Source of the DNA: an uncultured Roseovarius sp.
GTDB lineage: Bacteria > Pseudomonadota > Alphaproteobacteria > Rhodobacterales > Rhodobacteraceae
Assembly (NCBI GenBank): GCA_951812895.1
Contig: OX638333.1
Coordinates: forward strand, 2,081,001 to 2,145,000
Direction of reading: 5' to 3'
Length of the DNA: 64,000 nucleotides
The notes below the pieces were generated by a model. The model was not told where the DNA came from. It made no database searches and saw only the letters and a list, made by a program, of their open reading frames with translations. Below are positions 1 through 64,000 of the stretch, piece after piece (within the stretch, counting starts at the first letter, position 1; each line of letters begins with the position of its first letter). The position numbers were made by a program, and so were the translations under genes.

Positions 1-1004
1 GGATCATCACCACCATGCACCGCGCGATACCATTCGATGGTCTGGCGCACGGCGGTGTCAAAGCCCCAGACCGGCGTCCAGTTCAGAACATCGCGGGCCT
101 TGTCGATGGACAGGGTAAGACGCCCGGCCTCATGCGGGGCGTAGGGGTCTGACAGGTCATTCCATTTGCCGGGCCAGTGTGACAGGGCCGTTTCCACCAA
201 ATCCCTGACCGGGCGTTGATCGGAGGCGTCAGGGCCGAAATTGAAACCTTCGGTGACATCTGCACCGTTCCACAGGGCCTCGGCCAAAACCAGGTATCCG
301 GCGAGCGGATCGAGCACATGTTGCCAAGGGCGGATGGCATATGGATTGCGAACGGCAAGCGTGTCGCCGTCTGCCATGGCGCGGGCAAGGTCTGGCAGGA
401 TACGGTTTTCAGCCCAATCACCGCCGCCGATTACATTGCCCGCACGGGCCGAAGCGATACGGACAGGGCTGTTTGAGAAGTAAGAATTTCGGTAGCTGTC
501 GATTGTCAGCTCGCAGGCCGCTTTGGACGCGCTGTAGGGGTCGAACCCGCCCAAGCGATCTGTTTCCTGGTAGGCATGGTCCTGTTCGCGGTTTTGATAG
601 ACCTTGTCAGTGGTGATGCACAGCACTGCGGTTTTGCGGTCGCAGTCTTTAAGTGCGTCGAGAATGTGGGCAGTGCCCATCACGTTGGTTGCCCATGTTT
701 CTAACGGTTCGCGGTAGCCGCGCAGAACCAGAGGTTGCGCGGCCAGATGCAGCACGATGTCGGGGGCGACAGACTGAATACGCTCGCGCACAAGCCCGGC
801 ATCGCGGATATCGCCGATGAAGTGCCCTGTGCTTTGATTGAGGTTTAGCTGATCAAACAGGCTGGGCGTTGTGTCGGGCGCAAGGGCCATACCGTGCACG
901 TCTGCGCCCAACTGCTGAAGCCAAAGCATCAGCCAGCTTCCCTTGAACCCGGTGTGGCCGGTGAGAAAGACCTTTTTGCCCTGCCAGAACGCCCGGTTGA
1001 CCAT
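1..1004 (-). CDS. rfbG: CDP-glucose 4,6-dehydratase, 3' end cut off by window edge
   Basis: The reading frame opens at an ATG at 1004 and runs off the left edge, so about 334 codons are visible. The N-terminus has the Rossmann loop LTGHTGFKGSWL (about residues 14-25), and the short-chain dehydrogenase YxxxK motif appears as PYSASKAACE. Both are typical of RfbG, which converts CDP-glucose to CDP-4-keto-6-deoxyglucose in the cytoplasm for deoxysugars of O-antigen or exopolysaccharide. The start is 5 nt after the rfbF stop, so the two are one transcription unit. Later sugar-pathway genes would lie to the left of the window. Confidence 0.9.
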   Translation of the reverse strand, partial: MVNRAFWQGKKVFLTGHTGFKGSWLMLWLQQLGADVHGMALAPDTTPSLFDQLNLNQSTGHFIGDIRDAGLVRERIQSVAPDIVLHLAAQPLVLRGYREPLETWATNVMGTAHILDALKDCDRKTAVLCITTDKVYQNREQDHAYQETDRLGGFDPYSASKAACELTIDSYRNSYFSNSPVRIASARAGNVIGGGDWAENRILPDLARAMADGDTLAVRNPYAIRPWQHVLDPLAGYLVLAEALWNGADVTEGFNFGPDASDQRPVRDLVETALSHWPGKWNDLSDPYAPHEAGRLTLSIDKARDVLNWTPVWGFDTAVRQTIEWYRAVHGGDD

Positions 1005-1009
1005 GAGGT

Positions 1010-1774
1010 TCACCAGATTTTCCAGGGTGCTTCGTCATTGGCCCACATCGCTTCGAGAACGTTCTTGTCGCGAAGCGTGTCCATCGCAGCCCAGAACCCT
1101 TCGTGCCGGTGGGCGTTTAGCTGGCCGTCATTGGCAAGGGCGGTCAGAGGGGCGTCTTCGAAAGGCATATCGTCGCCTTCGATCCGGTCAAGCACGGAGG
1201 GCTCGCAAACGAAAAAGCCGCCGTTGACCCATTGCCCGTCGCCTTTGGGTTTTTCGATGAACCCGTTCACGCGGTCGCCATCGAGGTCAAGCGCGCCATA
1301 GCGGCCTGATGGCTGTATCGCGGTTACGGTCGCCTCTTTCCCAAAGGATTTGTGTGCGGCGATCAAGGCCGTGATGTCAACGTTTGAAACCCCGTCGCCG
1401 TAGGTCAGGCAAAACGTGTCGTCCAGATGGTCGCGTGCGCGCAAAATGCGCCCGCCGGTCATTGTGGTGTCGCCGGTATCAAGCAGAGTTACCCGCCACG
1501 GTTCAGCGGCCTGTCGATGCACATGCATCTTGTTGCCTGACATATCAAAGGTGACATCGGACATGTGCAGGAAATAATTGGCAAAATACTCTTTGATTAC
1601 ATAGCCCTTGTACCCGCAGCAGATCACGAAATCGGTGATCTCATGGGTGCCGTAGATCTTCATGATGTGCCACAAAATCGGTTTGCCGCCGATTTCGATC
1701 ATCGGCTTGGGCCGGGTGTGGGATTCCTCGCTGATCCGGGTGCCGAGCCCCCCTGCAAGTATGACTGCTTTCAC
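1010..1774 (-). CDS. rfbF: Glucose-1-phosphate cytidylyltransferase
   Basis: This 254-residue nucleotidyltransferase makes CDP-glucose from CTP and glucose-1-phosphate, supplying the dehydratase encoded just downstream. The N-terminal signature [17 protein letters not shown] and the following [17 protein letters not shown] are the nucleotide-binding and substrate motifs of RfbF. I start it at the GTG at 1774 because AGGTGGGG stands six bases upstream of it and the protein then begins with the conserved [13 protein letters not shown] four codons earlier would add MGSD but overlaps that ribosome binding site. Function is assigned with high confidence from the family motifs. Confidence 0.93.
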
Positions 1775-1921
1775 GTCTGACCCCACCTGTCACGATGCCC
1801 GATTGGACGGGACAACTTTAGATTATTGCGCTGAGCGTCAACTTCCCAAATGACGCGCGAAATGAGCCCATAGACCTCGCATATATCCCCAAGCGGCGCA
1901 AGGTTCCGAAAGGGTGGATGC

Positions 1922-3802
1922 TTAGAAGACAATGTTCAGCATCACCATCGAAACGATCAGGAACAGGACCGTCATAATCCCGCCGGAACGAATGAAATCG
2001 GTCACCTTGTATCCTGCGGGACCCATGATGAGAGCGTTCACCTGATGCGTGGGTATGATGAAAGAGTTCGAAGTGGAAATAGCCACGGTAAGCGCGAAAA
2101 CAGCCGGATTGGCCCCGGCCGCGACCGCGATAGACACCGCCAGGGGCACCAGCAAGACCGTGGCGCCGACATTGGACATAACCAGTGAGAATGCGGTCGC
2201 CAGGATAGCCACACCCGCCTGCAACGCCCAGATCGGCCAGCCATCAAGTGCGACCAGAATTTGCTGTGCGATCCATTCCGCGGTTCCGGTATTTTGTACG
2301 GCCTGTCCGAGGGGTATCAGGCTGGCCAACAAAAACACTGTGTTCCAGCCGACGGCATTATAGGCCTCATCAATGCTAAGAACGCGGGTCAGCATCATTC
2401 CAACCGCCCCGGTCAGCAAGCAGAGCGACAGGCGCACATCGGTGAACAGGATCATCGACAGGGACACCAGAAAAAACAAAAGCGCCCAGCCAACTTTTTG
2501 CGGGCGCAGTTCATCCTGTGGGAAATCTGCGGTGACCACGACAAAATCGCGATCGCGTTTTATGCGCACAAGATTGTCCCATCGTGAATGGGCCACGAGC
2601 ATGTCGCCCGCCTGAAACGGTACCAGGCCAATAGCTGTGGGTTTGTGATCACCGTATTCCACGTGGCTGAGCGTCTCTTCACCGCGGTGGATCGCCAACA
2701 GGCTAAGCCCATAGGTTTTACGCAGTAAAAGGTCACGGGGGCATTTGCCGATAAGTTTTGAATCCGGCGGAATCACCACCTCGGCAATGCCGGCATTGGT
2801 TGGCGCAAATTCTTCTGCGAATACATCAAGCGAGGATCGGATTGTCAGGCCATACTTTTTGGCGAATGCTTCGACCACAACGCCCTTGCCGATGATCGCC
2901 AAACGGCAGGGGGCCGCGATTTCAGCGGTAAGGATTTGGACCATCGACACTTTGCCGCGGTAGTAGGTTGAAATGATATAGAGGTTATTCTCAAGATTGA
3001 TATCGGCCAGGATTTGCCCGACCAGTGCGCTGTCCTCTGGCACGTCAACCTCGTATACATCCGCCTTTAGGCCATAGACCCGCTGCAGGTACTCCGATGT
3101 TCCTTGTCCGGCGGCGGCGTCGACCTTCACAGCACCGGGCAGCACCCAACGGCCTGCAACCATGAAATAGGCAATGCCCGTCAGGATAAGAGCGGCCCCG
3201 ATTGGCGTTACGGAAAACAGACCAAACGGTTCCATCTGGGCATCAGCCGGTAAGCCTTCGTTGGCTGAGGCGATGAGGTCATTCAGCAGGATAAGTGGCG
3301 ACGACCCGACCATCGTCATGGTGCCGCCCAAAATGGCGCAGAATCCCATGGGCATCAAAAGCCGCGATAGCGGTATGCCGGTACGGGCCGATATTCGGCT
3401 GACCACAGGCAGAAACAGAGCCGCTGCCCCAACATTTTGCAGAAAACTGGAAATAAAACCTACCGTGCCGGACACGATTGGCACGACGCGGGTTTCTGTC
3501 GACCCGCCATATTTGAGGATTTTCGCGGCGACCTTGTTCATTATCCCGGTCTTGTCGAGCCCCGCACCGACGATCATCACCGCTATGATTGATATAACGG
3601 CATTTGAGGCAAAGCCGTCAAACAGGTGGTTTACGTCGGCAAGGTTTTCGAGACCGGGGAGGTAAGACAGGATACCGATCAGGACCAGCACCAGAATTGC
3701 CGCCAGATCAACCCGGATGATTTCAGACACGAACAGGAAGATGGTAAAGGCCAGCGCACCGACCACCACAGCCATTTCTGTGGTAAATACAACAGTTTCC
3801 AT
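1922..3802 (-). CDS. SLC13-family permease with central RCK_C/TrkA-C domains
   Basis: A 626-residue inner-membrane transporter. N-terminal helices (about 1-190) and a C-terminal block (about 410-626) are strongly hydrophobic. The middle (about 220-395) is soluble and shows two TrkA-C-like stretches, around VPEDSALVGQILADI and IPPDSKLIGKCPRDLL. This layout is that of the SLC13/DASS permeases often annotated as sodium/sulfate or dicarboxylate symporters; the substrate cannot be read from sequence. A frame open to 3856 exists, but the ATG at 3802 has GGGGG seven bases upstream and gives a membrane-type N-terminus. It stands alone between the rfb genes and the tlpA-like gene. Confidence 0.85.
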   Translation of the reverse strand: METVVFTTEMAVVVGALAFTIFLFVSEIIRVDLAAILVLVLIGILSYLPGLENLADVNHLFDGFASNAVISIIAVMIVGAGLDKTGIMNKVAAKILKYGGSTETRVVPIVSGTVGFISSFLQNVGAAALFLPVVSRISARTGIPLSRLLMPMGFCAILGGTMTMVGSSPLILLNDLIASANEGLPADAQMEPFGLFSVTPIGAALILTGIAYFMVAGRWVLPGAVKVDAAAGQGTSEYLQRVYGLKADVYEVDVPEDSALVGQILADINLENNLYIISTYYRGKVSMVQILTAEIAAPCRLAIIGKGVVVEAFAKKYGLTIRSSLDVFAEEFAPTNAGIAEVVIPPDSKLIGKCPRDLLLRKTYGLSLLAIHRGEETLSHVEYGDHKPTAIGLVPFQAGDMLVAHSRWDNLVRIKRDRDFVVVTADFPQDELRPQKVGWALLFFLVSLSMILFTDVRLSLCLLTGAVGMMLTRVLSIDEAYNAVGWNTVFLLASLIPLGQAVQNTGTAEWIAQQILVALDGWPIWALQAGVAILATAFSLVMSNVGATVLLVPLAVSIAVAAGANPAVFALTVAISTSNSFIIPTHQVNALIMGPAGYKVTDFIRSGGIMTVLFLIVSMVMLNIVF

Positions 3803-3952
3803 TCGTGACCCCCGACGTTTTCTTTCACTTTGTGCGATAAAGCGGGGGACAGTCAAATTTTGATGTTTAAGGGAACCGGTTGAGTTGCTTTTCCAAACCG
3901 ATGGTTCACAGGTGTTGGGCCAAACCTGGCACAGAAATGTGTCTAAGAATGT

Positions 3953-4516
3953 TTAGCTGTCAGGCTGCTTTATGAGCGCAGAAAGGATGGCCTTGGCGCT
4001 GTCAGAATTCCAATCTGCATCACCTTGCAGGCGTCCGATCTCATTTCCCTGACGATCCAAAATTAATGTGATGGGCAACCCGAACACGCCGGTTTCGCGG
4101 GCGAGCTGTTGTCGCGGGTCGCGGTAGAGCGGCAGGTTCTCAACGCCGATCTCATCGAAAAAGCTTTTGATTGCGGGAATTGGGTTGCGGCCGGTTGCAA
4201 CAGTTACAACTCTGAATTCTTCACTTCCAAGTTCTGCCTCAAGATCGGACAACATCGGCATTTCATGCCGACAGGGCGCGCACCATGTGGCCCAGAAGTT
4301 CAGCACAACGATCTGCCCGGAAAGATCTGCCAGTGTCATCATGCTTCCGTCTTCAGCTTCAAACGAAGTTTGGGATGTCGGGCGCGGCTCTGAGTGAAGG
4401 ACAAGTTTTTTCATACTGCCTTCGCGCATGGCTTCGAGCGCTGCCGTATCCGCCGACGCCGCGTTTGCACCTAGGCAAAACGCCATATAAAGGACGAGCG
4501 AACGGAAAATTTTCAT
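3953..4516 (-). CDS. TlpA-like thiol:disulfide oxidoreductase, exported
   Basis: The 187-residue product begins with a signal peptide ([22 protein letters not shown]) and carries a thioredoxin fold with the active site [13 protein letters not shown] (about residues 75-87) and the cis-proline loop FGLPITLIL. TlpA/ResA-type proteins reduce or oxidise periplasmic cysteines, often for cytochrome c or oxidase assembly; the partner here is unknown. The start at 4516 is set by GGAGGGAGT directly upstream and the signal peptide; the longer open frame to 4789 only runs antisense into argH. It is divergent from argH, with just 22 bp between the two start codons. Confidence 0.88.
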
Positions 4517-4538
4517 ACTCCCTCCGAAGGGTAACGAC

Positions 4539-5930
4539 ATGACTGATAAAACCTCGAACCAGATGTGGGGTGGCCGCTTTGCTGCTGGACCGGACGCAAT
4601 CATGGAGGCAATCAACGCCTCGATCGGGTTCGACAAGCGGCTTGCGGCGCAGGATATCGCCGGGTCAAGGGCCCATGCCGCGATGTTGGCAGCGACAGGC
4701 ATCATAAGTGATAAGGATGCCGAGGCGATGAGGGAAGGCCTGCTCACGGTCTTGTCAGAAATCGAGGGCGGAACGTTTGAATTTTCCATCGCACTTGAAG
4801 ATATTCACATGAATGTCGAGGCGCGCCTCAAGGACATCATTGGTGAACCTGCGGGACGTCTGCACACAGGACGGTCGCGCAACGATCAGGTTGCAACGGA
4901 TTTCAAGCTTTGGGTGCGGGACCAGCTTGATTCGTTTGAAGCGGGCCTTTTGGCATTGATCCGCGCGCTGCTGGATCAGGCAGAAGCCGGCGCAGATTGG
5001 GTGATGCCCGGTTTTACCCATCTGCAGACAGCGCAGCCGGTGACGTGGGGTCATCACATGATGGCCTATGTCGAGATGTTCGGGCGCGATCTGGGCCGGG
5101 TGCGCGATGCCCGTGCACGGATGAATGAATGCCCGCTTGGTGCGGCCGCACTGGCCGGGACATCCTTTCCCATTGATCGGGAGATGACGGCAAAGGCGCT
5201 TGGGTTTGACCGACCTGCCGCGAATTCGCTTGATGCGGTCAGCGACAGGGATTTCGCGCTGGAGTTTCTGTCTTCGGCCAGCATTTGTGCAATGCATCTG
5301 AGCCGGTTTGCCGAAGAGTTGGTGATCTGGTCGTCTGCACAATTCCGGTTTGTAACGCTAAGTGACCGGTTCTCAACCGGCTCATCTATCATGCCGCAGA
5401 AGAAAAACCCTGACGCGGCAGAGCTGATCCGGGCCAAGATCGGGCGGATTTTTGGGGCCAATGTGGCGCTGATGACGGTGATGAAGGGCTTGCCGCTGGC
5501 CTATTCCAAGGACATGCAGGAAGATAAAGAACAGGTTTTTGATGCGTCTGACAATCTGATGCTGGCCCTGGCTGCGATGGAAGGGATGGTCCGTGATATG
5601 CAGGCCAATTGCCCATCGCTTGAGACCGCCGCCGCAAGTGGATTTTCGACCGCAACTGATCTGGCGGATTGGCTGGTCAGGGTGCTGAATATGCCGTTCC
5701 GTGAGGCCCATCATGTGACCGGATCACTGGTTGCCGTGGCAGAGGCCCGGGGCAGTGATTTGCCGGAATTGAGCCTGGAAGACATGAGACAGGTGCATTC
5801 CGGCATTACTTCGGATATCTTTGAGGTGCTGGGCGTGCATAACTCCGTCGCCTCGCGGACAAGCTATGGCGGAACCGCGCCGGTGCAGGTGCGGGCACAG
5901 ATCGCCCGTTGGAAAGAGAGGCTGTCATGA
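4539..5930 (+). CDS. argH: Argininosuccinate lyase
   Basis: A 463-residue member of the fumarase/aspartase superfamily that splits argininosuccinate into arginine and fumarate, the last step of arginine synthesis. Visible motifs are [11 protein letters not shown] (111-121) and the superfamily signature [13 protein letters not shown] (280-292), which holds the catalytic serine loop. Length is normal for ArgH. The ATG at 4539 follows CGAAGGGTAACGAC. The stop overlaps the start of the small lipoprotein gene (ATGA), which links it to the lysA side of the locus. Confidence 0.97.
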
Positions 5931-6106
5931 TACGAATAGCAGGTGTTTTGGCGGTACTGGCGCTGGCCGGTTGCGGTGTGGATGGAGAGCCGGTGCAGCC
6001 TTCGGTCAGCACAACGATTGGGGTTAACAGCAATGGCGTGAATGCCTCGACAGGTGTTGCGGTGACGAAGGGGCCAATTTCTGTTGGTGTCGGACTAGGT
6101 CTGTAA
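5927..6106 (+). CDS. Small lipoprotein, LptM-like candidate
   Basis: A 59-residue lipoprotein: signal sequence [16 protein letters not shown] with the lipobox ALAGC and lipidated Cys16. The mature part begins [10 protein letters not shown], followed by a Gly/Val/Asn-rich tail. Established knowledge: LptM (YifL, PF13627) has a mature start of the type CGxxGxxxxP and sits beside lysA or dapF in many proteobacteria, where it helps the LptD/E translocon mature. Position between argH and lysA and the CG-x-x-G spacing suggest the same family, but the tail is divergent, so this is inference. Its ATG overlaps the argH stop, implying translational coupling. Confidence 0.75.
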
Positions 6107-6134
6107 CGTCACTTAAATTGCTGCTTTGGACTTT

Positions 6135-6173
6135 GAGTATTTTTAGAACAATGAAAAAGCCGGGAATTTCCCG
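6135..6173. repeat. Extragenic repeat fragment plus short hairpin
   Basis: The 23 bp at 6135-6157 (GAGTATTTT, then AGAACAAT and AAA) match 16705-16727 at all but a few positions. Directly after it is a near-perfect palindrome CCGGGAATTTCCCGG (6159-6173) that could act as a weak terminator for argH and the lipoprotein gene. Similar GAGTATTTT-type tails occur in intergenic repeats of Roseobacter genomes as I remember them; only the two copies here are directly seen. Confidence 0.55.
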
Positions 6174-6230
6174 GAATTGCATGTTCTGCGCGCTCTGATA
6201 TGACGCGTTAGGATTAGCAGGGCTAAGAAC

Positions 6231-7496
6231 ATGGATCATTTCCTTTATCGCGACGGACAGCTTTATACCGAGGATGTTGCCATTGCCGAGATAGCAGCAG
6301 AGGTTGGCACGCCTTTTTATTGCTATTCGACGGCCACGCTGGAGCGGCATTTCAGGTTGTTTGATGATGCGCTGGAAGGAATGGATCATCTGGTCTGTTA
6401 CGCGATGAAAGCGGCCAGCAATCAGGCGATCCTGAAAACACTTGCCCAAGTTGGTGCCGGAATGGATGTGGTTTCGGGCGGGGAATATGCCCGTGCCCGT
6501 GCAGCGGGTGTGCCCGGCGAGAGAATCGTCTTTTCAGGGGTTGGCAAAACTCGGGAGGAAATGCGGAGTGCGCTGGAAGGCGGTATCCGGCAGTTCAATC
6601 TGGAGAGTGAGCCGGAGATGCGCGCGCTGAGCGAGATAGCGCAGACCTTAGGTGTTGTCGCCCCCGTCACGGTGCGTGTGAACCCGGATGTTGATGCCAA
6701 GACACATGCCAAGATTGCCACAGGAAAATCCGAAAACAAGTTTGGAATTCCCATTGCCCGCGCTCGTGAAGTTTACGCGGAAGCGGCGGCTTTGCCCGGG
6801 TTGGATGTGATTGGCATTGATGTGCATATCGGCAGCCAATTGACTGAGCTCGAGCCGTTCCGGCTGGCCTATGAAAAGGTGGCCGATCTGACCGAAATGC
6901 TGCGTGCAGATGGACATGACATCCGCAGGCTCGATTTGGGCGGCGGTCTGGGCATTCCATACACCCGCAGCAATGATGCGCCCCCCTTGCCGACAGAATA
7001 TGGCCAGTTGATCCGGGAAACGGTTGGCCATCTCGGCTGCGAGGTCGAAATTGAACCCGGTCGCTTGATCGCAGGAAATGCGGGCGTGTTGGTCACCAAG
7101 GTGATTTACGTGAAGTCAGGCGAAGGGCGCGAATTTCTGATTCTGGACGGTGCCATGAATGATCTGATCCGCCCGGCGATGTATGAGGCGCATCACGACA
7201 TCATTCCGGTTGTTGAACCTGCCCCGGGATTGGCCAAGGCAACCTATGATATTGTCGGCCCTGTCTGTGAAAGCGGCGATACATTTGCCAAAGAGCGAGA
7301 GATGCCGCCGGTGTCTGAAGGAGAGTTGGTAGCGTTTCGCAGTGCCGGAGCCTATGGCGCGGTGATGGCGAGCGAGTACAATACGCGGCCCCTGGTGCCC
7401 GAAGTTTTGGTCAATGGGCATCAATTCGCCGTCATTCGGGCACGTCCGACCTTTGACGAGATGATAAATCGCGATACCATTCCGGAATGGCTGTAA
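6231..7496 (+). CDS. lysA: Diaminopimelate decarboxylase
   Basis: A 421-residue fold-type III PLP enzyme that decarboxylates meso-diaminopimelate to lysine. The PLP lysine lies in VCYAMKAASN (Lys60); the glycine-rich phosphate loop DLGGGLGIPY, the EPGRLIAG segment and the C-terminal CESGD motif (GPVCESGDTFAKE) are all present. Length is normal. The ATG at 6231 follows a 124-bp gap with a repeat fragment. The next gene starts 36 bp downstream on the same strand, as in other Rhodobacterales. Confidence 0.97.
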   Translation: MDHFLYRDGQLYTEDVAIAEIAAEVGTPFYCYSTATLERHFRLFDDALEGMDHLVCYAMKAASNQAILKTLAQVGAGMDVVSGGEYARARAAGVPGERIVFSGVGKTREEMRSALEGGIRQFNLESEPEMRALSEIAQTLGVVAPVTVRVNPDVDAKTHAKIATGKSENKFGIPIARAREVYAEAAALPGLDVIGIDVHIGSQLTELEPFRLAYEKVADLTEMLRADGHDIRRLDLGGGLGIPYTRSNDAPPLPTEYGQLIRETVGHLGCEVEIEPGRLIAGNAGVLVTKVIYVKSGEGREFLILDGAMNDLIRPAMYEAHHDIIPVVEPAPGLAKATYDIVGPVCESGDTFAKEREMPPVSEGELVAFRSAGAYGAVMASEYNTRPLVPEVLVNGHQFAVIRARPTFDEMINRDTIPEWL

Positions 7497-7532
7497 CGCG
7501 ATTGGCGCGTTGGCCGGCATTCGGAAGGGAGA

Positions 7533-10124
7533 ATGGCAAGCTATCCTGATCCTCTGTTTCCGGTTTTGGAAAAACTGCGCCGCCCGCTGACCCTCACCTG
7601 GGCAGGGATGATAGCGGAGCGGTTGACGCATGCCTTCTGGCCATTGTGGACCCTTCTTGCCGCCTGTGCTGCGGCATTGATGCTGGGGTTGCATGAGTTT
7701 TTGCCGGTTGAGGTGGTCTGGGGCGCTTTGATGCTGTCAGGCCTCGGCCTGCTGGTTTTTGCGGTACAGGGTGCTATGCGATTCCGTTGGCCACAGCGAC
7801 GGGAGGCGCTGGATCGGGTTGATCAGACCTTGGCCGGTCACCCTCTGGCCGCACTTGCCGATCGGCAAGCGATAGGCAGGGGCGATACTGCATCGGAAAC
7901 GCTGTGGCGGATGCATCTGCAGCGAATGACAGAGCGTGCATCAACTGCGAAAGCGGTCGAGCCGGACCTGAAGCTGTCGCGACGCGATCCGTTTGGTTTG
8001 CGCTATATCGCACTGTTAGGGTTGGTCATGGCGCTGCTGTTCGGTTCGGTTTGGCGAGCCGGAACAGTTGCAAATATTGCCCCCGGCCAGGCGGCACCGC
8101 AACTTGCCACCGGACCTGCGTGGGAAGGGTGGATTGAGCCGCCCGGTTATACCGGTTTGCCGACGCTCTACCTGAACGATCAGACCGGGGTGATCAAAAT
8201 CCCGGAAGGCAGCCGTGTTGTTGTGCGCTTGTACGGTGAGGCGGGAGTGCTGGGCGTAACAGAAACGGTTTCGGGGCGCGCAAAAACGGATGGAGAAGTT
8301 GATCCGGCCACCCGTTTTGATCAGTCCTTTGATGTTGTTTCGGATGGCACACTGACCATTGAGGGCCCCGGTGGACAATCCTGGAATGTTGTGACTATTC
8401 CGGATTTGCCGCCGACTGTTGTTTTGGCTGATGAAGGGGCCAGAACCACGTTTGATGGCCAGATGAGCCAACCATTTCGGGTGACGGATGATTACGGCGT
8501 TGTTGGCGGGACTGCGACCTTTACGCTTGATCTGCCACGGGTGGACCGGGCCCATGGTTTGGTTGTTGATCCGGAGCCGCGCGATCCCATCGTGCTTGAT
8601 TTACCGATGCCGATCACCGGTAATCGGAATGATTTCACAGAGAACCTGATTGAAAACCTGTCTGAGCACCCTTGGGCGCATTTGCCGGTCAAGCTTGAAC
8701 TGACTGCATTGGATGCGCGGGATCAGGCGGGGACAAGCGCGCCAATGTATCTGAAGCTTCCGGCGCGCCGGTTCTTCGACCCGCTTGCCGCGTCCATGGT
8801 GGAACAGCGGCGCGATCTTTTGTGGTCGCTGGAAAATTCAAAACGAGTGTCACAGGTGTTGCGGGCTGTGTCCTATAAGCCAGAGCCGAACTTGTTCCGG
8901 TCTGAGGCTGCCTATCTTCGGCTTCGGGTTATCATCCGCCAGTTGGAAGCTGGAATTGAGCAGGCCGCGTTGACAGATGAGACTCGCGATGAAATTGCCC
9001 AGGCGCTTTGGGATCTGGCGATATTGCTGGAAGATGGAGATATCGGGGATGCACTGGAACGGATGCGTGAGGCGCAGGAACGTCTGAGCGAGGCCATGAG
9101 AAATGGTGCCAGCGAAGAGGAAATCGCGCGGCTGATGCAGGAATTGCGCGATGCGACGCAAGATTACCTGCGCCAGAAATCGCAGCAGGCTCAGCGCGAA
9201 GGAGAGCAAAACGGTCAGCAGCAATCCGGCGAAATGATGTCGCTGAACCAGCAAGATCTTCAGGATATGATGGACCGGATACAAGACCTGATGGAGCAGG
9301 GCCGCTTTGCCGAGGCGCAGCAGGCGCTGGAAGAGTTTCAGGAACTGATGGAAAACCTGCGGGTGACCGAAGGACAGGGTCAGGATGGTCAATCCCCGGG
9401 CGAGCAGGCGATGGAAGGGCTGGCCGATACGTTGCGTGAACAGCAGGGGCTTTCGGATCAGGCGTTTCGGGATCTGCAGGAACAGTTCAACCCGAATTCT
9501 CAGGCAGGCCAGTCGCAGGGCAACGAGGGTCAAAGTGGTGGTGAAGGGCGCGGTCAGAGTCACGATGGGCAAGGATCAGGGCGCGGCGATCAATCTGGTT
9601 CCGGTCAGGACGGAAGCACCGGACAGGATGGTGAGAGGTCGCTCGCCCAACGGCAGGAAGCGTTGAGACAGGAACTGGAGCGTCAACGCAATGGATTACC
9701 CGGCGCCGGTAGTGAGGCGGGTGATGCTGCGCGCGAGGCATTGGACCGTGCCGAAGGTGCAATGCGTGGTGCCGAGGATGCGCTGCGCGATGGGGATCTG
9801 GCCGAGGCGATTGACCGGCAGTCGGAAGCCATGGAGGCACTGCGCGATGGGATGCGCAACTTGGGAGAAGCGCTGGCCGAGAACCAGACCCCGGGCGGCC
9901 AGGGTCAGGCACTGGGCCAATTTGGCGAACAGCAATCTGATCCTTTAGGGCGCGCGCCGGGTTCTTCAAATGGTGGCGTTGGAGATCAGAACGAATTTGC
10001 CCGCGGCGAAGATGTTTATCGCCGGGCAAGGGACTTGTTGGACGAAATTCGCCGGCGTTCAGGTGAAAGCAACCGCCCTGATATCGAGCGAGATTATCTG
10101 GAGCGACTGCTCGACAGGTTTTAA
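7533..10124 (+). CDS. TIGR02302/DUF4175 family membrane protein
   Basis: An 863-residue protein. Three hydrophobic helices lie near the N-terminus (about 30-55, 60-82 and 155-175), then a large probably periplasmic domain (180-430), then predicted coiled coil rich in Glu/Gln/Arg (about 440-600). A low-complexity Gln/Gly/Ser tract (about 610-720) and a further coiled coil (725-800) end the protein. This order matches the DUF4175 family that follows lysA in many alphaproteobacteria. Its role is not established; an envelope function is inference from topology. It ends 3 bp from the stop of the convergent DMT transporter, leaving no room for a separate terminator. Confidence 0.85.
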   Translation: MASYPDPLFPVLEKLRRPLTLTWAGMIAERLTHAFWPLWTLLAACAAALMLGLHEFLPVEVVWGALMLSGLGLLVFAVQGAMRFRWPQRREALDRVDQTLAGHPLAALADRQAIGRGDTASETLWRMHLQRMTERASTAKAVEPDLKLSRRDPFGLRYIALLGLVMALLFGSVWRAGTVANIAPGQAAPQLATGPAWEGWIEPPGYTGLPTLYLNDQTGVIKIPEGSRVVVRLYGEAGVLGVTETVSGRAKTDGEVDPATRFDQSFDVVSDGTLTIEGPGGQSWNVVTIPDLPPTVVLADEGARTTFDGQMSQPFRVTDDYGVVGGTATFTLDLPRVDRAHGLVVDPEPRDPIVLDLPMPITGNRNDFTENLIENLSEHPWAHLPVKLELTALDARDQAGTSAPMYLKLPARRFFDPLAASMVEQRRDLLWSLENSKRVSQVLRAVSYKPEPNLFRSEAAYLRLRVIIRQLEAGIEQAALTDETRDEIAQALWDLAILLEDGDIGDALERMREAQERLSEAMRNGASEEEIARLMQELRDATQDYLRQKSQQAQREGEQNGQQQSGEMMSLNQQDLQDMMDRIQDLMEQGRFAEAQQALEEFQELMENLRVTEGQGQDGQSPGEQAMEGLADTLREQQGLSDQAFRDLQEQFNPNSQAGQSQGNEGQSGGEGRGQSHDGQGSGRGDQSGSGQDGSTGQDGERSLAQRQEALRQELERQRNGLPGAGSEAGDAAREALDRAEGAMRGAEDALRDGDLAEAIDRQSEAMEALRDGMRNLGEALAENQTPGGQGQALGQFGEQQSDPLGRAPGSSNGGVGDQNEFARGEDVYRRARDLLDEIRRRSGESNRPDIERDYLERLLDRF

Positions 10125-10127
10125 AAT

Positions 10128-11000
10128 CTAATGCTGTCTCAGCCCGGCTGAGACCTGGGACATTGCCGCCAGTATTATCAGGCCAGCCCCCGTGGCCTGC
10201 AATGCGCCAAACGGGTCGTCCAGCAAAACAACCCCGGATAAAACACCGGACAGAATTTCAGCCGTTAGCAGGAAGCTGATGACCGCTGGTGCAAGGCGCT
10301 GAGCACTCCAGAGAGTCATTACTATGATCGGAAGCACATAAACCGCGCCAAAAAATACGCCATTGGCAGCGCCGTTCCAGTTTGCTTGTCCCGAGACGCC
10401 TATTCCAGTGCCGAGCCAGATGAAGATCAGCCCCAGAATGATGGCACTTATGCCGGAGATAAAAGCTAGGCTGATGGGGGAGGTTCGTTGGTCTGTGAAC
10501 AAAAATGCAGCTCCACAGGCCCAAGCGAGACCGGAGAGTATTGCGAGAAGATCGCCGGTGCCAATGCCTGCAAGCGAAAGGTCTGCGCCCAATACCAGCC
10601 AAGCCCCCGTCAAAGAGGCAATCAGGGCAAAACTGGCATTCCAACCCCAACCGCGACCAAGAAACAAAAATTCGATGATCTTGCCCCAGGCGGGTGCGAG
10701 GTAGAACAACAGAATAACGCGAACCACATCGGACATCGTAATTGCAGTTGAATAAGTCGTAACGGCAACGCCAACCAGTGCTGCACCAATTAAACCTTTG
10801 CCAGATACTTTGAATGTTATGCGGTTCAGGACCATCCACAGCAGTGCGATCAGCACCGCACCCACGTTCATTGCGATGCTTCCCCATGCCCCGTCCATGC
10901 CGAGCGATTCGAGGTGGCGTATTGGGATCCACCAAATTCCCCACAGTACTGCGGCGAAGAATGCCATAAATGCGGGGATTGCCGGATGTTCTGAGGTCAA
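10128..11000 (-). CDS. DMT-superfamily (EamA-type) permease
   Basis: A 290-residue inner-membrane protein with about ten hydrophobic segments arranged as two EamA-like halves. Such proteins export amino acids, nucleobases or other metabolites; the substrate is not evident. I use a TTG start at 11000 because AAGGA lies seven bases upstream; an ATG at 10967 would give MAFFAAVLWGIWW and is the alternative. It converges with the DUF4175 gene. No close relation to the second DMT gene at 37424 was checked. Confidence 0.82.
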   Translation of the reverse strand: MTSEHPAIPAFMAFFAAVLWGIWWIPIRHLESLGMDGAWGSIAMNVGAVLIALLWMVLNRITFKVSGKGLIGAALVGVAVTTYSTAITMSDVVRVILLFYLAPAWGKIIEFLFLGRGWGWNASFALIASLTGAWLVLGADLSLAGIGTGDLLAILSGLAWACGAAFLFTDQRTSPISLAFISGISAIILGLIFIWLGTGIGVSGQANWNGAANGVFFGAVYVLPIIVMTLWSAQRLAPAVISFLLTAEILSGVLSGVVLLDDPFGALQATGAGLIILAAMSQVSAGLRQH

Positions 11001-11139
11001 GCGACTGTCCTTGCTTTTCCTTGAGGTCCAGATAATTGGCCGACAGCCAGCGTAAGACCGTGTCGACTTGACCCAACCAATGTTGCAGCAGCTGCATCAA
11101 GTGCACGGAATTCAGGCATGTCCGTCTCCGACCCCGATG

Positions 11140-11979
11140 TCAGGATCCCGAGATCAGAGACTTGATCTGTGCAGGTATATCGCCAAGCAAGTTGTTCAGC
11201 GCAGCCCTGCCATTGTTTACGGCATCCACATATGACGCCAGTGGATCAGCCAGAGCAGGAACCATTTCGGCGAGTTTCGGCGCAAAGATATAAAGAGCCA
11301 CGGCGAGCACAACCAGAATAATCACAAGACGGAAGCTCTTGCCAAACCCTTTGCCCTTAGGTTCCGCGTCTTCTTTATCGCGCTTCTTGGATTTGCTTAC
11401 TTCTTTGGCTTCAATCTGACCATTACCCGCATCAAGGGATGATGAAATATCTTCGATGTCCGGCAGCAGATTCTTTCTGGAACTCGGATCGATATCGTGG
11501 TCGCTGCGCTCTGCCGTGTCCTCGGCATTCCCGCGCAGCATCGCCATCCGGGCGCGTGCCTGTTGCGAGCGGATATCCTGTTTGTCAGCGGGTTGGCCCA
11601 ACCCCAGATCGGGTTGAGTCTCGATCCCCGATCGCCGGTCTGCAGCCCGCGCGGTTTCTTCACGAGATGCTTCTTCACGCAATACATCTGTTACCGATGG
11701 GTCAAGTTCGCGACGCTGCGGTTCGGTATCAGTTTGGTCACTTTGGGTTTCAGGCTCTTCAGAATCACCTTCTTGATCAGATTCTGTTTCTTCACTGACC
11801 TGATCCCAGTCAGCCTGCGCATCTTCAAGTTCTTCAGGAGGCGCCGCCTGCGGATTATCCGGGTGATGCTGAAACCAGGTATCCCCGCAATCAGAGCATT
11901 GCACATCGCGCCCGGATTCCGGGATAACCTCATCAGGTACTTCGTATTGCGCCCCACAATTTGGGCAGATCAGCCTCAT
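11140..11979 (-). CDS. Zinc-ribbon membrane protein (MJ0042-type finger)
   Basis: The 279-residue protein starts with a zinc ribbon, MRLICPNCGAQYEVPDE then CSDCGDTW, with two CxxC pairs (Cys5/Cys8 and Cys27/Cys30). It has a long acidic, Gln/Ser-rich linker (about 40-195), a transmembrane helix near residue 215-235 (RLVIILVVLAVALYIFAPKL) and a short C-terminal domain. The MJ0042 zinc-ribbon family is common in alphaproteobacteria, frequently next to ftsE as here. The ATG at 11979 has AAAGGTGG upstream and puts the finger at the N-terminus; the open frame to 12129 is less likely. Function unknown; cytoplasmic metal-dependent sensing is only a guess. Confidence 0.82.
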   Translation of the reverse strand: MRLICPNCGAQYEVPDEVIPESGRDVQCSDCGDTWFQHHPDNPQAAPPEELEDAQADWDQVSEETESDQEGDSEEPETQSDQTDTEPQRRELDPSVTDVLREEASREETARAADRRSGIETQPDLGLGQPADKQDIRSQQARARMAMLRGNAEDTAERSDHDIDPSSRKNLLPDIEDISSSLDAGNGQIEAKEVSKSKKRDKEDAEPKGKGFGKSFRLVIILVVLAVALYIFAPKLAEMVPALADPLASYVDAVNNGRAALNNLLGDIPAQIKSLISGS

Positions 11980-12148
11980 GTTGCCACCTTTGCCTGAGTA
12001 TTGGCACCAACCTGTATAAATCTGGTGGTTTGAAATCAGCATAAGCGTAATCGTGCCATTGGAAAAGAGTAAAGCGTTTTCGGTCAGATACCGTTGCACT
12101 GGGGGTGCCGGTAGGGCATTTAAAGACACGCATGTATAGGGGTTGGCT

Positions 12149-12826
12149 TTGATCGAGCTGGAGAATGTAGGGTATAGTTACGGTGGTGGCGAATTGTTGA
12201 GTGACATTTCACTCAAGTTACAGTCCGGATCGTTTCATTTTCTGACCGGCCCTTCGGGTGCGGGGAAAACCACCATGCTCAAACTATGTTACGGCGCCTT
12301 GATCCCAACCGCTGGGCATGTGCGACTGTTCGAGGCGGACGTGCGGGACCTGGAGCGTGATGATGTAGCGATGGTTCGTCGGCGCGTCGGGGTGGTGCAT
12401 CAGGATTGCCAGTTTCTGGATCATTTGACCGTGGCTGATAACATTGCGCTTCCCTTGATGGTGTCCGGCGGAGACCTTTTGGCCGAGTCAGCAAATCTCA
12501 AAGAGCTTACAAATTGGGTTGGTCTGACCAACCGGGCGAATGCATATCCGCCGGAACTATCCGGTGGCGAACGTCAGCGTGCGGCGTTGGCACGCGCGGT
12601 GATCATGTCGCCGGATGTCATTCTGGCAGACGAGCCCACCGGAAATGTTGATTGGGAAATGTCGCAACGGCTGTTGCGGTTGCTGGTTGAGCTGAACCGG
12701 ATGGGCAAAACAATAATGATCGCCACCCATGATCTGGCGTTGATCCGGGCGGCCAAGGCCCATGTTCAGGCGCGTGTTCTGCGGATTTCGAACCGCAGGC
12801 TACAGCTGGCGGGGGCGGATTTGTGA
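12149..12826 (+). CDS. ftsE: Cell-division ATP-binding protein FtsE
   Basis: A 225-residue ABC ATPase. Walker A is GPSGAGKTTMLK, the ABC signature LSGGERQRAALARAV, Walker B VILADEPTGNVD, and the switch histidine is in ATHD. With FtsX it controls septal peptidoglycan hydrolysis at the division site. I choose TTG at 12149 (protein begins MIELENVGYSYGG) because AGGGG ends seven bases upstream; a TTG at 12143 would touch that ribosome binding site. The stop overlaps the GTG of ftsX, so the two are translationally coupled. Confidence 0.93.
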   Translation: MIELENVGYSYGGGELLSDISLKLQSGSFHFLTGPSGAGKTTMLKLCYGALIPTAGHVRLFEADVRDLERDDVAMVRRRVGVVHQDCQFLDHLTVADNIALPLMVSGGDLLAESANLKELTNWVGLTNRANAYPPELSGGERQRAALARAVIMSPDVILADEPTGNVDWEMSQRLLRLLVELNRMGKTIMIATHDLALIRAAKAHVQARVLRISNRRLQLAGADL

Positions 12827-13728
12827 GCCTTAATGTATCTGCCATATCCAGTCTGTTCAGCAGTGACAGCCAGGCGGACAAGGTCGTCCCGCCTACTGGA
12901 TTTACCGCAACGCTCACCTTATTCAGTGCGGCGGCGATGAGTTTTCTGGCGGTGTTTGCCTTGGCTTTGTCCCTTGCCACGGGCCGGTTGGCAGAACGAT
13001 GGGGGGCAGAGCTGGCCCGCACATCAACCATTCGTATTTCCGCCCCCGAAGGGCAGTTGCTGGCACAGACCGAAGCGGCGCTTCGTGTGCTTGAAACCAC
13101 AAAAGGTGTGCTATCCGCCCGCGCGTTGACGGCAGAAGAACAGCAAGCCTTGCTTGAACCTTGGTTTGGCCCTGATCTGCCATTGGAGGCGTTGCCGATC
13201 CCGCAATTGATCGAGGTGATCGAGGAAGGTGATGGTTTTGACGCTGAGGGGCTGCGCTTGCGCCTGTCGGCCGAGGCGCCGGGCGCTGTTGTGGATGATC
13301 ACACAAGATGGTGCAGGCCGCTGGTGCGTGCGGCGACACGGCTTCGAATGCTTGGCCTATTCTCGATATTGCTGATCGGTCTGGCAACTGCGGCGATGAT
13401 CACGCTGGCCGCAAATGCGGCATTGGCGGCAAACACCCAAGTTATCAGTGTTCTGCGCCTGGTTGGTGCCCGGGACAGTTATATTTCCAGCGCATTTGAG
13501 CGGCGGTTCACGCTGCGGGCGTTGTCAGGGGCTGCGGTTGGCGTTGGGCTGGGGTGTTTGGCAGTGTTCCTGCTGCCATCGGCACAGGCGACTGGTGGTT
13601 TCCTGACCGGGCTTGGGTTTCAGGGCTGGCATTGGCTTTGGCCTGCAATAATTCCGCCGCTGACGGCCCTGGTGGCCTTTGCGGCGACGCGGACAGCCGC
13701 GCGCAGGACGCTGGGGAATATGCGATGA
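12823..13728 (+). CDS. ftsX: Cell-division permease FtsX
   Basis: A 301-residue inner-membrane protein with an N-terminal helix (about 28-52), an extracytoplasmic domain (55-165) and three C-terminal helices (about 170-200, 222-245, 265-290). This is the four-helix FtsX/MacB plan, in which the outside loop activates peptidoglycan hydrolases. It begins with GTG inside the ftsE stop (GTGA) and ends in an ATGA overlap with the acyltransferase gene. Length is typical for alphaproteobacterial FtsX. Confidence 0.92.
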   Translation: MSLNVSAISSLFSSDSQADKVVPPTGFTATLTLFSAAAMSFLAVFALALSLATGRLAERWGAELARTSTIRISAPEGQLLAQTEAALRVLETTKGVLSARALTAEEQQALLEPWFGPDLPLEALPIPQLIEVIEEGDGFDAEGLRLRLSAEAPGAVVDDHTRWCRPLVRAATRLRMLGLFSILLIGLATAAMITLAANAALAANTQVISVLRLVGARDSYISSAFERRFTLRALSGAAVGVGLGCLAVFLLPSAQATGGFLTGLGFQGWHWLWPAIIPPLTALVAFAATRTAARRTLGNMR

Positions 13729-14459
13729 GCTATGGGGTACAGTGGCTCCGTTCGCTCATATTTGTCGTCCAGATCTATGCGATGATGGGTGTTCTCGGCA
13801 TCCTGTTTTTCCCTTGGGCGATCGTTAGCCGCAAGGGTGCGTTGGCGGGTTGCCATGCCTGGTGCATCTGGGTGCGTTGGAGCGCGCGTTGGATGGTGGG
13901 TTTGCGCACGGAGGTGCGTGGAACACCGCCTACGAGTGAAGTTTTGGTCGCCGCGAAACACCAGTCTTTCCTTGATATCATCTTGATTTTTGGCGCAGTG
14001 CCCGCTGGCAAGTTCATCATGAAGCGAGAGCTGATGTGGGCCCCGGTTTTGGGTCTGTATGCCCTTCGAATCGGTTGTGTTCCGGTAAACCGGGGAAAGC
14101 GGAGTGCGGCGATCAAGAAGATGGTCGCCGACGTCGCAAAGGGCCGTCAGCAGCCCGGTCAGTTGATCATCTATCCACAGGGTACGCGGATCGCGCCGGG
14201 TGTTAAGGCGCCCTATAAGGTGGGCAGCGGAGTTCTCTATTCAGAGCTTGGGCAGGACTGCGTGCCTGTGGCAGCCAATGTCGGAGTGTTCTGGCCGCGC
14301 AAGGGCATTTACCGCAAGCCGGGTCTGGCGGTTGTTGAGTTTTTGCCCACGATACCGGCAGGTAAAAGCAAGGGGCAGTTTATGGCAGAGCTGGAAGAGG
14401 TGGTTGAAACCGCGTCAAACCGGTTGATGCAGGATGCGGGATTTGATGCGGACGCTTAA
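13725..14459 (+). CDS. plsC: 1-acyl-sn-glycerol-3-phosphate acyltransferase (PlsC family)
   Basis: A 244-residue membrane-associated acyltransferase that adds the second acyl chain to lysophosphatidic acid in phospholipid synthesis. The catalytic HX4D motif is present as KHQSFLD, and the substrate-binding block as IYPQGTR (Pro-Gln-Gly-Thr-Arg in place of the commoner PEGTR). One N-terminal membrane helix is seen. The ATG overlaps the ftsX stop by ATGA. Other lysophospholipid acyltransferases of the same family cannot be excluded. Confidence 0.9.
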   Translation: MSYGVQWLRSLIFVVQIYAMMGVLGILFFPWAIVSRKGALAGCHAWCIWVRWSARWMVGLRTEVRGTPPTSEVLVAAKHQSFLDIILIFGAVPAGKFIMKRELMWAPVLGLYALRIGCVPVNRGKRSAAIKKMVADVAKGRQQPGQLIIYPQGTRIAPGVKAPYKVGSGVLYSELGQDCVPVAANVGVFWPRKGIYRKPGLAVVEFLPTIPAGKSKGQFMAELEEVVETASNRLMQDAGFDADA

Positions 14460-15048
14460 GACAATGGAAGAGCTGACAAACCTTTATCCAGAGGCAGTTC
14501 CGGCCTCAATTATGAAGGTCGCTAAACAGCTTACACCGCTATATCGCGATTGGATCGAGGGCTCTCGGTTCTGTATCCTTTCCACAGTCGGAGCAGATGG
14601 TGTACACGGCAGCCCGCGAGGGGATGACGGTCCCGTCGTTCGGGTGAAGGATTCCAATACGGCTTTGATCCCTGACTGGCGCGGGAATAACCGGTTGGAT
14701 TGCCTGCGTGATATTGTCGAGGATGGGCGAATTGCTATTTTGTTCATGGTTCCGGGATCGAACACGACCGTTCGGATAAACGGGCAGGCGGTGCTGACCG
14801 ATGATCTACAACTACGGGAAAGTTTTGCCCGGAAATCCATATTGCCGACCACGGTGATCGTTATCGCTGTGGAGGAAGTTTACACCCAATGTGCCAAGGC
14901 GCTTATTCGTTCGGGGTTGTGGTCGCGAAACGACAAGGACACCGTGCCGACGGTTGGTCAGATTATGGCCGATATGTCCGACGGTGAATATGGCGGCGCG
15001 GAATATGATGCGAATTACGAGGAAAACGCCAAGCCGCGGATGTGGTGA
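14446..15048 (+). CDS. Pyridoxamine 5'-phosphate oxidase-family (PPOX) FMN protein
   Basis: About 200 residues with a split-barrel flavin fold: SRFCILSTVGADGVHGSPRGD and WRGNNRLDCLRDIV are typical of the MSMEG_1061-like PPOX group that uses FMN or F420. The substrate is unknown. The start is uncertain: ATGs at 14434, 14446 and 14464 are in frame and the first two overlap the end of plsC; I favour 14446 (MRTLKTMEELTNLY), which has GCGGGA upstream. A strong hairpin terminator follows at 15127. Confidence 0.82.
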   Translation: MRTLKTMEELTNLYPEAVPASIMKVAKQLTPLYRDWIEGSRFCILSTVGADGVHGSPRGDDGPVVRVKDSNTALIPDWRGNNRLDCLRDIVEDGRIAILFMVPGSNTTVRINGQAVLTDDLQLRESFARKSILPTTVIVIAVEEVYTQCAKALIRSGLWSRNDKDTVPTVGQIMADMSDGEYGGAEYDANYEENAKPRMW

Positions 15049-15126
15049 ATTCTGCAGTCTAACGTCTGTAAGTTTGATTTCTGACAAGAAGAAGATTGCA
15101 ACGAAAGTGTCTTAGCCTTGCATATT

Positions 15127-15164
15127 AAGGCCGGTGAGGTGAAATCCTCACCGGCCTTGTTTTT
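15127..15164 (+). terminator. Rho-independent terminator, PPOX gene / lpdA convergence
   Basis: A perfect 13-bp stem, AAGGCCGGTGAGG (15127-15139) with CCTCACCGGCCTT (15146-15158), has a six-base loop and is followed by GTTTTT on the plus strand. It ends the ftsE-ftsX-plsC-PPOX unit. The lpdA stop codon sits immediately on the other side, so the stem may serve both strands, though the minus-strand T-tract is weak. Confidence 0.9.
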
Positions 15165-16551
15165 AAGCGTGAATAGCACCATCGCCGCAGGCGAGCGCGG
15201 CCTCGCGGACGGCTTCGGAATAGGTGGGATGGGCGTGGCAGGTCAGGGCGATGTCTTCTGCCGAGGCGCCGAATTCCATTGCCACACAGATTTCGTGGAT
15301 CATGTCGCCGGCTGCAGGGCCGATGATGTGGCAGCCGAGGATACGGTCGGTTTCTGCGTCTGCGATAAGCTTTACAAAGCCGTCACCGGCAAACACCGCC
15401 TTGGCGCGGCCGTTGCCCATGAATGAGAATTTCCCAACCTTGTATGCGCGGCCTTCTTCTTTGAGCTCACCTTCGGTTTTACCGACGGTTGCGACCTCCG
15501 GGTGTGTATAGACGACCCCCGGGATGACGCCATAATTTACGTGCCCGTGCTGACCGGCGATGGTGGCAGCTGCGGCCATGCCTTCGTCTTCGGCCTTGTG
15601 GGCCAGCATAGGTCCGTCGATGGCGTCGCCGATGGCGTAGATGCCTTTGACATTGGTCTGCCAGTGGGCATCGGTCTTGATCTGACCGCGCGGGGACATT
15701 TCCACACCAAGCGCCTCTAACCCAAGACCATCGGTATAGGGTTTGCGGCCGGTGGAGACGAGGACGACATCAGCGTCAATCGCATCTTCCTTGTCATTCT
15801 TGCGCAGCTTGTAATGCACTTTGGCTTTGGTTTTGGTGGTCTCAACCTTTTGCACAGCTGCGCCCATGACGAACTTAAGGCCTTGTTTCTTAAGGGTTCT
15901 CTGGAAGGTTTTCTGCACTTCCGCGTCCATGCCCGGGCAGACCGCATCGAGGAATTCAACCACCGTGACCTCGGACCCAAGACGGGCATAGACCGAGCCC
16001 ATTTCCAGACCGATCACACCGGCGCCGATGACAACCAGTTTCTTTGGCACCTTGCCCAGTTCAAGCGCGCCGGTGGAGGTGACGACGATCTTTTCATCAA
16101 CCTCTACACCGGGGAGGGAGGACGCCTCGGACCCCGAAGCAATGATGATATTCTTGGTCTCGTGAACCTCATCACCAACCTTGACCTTGCCCGCCTCGGG
16201 GATCGACCCCCAACCCTGAAGCCAATCTATCTTGTTCTTTTTGAAGAGAAATTCGATGCCCTTGGTGTTCTGGCCAATGACGTCATCCTTGTAGGCGAGC
16301 ATCTGTTTCCAGTCTACGGAAGGGGATTTGCCCTTCAGGCCCATTTTGGGAAAGTTATGCTGCGCCTCGTGCAAGGAATGCGAGGCGTGCAGCAATGCCT
16401 TGGACGGGATGCAGCCCACATTCAGGCAGGTGCCGCCAAGCGTTTCGCGCCCCTCGACACAGGCGGTTTTCAGGCCGAGCTGAGCACAGCGGATGGCAGC
16501 GACATAGCCACCGGGGCCGGCTCCGATTACGATAACGTCATAGTTGGCCAT
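15163..16551 (-). CDS. lpdA: Dihydrolipoyl dehydrogenase (E3)
   Basis: A 462-residue flavoprotein disulfide reductase that reoxidises dihydrolipoamide in the 2-oxoglutarate dehydrogenase complex and passes electrons to NAD. It has the FAD loop [13 protein letters not shown], the redox pair Cys42/Cys47 in [19 protein letters not shown], the NAD loop [19 protein letters not shown] and the C-terminal His-Glu dyad in [16 protein letters not shown]. It is on the strand of sucA-odhB but separated from odhB by an orphan gene, a hairpin and a repeat. It has its own upstream regulatory element at 16573. Confidence 0.96.
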
Positions 16552-16572
16552 TAAGGTCTCCCTGAGGTTTTA

Positions 16573-16615
16573 GTTTTGTACAATTTGTACGAATGGTACG
16601 CGGGTTTTGTACAGA
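16573..16615 (-). promoter_or_regulatory. 43-bp GTACAA repeat array upstream of lpdA
   Basis: Read toward lpdA, four GTAC-type half sites follow at spacings of 13, 9 and 9 bp; two are overlapping palindromes of the type TTGTACAA. The block matches 45147-45189, just upstream of dinB, at 39 of 43 positions, in the same orientation relative to its gene. It ends 22 nt before the lpdA start. An operator for a shared regulator is the simplest inference; the protein is unknown to me. Confidence 0.7.
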
Positions 16616-16643
16616 ATTCGAGGGGGTAAGCCAGAGTTGTCTA

Positions 16644-16660
16644 CCGTTTGTACAATACGG
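16644..16660. promoter_or_regulatory. Isolated TTGTACAA palindrome
   Basis: CCGTTTGTACAATACGG is a near-perfect palindrome around TTGTACAA, 29 bp beyond the repeat array upstream of lpdA. It shares the core of that array and may be an outlying site for the same protein. Evidence is the motif only. Confidence 0.4.
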
Positions 16661-16667
16661 GAGAAAT

Positions 16668-16727
16668 GGGGGCGCTGCCCGTCGCCCGAAGGGCGCCTCC
16701 CCCAGAGTATTTTCAGAACAATAAAAG
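16668..16727. repeat. GC-rich hairpin with GAGTATTTT tail (extragenic repeat)
   Basis: GGGGGCGC and CGCCTCCCCC bracket an inner stem CGCCC-GAA-GGGCG; this is followed at 16705 by GAGTATTTT, AGAACAAT and an A-rich end. The tail matches 6135-6157. The layout resembles dispersed intergenic hairpin elements of Rhodobacterales. It lies between lpdA and the orphan gene at 16816. Confidence 0.6.
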
Positions 16728-16815
16728 ATTGGCAACATGATGGAGCGCCCGCGAACTGATGAATGTTCCTTCGGCATGCAGGGGGTATGGTTTCAAAAAC
16801 GAAGGCGACTTGAAA

Positions 16816-17445
16816 TCATTTTTTCTTGGTAACATTTTGCCAAAGAGTTGATGAAATTGGTGATCGATCCAGTTTTCTTAACACATCCTCCTTGCCACTT
16901 TGCGGCATGTCGCGAATGTACCGGTCTATCGCGTAAGCCTTTCTAAATCCTTCCAGATTTAGTGATGCTCTGAGCAGGCCATCTCCACAGGGCAGGACCA
17001 TTGCAAGCGGTAACCATTTTAGTATCGACTGAATGAATGGAAGTGCATCTGATTCAATGATCGCTAGAAGCCAGCACCCCACGCCCACTCCGATAACTTT
17101 GATCGGAAGCCGTTTTTCAACTGCCCACGAGAATTTGGAAAGAATTGGAGACCGATCGTACACTGCGATAGATATCAGGCAAACGGGGGCAAGTACAAAG
17201 AACTCATTGATATCTAGCCGAGCGAAGGTATCGAGTGCGTGAAAAAGACAGACGACAGCTAAGCCAGTCCACAGAAGAATTCGGATTGTTATGTGCCGCC
17301 ATGCGCTGGCAACTGAAAACGTTGTTCGGTCATCCAGAAACATGTTGTTAACGAGCTCCTGGCGCACTTCATCGGCTGGTAAAGTAATCGGTGAAGTGTC
17401 CAGGGTCAGCCCGGAGAAAAATTTTTCGTAATTGGTTTTAAACAT
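16816..17445 (-). CDS. Orphan membrane protein inside the odh-lpd region
   Basis: A 209-residue protein I do not recognise. A soluble N-terminus (1-50) is followed by about three or four hydrophobic segments (around 52-72, 78-95, 113-130 and 138-152) and a basic C-terminal tail ending VTKKK. The coding sequence is visibly richer in A and T than its neighbours, which suggests later arrival. It lies between odhB and lpdA on the same strand, with a perfect 16-bp hairpin upstream at 17501. A role in the dehydrogenase complex should not be assumed from position. Confidence 0.65.
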   Translation of the reverse strand: MFKTNYEKFFSGLTLDTSPITLPADEVRQELVNNMFLDDRTTFSVASAWRHITIRILLWTGLAVVCLFHALDTFARLDINEFFVLAPVCLISIAVYDRSPILSKFSWAVEKRLPIKVIGVGVGCWLLAIIESDALPFIQSILKWLPLAMVLPCGDGLLRASLNLEGFRKAYAIDRYIRDMPQSGKEDVLRKLDRSPISSTLWQNVTKKK

Positions 17446-17500
17446 GAGTTGAAACTCTTCTGAAACAGCTTAGCCGCATCCGATGCGATAGGCGGTCAGA

Positions 17501-17537
17501 ATTGTCAAACCTAAATGGGGTATTTAGGTTTGACAAT
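17501..17537 (-). terminator. Perfect 16-bp hairpin after odhB
   Basis: ATTGTCAAACCTAAAT (17501-17516) and ATTTAGGTTTGACAAT (17522-17537) are perfect inverted repeats with a five-base loop, 17 bp past the odhB stop. There is no long T-tract on either strand, so it may be a transcript-end or RNA-processing hairpin, an operator, or the edge of an inserted segment. Its A/T-richness fits the neighbouring orphan gene. Confidence 0.65.
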
Positions 17538-17554
17538 GTTGCTCACGGTCCTGT

Positions 17555-19081
17555 TTACAAATCCATCAGCAGCCGCCTTGGGTCTTCTAGCAGTTCCTTG
17601 ACCCGGACGAGGAAAGTGACCGAACCTTTGCCATCGACAAGGCGGTGGTCGTAGGAGAGCGAGACATACATCATCGGGCGGATCACGACCTCTCCGTTGA
17701 TGGCCATGGGCCGGTCCTGAATTTTGGCCATGCCGAGGATGCCGGATTGGGGCGGGTTGAGGATGGGTGCGGTCATCAGTGAGCCGTAGACGCCGCCGTT
17801 GGAGATGGTAAACGTGCCGCCCTGCAGCTCTGCCATGGACAGTTTGCCGTCACGGGCGCGTTTGCCTTTTTCAGAGATAGCCTTCTCAATCTCAGCGAAT
17901 GACATCGAATGGGCGTTGCGGATCACCGGCACGACAAGGCCGGTAGGGGTGCCTGCGGCGATGCCCATATGCACGTAGTTTTTGTAAACGATGTCAGTGC
18001 CGTCAATTTCGGCATTCACCTCGGGAATTTCCTGCAAAGCGTGGCAGCAGGCCTTGGTGAAGAAAGACATAAAGCCCAGACGCGCGCCGTGTTTCTTTTC
18101 GAACTGCGCTTTGTACTGGGTCCGAAGGGCCATCACCTCTGTCATGTCCACCTCGTTAAAGGTGGTGAGCATGGCGGCGGTGTCCTGCGATTCTTTCAGA
18201 CGGCGGGCCATGGTCTGTTTCAGGCGGGTCATGCGGACCCGTTCCTGACGCGAGGCATCATCGGCGGCGACCGGGGCAGCGGCGGCTGCCGGGGCTGGGG
18301 CCGGTGCAGCCGCTGGTGCGGCGGTGGCGGCAGCGCCTGCGGCGGCGGCCTTGGCCACATCATCCTTCATCACGCGGCCATCGCGGCCAGAGCCGGCGAC
18401 CTGATCTGAGGAAAGCCCGGCCTCTGCCATTGCCTTTTTCGCAGATGGGGCATCTTCGACATCCTTGTTGGGCGTTGCAGCGGCCGGTGCTGTGGCGGGA
18501 GCCGCAGCGGGGGCAGAAGCAGCAACTGCGCCGTCGCCGGAGCCGAGAACGGCAAGCTTGCCATTGGCCTGAACGGTTTCACCCTCGGCTGCGAGGATTT
18601 CTGACAGAGTGCCAGCGGCCGGGGCGGGCACCTCGACCGACACTTTGTCGGTTTCAAGCTCACAGAGCATTTCATCGGCGGCGACGGCATCGCCCACCTT
18701 TTTGAACCATGTCGCAACAGTGGCCTCGGTCACGGATTCGCCAAGGGTGGGGACCATGACATCAACGCTGGCCCCTCCTCCAGCGGAAGCTGCAGGTGCC
18801 GGGGCTGCTGCCGCTGCTGCAGGAGCGGGTGCTGCGGCGCCTCCGCCTTCGGCAATAGTGGCGAGCAGGGCGTTGACCCCAACGGTTTCGCCTTCGGCGG
18901 CGACAACTTCGCCAAGGGTGCCGGCGGAGGGTGCGGGCACTTCGACGGTTACCTTGTCGGTTTCCAGCTCGCAGAGCATTTCGTCAGCGGCGACAGCATC
19001 ACCGGGTTTTTTAAACCAGGTGGCGACTGTCGCCTCGGTTACGGATTCGCCTAAGGTAGGAACGCGGACTTCAATCGACAT
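17555..19081 (-). CDS. odhB: Dihydrolipoyllysine-residue succinyltransferase (E2), two lipoyl domains
   Basis: A 508-residue E2 core of the 2-oxoglutarate dehydrogenase complex. Two near-identical lipoyl domains (about 1-78 and 105-182) each carry ELETDKV with the lipoyl lysine at Lys43 and Lys146. They are joined by Ala/Pro-rich linkers, then a peripheral-subunit-binding domain (about 215-250) and the catalytic acyltransferase domain ending [11 protein letters not shown] (Asp478/His479 region). The ATG at 19081 is four bases after the sucA stop; longer open frame to 19192 runs into sucA. The two lipoyl domains probably arose by internal duplication. Confidence 0.95.
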
Positions 19082-19085
19082 ATCG

Positions 19086-22046
19086 TTACTTTCCCTTGAT
19101 GGTGAGCGCGGCATCAACCAGCGCCTCTTGTTGTGCTTTATGGGTTGCGGCCAGGCCCGTTGCGGGCGAGGCAGAGGCCGGGCGCCCGGCATAAATTGGG
19201 CGGGTGTGAGGTGCCTTGATGCGGGTCAGTACCCATTCGATGTTGGGTTCGATAAAGGACCATGCGCCCTGGTTTTTCGGTTCTTCCTGGCACCAGACCA
19301 CATCGGCATTCTTAAAGCGCTTCATCTCGTTCACCATGGAAATGGCCGGGAACGGATAGAACTGTTCGAGACGCATCAGGTAGACGTCATCAATGCCGCG
19401 GTTGTCGCGTTCTTCCAGCAGGTCGAAATAGACCTTGCCCGAACACAGGACAACGCGCTTGATCTTGTTGTCTGCGACCAGCTTGGTGTCGGAGTGACCC
19501 TTCTGGGCGTCATCCCAGAGCACACGGTGGAAGCTGCTGCCGGTGGTGAAATCCTCTGCATCGGAAATACACAGCTTGTGCCGGAGCAGAGATTTCGGGG
19601 TCATCATGATCAGCGGTTTGCGGAAGGTTCGGTGCATCTGTCGTCGCAGGATATGGAAGTAGTTGGCCGGCGAGGTGCAGTTGGCCACGATCCAGTTGTC
19701 GCCGCCGCACATCTGCAGGAAGCGTTCAAGCCGGGCCGAGGAGTGTTCGGGACCTTGGCCTTCGAACCCGTGAGGCAGGAGGCAGACAAGGCCGGACATG
19801 CGCAGCCATTTGCTTTCGCCTGAGCTGACGAACTGGTCAAACATGATCTGTGCGCCATTTGCGAAATCGCCAAACTGCGCCTCCCACAACGTCAACGCGT
19901 TGGGTTCGGCCAGCGTGTAGCCATATTCGAACCCGAGGACCGCATACTCGGAAAGCATCGAGTCGATCACTTCGTATTGTGCCTGGCCTTTACGGATATT
20001 GTTGAGCGGGTAATAGCGTTCTTCGGTTTCCTGATTGGTCAGGCCGGAATGACGTTGAGAGAATGTGCCGCGGGTACAGTCCTGACCAGAGAGGCGTACC
20101 GGGAAGCCTTCGGTCATCAGTGACCCAAAAGCGAGCGCCTCGGCCGTGGACCAGTCAAAGTTCTGGCCGGATTCGAACATCTTGGCCTTGGTGTCAAGCA
20201 GGCGTGCGACTGTTTTGTGGATGGGAAACCCGTCGGGTGCGGTGGAAAGTGCCTTGCCGATCTCGGCAAAGGTTTCGGGTTTAATCGCGGTTTCACCGCG
20301 TTGGTAATCCTCATCCTTGGTTTCGAGATGCGCCCATTTGCCGTCGAGCCAGTCTGCTTTGTTTGGGCGGTATTCCTTGCCCGCTTCAAATTCGTCGGCG
20401 AGATAGGATTGGAACGCGGTTTTCATATCCTCGATTTCACCCTCAGGCAGCAGGCCGTCTTTGACGAGGCGGTCTGTATAAAGGCTGAGCGTGGTTTTCT
20501 GGGTCTTGATCTTCTTGTACATGATCGGGTTGGTGAACATCGGCTCGTCGCCTTCGTTGTGACCAAACCGGCGGTAACAGATGATGTCGAGCACCACATC
20601 CTTGTGGAATTTCTGACGGAACTCGGTGGCAACCCGGGCGGCGTGCACTACGGCCTCTGGATCATCGCCGTTTACGTGGAAGATCGGACATTCGACCATC
20701 AGCGCGATATCGGTAGGATAGGGCGATGAGCGGCTGAAATGCGGTGCGGTGGTAAAGCCGATCTGGTTGTTGACCACGATATGCATCGTGCCGCCGGTTT
20801 TGTGCCCCTTCAGGCCCGAAAGGCCGAAACATTCAGCTACAACACCCTGTCCGGCAAAGGCCGCATCGCCGTGAAGAAGGATGGGCAGAACCTTGATCCG
20901 GTCGTCATCATTTTTCTGGTCCTGCTTGGCACGGACCTTGCCCAGAACAACCGGGTTCACCGCTTCGAGGTGAGAGGGGTTGGCGGTAAGGGAAAGGTGC
21001 ACGTTGTTGCCGTCAAATTCACGGTCAGACGAGGCGCCGAGGTGATATTTCACATCACCTGAGCCGTCGACATCTTCGGGTTTGAACGACCCGCCCTGAA
21101 ATTCGTTGAAAATCGCACGGTACGGCTTGCCCATTACATTCGCCAGAATGCTGAGCCGGCCACGGTGAGGCATGCCGATGATAATATCCTCGACCCCGAG
21201 AGAACCGCCGCGCTTTATCACCTGTTCCATTGCGGGGATCAGGCTTTCGCCGCCATCCAGGCCAAAGCGTTTGGTGCCCATATACTTGACGTGAAGATAT
21301 TTCTCGAAACCTTCGGCCTCGACCATCTTTCTCAGGATGGCTTTGCGGCCTTCGCGGGTAAAACTGATCTCCTTGTTGAACCCTTCGATCCGTTCCTTAA
21401 GCCAGGAGGATTGTTCGGGGTCGGAAATGTGCATGTATTGCAGCGCGAACGTGCCGCAATAGGTGCGACGGACAACGGCAAGGATTTCGCGAATCGAGGC
21501 GAATTGCAGGCCAAGCACACTGTCGATGAAGATCGGGCGATCCATGTCTTCGCGGGCAAAGCCATAAGATTTCGGATCCAGCTCTGGCCGGAAGGGTTTT
21601 TCGCGCAGATCAAGTGGATCGAGATCGGCGATCAGATGACCGCGAATACGGTAGGCGCGAATCAGCATCAGGGCACGCACACTGTCGAGAACGGCGCGTT
21701 TGATGGCGTCCTCAGAGACCTCGACGCCCTTTTCAGCGGCTTTGGCTTTGATCTTATCCCCGGTTTTTTGCGCCTCTGCGTCTGGTGCATATTCACCGTT
21801 CAGCGCGCCCGTGAGATCATCCATTGGCTGGGGAGGCCAGTCATTGCGGGCCCAGGAGGGGCCTTCGGCCTCGCGCTTGACGTCGATCTCACCATCGCCG
21901 AGCTGAGAGAAGAACGCGGCCCAAGCCTCGTCGACCGCACCCGGGTCATTGGCGTATCGGGCGTAGAGCTGTTCAAGATATTCCGCGTTGTGGCCTTGCA
22001 TGAAGGAGGACGCGTGGAATTGGTCGTTGGGGGATTGTTCGGTCAT
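19086..22046 (-). CDS. sucA: 2-oxoglutarate dehydrogenase E1 component
   Basis: A 986-residue thiamine-diphosphate enzyme that decarboxylates 2-oxoglutarate and succinylates the E2 lipoyl arm. The N-terminal segment [18 protein letters not shown] is the E2-binding start of OdhA. ThDP and catalytic regions are visible as [30 protein letters not shown] and the C-terminal [11 protein letters not shown] and EQFYPFP. Length is normal. It follows sucD after an 85-bp gap that holds a paired-hairpin repeat. Confidence 0.97.
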
Positions 22047-22072
22047 CTTTTTCTCCCTGTTGCCCGTTGGGG

Positions 22073-22130
22073 CCGTAGGGCGGGGTTTACCCCGCCATCC
22101 GTGCGGGCCGGGGTGAACCCCGGCCTACGG
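22073..22130. repeat. Paired-hairpin repeat between sucD and sucA
   Basis: CCGTAGG and CCTACGG form an outer stem around two tight hairpins, GGCGGGGTTTACCCCGCC (22079-22096) and one at 22106-22125 with core GGGGTGAACCCC. The GTAGG-hairpin-hairpin-CCTAC plan is repeated in degenerate form at 24226-24283 in the same operon. It resembles REP pairs mobilised by RAYT transposases, but no such transposase is in the window. It lies in a transcribed spacer and could affect mRNA stability. Confidence 0.75.
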
Positions 22131-22131
22131 G

Positions 22132-23016
22132 TTAGTTGCCAATCGCTTCCATCACTGCCTCACCCAGTCCGGCGGGGCTGTCGGCGACGACGATTCCGGC
22201 GGCGCGCATGGCTTCGATCTTGTCTTCGGCACCGCCTTTGCCACCCGCCACGATGGCACCGGCATGGCCCATGCGGCGGCCCGGAGGGGCCGTGCGACCC
22301 GCGATAAAGCCTGCGGTTGGTTTCCAGCGGCCTTTCTTTTTCTCATCGGTCAGAAACTGTGCGGCTTCTTCTTCGGCCGAGCCACCGATTTCACCGATCA
22401 TGATGATCGATTCCGTCTCATCGTCCGCAAGGAACCATTCCAGCACGTCGATATGTTCCGTCCCCTTGATCGGGTCGCCGCCGATGCCCACGGCGGTGGA
22501 CTGGCCCAGACCCAGATCGGTGGTCTGTTTCACCGCCTCGTAGGTCAGCGTGCCCGAACGGCTGAGGACACCACAGGAGCCACGTTTGTGAATGTGGCCG
22601 GGCATGATGCCGATTTTGCAGGCGTCCGGTGTTATGACACCGGGGCAGTTTGGGCCAACAAGGCGGCAGTCGCTATCCTCAAGCGCGCGCTTGACACGGA
22701 GCATGTCGAGCACCGGGATACCTTCGGTAATCGCGATGATCACCTCCATCTCGGCATCGATCGCCTCAAGAATACTGTCGGCGGCAAAGGGGGGCGGCAC
22801 GTAGATGACGGACGCATTTGCACCGGTGACATGTTTCGCCTCATGCACAGAGTTGAAGACCGGCAGATCAAGATGGGTTTGTCCGCCTTTGCCCGGTGTC
22901 ACACCGCCAACCATGTTGGTACCGTAAGCGATGGCCTGTTCGGTGTGAAATGTACCTTGCGAGCCGGTAAGGCCCTGGCATATGACTTTGGTGGTTTCGT
23001 CTATGAGGACTGCCAT
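22132..23016 (-). CDS. sucD: Succinyl-CoA synthetase, alpha subunit
   Basis: A 294-residue subunit that binds CoA and carries the phosphohistidine. The CoA loop is [16 protein letters not shown] (13-28) and the phosphorylated His251 is in [10 protein letters not shown]. With SucC it converts succinyl-CoA to succinate with nucleotide triphosphate formation. The start has CAAAGGAG upstream. Normally it directly follows sucC; here two exported-protein genes and a copied sucD 5' end stand between them. Confidence 0.97.
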
Positions 23017-23067
23017 GTTGGCGTGCTCCTTTGGGTTTGCTGCCGCGGGTGCGGTGTTGGAATGCGG

Positions 23068-23601
23068 TTACGTGTCGGGTTTGAAAAGGATCAGGGTGTA
23101 GGCAGAGCTGTTGCCGACCCAGTCGTTGCGGGTGGTGGCGATTATGCCACCGGGGATGGACCAAACCTGTTCTACGTCATTAGAGAATTGGGATGGGTTA
23201 AGCGGTTTTGCATCGGGGAAGGTTTCGGCAACATAACGGTTGACGCGATCGGTTTGTCCGGTGCGGGAAATGGCGCGGACGCCGCAGGTTTGTGCGTTGA
23301 CCACAACAGCCGGTCGTTTGTCGTCTACAACATAGAGCGCGGGACGTTTGGCCGAGCCCTGAACCTTTGGCACATAGCTTGCGGCGCGCAGCCTGTCATC
23401 CACCGTGGCCATACTGGCGGGCCGGTTGACGCAGAAGCGGGCGAAGGTTCCGACGAATTGGGAGGGGGAGCTTTTGGGAATTTCCTTCCAAGACGGAATT
23501 GTTGCCAGCTCCAGCTTGTCGGCGCTTGGTCGCGCCTGAGAACAGGCTGCCAGCGCCGCCAAAGCCAGAAGGCAAAGTGATATGAAGAAAGGCTGGATCA
23601 C
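23068..23601 (-). CDS. Lipoprotein of unknown function inserted upstream of sucD
   Basis: A 177-residue lipoprotein: signal MIQPFFISLCLLALAALAAC with the lipobox ALAAC (Cys20). The mature part has no motif I can name; PTFARFC-like and CGVRAISRTG segments contain two further cysteines. I place the start at a GTG at 23601 that overlaps the stop of the short sucD-like leader ORF (GTGA). No Shine-Dalgarno sequence is visible, so initiation probably depends on coupling to that leader. It ends 51 bp before sucD. Function unknown. Confidence 0.72.
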   Translation of the reverse strand: MIQPFFISLCLLALAALAACSQARPSADKLELATIPSWKEIPKSSPSQFVGTFARFCVNRPASMATVDDRLRAASYVPKVQGSAKRPALYVVDDKRPAVVVNAQTCGVRAISRTGQTDRVNRYVAETFPDAKPLNPSQFSNDVEQVWSIPGGIIATTRNDWVGNSSAYTLILFKPDT

Positions 23602-23657
23602 GTCGTTGTTGTGCCCGGGCAAATGCCTATGGTGTTTTCGTCTATCAGGACTGCCAT
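23598..23657 (-). pseudogene. Duplicated 5' end of sucD, now a 19-codon leader ORF
   Basis: The 19-residue reading frame MAVLIDENTIGICPGTTTT copies the sucD start [18 protein letters not shown], and the DNA similarity extends upstream through the ribosome binding site (AAACCAAAGGAG here, AAACCCAAAGGAG before sucD). The frame stops at a TGA that overlaps the GTG of the following lipoprotein gene. It is best read as a remnant of a sucD duplication or of an insertion that copied the sucD start, reused as a translated leader. Confidence 0.8.
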
Positions 23658-23705
23658 TTCGGCGCTTCTCCTTTGGTTTATGCCCAGAAGGGGCATTTCG
23701 ATTTT

Positions 23706-24212
23706 CTAATACGGCCACGCGATGCGTATGGCGCTGCTGTTTGTGGTGTCACAGGTCGGGTCCTGACCGCCGCTGTCGATGAATATGAGGGTGCCGTCGG
23801 AGTTGAATAAGGTGTTGCATCCGTCATCCTCGGTCCGGACATCCCATCCTTGCCACGCGGTTCTGCCAAGTAGGCCGAGCAGGGTAATTTCCGCGTCGTT
23901 TCGTGTAAGGCTGCTATCGACATCACATGAGAAGTTCTCCTCGCTGCCCAGCAAGGTGACCCAGACATCGCCCCGGTTGATTTCGATATGATCGTACGTG
24001 CCGTTGACGTCCCATTCCGAAAATTCGAATATCGAAACCAGCCGGTTGCGTTCTTGGGGATTGCCGAGGCACGCCGCTGTTGCCGCCGCTACGACATTCA
24101 GCGGGTTGGTGTCGTTGAGCATATTGATTTCTTCAGCCAATGCGATGTCATCCAACGCCAGCGCGGGCGAGGCCAGGAGGGTAAGAGCGGTGATGGCTAC
24201 GCAGTACTTCAT
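23706..24212 (-). CDS. Exported protein of unknown function between sucC and sucD
   Basis: A 168-residue protein with a clear signal peptide (MKYCVAITALTLLASPALA). The mature part is acidic, with several Cys residues (in AACLGN, NFSCDVD, GCNTLF and PTCDTTN) that could form disulfides in the periplasm, and a C-terminal IRIAWPY. I recognise no family. It sits in the suc operon, after a paired-hairpin repeat and before the copied sucD start, so it is probably an inserted passenger. Confidence 0.7.
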   Translation of the reverse strand: MKYCVAITALTLLASPALALDDIALAEEINMLNDTNPLNVVAAATAACLGNPQERNRLVSIFEFSEWDVNGTYDHIEINRGDVWVTLLGSEENFSCDVDSSLTRNDAEITLLGLLGRTAWQGWDVRTEDDGCNTLFNSDGTLIFIDSGGQDPTCDTTNSSAIRIAWPY

Positions 24213-24225
24213 CGCGGTTCCGTTT

Positions 24226-24283
24226 GTAGGGGAGGGTTTCTAACTTCCATGTTCCTGGGTCTGATGGGTTGAAACCCACCTAC
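24226..24283. repeat. Degenerate paired-hairpin repeat after sucC
   Basis: GTAGG (24226-24230) and CCTAC (24279-24283) bracket an imperfect hairpin (24231-24248) and a clean one, TGGGTTGAAACCCA (24265-24278). The order matches the element at 22073-22130. It overlaps the spacer upstream of the exported-protein gene and runs to within a few bases of the sucC stop. Confidence 0.6.
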
Positions 24284-24286
24284 GCA

Positions 24287-25480
24287 TTAGCCTTTGACAG
24301 CCGCCACAATCTTCTCTGCGCCATCGCGCAGGTTGTCGGCAGCGATGACGTCGACGTCTGAGCTGTTGATGATTTCTTTGCCCTTCTCGACATTTGTTCC
24401 TTCAAGGCGAACCACGAGGGGAACCTGAAGGCCCACCTCCTTGACCGCGGCGACAACACCCTCGGCGATCACGTCACAGCGCATGATGCCGCCGAAGATG
24501 TTGACCAAGATGCCTTTGACCTGCGGGTCAGAGGTGATGATCTTGAACGCCTCGGTCACTTTCTCTTTGGTGGCACCACCGCCCACGTCGAGGAAGTTGG
24601 CAGGTTCAGACCCGTAGAGTTTGATGATGTCCATTGTGGCCATCGCGAGGCCCGCGCCGTTGACCATACACCCGATCTCACCATCCAGCGCGATGTAGTT
24701 GAGGTCATATTTGGAGGCTTCGAGTTCCTTGGGGTCTTCTTCGGTCACATCGCGCAGCTCGTTAATGTCGGCGTGGCGGTAAACCGCGTTGCTGTCGAAA
24801 CCCATCTTGGCATCAAGGCATTTGAGATCGCCCATATCGGTGACGATCAGCGGGTTGATCTCGAGCATCTCCATGTCCTTTTCGAGGAACATTTTGTAGA
24901 GCGTGCCCATGAGTGCGACGCATTGCTTGACCTGCTTGCCCTCAAGCCCAAGATTGAAGGCGATGCGACGGCCATGGAAGGGCTGATATCCGGTGGCGGG
25001 ATCGACGCTGAAACTCAGGATCTTTTCGGGGGTAGAGGCGGCGACCTCTTCGATGTCCATGCCACCCTCCGTCGAGCAGACAAAGCTGACCCGGCTGGAG
25101 TTGCGATCAACCAGAAGTGCGAGATACATTTCCGATGAGATACCTGCGCCATCTTCGATATAGATGCGGTTGACCTGCTTCCCGGCGGGACCGGTCTGCT
25201 TGGTTACCAGCGTGCGGCCCAGCATCTTTTTGGCTTCATCAGCAGCTTCGGTCACTGATTTGGCCAGACGAACACCCCCGGCCTCGCCTGCGCCGGCCTC
25301 TTTGAATGTGCCCTTGCCACGGCCGCCGGCATGGATTTGTGCTTTAACAACCCAAAGTGGCCCGTCCAGTTCGCCTGCGGCTGTTTTGGCTTCTTCAGCG
25401 CGTAAAACCACGCGGCCGTCAGAAACCGGTGCGCCATAAGAGCGAAGCAGGGCTTTCGCCTGATATTCGTGGATGTTCAT
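24287..25480 (-). CDS. sucC: Succinyl-CoA synthetase, beta subunit
   Basis: A 397-residue ATP-grasp subunit that binds nucleotide and the succinate site. It starts with the canonical [19 protein letters not shown], followed by the ATP-grasp loop [18 protein letters not shown] and the C-terminal [20 protein letters not shown]. The open frame extends to 25606, but family conservation fixes the ATG at 25480. A paired palindrome lies 104 bp upstream, between it and mdh, so sucC probably has its own regulated promoter. Confidence 0.97.
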
Positions 25481-25583
25481 GAAACTGTCCCGTTTTAATG
25501 CGATTGCTTCAGATATACCCACATGTCTGAACGCAAAATAAACGGTTTTTTCAAATAAATGCTGATTCCGGGTGATTTTTGGG

Positions 25584-25622
25584 AATTTGTGATCACACGA
25601 TTGCATGCTGTGATCACAAATT
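25584..25622 (-). promoter_or_regulatory. Paired palindromic operator upstream of sucC
   Basis: AATTTGTGATCACA (25584-25597) and TGTGATCACAAATT (25609-25622) are perfect inverted arms with an 11-bp spacer, and each contains the 10-bp palindrome TGTGATCACA, centred 21 bp apart. Almost the same structure is found upstream of sdhC (33514-33551). Two dimers on one DNA face is the natural reading. The regulator is not identified. Confidence 0.8.
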
Positions 25623-25706
25623 CTCGAATCAGCGAAGAAGATGATATTTCAGAAAGAATCAGGGCCGGCGATGCCGACCCTGAACATTCAGAAACAAGCG
25701 ATGATA

Positions 25707-26714
<1,008 letters not shown>

Positions 26715-26856
26715 TCAATCCGGCGGTAGCGCAAGGGTGGCGCACGGCTTTGTGTGCGATTGTATACCGGATTAAGTGAGGCGTCTGAGTGTGAACCCAT
26801 TGGAAATAAACGGTTTGAACTTCTCAATTGGGATTTTGGTGCGTGGGCAAATTTTC

Positions 26857-26900
26857 TTGAACATCGTTCAAAGAAGTATATATATTGTGAACGCCGTTCA
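26857..26900 (+). promoter_or_regulatory. Promoter bracketed by two TGAACnnnGTTCA operators
   Basis: TTGAACATCGTTCAA (26857-26871) and TGAACGCCGTTCA (26888-26900) are perfect palindromes centred 30 bp apart. TTGAAC within the first site and TATATT at 26881-26886 form a plausible -35/-10 pair with an 18-bp spacer, so the second site would cover the transcription start. This layout fits repression, for example by a TetR-type protein; no such gene is adjacent. Confidence 0.65.
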
Positions 26901-26917
26901 AATTCAGGGGATTCGCC

Positions 26918-28102
26918 ATGCAATACCTTACCAACACCGATCAGCTGGTTCATGACGGCATCCTGAACCGGGAGCAGGCAAGGGAAATTGAGCTGCGGTC
27001 ACGCGAAACCATGGTGACGCTGGCGATCAATTGTGTGTTGGTTGGCGGGATCATTGCGGCAACCCTTGGTCTGATTTTTTGGCTGGCTGATCCTGTGACA
27101 GTCGCGGTTGCCGGATTTCTTGCACTGGTGGCAGGCGTGCTTGTGTTGTTGAAGGGATCGGAGACATACCTTTTGTTTGGCAATGCCGCGGCGTTGATCG
27201 GGACGGGTTTGTTGTTGGGTGGTGGAGGTATTGAGCTGTTCAATCGCATAGAGCTGGAGGCAGCACCTTATCTGCTGGGGCTGGGTACGATGGTGATGGC
27301 AGGTGCGATTGCGTTTAATCGTACAGGCGGGTCAAGCGTGAATTTTCTATCCGGCTCAATCACGCTGATGGGAGCAGCGATGCACCTGACCGGCTTGATG
27401 ATGCTTGAGCCAGATGGAGCAGCTGCAGTAATGAGCTTTGGCTATAGTGCGGCGCTGATTTTTGTTTTGGGCCTGATGATCGATGTTCGGGTTGTGACCG
27501 CATTGGTGGTGGTGCCATTGGCGCAAATGCTGGACACATCGACGGCCTATTTCCACGCGATGTATGTGTTTTATTCACCAGAACCTACCCTTTCGATCAT
27601 TCAAATGGCGGTGGTGATCGGGTTGTGCTTGTGGTCGGTTGAACGACTGCACGACCGGTTTGGCCGGCACTTCGGTATTGTCCTGATGCTGAGCTTTGTG
27701 GTGATGAACCTGTGTTTCCTGGTTGGCAGCCTGTGGGGGGACGTTCCGGGAGATACAATCTGGGGCGTGTCATATTATGACCGGGGGCTGTACGATGATT
27801 ATTCGGCATACATCGCAGCAAAGAAAGCGTTCCGGGAAACAGCATTTGCAATTTCTGCCGGGGCATTCGCGATCATCTGGGCCATCGTTCTGGCGGCAGT
27901 GGCGATTTGGTCCGCCTTTACCAATCGGCGCGGTCCAATGAATGCAGCGCTCACATTTGCGGCAATCCATGCCTATACGCAGGCCTTTGAAACCTTTGGC
28001 GCGGAACCGGCGGTGTTTGCGATTGGAGGTTTGGCGGCGATCCCGGTGGCATGGGGATTGATCCAGATAAACGCTGCGATGAAGGCGCGGGACGCGGCCT
28101 AG
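26918..28102 (+). CDS. Multi-spanning membrane protein, DUF2157-like
   Basis: A 394-residue protein with a short soluble N-terminus (MQYLTNTDQLVHDGILNREQAREIELRSRE), then about ten hydrophobic segments. The N-terminal helix pair followed by many helices resembles the DUF2157 family, whose function is not known. The ATG at 26918 follows AGGGGATTCGCC. The promoter carries two palindromic operators, so expression is probably conditional. It is divergent from mdh. Confidence 0.7.
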   Translation: MQYLTNTDQLVHDGILNREQAREIELRSRETMVTLAINCVLVGGIIAATLGLIFWLADPVTVAVAGFLALVAGVLVLLKGSETYLLFGNAAALIGTGLLLGGGGIELFNRIELEAAPYLLGLGTMVMAGAIAFNRTGGSSVNFLSGSITLMGAAMHLTGLMMLEPDGAAAVMSFGYSAALIFVLGLMIDVRVVTALVVVPLAQMLDTSTAYFHAMYVFYSPEPTLSIIQMAVVIGLCLWSVERLHDRFGRHFGIVLMLSFVVMNLCFLVGSLWGDVPGDTIWGVSYYDRGLYDDYSAYIAAKKAFRETAFAISAGAFAIIWAIVLAAVAIWSAFTNRRGPMNAALTFAAIHAYTQAFETFGAEPAVFAIGGLAAIPVAWGLIQINAAMKARDAA

Positions 28103-28144
28103 CCCGCGCTTGCAAAACTCAACACGATATTGACAGGTGGGGTC

Positions 28145-28897
28145 ATGGAAACTGACCTCACCTTTTTTGTCGTTGCAGGGATCGCGACGGTTCTGGCCGG
28201 GATATCCAAAGGTGGTTTTGGGTCCGGGGCCGCATTTGTCGGGGTGGCGATGTTGGCCGTATTGGTGCCGCCGCGGATGGCTTTGGGTATCATGTTGCCG
28301 CTGCTTATGCTGATTGATCTGGTGACACTGCGTCCCTTTTGGGTACGGTGGAGTTGGCCCGATGCGCGTCTATTGTTGCTGGGTGGTGTGCCGGGTGTGC
28401 TATCGGGTGCGGTATTGTTCGGCGTCGCTTCAGAGGATCATCTCAGGCTGTTGATCGGATTGATCGCGTTAGTCTTTGTGTTTTGGCAAGCGGGTGTACG
28501 CATCGGAATTCTGCGCTCTGAAATGCGGTCCCTGTTGAATGTGGGCGGTATTCTTGCCGGGGTCGTGGCCGGGTTTGCAAGCTTTGTCAGCCATGCTGGC
28601 GGCCCTGTTCTGGCGATCTATTTGCTTGCGCGGCAGGTTGGAAAAACACCTTACCAGGCGACGACGGTTCTGGTGTTTGGGCTGCTTAATGTGATCAAGG
28701 TTGCACTTTATGCGATGTTGGGCATGTTCACACTCCAAACACTGTGGCTGGACCTGACACTGGTCCCACTGGCCTTGTTCGGCACGTGGCTGGGCGTTCG
28801 GGCACATTGGATGGTTTCGGAACGCGGGTTTTTTACTGTGACATATCTGCTGTTGACCCTGACGGGTTTTAAGCTGGTATCGGATGCCCTTTGGTGA
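28145..28897 (+). CDS. TauE/SafE-family transporter
   Basis: A 250-residue inner-membrane protein with about eight hydrophobic segments in two repeats; GISKGGFGSGAAFVGVAMLA near the N-terminus and FASFVSHAGGPVLAIYLL in the second half are typical TauE/SafE motifs. Members export sulfite, sulfoacetate or other organosulfonate products; the substrate here is not known. The ATG at 28145 has AGGTGGGG upstream, better than an in-frame start at 28130. Confidence 0.87.
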   Translation: METDLTFFVVAGIATVLAGISKGGFGSGAAFVGVAMLAVLVPPRMALGIMLPLLMLIDLVTLRPFWVRWSWPDARLLLLGGVPGVLSGAVLFGVASEDHLRLLIGLIALVFVFWQAGVRIGILRSEMRSLLNVGGILAGVVAGFASFVSHAGGPVLAIYLLARQVGKTPYQATTVLVFGLLNVIKVALYAMLGMFTLQTLWLDLTLVPLALFGTWLGVRAHWMVSERGFFTVTYLLLTLTGFKLVSDALW

Positions 28898-28919
28898 TGG
28901 GGCGGCGATAAACTGAACC

Positions 28920-29222
28920 TTAGGTGTCGTCGCCTTTGACCGGGAGAGATTCTGCGACCGCCTCATATGATTGACCACTGGCAACCATACAGGTCATCCC
29001 GTTGGTGAGTGTCACAGTGATGGTCCAGCTGCCGGTTTCCGCAGATGCAAACACCTCGACCACCGCATTGTTTGCGCCAAGTCCAATTGATTGTCTGGAT
29101 TCACCAAATCTGTTTGCGAGCTGGGTGAGCACAGCGTCGCGCGGCGCACAGTTCTGTGCAATGGCAGGGGTTGCAATACAGGCAGATGCAATTGTGCATA
29201 ATGCTGTCAGTTTCAGTTTCAT
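28920..29222 (-). CDS. Small exported protein, unknown
   Basis: A 100-residue protein with signal peptide MKLKLTALCTIASACIATPAIAQ and a mature domain of about 77 residues with two cysteines (NCAPRDA and MTCMVAS) that may pair. The pattern CAPRDAVLTQLANRFGESRQSIG recalls small secreted proteins common in Rhodobacteraceae, with no known function. AAAGGTG precedes the ATG at 29222. It is divergent from mcl2. Confidence 0.75.
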   Translation of the reverse strand: MKLKLTALCTIASACIATPAIAQNCAPRDAVLTQLANRFGESRQSIGLGANNAVVEVFASAETGSWTITVTLTNGMTCMVASGQSYEAVAESLPVKGDDT

Positions 29223-29438
29223 CTTGTCACCTTTTGTTTGAGTTGATCCCTGCCGATCGATGCAAAAAGCCTGTGAAAGAAATAGCAAAATGAAGTTAAT
29301 GCAGCGTTCGTTGCTTCAACGGAGCACCGGAACAACGTGTGGTTTCTGCGCTGCGGCGATAAATTGCTTGAACTTTTCGGGCAAAAAGTGGCATCTCTGC
29401 GCAAGAATATTTCCCGCTAGGCATTGGCAAGGCTGCAC

Positions 29439-30302
29439 ATGGACCTGACCACACACCCGTATCGTTCTGTTCTGTACATACCGGCGTCCAAAGAAAGGGC
29501 GCTGGAAAAGGCCAGATCGTTGCCGACTGATGCGATCATCTTTGATCTTGAGGATGCGGTCGCGCCGGAGGCAAAGGCGGATGCGCGGGAAACATTGAAA
29601 TCAGCTTTGGCCGAAGGTGGCTATGGCAAGCGTGCCAAGATCATTCGGATCAATGCACTGACAACAGCGTGGGGGCTGGAAGACATTCAGGTTTTGCGCA
29701 ATGTGGGCGCGGACATCATTTTGCTGCCCAAGGTGAACACTGCGGCGGATGTGGACAATGTTGCGGATTTATTAGGACCGCGAATGCCGGTGTGGGTGAT
29801 GATGGAAACCCCGCTGAGTGTGTTCAACGCGCGCGAGATTGCAGCGCATGCGCAGGTGTCCGGCCTTGTGACTGGCACGAATGACCTGACCAAAGATCTT
29901 GGCTGTCGGTATCGTTCGGATCGTCTGCCGCTGATGACTGCGTTGCAGATGATAGTGATGGCGGCCCGCGCTGCCAGAGGTGTCGTGGCGATTGATGGGG
30001 TCTATAACCGGTTCCGGGATGGTGATGGCCTGAAAGTCGAATGTGAGCAGGGCCGTGACCTGGGATTTGACGGCAAAACGCTGATCCACCCGGCGCAGAT
30101 TGAAGTGACAAATACCGCATTTGCTCCGACCCAATCTGAGATCGACCTTGCAGAGCGACAGATCGCGGCATTCAAGGACAGTCAAGCTTCTGGTCAGGGG
30201 GTTGCGGTTGTGGATGGTCAGATTGTTGAAAACCTGCATGTGGTTGCCGCAGAGCGCATTCTCGCAAAATCACAGGCTATTTCGGAAATGGCAGCGGAGT
30301 AA
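29439..30302 (+). CDS. mcl2: (3S)-malyl-CoA thioesterase (HpcH/HpaI family)
   Basis: A 287-residue CitE-like protein. It shows the metal-binding segment IIFDLEDAVAPEAK, the TGTNDLTKDLG block, and the C-terminal GFDGKTLIHPAQIEV and GQGVAVVDGQIVENLHV. The pattern matches Mcl2 of Rhodobacter, which hydrolyses (3S)-malyl-CoA to malate in the ethylmalonyl-CoA pathway. A beta-methylmalyl/malyl-CoA lyase (Mcl1) is the alternative; the shorter length and linkage to mch favour Mcl2. A TTG at 29424 is an alternative start. Confidence 0.83.
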   Translation: MDLTTHPYRSVLYIPASKERALEKARSLPTDAIIFDLEDAVAPEAKADARETLKSALAEGGYGKRAKIIRINALTTAWGLEDIQVLRNVGADIILLPKVNTAADVDNVADLLGPRMPVWVMMETPLSVFNAREIAAHAQVSGLVTGTNDLTKDLGCRYRSDRLPLMTALQMIVMAARAARGVVAIDGVYNRFRDGDGLKVECEQGRDLGFDGKTLIHPAQIEVTNTAFAPTQSEIDLAERQIAAFKDSQASGQGVAVVDGQIVENLHVVAAERILAKSQAISEMAAE

Positions 30303-30307
30303 CGGCA

Positions 30308-30856
30308 ATGATTTGGTTAATTCTTGGTCTGATCCTGTGGTCCGGAGCGCATCTTTTCAAAAGGCTAGCGCCTGCTGCACGTGCATCCATGGGTGATGCG
30401 GGCAAAGGCGTAGTGGCAATTGCCTCGCTCGCGGCTCTCGCGCTGATGGTGGTCGGATATCAAAGTGCCGAGGGAGAGGTGTTTTGGGGGCGAAATCCGG
30501 CCCTCACTGGGATCAACAACCTGTTGATGCTGATATCGGTCTATTTGTTTGCTGCGTCCGGCATGCAGACAGCAGTTGCACGGCGCATGCGTCACCCAAT
30601 GCTGATTGCGGTCAAGATTTGGGTGGTGGCACATTTGTTGGTGAATGGCGACGTGCCTTCATTTGTCCTGTTTGGCGGAATTCTGGCATGGGCGGTCGCC
30701 GAAGTTGTGATGATCAACCGGGCACAACGTGACTGGACGCCGCCCGCACCTGCACCGGCCCGCAAGGAAATCATTGCACTGGTCGCCAGCATCGTTGTGT
30801 TCGGCGCGATTGCCTGGGTGCACGGCTGGCTTCTCGGCTTTTCAGTTTTTGGGTGA
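30308..30856 (+). CDS. NnrU family membrane protein
   Basis: A 182-residue protein with about five or six transmembrane segments, starting MIWLILGLILWSGAHLFKR and containing the NnrU-type block HPMLIAVKIWVVAHLLVNGD. NnrU was first found in denitrification clusters and resembles part of the isoprenoid/heme-linked NnrU-MAPEG-like proteins; the function is not settled. It starts six bases after mcl2 and ends seven before the DUF1737 gene, so it is part of the mcl2-mch operon. Confidence 0.82.
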   Translation: MIWLILGLILWSGAHLFKRLAPAARASMGDAGKGVVAIASLAALALMVVGYQSAEGEVFWGRNPALTGINNLLMLISVYLFAASGMQTAVARRMRHPMLIAVKIWVVAHLLVNGDVPSFVLFGGILAWAVAEVVMINRAQRDWTPPAPAPARKEIIALVASIVVFGAIAWVHGWLLGFSVFG

Positions 30857-30862
30857 GGGATC

Positions 30863-31066
30863 ATGAAGCTTTATCGTTTTCTGAGTGCCGATGACACATC
30901 GGCCTTTTGTCACAAGGTGAGCAACGCGTTGAATAAAGGTTGGGACCTCTATGGCGATCCGACCTATGCGTTTGATGCTGCCAATGGCGTGATGCGGTGT
31001 GGTCAGGCGGTGACCAAGGAGGCAGAGGGTACCTATGCCCCTGATCTGAAACTGGGAGAGCAGTAG
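30863..31066 (+). CDS. DUF1737 domain protein
   Basis: A 67-residue protein, MKLYRFLSADDTSAFCHKVSNALNKG..., with the DUF1737 features of an N-terminal beta strand and the SxALNxGWxLYGxPTYAFD stretch. Function unknown. It lies between nnrU and mch with two bases to the mch start, so the four genes are likely one mRNA. Confidence 0.8.
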   Translation: MKLYRFLSADDTSAFCHKVSNALNKGWDLYGDPTYAFDAANGVMRCGQAVTKEAEGTYAPDLKLGEQ

Positions 31067-31067
31067 A

Positions 31068-32099
31068 ATGGCCAAGACAAATCCGGGCCGGTTTTTCGAA
31101 GATTACACTGTGGGTGAGACCATCCACCACGCGGTTCCGCGCACGGTTTCGGGAGGAGAAAGAGCGCTGTATCATGCGCTATACCCGGCAAGGCATGCGC
31201 TGTATTCTTCTGACGAGTTTGCTCGTGCCTGCGGGTTGTCAGCGTCTCCGCTGGACGATATCGCCGCCTTTCACGTGGTCTTTGGTAAAACTGTTCCGGA
31301 TATCTCTCTCAATGCTCTGGCCAATCTTGGCTATGCAGAGGGCAGGTGGTTGAAACCGATCTTCCCGGGCGACACGATCAATTCCACTTCGGAAGTGATC
31401 GGGGTCAAGCAGAACTCAAATGGTAAGTCCGGGGTCGTCTGGGTCCGGACCAAAGGGCATAACCAGCTTGGCGAGGTGGTTCTTGATTATGTACGTTGGG
31501 CGATGGTGCGCAAACGCGATGTCGCGTCGGTGGCACCAGAGACGATAATTCCTGATCTTGCACCCGCAGTTGCAGCATCTGATCTGGTGGTTCCAGAGGG
31601 ACTAAATTTTACCAACTATGATTTCACCCTTGCCGGTGAGCCGCATCGGTGGGGTGATTACGAGGTTGGTGAGGTGATTGATCACGTCGATGGTGTCACC
31701 GTCGAAGAGGCCGAACATATGATGGCGACGCGCCTTTGGCAGAACACTGCCAAGGTGCATTTTGACGCAACGCTGCGTGAAGATGGTCAGCGGTTGATTT
31801 ATGGAGGGCACGTAATTTCGATGGCCCGCACTTTGTCATTCAACGGATTGGCCAACGCGCAGATGGTTGTGGGTTTGAATGGCGGCACACATGCGAACCC
31901 ATGTTATTCAGGCGATACGATCAAAGCGTGGTCCGAGGTGCTCGACAAAGCCGAAACATCTGCGCAGGGGGTGGGTGCGATCCGCCTGCGGCTGGTGGCC
32001 ACCAAAGGTGGAGAACCATTCACCCGCAAGGGCGAGGACGGGAAGTATCTGCCGCATGTCATGCTTGATCTCGATTACTGGGCGCTGATGCCAATGTGA
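31068..32099 (+). CDS. mch: Mesaconyl-CoA hydratase (double MaoC)
   Basis: A 343-residue protein with two MaoC-like hotdog domains (about 8-165 and 185-340). GRFFEDYTVGETIHHAVPRTV opens the first and GGHVISMARTLSFNGLANA lies in the second. Length and order match the beta-methylmalyl-CoA dehydratase/mesaconyl-CoA hydratase of Rhodobacter, which hydrates mesaconyl-C1-CoA in the ethylmalonyl-CoA pathway. Co-location with mcl2 supports the call. Confidence 0.9.
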   Translation: MAKTNPGRFFEDYTVGETIHHAVPRTVSGGERALYHALYPARHALYSSDEFARACGLSASPLDDIAAFHVVFGKTVPDISLNALANLGYAEGRWLKPIFPGDTINSTSEVIGVKQNSNGKSGVVWVRTKGHNQLGEVVLDYVRWAMVRKRDVASVAPETIIPDLAPAVAASDLVVPEGLNFTNYDFTLAGEPHRWGDYEVGEVIDHVDGVTVEEAEHMMATRLWQNTAKVHFDATLREDGQRLIYGGHVISMARTLSFNGLANAQMVVGLNGGTHANPCYSGDTIKAWSEVLDKAETSAQGVGAIRLRLVATKGGEPFTRKGEDGKYLPHVMLDLDYWALMPM

Positions 32100-32206
32100 T
32101 TGGATAAAGTGTCACAGGTCTTTTTAGCGTTTCCTTGAACGCGGGCCATTGACTTGCATCACTGGTTGATTGATTCAGCGGAATATCAATCAATGAGGGC
32201 GAGTCG

Positions 32207-32710
32207 TTGTCTAATTTACTGGGGAAAATGCTTTTGGTGTTTGCTGCGGCGGGCTTTTTGGCTGGATGTGATACCAATGCAGATATCACCTCGCCGCCGG
32301 TGGCCGTGGCATATAGCAAGAACTTTGATCAAACCCGTTTGAAAGCAGGCGCTCCGATCGCAGTTCGGACCTTTTTGCCGAGAGAAGAGGGAAGTTCCGA
32401 GGAGCCGGTGGAGGTGAAGGGCGCAAGCTGCGAACTGAAATCTCAGGAGATGCACGCTTCTTTTATTACACCGGCTTTGGTCGAGCTGCCTTCTTTCAAA
32501 GGCAAGCCATCAATTATGCACATAAGCTGCAAAGCGGGCGACAAAGCGGGTGCCGGAAATTTCAATCCTGGTAAGCCGCAAACCATTTTTGTTGGTGATC
32601 CGGTGAGTATGGTTATAGCGAACCTTGCCTCTGCAGCTGTTACCGCCGCGTCAAACAGATGGGCATACGTTGGACCTAACACGACATATCTGGGCGTTGT
32701 CCTGAAGTAA
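32207..32710 (+). CDS. Lipoprotein, unknown
   Basis: A 167-residue protein with signal MSNLLGKMLLVFAAAGFLAGC and lipobox FLAGC (Cys21). The mature part of about 146 residues contains two further cysteines (ASCELK and ISCKAG) and no motif I know. I use the TTG at 32207 because GAGGGCGAG lies upstream and it gives a charged n-region (Lys7); an ATG at 32228 would leave no charge before the hydrophobic core. Confidence 0.65.
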   Translation: MSNLLGKMLLVFAAAGFLAGCDTNADITSPPVAVAYSKNFDQTRLKAGAPIAVRTFLPREEGSSEEPVEVKGASCELKSQEMHASFITPALVELPSFKGKPSIMHISCKAGDKAGAGNFNPGKPQTIFVGDPVSMVIANLASAAVTAASNRWAYVGPNTTYLGVVLK

Positions 32711-32820
32711 GTTATCTTGCACCAAACATCTGAAATGTTGATAGGCCGCTGGTGTTAATGTGATCGGACTGTCACATTTCAGCGCTAGGCAGAGTGAGCG
32801 TGATTGGCCATTGTAGCGGC

Positions 32821-33522
32821 ATGGGTGTGTCTGGGCTGATCCGGTGTTTTCTGGCTGTTTTGTGGATTGCGGCAGCGTCGCCTGCAGTCGCGTGCAAAAT
32901 TGCGCTGGTGTTGGCTGTCGACGTGTCTGGGTCGGTCGACAAAGAAGAGTACCGCATTCAGATGCAGGGGCTTGCCGATGGCTTGCGCGACGGAGCGGTT
33001 TCCGAGGCCCTGGTGGCCGGCGAAGGTGCGGTCATGGTGGTGCATTGGTCCGGGTCGTCGCGTCAGGAAGTTGCCGTTCCCTGGACACGGGTGACCGGAT
33101 TTGAGGCTTTGGAAGAGCTTGCCAGCGAAATTGAAGCAGCTCCGCGCAGCTGGCGCAACTTTTCAACTGCGATCGGAGAGGCGTTGCTGTTTTCAGAGGC
33201 ACAGTTTTTGCAGGTGCCTGATTGCGCCAAGAAGGTTATCGATATTTCAGGCGACGGATCGTCAAACGAAGGCATCGCGCCACAACGGGTCAGGCCACAG
33301 CTAAAGGCCGCAGGGATCATCGTGAACGCGCTGGTCATCGAAGGAGCAGAGGCCCGGATGACGGAATATTTCTGGGAAAATGTTATCCTGGGAGAAGGTG
33401 CATTTGTCATTACCGCAAACAGCTATGAGGAATATCCGGATCGTATGCGGCGCAAGTTATTGAGAGAGATTGCCAAGCAGATTTCCAGTTTGGACGCTGG
33501 CGCAGATACAGGCAATTTGTGA
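32821..33522 (+). CDS. DUF1194 / von Willebrand A-like exported protein
   Basis: A 233-residue protein with a signal peptide (MGVSGLIRCFLAVLWIAAASPAVA) and a VWA-type domain; the metal-ion-dependent adhesion site is DVSGSVDKEEY and a second motif is DISGDGSSNEG. DUF1194 proteins are periplasmic with unknown partners. A GTG at 32794 is an alternative start. The TGA stop lies inside the first arm of the sdh operator (33514-33551), so this gene and the sdh regulation share DNA. Confidence 0.85.
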   Translation: MGVSGLIRCFLAVLWIAAASPAVACKIALVLAVDVSGSVDKEEYRIQMQGLADGLRDGAVSEALVAGEGAVMVVHWSGSSRQEVAVPWTRVTGFEALEELASEIEAAPRSWRNFSTAIGEALLFSEAQFLQVPDCAKKVIDISGDGSSNEGIAPQRVRPQLKAAGIIVNALVIEGAEARMTEYFWENVILGEGAFVITANSYEEYPDRMRRKLLREIAKQISSLDAGADTGNL

Positions 33523-33551
33523 TCACAGGCTTTTGCTTGTGGTCACAAATT
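33514..33551 (+). promoter_or_regulatory. Paired palindromic operator upstream of sdhC
   Basis: AATTTGTGATCACA (33514-33527) and TGTGGTCACAAATT (33538-33551) are inverted arms with one mismatch and a 10-bp spacer. The structure is nearly identical to that upstream of sucC (25584-25622). It ends 139 bp before the sdhC start and overlaps the stop codon of the DUF1194 gene. It is the best candidate for the regulatory site of the sdh operon. Confidence 0.8.
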
Positions 33552-33690
33552 GGCAAATTGCGGCGAAATGGCATTAAAAACCTGTATTTCGTGTTTTGCA
33601 TCCGCGACAGGCGCGCTAAAACATGAAACAACAGACCGGAACAGCACAGTCGCGCATGCGCGAAATGTGCGGAATGAAGGGACAGTATCC

Positions 33691-34074
33691 ATGGCTGACG
33701 TGAACCGGGGCGATCGCCCGCTTTCACCACACCTGTCAATTTATCGACCCCAGATGACATCTATCAGTTCCATCCTGACGCGTATTACTGGCAACGCGCT
33801 GATCGTCGCCGTGGTTCTGATCGTCTGGTGGCTGTTGGCGGCCGCAACCGGGCCGGAGTATTTCGCCATTGCCAACGGCGTGATGACATCCTGGTTCGGT
33901 GATCTGGTTCTGACGCTTTCGCTATGGGCGATCTGGTATCACTATCTGGCCGGTCTGCGGCACCTTTGTTTTGATGCAGGTAGGTGCCTCGAAGTGTCCA
34001 CAGCAGAAATGCTCGGCTGGGGCTGTATCATCGGCTCTGTTGTGCTGACTATTCTGACAATCATCGTAATCTGA
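33691..34074 (+). CDS. sdhC: Succinate dehydrogenase cytochrome b556 subunit
   Basis: A 127-residue membrane anchor of complex II with three helices (about 31-52, 68-90 and 105-126). It shows the SdhC signature RPLSPHLSIYRPQ (9-21) and the heme-ligand region WYHYLAGLRHLCFDAG with His84 the expected axial ligand. The ATG at 33691 with GAAGGGACAGTATCC upstream is preferred over the longer open frame from 33550. First gene of sdhCDAB. Confidence 0.94.
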   Translation: MADVNRGDRPLSPHLSIYRPQMTSISSILTRITGNALIVAVVLIVWWLLAAATGPEYFAIANGVMTSWFGDLVLTLSLWAIWYHYLAGLRHLCFDAGRCLEVSTAEMLGWGCIIGSVVLTILTIIVI

Positions 34075-34085
34075 GGGAGGGTCCA

Positions 34086-34457
34086 ATGCGTTATCTGACA
34101 GCTCGTAAACGCGCAGAAGGCAAGGGTGCCGCCCATAGTGGCCCAGAACATCACTGGCATATGATGGTCAGTGCTGTTGGTCTTGCCCTGATTGTGCCCA
34201 CGTTCTTGTTTATCTTCGGCCGCACACTTGGCGGGAGCCATGCCGAGGTGATTGACAAATTTTCCCATCCCGGTGTCGCCATCCTGACGGGTCTGGTTTT
34301 GTTTGTCGGCCTGAGGCATTTCAACAGCGGTGCTGCCACGATGATCGAAGATTATGCGCATGGCACCGCGCGCAAGTTGTTGCTGATTGGCTCAACCTGT
34401 TTGACCTATGGCCTTATCGCAACGGGGTTGTTTTCCCTCGCTAAAATTGCCCTTTAA
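34086..34457 (+). CDS. sdhD: Succinate dehydrogenase membrane anchor subunit
   Basis: A 123-residue subunit with three helices. [19 protein letters not shown] and the motif [16 protein letters not shown], which holds the second heme histidine and the quinone-side residues, are typical of SdhD. It starts 11 bases after sdhC with GAGGGAGGGTCC upstream and ends 20 bases before sdhA. Confidence 0.93.
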
Positions 34458-34477
34458 AGACGCGGAGTTTTCACTTC

Positions 34478-36283
34478 ATGGCTGCTTACGAATACGAAAC
34501 ACATGATTATGATGTTGTTGTGGTGGGGGCAGGCGGTGCCGGTCTTCGGGCGACGCTTGGCATGGCTGAGCAAGGGTTGCGCACTGCCTGTGTGACCAAG
34601 GTTTTCCCAACCCGTTCCCATACCGTTGCGGCACAGGGTGGCATCGCTGCCAGCCTTGGCAATATGGGTCCCGACAGTTGGCAGTGGCACATGTATGACA
34701 CGGTCAAAGGCAGCGATTGGCTGGGTGATACTGACGCGATGGAATATCTGGCAAGGGAAGCGCCCAAAGCGGTATACGAGCTGGAGCATTACGGCGTGCC
34801 ATTCAGCCGGACCGAAGAGGGTAAGATTTATCAGCGTCCGTTCGGTGGCCACACTACTGAATTTGGTGAGGGTCCCGCGGTGCAGCGGACCTGTGCCGCC
34901 GCAGACCGGACTGGTCACGCAATCCTGCACACGCTGTATGGTCAGAGCGTCAAGAATAACGCGGAATTTTATGTTGAATATTTTGCGATTGATTTGGTCA
35001 TGTCCGATGATGGCGCCTGTACCGGAGTTATCTGCTGGAAACTGGACGATGGCACGATGCATGTGTTCAACGCCAAGATGGTCGTTTTGGCCACTGGCGG
35101 ATATGGCCGCGCTTATTTCAGTGCAACTTCGGCACATACCTGTACCGGCGATGGCGGCGGAATGGTCGCCCGTGCCGGCTTGCCGCTTCAGGATATGGAA
35201 TTTGTGCAGTTCCATCCAACCGGCATCTATGGCTCGGGTTGTCTGATCACCGAGGGTGCGCGTGGTGAGGGGGGATATCTGACCAATTCCGAAGGCGAGC
35301 GCTTTATGGAGCGCTATGCGCCGCAATACAAAGACCTGGCGCCGCGGGATTATGTCAGCCGGTCGATGACCATGGAAATTCGCGAAGGGCGCGGCGTTGG
35401 GGCAGAGGGGGATCATATCCACCTGAACCTGAGCCATCTGCCGCCGGACGCATTGCAGCTCCGTTTGCCGGGGATATCGGAAAGCGCCCGGATTTTTGCC
35501 GGCGTTGATGTCACCAAAGAACCCATCCCGGTTTTGCCAACCGTGCACTACAATATGGGCGGGGTGCCGACGAATTACTGGGGTGAAGTTCTGAACCCGA
35601 CGAAGAAAGACCCCAACGCAGTGGTGCCCGGCCTGATGGCGGTAGGCGAAGCGGGTTGCGCAAGTGTTCACGGCGCCAACCGTTTGGGGTCGAACTCGCT
35701 TATCGATCTCGTCGTATTTGGCAGGGCCGCCGCGATCCGCGCGGGCAAGGTGGTGGATGCCGAAAGCGCAGTACCGGAGACAAACACGGATCAGGTGGAC
35801 AAAGCCTTTGACCGGTTCGATGGTTTGCGCAACGCAAATGGGGCGGTTCCGACGGCAGATTTGCGTCTGGAGATGCAGCGCACAATGCAGGCGGATGCAG
35901 CGGTGTTCCGGACCTCGGAAACGCTGTCTGAAGGCGTCAACAAGATGACAGAGATCGCGGGCAAGCTGAGCGATTTGAAGGTGACTGACCGGTCGTTGGT
36001 CTGGAACTCTGATCTGATGGAAACACTGGAGCTAACCAACCTGATGCCCAATGCGCTGGCCACCATTCACGGGGCAGAGGCACGCAAGGAAAGCCGAGGC
36101 GCCCATGCGCATGAGGACCATGCCAAGCGTGATGATGAGAACTGGCGTGTTCATACAATAGCACGGGTGGACGACGCCAAAGTTGGGTTGAGCTATCGCC
36201 CGATTGTTGTTGACCCGTTGACGACTGAAAAAGAGGGCGGGATCAGCCTGAAAAAGATTGCACCGAAAGAGCGGACATTCTGA
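34478..36283 (+). CDS. sdhA: Succinate dehydrogenase flavoprotein subunit
   Basis: A 601-residue flavoprotein that oxidises succinate to fumarate at the cytoplasmic face. The FAD loop is [17 protein letters not shown], the covalent FAD site is His48 in [10 protein letters not shown], and the catalytic segment [21 protein letters not shown] is present. Length is normal. The TGA stop shares its last base with the ATG of a small lipoprotein gene placed between sdhA and sdhB. Confidence 0.97.
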
Positions 36284-36603
36284 TGCGCATAGTCGCGATG
36301 ATTATGATGACTGTCTTTGTGACAGGCTGCACAGCTGCCAACGATGCCGCAGATGCGCTGGCCCGTGATAGGGCCAAGACAGTAGTCAACGGCGTTGTGG
36401 CCGACAAATTCCCGGGTGTGAACGCCGCGCCGGTTACGGATTGCATCATTGACGCCGCCTCGGCCGGTGAAATCATCTCTATCGCCGGGGCCTCGGTCAC
36501 CGGTGTGACCCAATCAACGGTTGAACAGGTGCTTGAGATCGCAGCGCGCCCGGATGCCGTAAAATGTATTGCTGAAAACAGCCTGACCTTGCTGGGCGGC
36601 TGA
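36283..36603 (+). CDS. Small lipoprotein embedded between sdhA and sdhB
   Basis: A 106-residue lipoprotein with a short signal ([16 protein letters not shown], Cys16) and a mature helix-rich domain; two cysteines (TDCIIDAA and VKCIAEN) may form a disulfide. No family name comes to mind, though I recall similar genes in the same place in Rhodobacterales. It overlaps sdhA by one base (TGATG) and ends 15 bases before sdhB, so it is co-translated with complex II. A role in complex II at the membrane is conceivable but unsupported. Confidence 0.78.
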   Translation: MRIVAMIMMTVFVTGCTAANDAADALARDRAKTVVNGVVADKFPGVNAAPVTDCIIDAASAGEIISIAGASVTGVTQSTVEQVLEIAARPDAVKCIAENSLTLLGG

Positions 36604-36618
36604 GAAGGAGCAGACGAC

Positions 36619-37398
36619 ATGGTACAACTGAAGCTTCCCAAGAATTCCCGCATCACCCGGGGCAAGACCTGGCCAAAGCCGGATGGTGCCACGAATGTGC
36701 GCAAGTTTCAAATTTATCGCTGGAACCCGGATGACGGACAGAATCCCAGTGTCGATACCTATTTTGTGGATATGGATACCTGCGGGCCAATGGTTCTGGA
36801 TGCGTTAATCAAGATCAAGAACGAGATTGATCCGACGCTGACCTTCCGCAGGTCCTGCCGAGAAGGCATCTGTGGATCCTGTTCCATGAATATCGACGGG
36901 ATCAACACGTTGGCCTGCATTTACGGTATGGATGAGATCAAGGGTGACGTGAAAATCTACCCGCTGCCGCATATGCCAGTGGTCAAGGACCTGATCCCTG
37001 ATCTCACACATTTTTATGCTCAGCATGCGTCTATCATGCCGTGGCTGGAGACCAAGACCAACCGTCCGGCAAAGGAATGGAGGCAGTCGATCGAAGACCG
37101 TGAAAAGTTGGACGGTCTGTATGAATGTGTGATGTGCGCCAGTTGTTCCACATCCTGTCCAAGTTATTGGTGGAATGGTGACAAATACCTTGGGCCAGCG
37201 GCACTGCTGCATGCCTATCGCTGGATCATTGACAGCCGAGACGAAGCGACGGGTGAGCGGCTTGATGATCTGGAAGATCCGTTCAAGCTGTACCGGTGTC
37301 ACACGATCATGAATTGTACGAAAACCTGCCCAAAGGGTTTGAACCCTGCCAAGGCGATTGCTGAAATCAAGAAGATGATGTTGGAACGTGCGGTTTGA
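36619..37398 (+). CDS. sdhB: Succinate dehydrogenase iron-sulfur subunit
   Basis: A 259-residue subunit that passes electrons from FAD to quinone through three clusters. The [2Fe-2S] ligands are Cys80, Cys85, Cys88 and Cys100 in [15 protein letters not shown]...LAC, the [4Fe-4S] motif is [16 protein letters not shown] and the last motif is [19 protein letters not shown]. Start has GAGAAGGAG upstream. It ends the sdh unit; a weak 5-bp hairpin (GAGCT/AGCTC at 37397-37412) follows. Confidence 0.97.
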
Positions 37399-37423
37399 GC
37401 TGTATTTAGCTCTTCCAATTGTT

Positions 37424-38302
37424 TCAGGATTTCTCGGTCAGAATAAGCGCGACGCCAGCGATGACTATTGCGCCACCTATCAATACCTGTGCGCGCAATT
37501 CTTCGCCCAGAAAAACGAAGCCCCCGATAACTGAAAACAGGGGCAGCAAAAGCAGGAACGGCGCGACCTGGCTGACCGGATTGCGCCGTATCAGTGAATA
37601 CCACAGGCCATAACCTAATGCCGTCATCACCAGGCCAAGGTAGAGCACGGCGCTCCAAACAATCCAGCCTGCGGATTGAATCGCCTGCCAATGCCCGGTT
37701 TCAAACAGGAATGATGCGGCAAACAATTGAGGCACGGCCATCACCGCAACCCATGCCGCGACAGTCAGGCCACTGACGTCTTTGAGGTTTCGAATCATAA
37801 CTTGGCCCACCGCCCATGCCGCCGCACCGCCGACAACGAGCAAAACCGAAACCCACTGTGCCGCGATACGGGGTTCTCCGCTGATCTGGTAGACGCCGAC
37901 AAAGGCGAGGGCGATGCCAGCCCATTTTCGCCAGCTGGTCTTTTCTTTGAGAAAGAGAACGCCCAAGAGAGTTAGAAACGGCACTTCAAGCTGTACGATC
38001 AATGCAACAGACCCGGCATCCAACCCTTTGAGACCGGTATAGGTCATGCTGTATTGCAGTGCCGCAGAAATTAGGGCGATCAGGAACAGCATTCGGAACT
38101 GCCCCAGCGGCATGCGCACAAACCAAACCAGAGCCATTGCGGTGACTGAAAACCGCAGTGCCATCAATAGGATGGGTGGAAAATGAGTGATTGCGGCCTT
38201 TGCAAAAACAATGCCCATGCCCCAGGTCAACGCGACCATTACGCCAAAGAAAACATCAATTGGGCCTAGTCGAAATACCGAAGGGGATTGGGCTTGTGAC
38301 AT
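37424..38302 (-). CDS. DMT-superfamily (EamA-type) permease
   Basis: A 292-residue inner-membrane protein with ten hydrophobic segments in two EamA halves (about 18-145 and 155-290). LTWGMGIVFAKAAITHFPPILLMALRF is a typical first repeat. RarD/YdcZ-like metabolite exporters have this form; substrate unknown. It converges with sdhB and shares its strand with the marR gene at 38422, 119 bp upstream. Confidence 0.84.
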   Translation of the reverse strand: MSQAQSPSVFRLGPIDVFFGVMVALTWGMGIVFAKAAITHFPPILLMALRFSVTAMALVWFVRMPLGQFRMLFLIALISAALQYSMTYTGLKGLDAGSVALIVQLEVPFLTLLGVLFLKEKTSWRKWAGIALAFVGVYQISGEPRIAAQWVSVLLVVGGAAAWAVGQVMIRNLKDVSGLTVAAWVAVMAVPQLFAASFLFETGHWQAIQSAGWIVWSAVLYLGLVMTALGYGLWYSLIRRNPVSQVAPFLLLLPLFSVIGGFVFLGEELRAQVLIGGAIVIAGVALILTEKS

Positions 38303-38421
38303 CAGGGCAGAACATCATGGCAAAGGCATGCAATCTGTTCCGTCAGCGACATGGCCCGCCGCAGGATGCCTTTTTGATGTGACGAAGTTGATCTTAGGTC
38401 TTGGCTCAAAGTGTCATAAAT

Positions 38422-38874
38422 TTACTGGTCCAGCTTGGTTGCAAGCAACGGGGCCAACAAAGTTGTAAGCCTGTCTAGCTGCCCGGGCTTGATCTGGTTT
38501 GCAAAAAAGGAATTCTTTGCAAGCTCCATTTTGTCCGCGGTCAGATTGCTCATCTGCTGTCCGGTTTCGGTGAGAGCTATGAAACTGCTTCGTTTGTCTG
38601 TGGGATTAGGCTCTCGCTCGACAAATCCTTGTTTTTCAAGCCGGTCAAGTAAGCGCGACATTCGATATTGCGGAACCTGCAGCTCTTGTTCCATCTGCTT
38701 GGCGGTAACCTTGCCTGAACCGGTAAGATTAGACACCGCTAACAACAATTGACAGGCTTCAGGTTGTGGAAGACCTGCGTTTTTGAGAGCGGAATTCAAG
38801 TGAGATTCGGCCAGGGCATGGACCTTGAACAAAGCATCCCAAGCGGCGGTTTGAGGAGTGGCTGGCTGGGTCAT
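38422..38874 (-). CDS. MarR-family transcriptional regulator
   Basis: A 150-residue winged-helix protein: dimerisation helices at both ends, recognition region VTAKQMEQELQVPQYRMSRLLDRLEKQGFVEREPNPTDKRS and wing. The ligand is unknown. It is divergent from creD with a 136-bp gap containing a GCATTCAAATGC palindrome, so it may control itself and creD. Confidence 0.87.
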   Translation of the reverse strand: MTQPATPQTAAWDALFKVHALAESHLNSALKNAGLPQPEACQLLLAVSNLTGSGKVTAKQMEQELQVPQYRMSRLLDRLEKQGFVEREPNPTDKRSSFIALTETGQQMSNLTADKMELAKNSFFANQIKPGQLDRLTTLLAPLLATKLDQ

Positions 38875-38895
38875 AAGTGATGTTTACATGCGCTC

Positions 38896-38907
38896 GCATT
38901 CAAATGC
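38896..38907. promoter_or_regulatory. Candidate MarR operator
   Basis: GCATTCAAATGC is an inverted repeat (GCATT-CA-AATGC) 21 bp upstream of the marR start in the marR-creD gap; related GCATT/AATGC and GCGATGCAATG half sites follow. Assignment to the adjacent MarR is inference from position. Confidence 0.4.
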
Positions 38908-39010
38908 AACGCGATGCAATGATACGCAAAAACTGCACATATTCAGTGCGCCGCCTGCGCAACCGCCCTTGTACCTGAGAGGAGCATTAACTTCAGAAAG
39001 GTCTTCTCAA

Positions 39011-40447
39011 ATGCGCAAATCATCCGGTTCCAGATTTTTCGTTCTGGGGTTTCTTGTCCTGCTTATGTCTATTCCGGTTTTCTATGTGGGAAGCATTATC
39101 GACAAGCGCGCCGATTATAACCGAGAAGCGAGAAATTCGGTGGGCCATGAGTGGGGTGGCAGGCAAACACTTGGCGGACCTGTCATGGTGATCCCAGTTG
39201 AAGAAACCATTACGGTTCGGGAAAGGCGAAAGGTGCTTGATGCGTCGACCGGTACCCAGTTGGTCAACGAGGATGGCGAAGGTCTGTTTAAGCATGTCGA
39301 TGTGAGAAAGACGGTTAAACGAGATCCGGTTTATTTGTATCCGGGTCAACTAAACTCAGAAGCGACCGTTCAGACTGAGGAACGCCGCCGGGGTATCTTC
39401 ACGGTTCCGGTCTACAGCACGACAATGTCCATGAGGTTTGATTTTCCAGCAGCTGATGCCAAAAATATGTTGCGTGGCGAGGAAAAGCTGATTTGGGATC
39501 AGGCAGAGATCAGGTTTTATGTCTCGACCAATAAAGCTCTCAGAGGGGTGACTGCGCTTTTGGCAGATGGCCAGCCGCTCTCGATGGAGCCATTGGCGCA
39601 GCAAAGCCACACGGGTGGGGGTGTACGCGCGGCCACTGGTGATCCGCGCAAGCTATCCTCATATGATCTGACGTTGGGCTTTAATGGTGCCGAGACTTTG
39701 TCGCTGACCCCGGTTGGGCGCGAGAGTCGGATGAAAATGACCTCTGACTGGCCGCACCCGGAATTTTATGGGGCCTTTTTGCCGGATGATCACAAGATTG
39801 ATGATGCTGGATTCACCGCCACCTGGACAATCCCGCATCTGGCGCGGCCCTTGCCACAGATCACGCGGGAGCCTCAGGATGCTTCGTCTGCACATGTCAG
39901 CCGTTTTGGCGTCAGGTTTTATCAACCCAATGATTTTTATCAGAAAGCCTATCGTGCGGCGCGATATGGAATTCTGTTTATCGGCCTGACCTTCCTCACC
40001 ATCTTTTTGATTGAAGGTCAGACCAAGCAACCAACCCATCCGGTTCAGTACCTTTTGGTTGGACTCGCACAATCTGCGTTCTTTCTGTTGATGTTGTCAT
40101 TGGCCGAACAGGTCGGCTTTGGTTTGGCCTATCTGGTTTCTGCCGCTGCGACCGTGGCGTTAGTCTCGATCTATGGAGCGGTGGCCATGAAATTGGGGCG
40201 TAGATCGCTGATTCTGCTATCGTTAATGGCGCTGCTTTATGCGGTTCTTTACCTGATATTGCGCAGTGCGGACTATGCGCTGTTGGCTGGATCGGTGTTG
40301 TTGTTCGGAGCTATTGCCGGGACCATGTATGCCACCCGCAACGAGAATTGGTACGGCGAGGAACGCAAAGGCGAGCGTCGCGGGTGGTTCCGCCGCCCTT
40401 CTGCACCGCAGCCACAGCAGCCTAGCGTAGCTGATAAACCCGCATAG
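39011..40447 (+). CDS. creD: CreD-family inner membrane protein
   Basis: A 478-residue protein with one N-terminal helix (about 9-29), a large periplasmic domain (30-320) and five or six C-terminal helices (about 325-450), then a basic proline-rich tail. RRGIFTVPVYSTTMSMRFDF and FYQKAYRAARYGILFIGLTFLTIFLIE are CreD signatures. CreD is linked to envelope stress and beta-lactam or colicin responses in enterobacteria; its action is unknown. The frame is open from 38858, but the ATG at 39011 gives the usual N-terminus. Confidence 0.9.
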   Translation: MRKSSGSRFFVLGFLVLLMSIPVFYVGSIIDKRADYNREARNSVGHEWGGRQTLGGPVMVIPVEETITVRERRKVLDASTGTQLVNEDGEGLFKHVDVRKTVKRDPVYLYPGQLNSEATVQTEERRRGIFTVPVYSTTMSMRFDFPAADAKNMLRGEEKLIWDQAEIRFYVSTNKALRGVTALLADGQPLSMEPLAQQSHTGGGVRAATGDPRKLSSYDLTLGFNGAETLSLTPVGRESRMKMTSDWPHPEFYGAFLPDDHKIDDAGFTATWTIPHLARPLPQITREPQDASSAHVSRFGVRFYQPNDFYQKAYRAARYGILFIGLTFLTIFLIEGQTKQPTHPVQYLLVGLAQSAFFLLMLSLAEQVGFGLAYLVSAAATVALVSIYGAVAMKLGRRSLILLSLMALLYAVLYLILRSADYALLAGSVLLFGAIAGTMYATRNENWYGEERKGERRGWFRRPSAPQPQQPSVADKPA

Positions 40448-40464
40448 CCTGGTCACCAAACACT

Positions 40465-40499
40465 CACCCACCCCAAGTAATCGGGCTTTGGGGTGGGTG
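40465..40499. terminator. Hairpin after creD
   Basis: CACCCACCCCAA (40465-40476) and TTGGGGTGGGTG (40488-40499) form a perfect 12-bp stem with an 11-base loop. There is no T-tract, so it is a transcript-end or processing hairpin rather than a classic terminator. Confidence 0.65.
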
Positions 40500-40577
40500 C
40501 CGAGTTGCAGGTCGAAAGAAGGGCGTGCCTGTTGAATGCGGATTGACAAACCAGGATGTTCGTATCGCTAATTACTC

Positions 40578-41591
40578 ATGGATTTAGAAGCAGCCCTTTC
40601 AAAATTTCCCCGCGTTCAGATGGGGCATTTTCCTACACCGCTTGAGCCGATGCAGAATCTGGGCAGAAAATTCGGTTTCGACCTGTGGGTCAAACGCGAT
40701 GACTGTACCGGGGTCGGAATGGGTGGGAACAAAGTTCGGCAGTTAGAGTATTATCTGGGACAGGCGGTTGCTGAGGGCGCAACGCAGGTTTTGATCACCG
40801 GTGCAGTGCAATCCAACTTTGTGCGTACAGCCGCCGCGATGGCGGCCCGACTGGGTATGGGCTGCCACATTCAGCTGGAGGAACGGGTGCCTAGTTCTGA
40901 CGCGCTTTATCGGAACAACGGCAATGTGCTGCTTAATCAGCTCCTTGGTGCGACCCTTTACAGATATCCCCATGGTGACGATGAGGCCGGGGCAGATGGC
41001 AAGCTTAGAGAGATCGCAATGGATCTGCGCGCGGAGGGTGAAGTGCCATTCATTGTGCCGCTTTCGGCTGAACATGCGCCGACCGGGGCGCTTGGATATG
41101 TTCAGGCGGCACGTGAATTTCTGGCTCATGGAGAGGTGTTTGATGAGATTTTTGTGGGATCGGGATCGGCACTGACACATTGTGGATTGCTGCTGGGCTT
41201 GCGTGCTTTAGGTGATGCGACACCAGTAACAGGAATATGTGTCCGACGCGATGCCGGTCTGCAGCGCGCAAGAGTGGCCCAACGCCTGAGCGATTTGGCG
41301 CATTTGTTGGATGTCAGCAACCCTGTTTCCAATACGGATATCTGTGTGGATGATTGCGTGCTCGCGCCAGGCTATGGTCAGATGTCCGATGTTGTGCGTG
41401 CGGCCATTGAACAAGCTGCGCGATACGAAGGGTTATTCCTTGACCCGGTGTACACAGCCAAGGTGTTGGCAGGAGTATTCGCAAACCATGAACGGTTAAA
41501 GGGCAAGCGTGTGCTGTTCTGGCACACCGGCGGTCAACCCGCTTTGTTTGCCTACGCCAATGCCTTTGATTTTGAATTACCGGCAGATTGA
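40578..41591 (+). CDS. D-cysteine desulfhydrase/ACC deaminase-family PLP enzyme
   Basis: A 337-residue fold-type II PLP enzyme. The PLP lysine is Lys52 in GMGGNKVRQLEYYL, the substrate loop is AVQSNFVRTAAAMAARLG, and the phosphate loop GSGSALTHCGLLLGL is present. The family includes D-cysteine desulfhydrase, L-cysteate sulfo-lyase (CuyA) and ACC deaminase. The QSNFVRT loop differs from the QSNHxRQ of typical DcyD and CuyA, so the substrate may be different; I give no symbol. It is followed by a DUF1989 gene. Confidence 0.8.
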   Translation: MDLEAALSKFPRVQMGHFPTPLEPMQNLGRKFGFDLWVKRDDCTGVGMGGNKVRQLEYYLGQAVAEGATQVLITGAVQSNFVRTAAAMAARLGMGCHIQLEERVPSSDALYRNNGNVLLNQLLGATLYRYPHGDDEAGADGKLREIAMDLRAEGEVPFIVPLSAEHAPTGALGYVQAAREFLAHGEVFDEIFVGSGSALTHCGLLLGLRALGDATPVTGICVRRDAGLQRARVAQRLSDLAHLLDVSNPVSNTDICVDDCVLAPGYGQMSDVVRAAIEQAARYEGLFLDPVYTAKVLAGVFANHERLKGKRVLFWHTGGQPALFAYANAFDFELPAD

Positions 41592-41664
41592 ATCCAAAGA
41601 CTTTACATCGCCGTTCAATCGGCATTTTGATGCGAATACGTTAGCCTGAAACGCAGAGGTGCCC

Positions 41665-42507
41665 ATGACCGAGCCCGCAGATGCCGCCAAACGCCGGGCA
41701 ATACGCCCGGTAATCTGTTACCCGAATGAAACACTTCCGAAACCGGACCTTACGCTGTTTCAGCGCGCGAGAGAGGGTGCTGAAAAGATTGACGAGGTTT
41801 TGATCCCCCCGCGAGATGCGAAGTGCTTTCAAGTCAAAGCCGGGCAGTTCTTTCGCATCAGCAGCGTAGAAGGATCCCAAGTTGGGGACCTAAACCTCTG
41901 GAACGCACATGACTTGTCAGAGCGGTTCTATTCGGGCAAAACCCGCGCGTTGCATGGCACACATATCACCAACGGTGAACGCATGTGGTCTTCTTTCCCC
42001 GGACTGCGGCCTATGGCAACCATCACCCACGATACGCTCAACTGGTATGGCATGGATGAATACGGCGGTTCGGTTCATGATGTTATCGGGACACGGTGTG
42101 ATCCCTACACGGGGAACCTGCTATCGGGCACGCAATACCATCATTGCTGCCATTCAAACCTAACCCGCGCATTGTCGGACGAAACCGGCCTTAGCCTGCC
42201 AGAGGCAGAGGCGTATGTGCATGATGTGCTTAACGTATTCATGTGCACCGGATTCACCCGTGATACCGGCCAGTACTTTATGAAGGCGAGCCCGGTGCGC
42301 CCGGGGGATCATCTTGAATTCTTTGCTGAAATTGATCTATTAGGCGCGCTTTCCGCCTGCCCCGGTGGTGATTGCTCTGCTGAACATTCAAGCGATACAG
42401 CTGCCTGCTACCCGTTGTTGGTCGAAGTGTTTGCGGCTGCTGATGGGGCGCTTGGTGATTGGGCGTCACCTTCGGTAAACAGGTATGACCGCAGCCACGG
42501 ACGTTAA
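41665..42507 (+). CDS. DUF1989 / urea carboxylase-associated family protein
   Basis: A 280-residue protein with the DUF1989 pattern: VKAGQFFRISSVEGSQVGDLNLWNA, then HITNGERMWSSFPGLRPMATIT, and a Cys/His cluster YHHCCHSNLTRAL that could bind a metal. Members accompany urea carboxylase, guanidine or amino-acid degradation genes, but the reaction is not clear. The ATG at 41665 has GCAGAGG upstream. It is 73 bp after the PLP gene on the same strand and may act with it. Confidence 0.82.
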   Translation: MTEPADAAKRRAIRPVICYPNETLPKPDLTLFQRAREGAEKIDEVLIPPRDAKCFQVKAGQFFRISSVEGSQVGDLNLWNAHDLSERFYSGKTRALHGTHITNGERMWSSFPGLRPMATITHDTLNWYGMDEYGGSVHDVIGTRCDPYTGNLLSGTQYHHCCHSNLTRALSDETGLSLPEAEAYVHDVLNVFMCTGFTRDTGQYFMKASPVRPGDHLEFFAEIDLLGALSACPGGDCSAEHSSDTAACYPLLVEVFAAADGALGDWASPSVNRYDRSHGR

Positions 42508-42510
42508 CAA

Positions 42511-42539
42511 AACAAAAACCCCGCCCAATGGGCAGGGTT
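42511..42539 (-). terminator. Rho-independent terminator of rpmJ
   Basis: Read on the minus strand, AACCCTGCCC and GGGCGGGGTT form a 10-bp stem (one G-U) with a three-base loop, followed by TTTGTTTTGTT. It lies 25 bp past the rpmJ stop. It is also between the ends of the convergent DUF1989 and rpmJ genes. Confidence 0.9.
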
Positions 42540-42564
42540 CTGTAATTCTGAACCGTAAAAAGGT

Positions 42565-42690
42565 TTAACCTTGGCGGGCTTTGAACCGAGGCTGCGTCTT
42601 GTTGATGACGTATACGCGGCCTTTGCGGCGCACGACACGGCAGTCGCGGTGCCGGTTCTTCAGCGAGCGAAGCGAGTTCTTGACCTTCAT
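42565..42690 (-). CDS. rpmJ: 50S ribosomal protein L36 (zinc-free, YkgO type)
   Basis: A 41-residue protein, starting [20 protein letters not shown] and ending QPRFKARQG. It is highly basic, as expected for L36, and has only one cysteine (Cys17) instead of the four zinc ligands of the C+ form, so it is the zinc-independent type. GAGGAG lies before the ATG at 42690. It has its own terminator and lies next to tRNA-Val. Confidence 0.95.
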
Positions 42691-42774
42691 TGGTCTTCTC
42701 CTCTTTTTGTCGCGGCGCGGGCCAGCGCCATTTGGTTGCGGGTGTCCAGCGCGAAACGCGGAACAGTGAATTCA

Positions 42775-42849
<75 letters not shown>

Positions 42850-42996
42850 ATGAATGCCGACACGTCAAGAGGCCCCAATAAATTGGGGCGCGGAATCCCG
42901 CGCCGGTAGGCCGGGTCTATAAAAGGAGTCGCAGGGCGGATCAAGGGCTTTTAGATCGGCAAATTCTGTTTATGTTGAAGCAGAGCAGGAGAACAG

Positions 42997-43860
42997 ATGC
43001 CGCAGCGCGCCTTTCATATCAAACATCCGGAGAAACGGACAACCTCTGTGGTGTTTGCGTCGCCTCATAGCGGGCGAAATTACCCCCAAAGCTTCTTGCG
43101 CAAGACCTTGTTAGGTGAACATTCTGTGCGCAGCTCTGAAGATGCATTTGTCGACCAGTTGTTTGATTGTGTGCCCCAATATGGCGCACCGTTGATCATG
43201 GCAGGCGTACCTCGTGCCTATGTAGACCTGAATCGCAGCCCAGATGAGTTGGATCCAGCGTTGATTGAAGGTGTGCGCAGTGCGGGACATAACCCGCGAA
43301 TTGCCTCTGGTCTAGGGGTCATCCCGCGTGTGGTCGCTAATGGAAAGGCTATTTATAACGGCAAAATCAGCATGTTAGAAGCGAACAGGCGGATAGAAAC
43401 CTACTGGCGTCCGTATCATGCTGCGCTGCGTTTGCAACTGGACAATGCCCACCGCGAATTTGGACAGGCCGTATTGGTGGATTGCCATTCTATGCCGCAC
43501 GAGGCGATGGATTCAGTGGCGCGCACCGGTGTGCGTCGTCCCGATGTAGTGCTGGGCGATCGTTTTGGTGCTGCGGCGCATGAATCGATTGTGGACCGGG
43601 TCGAAGCGGCGTTTGCGGATGCTGGCCTGATCGTGACCCGCAATACGCCATTTGCGGGGGCCTTTGTGACCCAGCATTACGGCAGACCCGCAAGAGAGCA
43701 GCATGCAGTTCAGGTGGAAATCGACCGGGCGCTGTATATGGATGAAAAAAGCATCTGCCCGAACGAAAATTTTGATGCGTTTCGAGAGCTGATTGAACGC
43801 GTTGTTGCGGGTGTTGCTGAAATTGGACGTGCTAGCGAATATCCTCTGGCCGCCGAATAA
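42997..43860 (+). CDS. N-formylglutamate amidohydrolase family protein
   Basis: A 287-residue zinc hydrolase-like protein. The motifs FASPHSGRNYP, DLNRSPDELDP and VDCHSMPHE carry the metal and substrate residues of the HutG-like family, which removes formate from N-formylglutamate in histidine breakdown. No hut genes are nearby, so the true substrate is open. It starts 148 bp after the tRNA and converges with dinB. Confidence 0.87.
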   Translation: MPQRAFHIKHPEKRTTSVVFASPHSGRNYPQSFLRKTLLGEHSVRSSEDAFVDQLFDCVPQYGAPLIMAGVPRAYVDLNRSPDELDPALIEGVRSAGHNPRIASGLGVIPRVVANGKAIYNGKISMLEANRRIETYWRPYHAALRLQLDNAHREFGQAVLVDCHSMPHEAMDSVARTGVRRPDVVLGDRFGAAAHESIVDRVEAAFADAGLIVTRNTPFAGAFVTQHYGRPAREQHAVQVEIDRALYMDEKSICPNENFDAFRELIERVVAGVAEIGRASEYPLAAE

Positions 43861-43884
43861 TACGCAATTTCAAAACCCCATCAT

Positions 43885-45138
43885 TCATCTCAATGCACGG
43901 CCTTTGACAATGGCCTTGGTTCCATAACGTTTGCGGATTGCGTCCGTGGCGCGTTCCGCATCCCCTCTGGACCGTGCTTGGGGGTCCAGAAGGTCGCCTG
44001 ACAGATCAGCGCCGTCTTCCGGAACCAGATCGGAAATCCCGACACCCAACAACCGGTAAGCGTTTGATTCATCTACCTGGTCCAGCAGAGACCGGACGGT
44101 GCGGTAAATAGTGTCGGCCATTTGAGTGGCGTCCCGCAGTGCAATACGGCGGGAGAGCAGGGAATGATCAGCGCGTTTCAGTTTGAGCGTGACTACACGA
44201 CCGGCGATGCCTTTGGCTTTGGCGCGGTCGGAAACCTTTTCAGACAGCCGCCACAAATGGCCATCCAGAATATCAGCGCTGCCGGTATCTTCAAAAAAGG
44301 TAGTCTCGCTGGATATTGATTTCATTGGAGAATTTGAAGAAACGCGACGTTTGTCCTGTCCCCTTGCCAAATGCCAGAGGCGCTCACCCATTGATCCGAA
44401 ACGTGCCGTCAAATCCTCACGCTCCCATCGCAGAAGGTCGGCAAAATTCCTGATCCCAGCCTCGGCGAGGGCGGTGCGGGTGGCTTGGCCGACGCCCCAG
44501 ATCAGGGTGACGGGTTTGTCATTTAGGAAGGTTGAAGTCTCTGCTTTACCAATCACGGAAAAGCCCTGAGGCTTGTCCAGATCAGACGCAACCTTTGCCA
44601 AAAACTTGTTATGACTCAAGCCGATAGACCCTGTGAGCCCAAGCTCGGATTGCATGCGACGGGTGAGTTTGGCGAGGGTGATTGCGGGGGGCGTGCCGTG
44701 GAGGCGTTGGGTGCCGCCGAGATCGAGGAAGGCTTCGTCCAATGAGAGAGGTTCGATGTCCGGCGTAAGCTCTTCCATCATCTTGCGGATCTGGCGAGAG
44801 ACGCGGGAATATTCGTCCATCCGGGGCTTCAGAACCACGGCATCGGGGCAGAGTTTCAGCGCCTTGAACATCGGCATTGCCGAGCGAACGCCGCGAATTC
44901 TTGCTATATAACAAGCGGTTGAGACCACTCCGCGCCGGCCACCGCCGATAATCAGTGGCTTATCGGCGAGTTCAGGATGATCGCGTTTTTCGACACTGGC
45001 GTAGAAAGCATCACAGTCCATATGAGCGATGGAAAGCGAAAAAAGCTCATCATGCTGCACCACCCGGGGGCTGCGACAGGCGGGGCAGCGGGGGCCGTTT
45101 TCGAACGGCGAAAGGCAATCACGACACAGGGCTGGCAT
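43885..45138 (-). CDS. dinB: DNA polymerase IV with N-terminal zinc ribbon
   Basis: A 417-residue Y-family translesion polymerase. Catalytic acidic residues are in AHMDCDAFYASVEKRD (Asp41, Asp43) and SLDEAFLDL; palm, finger and little-finger parts follow. Unusual is an extra N-terminus with Cys5, Cys8, Cys18 and Cys21 (CRDC...CPAC), a probable zinc ribbon absent from E. coli DinB. The ATG has no Shine-Dalgarno sequence and lies only nine bases from a GTACAA repeat array shared with lpdA. No LexA-type GTTC repeat is seen. Confidence 0.93.
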   Translation of the reverse strand: MPALCRDCLSPFENGPRCPACRSPRVVQHDELFSLSIAHMDCDAFYASVEKRDHPELADKPLIIGGGRRGVVSTACYIARIRGVRSAMPMFKALKLCPDAVVLKPRMDEYSRVSRQIRKMMEELTPDIEPLSLDEAFLDLGGTQRLHGTPPAITLAKLTRRMQSELGLTGSIGLSHNKFLAKVASDLDKPQGFSVIGKAETSTFLNDKPVTLIWGVGQATRTALAEAGIRNFADLLRWEREDLTARFGSMGERLWHLARGQDKRRVSSNSPMKSISSETTFFEDTGSADILDGHLWRLSEKVSDRAKAKGIAGRVVTLKLKRADHSLLSRRIALRDATQMADTIYRTVRSLLDQVDESNAYRLLGVGISDLVPEDGADLSGDLLDPQARSRGDAERATDAIRKRYGTKAIVKGRALR

Positions 45139-45146
45139 GGCGTTTT

Positions 45147-45189
45147 GTTTTGTACAATTTGTACAAATTGTACACGGGTTTTGTACAAA
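45147..45189 (-). promoter_or_regulatory. 43-bp GTACAA repeat array upstream of dinB
   Basis: Read toward dinB, GTACAA recurs four times at spacings 13, 9 and 9 bp, giving overlapping TTGTACAA palindromes. It matches 16573-16615 (upstream of lpdA) at 39 of 43 positions and in the same orientation. It ends eight bases before the dinB ATG, where a ribosome binding site would be expected, so binding there would block initiation of transcription or translation. Confidence 0.72.
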
Positions 45190-45504
45190 GGTCGGAGTCG
45201 TTTCGGAAATTTGGGTTCATCATGCATGCAAATAGCTTTTTTGCCATGAAGATTGCCGATGAAAACACACATCGACACGTGGGAGCCTTTGGTGGGCTTT
45301 TTGTTCGAAATTAGGTCATGGCAGGTTGCAATGTGTCGTAATGTATCTGACCTGTGCTAGGTCACTTCTGTTGCGAACAATAGCTTTTCGAAACGCATGT
45401 TTCATGCACGTAGACGGGTGGGCGTCTTATCTGTGCGAATGGCGGCAATGCCGACATCGTTGAATTTCTGCCAGACCAGTCATACATCGCGCAATTGGTC
45501 GTCC
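45190..45504. other. Intergenic stretch with no recognised gene
   Basis: Between the dinB element and the adenylate cyclase stop, no convincing coding sequence is seen. Short A/T-rich inverted repeats occur (for example GAAAC-GCAT-GTTTC near 45395). A minus-strand fragment at about 45410-45475 reads LVWQKFNDVGIAAIRTDK and could be a gene remnant, but it has no start. It must contain the dinB promoter and the end of the cyclase transcript. Confidence 0.5.
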
Positions 45505-47193
45505 CTACTCAGGCAATCCGGCCGCGCGTAGTCCTTCAACAAATTGATCCCAATCGCCGGGGCGAACCAGTGGCCAGGTTCGCATAGCCCCAAGCGTGAA
45601 ATCCGTTTGGTGTTCGAGCAGGCGGTCGCGGTATTTCTTTGCAAGGTCGTCGTCCCGTAAATGTGCCGCTGCACTTGTCATCAGCAAAAGGTTTCGAGGC
45701 ACGTTTTCAATGTTCTGTTCAACCATTCGCCCCCAATCCAAAACCTCATCGTAGCGGCGCGAGAGCGACAAGCCGAGCATCAGGTATACGGCGTTATGAG
45801 AGAACAGACGCAATCCTTTTAGCGGTTCAATCGCTTTTATCGCAATATCCGTGCCTTGCTGGACCTGACCGCTGCACATCAATGCAGCAGCATGAGCCAT
45901 CTGGCCTTGCGCGTAGTGCGGGGCAGTCTTCATCAGCTGTTCGGCGGCGAACAGAGCACGGGTATGGTTTTCTTCAAGCTCCAGAAAGGCATAGGCCAGC
46001 ATCGTCTGAGCAAAATCGCTGCCTGGGTTAAGGCGTACGGCTTTGCTCAAATACGCAATCGCCTGTTTGCGTTCGTCCTGCGTTGAACTTCGCCAGCCAC
46101 AGTTGGGCTCAATCATGCAAGACATCCCTGCCATGGCGAGCGCACTGGCGTCGTCCTGGTCGCGCTTAAGAACAATTTCCAACAAGGACCGGGCTTCGAC
46201 CCACTCCGGATATGAGAGATCGGACAGCAGACCGCCTGCATGAACCCGAATGGCGCCGCTGTCTTGCTCATGCATCGGCAGATCGGAATTATCCAACAAG
46301 GATGCTTCGTGACGGAAGGCCGCAAACCTGAGCGACGTGCAAATCCGGAGCGCCAAGTCGTCTTCGGCCTCAAAAAGATCAGCAATCACACCATCAAATC
46401 GTTCAGATTTGATCAGTTTTTGGTTTTTCTGATCGATCAACCGAATGGAAGTTCGATAGCGGGCACCGAGAACCTGCATTGAGCCTTCAACCAGCATGTT
46501 GGCTTTCTCGGGGTCAGTCAGAAGAATCATGCCAGTCTGATTGGCGATGGCGGACCTGACCGCCTCACTCACACCATCACACAGTATCCGGGCCTCTTCA
46601 TCACCGGCTTTGAGGTCCAGACCGGCAAATCCCAGGCCGATTTCACGATCCTGGGCAGTTGTTTTCCCGGGTTTCTTATCCTTGGCTTCTGGCGCCACCG
46701 GTGCATCTCTCCATGAGTATGCAACAATTGGGCGTTTAATGTTTTTCAAATCCAGCGCTTGTTCTTCGCGGAATGCATCGGCGAGGCGTCCGTCTAAACT
46801 ATGATACACGACGTCTGAGACAAAGATATTGCCAGGAGAAGCTGCTGCCTCCAAACGCGCGGCAACGTTGACACCATTGCCGAACACATCTTCGTCTTCC
46901 CTGACGACGTCTCCGAGATGAATGCCCATTCGTAATTGGAGCTGGGATTTCTCCGAAGTGCCCGTCTGAACATCAAGCGCGCATTTCACGGCATCCGACA
47001 CTGTCATGAAAGCCACGAGCCATCCGTCCCCCATGCTTTTGACTGTCTCACCTTTATGCCGCGCAACCGAAGGCGTGAACACTTCCGAACGCAACTGTCG
47101 CAATGCTACAAGAGTTGCAGTCTGATCCGCGCCCATCTGCTTCGAATAGCCCACCACATCCGCAGCAAGAATGGCAACGAGCCGTTGTTCCAT
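45505..47193 (-). CDS. Class III adenylate/guanylate cyclase with TPR-like C-terminus
   Basis: A 562-residue protein. The N-terminal cyclase domain (1-170) has metal-binding Asp12 (ILAADVVGYSKQM) and Asp56 (SMGDGWLVAF) and the transition-state pair Asn109/Arg113 (NVAAR), so it looks active. A middle region (about 200-320) recalls the TolB-like part of such proteins, and the C-terminus is alpha-helical with tetratricopeptide-like repeats. This is a frequent Rhodobacterales architecture producing cAMP; the signal is unknown. GGGGAGGAAACGCGGAC precedes the ATG. Confidence 0.88.
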   Translation of the reverse strand: MEQRLVAILAADVVGYSKQMGADQTATLVALRQLRSEVFTPSVARHKGETVKSMGDGWLVAFMTVSDAVKCALDVQTGTSEKSQLQLRMGIHLGDVVREDEDVFGNGVNVAARLEAAASPGNIFVSDVVYHSLDGRLADAFREEQALDLKNIKRPIVAYSWRDAPVAPEAKDKKPGKTTAQDREIGLGFAGLDLKAGDEEARILCDGVSEAVRSAIANQTGMILLTDPEKANMLVEGSMQVLGARYRTSIRLIDQKNQKLIKSERFDGVIADLFEAEDDLALRICTSLRFAAFRHEASLLDNSDLPMHEQDSGAIRVHAGGLLSDLSYPEWVEARSLLEIVLKRDQDDASALAMAGMSCMIEPNCGWRSSTQDERKQAIAYLSKAVRLNPGSDFAQTMLAYAFLELEENHTRALFAAEQLMKTAPHYAQGQMAHAAALMCSGQVQQGTDIAIKAIEPLKGLRLFSHNAVYLMLGLSLSRRYDEVLDWGRMVEQNIENVPRNLLLMTSAAAHLRDDDLAKKYRDRLLEHQTDFTLGAMRTWPLVRPGDWDQFVEGLRAAGLPE

Positions 47194-47471
47194 GTCCGCG
47201 TTTCCTCCCCGTCGGGGAGAAATAACAGACCAGTGGAAAAACACCAGACAGCGACTTCGTGGCAAGAGTTTAAGGACAATGTTTTATCCATCGCCCAGAT
47301 GGGCCAAAGGAGCATTGCGAAGGAATTCCGCGATTTCAGGTTGGTTGATCCGCTTTGGGTTCAGAGTAGACCTTCAGGAGAAACGAGCAGTTTGAAATAG
47401 ATCCAACGTCTGGAACCAAGATGAACGATGTCGGCACACTGCGCGGCACGTAGCGTTGCTTGGTTACGTCC

Positions 47472-48299
47472 TCAGATGCCGAATGGAACACCGCCTGTGA
47501 CTGGCAGGTTGATGCCGGTGACATAGTTTGCCTGTGGGCCTGCGAGATAGGCGACGGCGTTTGCGACATCTTCGGGGAGGCCGGCATCTCTGACGGCGAC
47601 ATTGGCGTAGCGGCGCTGTTTCATTTCGGAGACAGAAATGCTGTTTTCTTGTGCCAGACGGGTATTGGCGGCGGTGTGCATGTCGGTTGCGATGAAACCG
47701 GGGCAGACCGTGTTGCACAGGACGCCGTATTCGCCGAATTCAGCAGCGATGGTTTTGGTCAGTCCGACCAGCCCATGTTTCATCGCGGTATAGGCACCAA
47801 ACCCCGGTTCGGCGCCGAGGCTGCCGGTAGAACCGATATTGATGATGCGCCCGCCGCCCTGGTCGCGCATGTGTGGGATTGCTGCCTGAGCCAACATCAT
47901 CGGGCCCAGCAGATTGACGTCGAAGCTGATCCGCCATTGATCGGGTGTGGTGGACAGGAAGTTGTCTGAACCTGAGAGCGACCCTGCGTTGTTCACAAGG
48001 ATGTCGAGCCGGTCAAATGTGGAGAGGATTGTTGTGAAGCAGGCATCAATATCGGTGACCGAAGTGACATCCAGTTGAAGAGATTTGGCTCGGCCACCAG
48101 AGCCCTCAATCTCTGACACAAGCTGATCCAGAAGATCAGTTCTGGAATGGATGTGTCCATCGAGCTCTATCGCGCCGCCGAGATCTGTGACCACAACCGC
48201 CGCCCCGTCCCGGGCGAGTCTTAGGGCGATCGCGCGGCCGATCCCCTTTGGGGCAGAGGCACCGGTGATCAAAGCGGTTTTTCCGTCGAGTGGGCGCAT
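47472..48299 (-). CDS. SDR-family oxidoreductase
   Basis: A 275-residue classical short-chain dehydrogenase. The cofactor loop is TGASAPKGIGRAIALRLA (13-30), the NNAG motif LVNNAGSLSG, and the catalytic YxxxK is YTAMK after the serine region IINIGSTGS. It probably uses NAD(P)H on a hydroxy or keto substrate; the exact one is unknown. No ribosome binding site of note. It lies between the cyclase and pyrF on the same strand but with sizeable gaps. Confidence 0.87.
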   Translation of the reverse strand: MRPLDGKTALITGASAPKGIGRAIALRLARDGAAVVVTDLGGAIELDGHIHSRTDLLDQLVSEIEGSGGRAKSLQLDVTSVTDIDACFTTILSTFDRLDILVNNAGSLSGSDNFLSTTPDQWRISFDVNLLGPMMLAQAAIPHMRDQGGGRIINIGSTGSLGAEPGFGAYTAMKHGLVGLTKTIAAEFGEYGVLCNTVCPGFIATDMHTAANTRLAQENSISVSEMKQRRYANVAVRDAGLPEDVANAVAYLAGPQANYVTGINLPVTGGVPFGI

Positions 48300-48384
48300 G
48301 TGGTGGCTCTTTCGTGCTGAGGGGTTCAGGTGAAATCGCTACACGATTAGGGGGCTGGGTCAATCAGATTGCCGGGACGGAGCT

Positions 48385-49074
48385 TTAGGGCAGATCGTTG
48401 AGAATGGAGCGTGCGGCTGCTGCCGGATCGTCCGAGGCCCAGATCGGGCGGCCGACAACGATATGATCGGCACCGTCGGTGATGGCCTGAGCCGGGGTGG
48501 CCACGCGTTTCTGATCGCCGAGCGCTGCCCCGGCGGGGCGCACGCCCGGAGTGACGATCAGGCGGCTGGCGGAATTGGGCAGGGCGCGGATCATTGCGGC
48601 CTCTTGCGGGGAGGCGATGACACCGTCTGCGCCGGCCTCGAACGCGAGGGTGGCACGTTCGGCCACGAGATCGGGCAGATCACCGGGTTTGATCAGCCCC
48701 GCATCCAGATCGGCGCGGTCGAGTGAGGTGAGGATGGTGACCGCGAGGATTTTGAGGTCTTTGCCTGCGGCCCCTTCCTTGGCGGCGCGCACCACATGCG
48801 GATCGCCATGCACAGTCAGGAAGTCGAGGTCATACTGGGCCAGCCCGCGCACTGCGTTTTCGACGGTGGCGCCGATGTCAAACAGCTTCATATCCAGAAA
48901 GATACGTTTGCCCTGATCCTGTTTCAGCTCATTCGCCAGGGCCAGCCCGCCGCCGGTGAGCATGCCAAGCCCGATTTTGTAGAACGAGACCGCGTCGCCC
49001 AGCGTTTCGGCAAGCTGCAGGCCTTGCAGGGCGTTGGGGACATCAAGGGCAACAATCAGGCGGTAATCAGACAT
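48385..49074 (-). CDS. pyrF: Orotidine 5'-phosphate decarboxylase
   Basis: A 229-residue enzyme for the last step of UMP synthesis. The catalytic Asp-Lys-Asp array is FLDMKLFDIGATVENAV (Asp61, Lys63, Asp66), and the phosphate-binding end VTPGVRPAGAALGDQKR and IVVGRPIWASDDP is conserved. Length is normal. It stands alone. Confidence 0.96.
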   Translation of the reverse strand: MSDYRLIVALDVPNALQGLQLAETLGDAVSFYKIGLGMLTGGGLALANELKQDQGKRIFLDMKLFDIGATVENAVRGLAQYDLDFLTVHGDPHVVRAAKEGAAGKDLKILAVTILTSLDRADLDAGLIKPGDLPDLVAERATLAFEAGADGVIASPQEAAMIRALPNSASRLIVTPGVRPAGAALGDQKRVATPAQAITDGADHIVVGRPIWASDDPAAAARSILNDLP

Positions 49075-49349
49075 GTGGCGCAGCTCCGGCTGGGTGAGAT
49101 CGCGCCCTTGTCGCGGCGGCGGCCGGGCGCGTCAAGGCCTTGGGTGAGGAAACAGTAGGGTGTTGGGTCTTGTTCCAGCCTCTGTGTGAGGAGAAACATG
49201 TGCGTCGTATTCTGAATATGCGGCCCGAATATTTTTAACTGAGAAAACAGCCAAAGTTTGCTTCATGACCATTTTTGACCAATGCTGCAGTTTTACATAA
49301 TGTCGGCGTCAGCGAAAAGCTCACGTCAACTAAAGTGAAAGCAATCTGA

Positions 49350-50123
49350 ATGAAGGCACATATCGTTCTAGCACATCCTGAAAAACAGTCGTTCAATGGG
49401 AGACTGACGGGAGTGTCCGAAGCGACGCTTGGAACCAATGGTTTCGAAGTTACCGTATCAGATCTCTATAGGATGAATTTCGATCCGTGTGAGGCAGAAA
49501 AACATTACACAGTTCGTTCTGACGACGCTGTCTTTCATGCCCAGACCGAACAACGTTTCAACGCCAACAATGGCAGCATACCAGCGGACGTTTCCCAAGA
49601 ATCCGACAAGCTGCTGAATGCAGATGTCCTTGTCATCCATTTTCCGCTCTGGTGGTTTGGCGCGCCTGCGATTTTAAAGGGTTGGATGGACAGGGTTTTC
49701 ATCTATGGCAAAGTTTACAAGAGCCAAATGCGCTACGATGCAGGTATTTGCCGTGGCAAGAAAATGATTGCATGTATTACAACCGGCGCTTCGGCGGACT
49801 CCTGTTCTTTCGATGGGAGAGAAGGCGATACGCGTCTTGTGGTATGGCCGCTCCTTTTCCCATTCCGCTACATTGGCTTTGACGTTCTGGAGCCAATGAT
49901 ACTGCACGGCATCGGAGGTGTTGCCTCAATCGAGGCGCATGAGGATGGATTGAGTGATCTGGATCGCTATGAAGAGAGTTGGAGAGATGTCTTATCTGGA
50001 TTGGACACACGGATAGTTATCCCGTTCAATGCTGACAGCGATTTCGGTGAGGATAAGAGGTTGAAACCTAACGCTCCTTCATATTCACCATTCGTTTCCC
50101 ATCAAAAAACAACTCTTTGGTAA
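49350..50123 (+). CDS. NAD(P)H dehydrogenase (quinone), flavodoxin-like fold
   Basis: A 257-residue NQO1/KefF-type protein: KAHIVLAHPEKQSFNGRL (FMN or FAD phosphate loop), DVLVIHFPLWWFGAPAILKGWMDRVF (the typical PLWWFGxPAxLKGWxDRVF motif) and a glycine-rich ITTGASAD loop. It reduces quinones or nitro compounds with NAD(P)H in the cytoplasm. The coding region is a little richer in A/T than its neighbours. Stands alone. Confidence 0.88.
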   Translation: MKAHIVLAHPEKQSFNGRLTGVSEATLGTNGFEVTVSDLYRMNFDPCEAEKHYTVRSDDAVFHAQTEQRFNANNGSIPADVSQESDKLLNADVLVIHFPLWWFGAPAILKGWMDRVFIYGKVYKSQMRYDAGICRGKKMIACITTGASADSCSFDGREGDTRLVVWPLLFPFRYIGFDVLEPMILHGIGGVASIEAHEDGLSDLDRYEESWRDVLSGLDTRIVIPFNADSDFGEDKRLKPNAPSYSPFVSHQKTTLW

Positions 50124-50294
50124 GAGACAAGCCAAGTTAAAGCTTCTTGATTTCCTGCGTGGAATTTACTGACTTACTGACCCGAGCGTGTCGAATCCCG
50201 GCTATGATCGAAACGTAGAAGATGTAAGCTTCGTCCGCCCCATGACATTCATCTGCGCACCTCAGCAGAGTCTGGCAACGAACCCAGAACAAAC

Positions 50295-50558
50295 CTAAAG
50301 TGTTTCGACCCGGAGCACATCGTCGTCCAATGTGACGCGTTTGCGGCCGCTGCGGTATTCCGGCATGCGGTTGAGCTGGCGCAGGGCGTCTTTGACCAGG
50401 GCCGACGAGACCTCATTCTGGCAGATGCCGTTCGGAAGGGTGGCCTTGGCGTCGAGGAACAGTTGCCCCTCGTCAGTTTTCATTACAATCGTAGCGCGGT
50501 GTGCGCCGGTTTCTGGCAGAAATTTTTGATCTGCCAGCTTCACATTCAAAATCTTCAT
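50295..50558 (-). CDS. Small conserved-looking protein, unknown
   Basis: An 87-residue basic protein, MKILNVKLADQKFLPETGAHRA..., with predicted beta strands and a C-terminal helix. The layout resembles the neighbouring gene at 50659: a short N-terminal strand, an EARA/HRATI-type strand, a Pro turn and a helix with VKDALRQL. I do not recognise the family. The start could also be an upstream ATG at 50570; no good ribosome binding site favours either. Confidence 0.6.
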   Translation of the reverse strand: MKILNVKLADQKFLPETGAHRATIVMKTDEGQLFLDAKATLPNGICQNEVSSALVKDALRQLNRMPEYRSGRKRVTLDDDVLRVETL

Positions 50559-50658
50559 CACTGGTACCATAATTTGCTGGGTATCAGGATAAGATGGCCA
50601 AGCCCCTAACGTGAGGGTGAATGTGGGACATGATTTCCCCCGGCGGATTCTTGCAGGT

Positions 50659-50970
50659 TCAGGCCGCCAGTGCGGCGCGAATCTGCTGAATGAAGCGATC
50701 TGCGACGGTTGTTCGCGTTGCAGGCCGGGGTTTCACGCGGATCGTGCGGGCGCGGCGCAGGCGTAAAGTGCCTTGGGGTGCTGAATGTGCATCGCGTGCC
50801 TTTTGGCTGAGGCTTCGGGTCACGTGGGAGAATTCGGCATTGAGCGGTGCGCAGACATGCACCGGATAGTCGAACACATCGCCATTGTCATAGACCCGCG
50901 CGCGCGCCTCGTAAGCGCTTTGCTCAGGATTGTAGCGGATGTTTTCAAGCTGCAGCTTTTGGTGTTGCAT
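50659..50970 (-). CDS. Small basic protein, unknown, divergent from clpB
   Basis: A 103-residue protein with the start MQHQKLQLENIRYNPEQSAY, an EARARVYDNGDVFDYPVHV beta region and a long basic tail (LRLRRARTIRVKPRPATRTT) that suggests nucleic-acid or membrane contact. GAAGGAATATCATC precedes the ATG at 50970. It may be a distant paralogue of the gene at 50295. No known family; it is divergent from clpB with a 240-bp gap. Confidence 0.65.
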   Translation of the reverse strand: MQHQKLQLENIRYNPEQSAYEARARVYDNGDVFDYPVHVCAPLNAEFSHVTRSLSQKARDAHSAPQGTLRLRRARTIRVKPRPATRTTVADRFIQQIRAALAA

Positions 50971-51101
50971 GATGATATTCCTTCTGCTCGGGTCCTCATA
51001 GCCTGTGGATAACTTGGAATCGGATTTGCAAATTGAAAGGGGTGCGCACGAATTTGTGTGTGTTTGCAATAACCGGGCGGAAAATTGCCGGTGCCAGAAC
51101 T

Positions 51102-51132
51102 CTTGAAACTCACGGGATCGTGACCCATCTTT
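51102..51132 (+). promoter_or_regulatory. Sigma-32 (RpoH) heat-shock promoter of clpB
   Basis: CTTGAAA (51102-51108) and CCCATCTTT (51124-51132) match the RpoH -35 and -10 elements with a 15-bp spacer, about 80 bp before the clpB start. This agrees with the known heat control of clpB in proteobacteria. Confidence 0.85.
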
Positions 51133-51210
51133 AGGGTCGAGGTTCCCGAACGCCGTATGCCTCTGAGAGGGTGCGCAAACGGGGGTACGCTTAGCAGAAG
51201 GAGAGTTGGG

Positions 51211-53829
51211 ATGGACTTAACCAAGTTCACCGAGCGGTCACGCGGTTTTATTCAGGCGGCACAAATGATCGCGATGCGGGAGAGCCATCAGAGGTTCGCG
51301 CCCGAGCATATACTAAAAGCATTGATGGATGACGATCAGGGGCTGGCAAGCAACCTGATCCAGCGTGCGGGCGGGCAGCCGTTGCGCGTTGTTCAGGCGC
51401 TTGATCTGGCGTTGGGAAAGATCCCGCAGGTGAGCGGCGATGCTGCACAGACCTATATGGATCAGCAGACTGGCAAGGTGATGGCCGAGGCCGAGAAGAT
51501 TGCCAAGAAAGCCGGTGACAGCTTTGTAGCTGTAGAGCGCATTCTGACCGCGCTGGCGATTGTGAAAAGTGCTGCGAAAGAGGCGCTGGACGCCGGTGAG
51601 ATCACTGCGCAAAAGCTGAACGAAGCGATCAATGATATCCGCAAAGGACGCAAGGCAGACAGTGCCAGTGCCGAGGATACCTATGAAGCGCTTGAGAAAT
51701 ATGCGCAGGATCTGACCACCGCTGCCGAAGAAGGCCGGATTGACCCGATCATTGGCCGTGACGATGAAATTCGACGCGCAATGCAGGTGTTGAGCCGCAG
51801 AACCAAGAACAACCCGGTTTTGATTGGTGAGCCGGGTGTTGGTAAGACGGCGATTGCAGAGGGTTTGGCCCTGCGCATCATCAATGGGGATGTGCCCGAG
51901 AGCCTGGCCAACAAGCGTTTGCTGAGCCTCGATATGGGGGCATTGATTGCCGGTGCGAAATACCGCGGTGAGTTCGAGGAACGTCTAAAGGCGGTGCTGA
52001 ACGAGGTGACCTCGGCCGCCGGTGAGATCATCCTGTTCATTGATGAGATGCACACGCTGGTTGGGGCGGGTAAGGGTGACGGCGCGATGGATGCCGCCAA
52101 CCTGATTAAGCCTGCACTGGCGCGAGGTGAGTTGCATTGCGTCGGTGCCACCACGCTGGATGAATACCGCAAGCATGTTGAAAAAGACGCAGCCCTTGCC
52201 CGGCGGTTTCAGCCTTTGGTCGTGGAAGAACCGACAGTTGAGGATACGATTTCGATCCTGCGCGGGATCAAAGAGAAATACGAGCTGCATCACGGTGTTC
52301 GGATTTCCGACAGTGCGTTGGTGACTGCAGCGACACTGTCGCACCGTTATATCACCGACCGGTTTTTGCCGGACAAGGCGATTGATCTGATGGACGAGGC
52401 CGCCAGCCGTTTGCGGATGGAGGTGGATTCCAAGCCCGAGGAGCTGGACGCGCTGGACCGCGAGATTTTGCAAAAGCAGATTGAAGCCGAGGCGCTTAAG
52501 AAAGAAGATGACTCCGCCAGCAAAGACCGGCTTGAAAAGCTGGAAAAAGAGCTTGCTGACCTGCAGGAAAAGTCGGACGGTCTGACCGCGCAGTGGCAGG
52601 CCGAGCGCGATAAACTTGCCGGGGCGCGGGATATCAAGGAGCAGTTGGACCGGGCACGGATCGAGTTGGACAATGCCAAGCGGGCAGGTGATCTGGGCCG
52701 AGCAGGTGAGCTCTCTTATGGCGTCATCCCGGGTTTGGAAAAACAGCTGGAGATGGCCGAGCAAGTGGGCAACCAGGGTGTGATGGTGGAAGAGGCCGTT
52801 CGGCCCGAACAGATCGCACAGGTTGTTGAGCGCTGGACCGGAATTCCGACCGCGAAGATGCTGGAAGGCGAGCGTGAAAAGCTGCTGGGCATGGAAGATA
52901 ACCTGCATCGCCGGGTTATCGGACAGGCGCAGGCGGTGAAGGCTGTGGCCAACGCTGTACGGCGCGCGCGTGCAGGTCTTAACGATGAAAATCGTCCGTT
53001 GGGTTCGTTCCTGTTCCTGGGGCCAACCGGCGTTGGGAAGACCGAGCTGACCAAAGCAGTGGCAGAGTTCCTGTTCGATGATGACAGCGCAATGGTGCGG
53101 ATCGACATGAGCGAGTTCATGGAAAAACATGCCGTTGCACGTCTGATTGGCGCGCCTCCGGGGTATGTCGGATATGACGAAGGTGGTGTGCTGACCGAGG
53201 CAGTCCGGCGCAGGCCTTATCAGGTGGTTCTTTTCGATGAGGTTGAAAAGGCACATCCGGATGTGTTCAACGTGCTGTTGCAGGTGTTGGATGATGGTGT
53301 GCTGACCGATGGACAGGGGCGCACGGTGGATTTCAAGCAAACGCTGATCATCCTGACCTCAAACCTTGGGACGCAGGCGCTGAGCCAATTGCCCGAGGGG
53401 GCCGACGCGGTTGATGCACGGCGCGATGTCATGGATGCCGTGCGTGCGCATTTCCGTCCTGAATTCCTGAACCGGCTTGATGAGACGATCATCTTTGACC
53501 GGTTGAGTCGCGAGGATATGGACGGCATTGTAGATATCCAGTTACGGCGGTTGCTGAAACGTCTTGCAAGCCGCAAGATCAAACTGGAGCTGGACGAGGC
53601 GGCGCGCAAGTGGCTGGCCGATGAAGGCTATGATCCGGTGTTCGGCGCAAGGCCGCTGAAACGGGTAATCCAGCGGGCGATACAGGATCCGCTGGCCGAG
53701 ATGCTGTTGGCCGGAGATGTTCTGGATGGCAGCAAAGTGGTGGTGTCGGCGGGACCCGAGGGTCTGATCATCGGCGATAGGGTTGGAAGTTCCAACCAGA
53801 CACCCCCAGATGATGCGGTTGTGCATTAA
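51211..53829 (+). CDS. clpB: ATP-dependent disaggregase ClpB
   Basis: An 872-residue Hsp104/ClpB chaperone that, with DnaK, extracts proteins from aggregates. It has the N-domain (1-145), NBD1 with Walker A GEPGVGKT (206-213), the coiled-coil middle domain (about 400-540), NBD2 with Walker A GPTGVGKT (604-611) and the C-terminal sensor [18 protein letters not shown]. The ATG at 51211 follows AAGGAGAG; the longer open frame begins earlier. An RpoH promoter is upstream and a GC-rich hairpin downstream. Confidence 0.97.
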
Positions 53830-53854
53830 GGTCATAAACGGATTTGAGAAGATA

Positions 53855-53880
53855 AACGCCCCTGCGAATGCCGGGGCGTT
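53855..53880 (+). terminator. Hairpin terminator after clpB
   Basis: AACGCCCC (53855-53862) and GGGGCGTT (53873-53880) form a stem with a 10-base loop, 26 bp past the clpB stop. The tract after it is T-poor (GTCAATTT), so termination may be incomplete. Confidence 0.7.
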
Positions 53881-53905
53881 GTCAATTTATAGGTTTCCGG
53901 GGGTG

Positions 53906-54403
53906 TCAAACGGTTTGTGCCGGTGTGATGCCTCTTGGAGCCACTCCGAGCAGGCGGAACAGCAGCATGGCATGCGTGACCAAAAGCACCGGAACCACAA
54001 AGGTCGGAATGTACCAGGCAGCATGTAAGTGCGGAACAGCTTCGGCATGGCTTAGTGCATTGATCAGGTCACCTGTACCGAACAGGGTTAGCGACCAGGC
54101 CAGGGGAACCATCAGATAAGAGCGGTATTGTGCGGCAATCAGAGTCAAGACTGCCAGAAGCCCTGCGATAAAGTCCCCGTAGGCCGCCTCTGCGGCGAAG
54201 CCGGCAGGCAGTTCGGCAGAGACAATTCCCGGCACCAAGAATACCAGACCGAGATGGCGGAAGGCGTGAGGCAGGGCCAGCCAGAAAATCACGTCGGGCC
54301 AGTTGAGTTGCGAAAGAATTGGCCGGAGTTTCCAGTGTGCGACCAGGGCGATAACGCTGATGCTGAGCACCAGTTGGATCAGAAAGATCTGTAGGGTTTG
54401 CAT
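53906..54403 (-). CDS. Integral membrane protein next to MarR regulator
   Basis: A 165-residue protein with four or five hydrophobic helices. The sequence LALPHAFRHLGLVFLVPGIV and the C-terminal YIPTFVVPVLLVTHAMLLFRLLG do not point to a family I can name with certainty. It is transcribed after marR (54468) with a 12-bp operator-like motif in the spacer, and may be the regulator's target. Confidence 0.72.
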   Translation of the reverse strand: MQTLQIFLIQLVLSISVIALVAHWKLRPILSQLNWPDVIFWLALPHAFRHLGLVFLVPGIVSAELPAGFAAEAAYGDFIAGLLAVLTLIAAQYRSYLMVPLAWSLTLFGTGDLINALSHAEAVPHLHAAWYIPTFVVPVLLVTHAMLLFRLLGVAPRGITPAQTV

Positions 54404-54431
54404 GAAGAGTTTCCTTTCGGTTTGATTAATA

Positions 54432-54443
54432 GTGTATATGCAC
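54432..54443. promoter_or_regulatory. GTGTATATGCAC operator copy 1
   Basis: GTGTATATGCAC is a quasi-palindrome 28 bp before the membrane-protein start. The identical 12-mer occurs at 54920, right upstream of marR. Flanking bases (AGT...GTA and AAGT...ATA) are also alike. Confidence 0.65.
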
Positions 54444-54467
54444 GTAGTTTACCAAAAAAACGCGCGG

Positions 54468-54914
54468 CTAGTGCTCGTTTACCTCTTGAAGGGTGGTAAG
54501 TGTTTCTGAAAGCTGCGTCAGCTGTTCGACACCAACATGATCTACAACCTGTTTTTGTGCCCGCCGCCAAAGCGGTGCGGCCTCGTCAAGTTTGTCAACT
54601 CCACCAGAGGTGATGGAAATGATGCGAAGTCGCTCGTCTTGGTCCCGTTCGATCCGTATCCATCCCCTGGCCGCGAGAGGGCCAAGATTGCGGCTGAGTG
54701 TGGTGCGGTCGAGTGCGAGTATGTCTGACAGTTTGGTCAGGGGAATTTCATTCTGCGCTGAAAGCGTGGCCAGCAATGTGAATTGTGTAGATTTTATACC
54801 TGCAGGTTTCAACGCCTGATCATAGATACGATTAAGCGCGCGCATGGTGCGACGCATTCTTGCATTCGCGCATTCGCGAAAATCTGTCAGCAGATGTGTT
54901 TCATCATTCTTCAT
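54468..54914 (-). CDS. MarR-family transcriptional regulator
   Basis: A 148-residue winged-helix regulator: KLSDILALDRTTLSRNLGPLAARGWIRIERDQDERLR is the DNA-reading helix and wing. The ATG at 54914 (MKNDETHLL) is chosen because the identical GTGTATATGCAC motif lies just before it at 54920; the open frame extends to 55013. Two matching operator motifs, one before itself and one before the membrane-protein gene downstream, suggest autoregulation of a two-gene unit. Ligand unknown. Confidence 0.87.
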   Translation of the reverse strand: MKNDETHLLTDFRECANARMRRTMRALNRIYDQALKPAGIKSTQFTLLATLSAQNEIPLTKLSDILALDRTTLSRNLGPLAARGWIRIERDQDERLRIISITSGGVDKLDEAAPLWRRAQKQVVDHVGVEQLTQLSETLTTLQEVNEH

Positions 54915-54919
54915 GGTAA

Positions 54920-54931
54920 GTGTATATGCAC
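54920..54931. promoter_or_regulatory. GTGTATATGCAC operator copy 2
   Basis: The same 12-mer as at 54432, five bases before the marR ATG. It would place a MarR dimer over the ribosome binding site and probably the promoter of its own gene. Confidence 0.65.
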
Positions 54932-55114
54932 ATAACATGAGATAATTCAAGACACGTGCGCCAAATGAGCAGAAAATTTTGAAAATTTGAGCGCATTCTA
55001 ACCAAGAACACACCTGAAATCAGGTCAAGTTGATCAGGCTGGTATAGGCCCGTGAACTTCGATAACATTGCCCATCAGGGGATGAGGCCCAACTTGTTGA
55101 TTTGGGAAACTTGA

Positions 55115-56206
55115 ATGGCATTTACGGTCGAGCAGATTGCGATTGCGCTGGATGCGCAATTGGTCGGAGACGGCAGTCTGAGTGTTGAACACGCGGCGGA
55201 ACCTGGTGAGGCCGGGGCCGATGCGCTGGCGTTGGCGATGGATGAAAAATATGCCGAACGGCTTTCACACGGATCGGCGCGTGCTGCGGTGTTGTGGCAG
55301 GGGGCGGATTGGCGTGCTTTGGGGCTGGAGGCGGCGATATTTGTAGAACGTCCGCGCTATGCCATGTCTGGTATTACAGAATTGATGGATTCAGGGCCAG
55401 CGATTGCGGCAGGTGTACATCCGACTGCTGCGATCGACCCTAACTCTGAGATTGGCGACGGGGTAGCAATTGGGCCGTTTGTTGTGATCAGTTCCGGCGT
55501 ACGCATCGGAGCCAATGCCCGGATTGCCGCGCATAGCATCATTTCAGAAGGCGCCCGGATTGGTGACAATGCTTTGGTGCGAGAGGGCGTGAAAATTGGC
55601 GCCGGTGTTTGCATCGGAGATGGATTTATCGCTCAACCAGGTGCGGTTATCGGGGCTGATGGTTTTTCTTTTGTGACGCCGGAAAAGTCTAGCGTTGAAA
55701 GCACCCGCGAGACGATGCGCGACGATGTGAATGGTCAAGCACAAAGCTGGTCACGGATCGGGTCGCTTGGGTCAGTTCAAATCGGGGACAATGTTGAAGT
55801 CGGGGCGAATACGACAATTGACCGCGGTACGATTCAGGACACTAAGATTGGATCAGGGACCAAGATCGATAATCTGGTTCAGGTCGGCCATAATGTCGAG
55901 ATAGGACGTGATTGTCTGTTGTGCGGTCAATCCGGCGTTGCCGGGTCTGCAACACTGGGAGATCGGGTTGTCGTAGGTGGTGCGGCTTCGGTTGCGGATC
56001 ATCTGACGATTGGGGACGATGCGATTATTGCTGGCAAATCCGGTGTGGCATCGAATGTTCCGGCAGGCCGGGCAGTGATGGGGTATCCAGCAATGCCGAT
56101 CGCGCGCAACGTCGAGGCTTACAAGGCGCTGCGCAGATTACCGCGGTTGCTGAAGCAGGTGTCTGCACTGCAGGATGCGCTGAAGAAGCGAAAATCTGAA
56201 GATTGA
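55115..56206 (+). CDS. lpxD: UDP-3-O-acylglucosamine N-acyltransferase (LpxD homologue)
   Basis: A 363-residue left-handed beta-helix protein: N-terminal uridine-binding-like domain (1-95), then hexapeptide repeats (IGDGVAIGPFV...IGDNALVREGVKIG) and the catalytic histidine region LVQVGHNVEIG. LpxD adds the second 3-hydroxyacyl chain in lipid A synthesis. The usual place of lpxD is beside bamA, fabZ and lpxA, none of which is here, so this may be a second, specialised copy. Confidence 0.85.
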   Translation: MAFTVEQIAIALDAQLVGDGSLSVEHAAEPGEAGADALALAMDEKYAERLSHGSARAAVLWQGADWRALGLEAAIFVERPRYAMSGITELMDSGPAIAAGVHPTAAIDPNSEIGDGVAIGPFVVISSGVRIGANARIAAHSIISEGARIGDNALVREGVKIGAGVCIGDGFIAQPGAVIGADGFSFVTPEKSSVESTRETMRDDVNGQAQSWSRIGSLGSVQIGDNVEVGANTTIDRGTIQDTKIGSGTKIDNLVQVGHNVEIGRDCLLCGQSGVAGSATLGDRVVVGGAASVADHLTIGDDAIIAGKSGVASNVPAGRAVMGYPAMPIARNVEAYKALRRLPRLLKQVSALQDALKKRKSED

Positions 56207-56286
56207 GGCCCTGCTTCGTTTTATTGTGCAACGTGAAAAATTGCCGATCCAACCATTTGACTGGCGCGTCGACGCACGGCTTAGAC

Positions 56287-57582
56287 TTACGACCCTAACC
56301 CACGAAGCCCCTGTATTTTCAGTTCGTTGACCAATTCGATGGTATCAACCTGTTGGACCGTTTTATCTTGTGCAATTGCCAATGCCGCGGCGGTTCCTGT
56401 GGCCTGCCCCATAGCGATGCATTGTGGCATACCGCGAACCGAGGCAAAGGCTGTTGGATCCGCAGAGATGATGCGGCCGGCAAACATCAGGTTTTCAATC
56501 TTTTTAGGGACAAGTGACCGGAAAGGGATGGTGTAGAAACCTTCGCCGTTGACGATGGCATCATGGGTCATTTCATCGGAGTCCCGCATCACGTCGTCTA
56601 TCGGATTATCGCATGCGACGATGCCATCAGGGAACTTGGTGCAGCGCGCAAGGTCGGCGCCCGTGAGACGGTACATGCCTTCCAGTTTGCGGGTTTCGCG
56701 AACGCCAACCGTTGGACCCAGGTTGATCATACGTGCGTCTTCGAATCCGGGAACATCCGAGCGCAAAAAAGCGGCCAGCTGGTGGCATCGGCGCCGACCT
56801 TCCTGGGTCGCTTTGCCCAATGCCTCGGGGTCGGTGCCGTCGACACTTCGGATCACAACCGAATTGCAAAACACGGTATCGCGACTGAACCCTTTCATCA
56901 GGTAAAGCTGGGCCAGATTTGGGTGGAGACGCCCCTCGGCAATGCCTTTTTCTGCATAACGGCGGAAATATGGGTCGTCCTCGGAGAAGACACGCGCCCA
57001 ATCGGCGTTGACCATGGTGAAGGACAGGGTGACACCCATCATGTTGCCCTGACCATCGCCCAATTCAAAGGGAACGCCAGCGCGCGCAGAAATGTCACCA
57101 TCGCCGGAGCAGTCGATGATAATCTTTGATTTCATCGTGTGTGGCCCGTGACGATCGAAGTATTCGACAGATTGGATCTGATTTCCGGTCATCATGGGTT
57201 GAAGGGCAGTGGTGTTGAGATGAACGTGTACGCCAGCCTCTTCCAGCATTTCGAACATGGTGAAAGTAGCGGTCTCGTGATCGTATTGAATCTCAGGGCC
57301 AAAATTTTCCAGAGTGCAGGGACGTTTTTCGGCCATGGGGGGTGTCATGGAGTAGAGCCTTTCCGCCAGCTCCTCCATAATGCCGCCAATGATGGTGTCG
57401 CAGGGATATGCGGCGCCCCAGGGCATGCCGGGGCAAAAGGCCATGACACCGCCGATTTTGCTGCCCGCTTCGAACAGCCTGACATCCAGATCCTGCCTGG
57501 CCGCGGCGATGGCTGCGCCAAAGCCGGTGGTGCCGCCACCTATGACGATGACATCGGTGCTTTGATTGGGTGCTTGATCCAT
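56287..57582 (-). CDS. FAD-dependent oxidoreductase
   Basis: A 431-residue protein of the FAD-dependent oxidoreductase (PF12831-like) family. The FAD loop is VIVIGGGTTGFGAAIAAARQ (about 11-30), with IIDCSGDGDISARAGVPFE and FAGRIISADPTAFASVRGMP as further flavin contacts. Many members act on succinate-like, tricarballylate or steroid substrates; none is assigned. The ATG at 57582 is chosen because the FAD loop then comes at the expected distance. It is convergent with lpxD and divergent from the glycosyltransferase unit. Confidence 0.82.
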   Translation of the reverse strand: MDQAPNQSTDVIVIGGGTTGFGAAIAAARQDLDVRLFEAGSKIGGVMAFCPGMPWGAAYPCDTIIGGIMEELAERLYSMTPPMAEKRPCTLENFGPEIQYDHETATFTMFEMLEEAGVHVHLNTTALQPMMTGNQIQSVEYFDRHGPHTMKSKIIIDCSGDGDISARAGVPFELGDGQGNMMGVTLSFTMVNADWARVFSEDDPYFRRYAEKGIAEGRLHPNLAQLYLMKGFSRDTVFCNSVVIRSVDGTDPEALGKATQEGRRRCHQLAAFLRSDVPGFEDARMINLGPTVGVRETRKLEGMYRLTGADLARCTKFPDGIVACDNPIDDVMRDSDEMTHDAIVNGEGFYTIPFRSLVPKKIENLMFAGRIISADPTAFASVRGMPQCIAMGQATGTAAALAIAQDKTVQQVDTIELVNELKIQGLRGLGS

Positions 57583-57851
57583 AGGGTGCCCGAGTAGTTT
57601 AGGTTTCAGCGGAGGATTGTGAGAACTCGGGCCAAGGTCAAGATAATATGGCACCCGCCGCGCAATAGATCGTGACAAATAGCAAATAATGTAGGTCTGA
57701 CAAAAATGTTTCCAATTCAGAAACAATAACCATGATTGGATAGAGCTGTTGCTAAAGAACCCGCGAGGTTTATAATGAAATCGTCGGGTTCAACAGGTTT
57801 CCGTCGCACCGATTACGGTGATTAAACAAGAACAAAGAAAAAGTTCGGGTC

Positions 57852-59867
57852 ATGGCAGAGCAGGACACCGCAACAGAAGAAATTCAGGCGCTTCCGCGAT
57901 GGCTGGATGAGCTTCGCCCGGGGGGCGTGGGCGAAGGATTTATTGAAAAACACCTGCGCCATAGCCTGATGTTCGTGCGCCGTCCGGTGAAGCGGCTTTT
58001 GATTACGTTCGATAATCTTGCCAATGTCGGCAATACGGCGATCGACCGAGAGCCGTGGGCGTTCAAGTTTGCGCAGGACATAAATATTTCTCATCTCGGT
58101 ATCATGGCGCATGTGAGTGATTGGTACCGTGATCCTGAATTGATCGGGCGGATGCAGAAGCTGGCCGACGAAGGGTTCTTTGACGGCTACGACCGCGTGG
58201 TATTTGCAGGTGTGTCAATGGGCGGGTTTGCGTCGATTGCGTTTGCGTCTTTGGTGCCGGGCGCACACGTTGTTTCAGTCAATCCGCAAAGCACACTCGA
58301 TACTGGGTTAGTACCTTGGGAGACGCGTTATGAAAGTGGGCGGCGGCAGGATTGGACATTGCCACTGTCTGATGCTGCAGCTCTGACCCAAGGCCTGGGC
58401 CGGGTCAATATTTTCTATGACCCGTATCACGAGCTGGATCAGCAGCATGTAAACCGGTTCAGCGGCGACAATATCCGCATTTTCAAATGCCGCTACTCTA
58501 ATCATAAGACTGCCGTTTTCATGCGCAAGATCGGCATCCTAAAACCGGTGATGCATCATGCGATATTTGACGAGCTGACTGAGCAGGATTTTTATCGACT
58601 GTACCGTGAACGGCGAAAGTTGCCCTGGTTTCGCGGATCGCTGGCGGCTTATTTTGAGCGAACGGATCGTCCCCATATTGCTGAACATCTAAGTGTACTC
58701 TTTCGTAAGAACTTGCGACGGATAAAGCGACTGGAGGCAAAGGCAGCCGACGCCGAAGAGAAAGTTGTGGTGGAAAAGGTCCCGACGCCTAAGCCCGTGA
58801 CGCCGGTGGCTGAACGGCCCCCAGGGCGGCCACAGGGACAGCGCAATAATGACCGCTGCGGAATCGTCACCACGATGAAAAACGAAGGCCCGTTTATGTT
58901 GGAATGGGTTGCGCATAACCGGGCGATCGGGTTCAGTGACATCGTTATTTATACAAATGACTGCGATGACGGCACCGACCGGATCGGCATGCGGTTAGAA
59001 GAGCTGGGTGTCGCCAGACACATCGACAATAAGATGAAAAAGGGCGGCAGTCCGCAGCGCGCCGCATTGCGTAAAGTACGTAAAGAGCCATTCTATAAGG
59101 AATGCGATTGGGTCATCTGCGCCGATTGCGATGAGTTTCTGAACATCCGTGCCGGTGATGGCCGGTTGCCCGATTTGTTCGAAGCCGTGGGCGAAGCGGA
59201 CGCGATATCGTTCTGCTGGAAAATTTTCGGTCGGGGCGATCACGTGAAATATGAAGATCGGTTTGTAACCGAGATGTTTACGTGGGGGGCACAGGAAGAT
59301 TTTCGTGCCAAGTACCGTTCGATCGGACTTAAAACTATGTTCCGTCCTTCGGAAGTGATCCGGATGTTCGGCGTGCACCGGCCAAAATTCTTTGAACCAC
59401 CCAAGAATTTTATCTGGACTGATTCCGGCGGTCAGCCGATGCCCGACAAGTATTTTGAGCTGGGTTGGTCGGCACATAAAGGATTTACAAATACTCACGC
59501 ACGTCTGCACCATTATGCGGTGCGGTCGATTGACAGCTTTTTGGTCAAGCGTGACCGGGGCCGGACCAACCATGTCGACCGCGATCAGGGCGTCGCCTAT
59601 TGGGCTGATATGAATCTGAACATGGAAGAAGATCGTTCACTTGCCCTGCGCACTGACCGGACAAGGGTAGAGTTTGAAAAGCTGATGGCTGATCCGGAAA
59701 TTGCCCGGCTGCATGGCGAAGCGGTGGACTGGCACCGTGGCAAAATCAAATCGCTGAAAGAGCAAGATGAGTGGGCGGCGTTTCACGAGCTGTTGCAGAT
59801 GATCAACCGTCCGGGCGAAGAGCCGGTAAACCGCGATCAGCTGATTCAGGATCTGGCAGCGGAATGA
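57852..59867 (+). CDS. Fusion: alpha/beta-hydrolase-like domain + family 2 glycosyltransferase
   Basis: A 671-residue two-domain protein. Residues about 45-245 look like an alpha/beta hydrolase, with the nucleophile elbow AGVSMGGF (Ser122), Asp190 in FYDPYHELD and His218 in YSNHKTAVF as a plausible triad. A charged, Pro-rich linker (290-330) follows. Residues 335-600 form a GT2-like domain: GIVTTMKNEGPFMLEWVAHN, then the DxD-type motif ICADCDEFLN (Asp425/Asp427). No signal peptide, so it is cytoplasmic. It starts a three-gene unit and overlaps the next gene by ATGA. Confidence 0.83.
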   Translation: MAEQDTATEEIQALPRWLDELRPGGVGEGFIEKHLRHSLMFVRRPVKRLLITFDNLANVGNTAIDREPWAFKFAQDINISHLGIMAHVSDWYRDPELIGRMQKLADEGFFDGYDRVVFAGVSMGGFASIAFASLVPGAHVVSVNPQSTLDTGLVPWETRYESGRRQDWTLPLSDAAALTQGLGRVNIFYDPYHELDQQHVNRFSGDNIRIFKCRYSNHKTAVFMRKIGILKPVMHHAIFDELTEQDFYRLYRERRKLPWFRGSLAAYFERTDRPHIAEHLSVLFRKNLRRIKRLEAKAADAEEKVVVEKVPTPKPVTPVAERPPGRPQGQRNNDRCGIVTTMKNEGPFMLEWVAHNRAIGFSDIVIYTNDCDDGTDRIGMRLEELGVARHIDNKMKKGGSPQRAALRKVRKEPFYKECDWVICADCDEFLNIRAGDGRLPDLFEAVGEADAISFCWKIFGRGDHVKYEDRFVTEMFTWGAQEDFRAKYRSIGLKTMFRPSEVIRMFGVHRPKFFEPPKNFIWTDSGGQPMPDKYFELGWSAHKGFTNTHARLHHYAVRSIDSFLVKRDRGRTNHVDRDQGVAYWADMNLNMEEDRSLALRTDRTRVEFEKLMADPEIARLHGEAVDWHRGKIKSLKEQDEWAAFHELLQMINRPGEEPVNRDQLIQDLAAE

Positions 59868-60799
59868 GTCGGCCGCGCTTGGTACTGCATGGCGGATTTC
59901 ACAAGACCGCCACCAGCCATATTCAGTCGTTGCTGGCACGCAATTCCGGATTGCTGGAGCGGAAAGGTGTTCAATATGTGCACCACCGTGACACCCGTAA
60001 ACGTCTGACTGTTCCGGTACAGTGCAATGTCTACAATGCCATCGGAATGGATTGGAACCCGAAGATATCCGATGACGAGCTGCATGAAATGACAGGACTG
60101 TTTTTCGATGAATTGATATCCAAGGGCGGAGAGCGGCTTATCCTGTCGGATGAGAATATGGCCGGGCATTGCGGGCACTGTGTTAAGCGTGGCATGTTGT
60201 ACCGCTGGCGCCGCCGTCTGATAGAAGTGTTTTCACTGCAGTTTCCTTATCCCGTGTCAGAGGTTCATCTGGGATTGCGTAACTACGCGGATTTCTTTGC
60301 GTCTGCTTATGTGGAATATTTACGCTCGGTCACCGGTCAGTGGTTTGTGGATGAGCGGATGATGCGGCGGCAGGTGCTTGAGACAATGCCCAGCTGGCAC
60401 AATGTTTTAAAGTCTGTTGTTACGTTGTTTCCCGATGCGAAAGTCACGGTTTGGCGGTACGAGGATTTCCGCAATATCGACCAACGTATTCTGTCCAATC
60501 TCTGCGGTTCGCAGGTGGATGTGGCGAAATTGAAGCTACCCAAAGACACAAACAAACGTCCAACTGCTTCGGGCCGTGCTGTGTCTGAGCTGTTGCAGCT
60601 GATCCACAGGGATGGTGCAGATCAGGCATTGGCAAAGCGGGTCGAACTTCAGGAAAAGTATCCACGCGGAAAAGAGTTTGGCAGCTATGACCCGTGGACA
60701 CCGGAAGAGCGGGCGCATCTGACCCGTATGTATGATCGTGATATTGAAGACATCAGGGCCAACCCAGACATCTGTGTTGTGGAACCTGCTCATGTCTGA
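59864..60799 (+). CDS. Sulfotransferase-like P-loop protein
   Basis: A 311-residue protein. The N-terminus RLVLHGGFHKTATSHIQSLL contains the GFHKTATS loop, which matches the PAPS 5'-phosphosulfate loop (Lys14). LILSDENMAGHCGH is a second block seen in many Roseobacter sulfotransferase-like proteins. A second PAPS-binding (3'-phosphate) motif is less clear, so other group-transfer chemistry is possible. Its start overlaps the previous stop by ATGA. Confidence 0.75.
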   Translation: MSRPRLVLHGGFHKTATSHIQSLLARNSGLLERKGVQYVHHRDTRKRLTVPVQCNVYNAIGMDWNPKISDDELHEMTGLFFDELISKGGERLILSDENMAGHCGHCVKRGMLYRWRRRLIEVFSLQFPYPVSEVHLGLRNYADFFASAYVEYLRSVTGQWFVDERMMRRQVLETMPSWHNVLKSVVTLFPDAKVTVWRYEDFRNIDQRILSNLCGSQVDVAKLKLPKDTNKRPTASGRAVSELLQLIHRDGADQALAKRVELQEKYPRGKEFGSYDPWTPEERAHLTRMYDRDIEDIRANPDICVVEPAHV

Positions 60800-60864
60800 A
60801 CGGACAGGAAATTTGAGCGGCAAAGTGGGCCATACGGCCCCGAATTGCGCAGGGAGGGGCAGCA

Positions 60865-62424
60865 ATGAAAAAAGAATATGAGATCGGCATGCTGTGGGTT
60901 GAAGGGCCGCTGACCTATGTCGAGGTGCTGTGCGCGAAGTCCTTTTTGGATGCCGGGCATCACGTCAAACTTTACCACTATGGTGATATCCAAAATGTCC
61001 CCGATGGTGTTGAGGTTGTTCACGGAAACAAGGTTCTGAAAATTGACCGGTTTATTCAGCATGGCCGCACCGGTAGCTTTGCCCTGTTCTCGGACGTTTT
61101 TCGATATCATTTGCTGCGTCAGAATGACCGAATGATCTGGGCCGATTTGGATGCCTATTGTGTGAAGCCTTTTGAATCGGAAACAGGACACTTTTTCGGG
61201 TGGGAATCCGATCATGGTATCAATGGCGGTGTTTTGGGCCTGCCGCCCGATAGTGAGGCGCTTGGCCAGCTCTTGGAGATGACGGAGGACGAATACGGTA
61301 TACCGGAATGGTACCCGCCGGAGGAAATTGCCCGGTTGGAGGCGCTACAACAGGCTGGAACGCCCGAGCACGTCAGTGTGATGAACTGGGGTGTCTGGGG
61401 GCCGCACGCGGTGACCCATTATCTGCACAAGACTGGCGAAGCTAAGTATGCCCTGCCGATTGAGGGGCTGTACCCTGTCGGCTTTAAATTTCGTAGAAGA
61501 TTAGCCAAGGGTGCGACCCATGACTGGGTAGAGCAGCAACTGACTGAGAATACGTACTCGGTACACTTTTATGGCCGCAGAGTGAAAGAATGGCTGACCG
61601 CGTTGGGCGGTGTGCCTGAACCTGGCAGCTATATGGAGGCGTTGCTGATAAAGCACGCCATCAACCCAGCGGATGCTCCGGTACATTTGAGAGGGAAAAC
61701 AACACAGGTCGATATTCCGGATGTTCCACGATTGCCGACCGGCAAAGGCGGCGAGAACATGACCGATATGGCGGACCGGTATGGATCGGATAAAGGGTCA
61801 ACCAAGCATCGGTACACCGAGCTGTACCACATGTTGTTCCACCCCTATCGCAACCGCAAGATTACATTCCTTGAGATGGGTTTGCTGATCGGTGGGCCCG
61901 AACATGGTGAGAGTGCCGACCGAGAAACAAACGATGCGCCGTCGATCCGGATGTGGCTGGAATATTTTCCCAAGGCCATGATCTACGGGCTGGATGTGTC
62001 GGATTTTTCCTGGTTCGAGCATGAGAGGTTTACCTTTCATCGCTGTGATATGGACGAGCGGGCGCAGATTGCTGAGGCCATAGAAGCGATCACGCCGGCA
62101 CCTACGATTGTTGTTGATGATGCCAGTCACGCCTCTCATCACCAGCAAAATGCCTTTTTGGAGATTTTTCCAAGGCTGGAGTCCGGTGGTTTATATGTCA
62201 TCGAGGATCTGCGTTGGCAGCCTGAGCCTTATGAAAAACCTGATTTCACAAAAACGGCAGCCCTGTTTCGGGGCTGGTTGGAAAATCGGGAATTCAAACA
62301 TACGGATCCCGTAATAGCGGCGGAATTCAACGCTTTGAGAGACGATATCTCTGGCTGCATTGTGGAACCCGCGCGGTTCAAGAAGGGCCGCAAGGATCAG
62401 GTCGCGGTCATTCATAAGAAATAG
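60865..62424 (+). CDS. Fusion: GT32-like glycosyltransferase + SAM-dependent methyltransferase
   Basis: A 519-residue protein. Residues 1-265 resemble capsule-type GT32 glycosyltransferases, with IWADLDAYCVKPF carrying the DxD metal motif (Asp94/Asp96) and WESDHGINGGVLG. Residues about 300-519 resemble sugar O-methyltransferases of the MycE/ElmM type: DRYGSDKGSTKHRYTELYH, then a motif-I strand ITFLEMGLLIGG and the metal-site-like VVDDASHASHHQ. One protein could therefore add and methylate a sugar. It starts 65 bp after the sulfotransferase-like gene with GGGAGGGGCAGCA upstream. Confidence 0.82.
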   Translation: MKKEYEIGMLWVEGPLTYVEVLCAKSFLDAGHHVKLYHYGDIQNVPDGVEVVHGNKVLKIDRFIQHGRTGSFALFSDVFRYHLLRQNDRMIWADLDAYCVKPFESETGHFFGWESDHGINGGVLGLPPDSEALGQLLEMTEDEYGIPEWYPPEEIARLEALQQAGTPEHVSVMNWGVWGPHAVTHYLHKTGEAKYALPIEGLYPVGFKFRRRLAKGATHDWVEQQLTENTYSVHFYGRRVKEWLTALGGVPEPGSYMEALLIKHAINPADAPVHLRGKTTQVDIPDVPRLPTGKGGENMTDMADRYGSDKGSTKHRYTELYHMLFHPYRNRKITFLEMGLLIGGPEHGESADRETNDAPSIRMWLEYFPKAMIYGLDVSDFSWFEHERFTFHRCDMDERAQIAEAIEAITPAPTIVVDDASHASHHQQNAFLEIFPRLESGGLYVIEDLRWQPEPYEKPDFTKTAALFRGWLENREFKHTDPVIAAEFNALRDDISGCIVEPARFKKGRKDQVAVIHKK

Positions 62425-62572
62425 CAGGTCAAAGTTTCTGAGCTATTGCGTCGCATTACGTTACAGTCTGGGCACATCATCGTGAGCGGTGTTGTTTTGT
62501 CAGCCATCAATGACGAAACTATAGCCGTGCCAAGACGAACTGGAAAAGCGCGAGCACGAGGAGAGGAATGTT

Positions 62573-63469
62573 ATGGCCAACCGCTGGAAGAATACCCTGA
62601 AAGAGCGTGATGTGACGCCGGAATCTGCCTATCTGAACCGGAGGCAGCTGATTGCGGGGGCAGCAGCAGCGGGGGCATTTGGCAGCATCGCACAAGGTGC
62701 GAAGGCCGAAGAGCTCAAACCAAACAAGTGGGACGATATCACCGGTTACTGCAACTACTATGAGTTCGGCACACAAAAGACCGATCCGGCAAAGTATGCG
62801 CATGCCCTGACAATCAAACCGTGGACCGTCAAAATTGATGGCATGGTAGATAAGCCCGGCGATTACACGTTTGAAGATATCATGGCGAAGATGACGGTAG
62901 AGGAACGCATCTATCGATTCCGCTGTGTTGAGAAGTGGGCAATGGTTGTGCCGTGGAATGGCTTTGAGCTGGCTGATCTGTTGCAACTGGCTGGCGTGCA
63001 GAGCAACGCCAAGTATGTTGCCTTTGAAACCGTGTTGCGACCAGAAGAGATGCCAGGCGTGCATACAAATGTTCTGGACTGGCCCTATGTCGAAGGATTG
63101 CGAATGGATGAGGCGATGCATCCGCTGACGATCATGGCGACGGGTATCTACGGTAAAGACATCCCCAAACAGAACGGCGCGCCGTTGCGGTTGGTGGTGC
63201 CGTGGAAATTTGGATTTAAATCAATTAAGTCGATTGTCCGGATCACGGCAACAGAGCATGAGCCACCGACCAGCTGGAGCAAGGCCTATGGGCGCGCATA
63301 CGGGTTTTACAGTAATGTGAACCCGGAACGGAATTTTCCATGGAGCCAGGAAAGCGAAAAGCTGTTGGGTAGTGGTCTGTTTGCCCGTCCACAGCCGACC
63401 CGTTTGTTCAATGGGTATGACGAGGTGGCATCGCTTTATGCAGGGATGGACCTGCAGAAGTACTACTGA
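62573..63469 (+). CDS. msrP: Protein-methionine-sulfoxide reductase, catalytic subunit
   Basis: A 298-residue molybdoenzyme (YedY). The Tat signal NRRQLIAGAAAAG (Arg23-Arg24) exports it folded; the molybdenum ligand is Cys118 in RFRCVEKWAMVVPW. It repairs oxidised methionines in the periplasm with electrons from the membrane partner MsrQ. GAGGAGAGGAA precedes the ATG. msrQ starts 23 bp downstream. Confidence 0.96.
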   Translation: MANRWKNTLKERDVTPESAYLNRRQLIAGAAAAGAFGSIAQGAKAEELKPNKWDDITGYCNYYEFGTQKTDPAKYAHALTIKPWTVKIDGMVDKPGDYTFEDIMAKMTVEERIYRFRCVEKWAMVVPWNGFELADLLQLAGVQSNAKYVAFETVLRPEEMPGVHTNVLDWPYVEGLRMDEAMHPLTIMATGIYGKDIPKQNGAPLRLVVPWKFGFKSIKSIVRITATEHEPPTSWSKAYGRAYGFYSNVNPERNFPWSQESEKLLGSGLFARPQPTRLFNGYDEVASLYAGMDLQKYY

Positions 63470-63492
63470 TCCGGTCAGTGGAGTGAGGCACG

Positions 63493-64000
63493 ATGTTAAC
63501 CTGGGTAAATGATATGCTGCGTCGTATTCCTGCCTGGGTTCTTTATCCCGGGCTGGCATTGCCGGGTGTTGTCTATTTTTATTGGGGTGTGACCAATCAA
63601 CTGGGTGCGGATCCGGTCGAGCGGTTGGAGCATCAATATGGTGAATGGGCGCTGCAGCTGATGATTGCGGTTCTCGCGATTACACCGTTGCGCCGGTTTG
63701 TTGGGTTGAACCTGCTCAAATTCCGCCGGGCGGTTGGGCTGATGTCGTTTTTCTACGTCGTTCTGCACCTGATGGTTTGGGTGGTGCTGGACAAATGGCT
63801 GAACTGGGCAGGTATCTGGGAAGATATCGTCAAGCGGCCGTTTATTACGGTTGGCATGCTGGCATTTTTACTGCTGTTGCCGCTGGCGGTTACATCAAAC
63901 AACCAGGCGCTGCGGAAACTGGGTGGAGCGGCGTGGCGCAAGCTGCACCTGTTGACCTATCCCGCCGCCATAACAGGTGCCGTGCATTATCTGTTGATTG
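63493..64000 (+). CDS. msrQ: MsrQ heme-binding membrane subunit, 3' end outside window
   Basis: The first about 169 codons of the MsrQ (YedZ) cytochrome b subunit, starting MLTWVNDMLRRIPAWVLYPG. Five membrane segments are visible, including the heme-histidine region VGLMSFFYVVLHLMVWVVLD and the helix ending WRKLHLLTYPAAITGAVHYLL. It supplies electrons from the quinone pool or flavins to MsrP. The reading frame runs past the right edge. Confidence 0.93.
   Translation, partial: MLTWVNDMLRRIPAWVLYPGLALPGVVYFYWGVTNQLGADPVERLEHQYGEWALQLMIAVLAITPLRRFVGLNLLKFRRAVGLMSFFYVVLHLMVWVVLDKWLNWAGIWEDIVKRPFITVGMLAFLLLLPLAVTSNNQALRKLGGAAWRKLHLLTYPAAITGAVHYLLI

Follow-up and report, generated by a model that had tools for sequence, protein, structure and literature searches.

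The paired palindromes that precede the sucC and sdhCDAB operons in this Roseovarius genome very probably serve as operators for the Roseovarius AkgR orthologue, a GntR/FCD regulator that would jointly activate the two operons. Comparison across genomes indicates that these twin palindromes are real and conserved across the order Rhodobacterales, and the finding looks largely like known biology, the elements having the appearance of AkgR binding sites. Both pairs lie in the window, by which is meant the whole 64,000-nucleotide stretch of DNA that was analysed. Their coordinates are collected in Table 1 with those of the surrounding genes, several of which were assigned with the help of genome G181, which we take to be Rhodobacter sphaeroides 2.4.1.

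The suc pair reads AATTTGTGATCACA-N11-TGTGATCACAAATT and the sdh pair AATTTGTGATCACA-N10-TGTGGTCACAAATT; the second sdh box, TGTGGTCACA, departs from the 10-mer TGTGATCACA at one position. Box centres are spaced by 21 bp at suc and by 20 bp at sdh, about two helical turns. The suc pair lies in the interval that separates the minus-strand genes mdh and sucC, with the sucC start codon 103 bases further on. The sdh pair, which is followed by sdhC, runs across the stop codon (33520-33522) of an upstream DUF1194 gene. The preliminary description had placed an N11 pair upstream of sucC and a near copy with N10 upstream of sdhC, with boxes about two helical turns apart, and the window sequence agrees with it on each of these points. 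Such an arrangement is far beyond chance. Allowing one mismatch, the window holds six boxes against a mean of 2.23 in shuffled sequences, a count of six being reached by 1 shuffle in 100, and four of the six make up the suc and sdh pairs. Two pairs were seen where a first-order Markov model predicts 0.00016 (each box with at most one mismatch, gap 10 or 11); the same model and pattern give 0.011 pairs for the entire 4.54-Mb source genome. The source genome yields a single pair in which both boxes are exact (gap 8-20), which is the suc pair. Another box of this genome, at 3613819, falls within a long open frame and was dismissed.

Table 1. Features discussed in the text, with window coordinates unless another sequence is named
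Feature	Position	Strand	Details	Basis
Paired operator, sucC operon	25584..25622	-	boxes 25609-25618 and 25588-25597, gap 11	sequence; pair kept before sucC in relatives
Paired operator, sdhCDAB operon	33514..33551	+	boxes 33518-33527 and 33538-33547 (1 mismatch), gap 10	sequence; pair kept before sdhC
sucC, first suc operon gene	24287..25480	-	397-aa frame (tblastn query)	83% identical homologue in G181; name from the preliminary description
mdh, upstream of sucC, same strand	25707..26669	-	320-aa frame	homologue next to sucC in G181, 86% identical; name by synteny
sdhC, first sdh operon gene	33691..34074	+	127-aa frame	65% identical G181 homologue with Sdh_cyt domain
Putative -10 box (TATATC), suc promoter	25512..25517	-	starts 71 bases past second box	by-eye reading of 120 aligned upstream regions; inference
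GntR/FCD regulator gene, outside the window	about G000:C1:750198-750848		GntR and FCD domains	exact single box upstream

TGTGA and TCACA resemble CRP half-sites, and the boxes might on that ground be taken for CRP-like or FNR-like sites. In both window pairs, however, the half-sites abut, and the six-base gap of TGTGA-N6-TCACA is absent from the window boxes, as the preliminary description had correctly remarked; such a site is exceedingly improbable here. Half-sites also abut in the relatives, where this was required by the search pattern and hence offers no independent test. Elsewhere in the window, the frame at 45505-47265 encodes an adenylate/guanylate cyclase catalytic domain.

Within the genus, an exact pair (gap 8-14) occurs in 30 of 36 Roseovarius genomes (29 of 35 without the source genome), and in 31 of 60 genomes overall, the source genome included. 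One genome of another family (G049) has an exact pair with a gap of 12, and the suc and sdh queries found no match there. Relaxed pairs with up to three mismatches, which were tested within the genus only, are found with gap 10 in 34 of 36 Roseovarius genomes and with gap 11 in 34 of 36, at least one of the two being present in all 36. Across the order, the strict pair is carried by 145 of 196 genomes and 66 of 87 genera; it is missing from the other 51 genomes, 48 of which have the regulator described below. A reversed-pattern control run with the pair searches gave no match in any genome row. At least 119 stretches with a pair came from a scan of named genomes, and among those listed all but about a dozen are titled Rhodobacterales.

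Among 153 pair places (149 loci, which are not independent, since at least four genomes seem present in both the relatives and the scan), 120 precede sucC, 22 sdhC and 2 a regulator homologue. Nine places are left. Four of these loci (L076, L140, L164, L171) match the mdh, sdhC or sucC query and have the pair near a locus end, which in our reading reflects incomplete context; the other five (L032, L070, L094, L118, L124) have no match to any suc or sdh query. Of the 142 suc and sdh pairs, 130 have a gap of 11 and 12 a gap of 10, where the search admitted 8-14; the sequence of the gap varies. In 115 of 120 cases the pair precedes the sucC start codon by 95-115 bp. Two records bear unexpected titles: L152, titled Nocardioides marinus, contains both pairs in a suc-sdh region of Rhodobacterales type and looks mislabelled or mixed, and the sucC pair also occurs in L086, which bears the title Maritalea mobilis.

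The suc arms are able to pair over 14 bp, and the 39-bp inverted repeat might form an RNA hairpin, serving as an mdh terminator, an attenuator or a processing site, in place of a DNA operator. In the suc set, positions 1 and 4 of the outer flank indeed pair above the shuffles (value reached by 8 and 13 of 1000). Positions 1 and 5 of the spacer, in contrast, pair below them (value reached by 992 and 999 of 1000), which leaves an excess at two of nine positions and a deficit at two; in the sdh set there is no excess, and no position among the nine stands out, the value being reached by at least 183 of 1000 shuffles. The arms show no uniform compensation, and the hairpin is disfavoured. Also against it, the same box is found singly before a regulator gene, and every box is itself palindromic, which would make the stem a by-product. 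Taken together, a hairpin function is very improbable.

The regulator gene came to light in a box search of the source genome, which found a 14-bp palindrome, TTTGTGATCACAAA, at 750178-750191. The central TGTGATCACA box of this palindrome ends 8 bases 5′ of the start codon of a 216-aa frame, and the encoded protein carries a GntR and an FCD domain. The genome encodes 14 FCD proteins, and for one of them, the regulator, there is an exact box in the 700 bp that precede the FCD match (strands corrected). One other FCD protein has a one-mismatch box, which falls within its own gene, 30 bp ahead of the domain. A MarR-family gene of the window (38422-38874) was set aside as a regulator candidate, having no box in front at up to one mismatch. 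Orthologues of the regulator (E ≤1e-60) are present in 193 of 196 genomes of the order, all of the same family as the source genome, and in 23 of 30 genomes from the scan, at 67-78% identity. A box (at most one mismatch, within 150 bp upstream) precedes 46 of 53 distinct orthologues: all 30 from Roseovarius, where the loci covered 30 of 34 orthologues, and 16 of 23 from elsewhere, the other 7 having none by the same definition. In three of four stretches from other genomes (L255-L257), a distance of 11-17 kb separates the regulator from sucC, and it is on the side opposite to that in G181; the fourth (L258) holds the regulator without sucC. Three of the 196 genomes gave no orthologue match at E 1e-60 (G112, G196, G225), and the strict pair is missing from them as well. 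G196 has a 48% identical homologue and, 60 bp ahead of the match, a box, so that two genomes at most are devoid of the regulator, too few for the co-loss of regulator and pair to be given weight. Further afield, two stretches with non-Rhodobacterales titles (L163, L168) carry regulator homologues, 34-43% identical over the matched part, with an upstream TGTGATCACA pair of gap 13, which suggests that a wider regulator family may use the same box.

The regulator is linked to AkgR through G181, which carries both a suc pair (one mismatch) and an sdh pair, each with gap 11. Its genes run sucA, sucC, mdh, TauE, HpcH, NnrU, MaoC, sdhC, sdhD, sdhA, sdhB and then, after 750 bp, a GntR/FCD gene that is 71% identical to the Roseovarius regulator. 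By its position beside sdh (RSP_0974-6) this gene is presumably RSP_0981, which Imam et al. are said to have equated with AkgR in 2015. The Roseovarius protein would then be the GntR/FCD orthologue of this putative RSP_0981, as judged by position, and GTGATCAC sites are present at the suc and sdh promoters of both the window and G181. In PMC6365646, which cites the work on AkgR, AkgR of R. sphaeroides is described as a transcriptional activator with GTGATCAC among its sites. A literature search with the 10-mer TGTGATCACA gave nothing on bacterial TCA regulation in titles and the beginnings of abstracts. Predicted targets of the GntR protein RSP_0981 are the succinyl-CoA synthetase (sucCD), 2-oxoglutarate dehydrogenase and succinate dehydrogenase genes, at RSP_0967-6, RSP_0965-62 and RSP_0974-6 (PMC4344238). 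The interpretation in the preliminary description hence survives in part. A shared operator answering to one factor for both TCA operons is supported by conservation, by position and by the occurrence of the same box at one regulator gene, and the lack of a CRP gap stands; its statement that no regulator had been assigned to the motif in this group was wrong in light of what these two sources contain (PMC6365646, PMC4344238).

The boxes could instead be read, alone or together with AkgR, by a paralogous GntR/FCD protein. One such protein, encoded at G000:C1:1494201-1494803, is 37% identical to the regulator, and the recognition helices of the two are nearly identical (MTPVREAIRRL vs. MTPAREAVRRL). 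The paralogue is common throughout the genus and occurs widely in other Rhodobacterales as well, and two Roseovarius genomes with intact pairs (G018, G033) matched only the paralogue type in the regulator search, at 38-39% identity, both assemblies being incomplete (86% and 72%). Yet the paralogue has no box (at most one mismatch, within 250 bp before it) in any of five loci checked (L187, L251-L254), and the G181 gene near sdhB is of the regulator type, not the paralogue type. A role for the paralogue is, on balance, unlikely. The same two genomes also count against AkgR, as do 48 of the 193 genomes that have the regulator and no strict pair, and a metagenome-assembled genome titled Robiginitomaculum (G075), which has a pair before sucC (L089) and no regulator match at E 1e-10. 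The shared recognition helix of the paralogue and the lack of a box before the G181 gene and before 7 of 23 non-Roseovarius orthologues weigh on the same side. The assignment to AkgR is retained because the agreement of motif, targets and regulator, taken together, is judged to outweigh these counter-cases.

Under the AkgR assignment, one regulator dimer would bind each TGTGATCACA palindrome. The two dimers of a pair, separated by two helical turns, would lie on one face of the DNA ahead of the core promoter, and both operons would thereby be activated together; the activator role is published for R. sphaeroides (PMC6365646), and we infer it for Roseovarius. The lone box at the beginning of the regulator gene would probably mediate negative autoregulation, and the signal may be 2-oxoglutarate, a guess from the published name AkgR. 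Promoter elements read by eye have a compatible spacing. A TATA-like element lies some 70 bases past the second box in many of the 120 suc regions, preceded by a conserved CGTTTAA-like stretch, and a GTGACA-like element occurs about 55-60 bases past the second box in many of the 22 sdh regions. The window box centres would probably be located roughly 90-120 bp before the putative transcription starts, which fits an upstream activator.

The geometry of the sites may carry further meaning. It is possible, if not quite probable, that AkgR sites fall into two classes: upstream pairs two turns apart that serve to activate suc and sdh, and a lone box at the regulator start that serves repression, with a third box upstream of sdh that could add a DNA loop. 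In 10 of 11 Roseovarius relatives inspected (L278-L285, L291, L292), the sdh pair is preceded, at a distance of 98-113 bp, by a third TGTGATCACA box (at most one mismatch); the sample includes 8 relatives picked for an extra box match, and 2 of the other 3 have the box. In L279, L282 and L284 this third box falls within the DUF1194 gene. The corresponding place in the window, 33405-33414, reads TGTCATTACC and appears degenerate by eye. A different arrangement is found at 493-514 of L289 (from G008), with two exact boxes in tandem and two bases between them. The single box before the regulator gene and the third sdh box in several Roseovarius are possibly new details; a division of AkgR sites by geometry was not found in a literature search limited to text passages from papers other than the primary AkgR paper.

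Rhodobacterales are an important marine group, and these comparisons suggest that joint GntR control of succinyl-CoA synthetase, 2-oxoglutarate dehydrogenase and succinate dehydrogenase is general in the order, not peculiar to Rhodobacter. They also supply a precise, testable operator geometry. With the AkgR regulon, the Roseovarius system shares the GTGATCAC core, the suc and sdh operons as targets, a GntR/FCD regulator and pairs before both operons, as in G181. It differs in that the Roseovarius regulator lies about 1.36 Mb from sdh, whereas the G181 gene sits 750 bp beyond sdhB, and in that a single box precedes the start codon of the Roseovarius regulator, whereas the G181 gene has none at up to one mismatch. 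The LacI-family protein CceR of Rhodobacter and Paracoccus likewise controls central carbon genes in the same bacterial family, but belongs to a protein family other than GntR/FCD; according to PMC11323563, it regulates TCA genes in R. sphaeroides and not in P. denitrificans. PS417_07240 of Pseudomonas simiae, a regulator of deoxyribonate genes, is 32% identical to AkgR and likewise has an upstream GTGATCAC palindrome, but it serves another pathway in another bacterial class, with one proposed site, which spans -47 to -40 relative to the start codon (PMC6365646).
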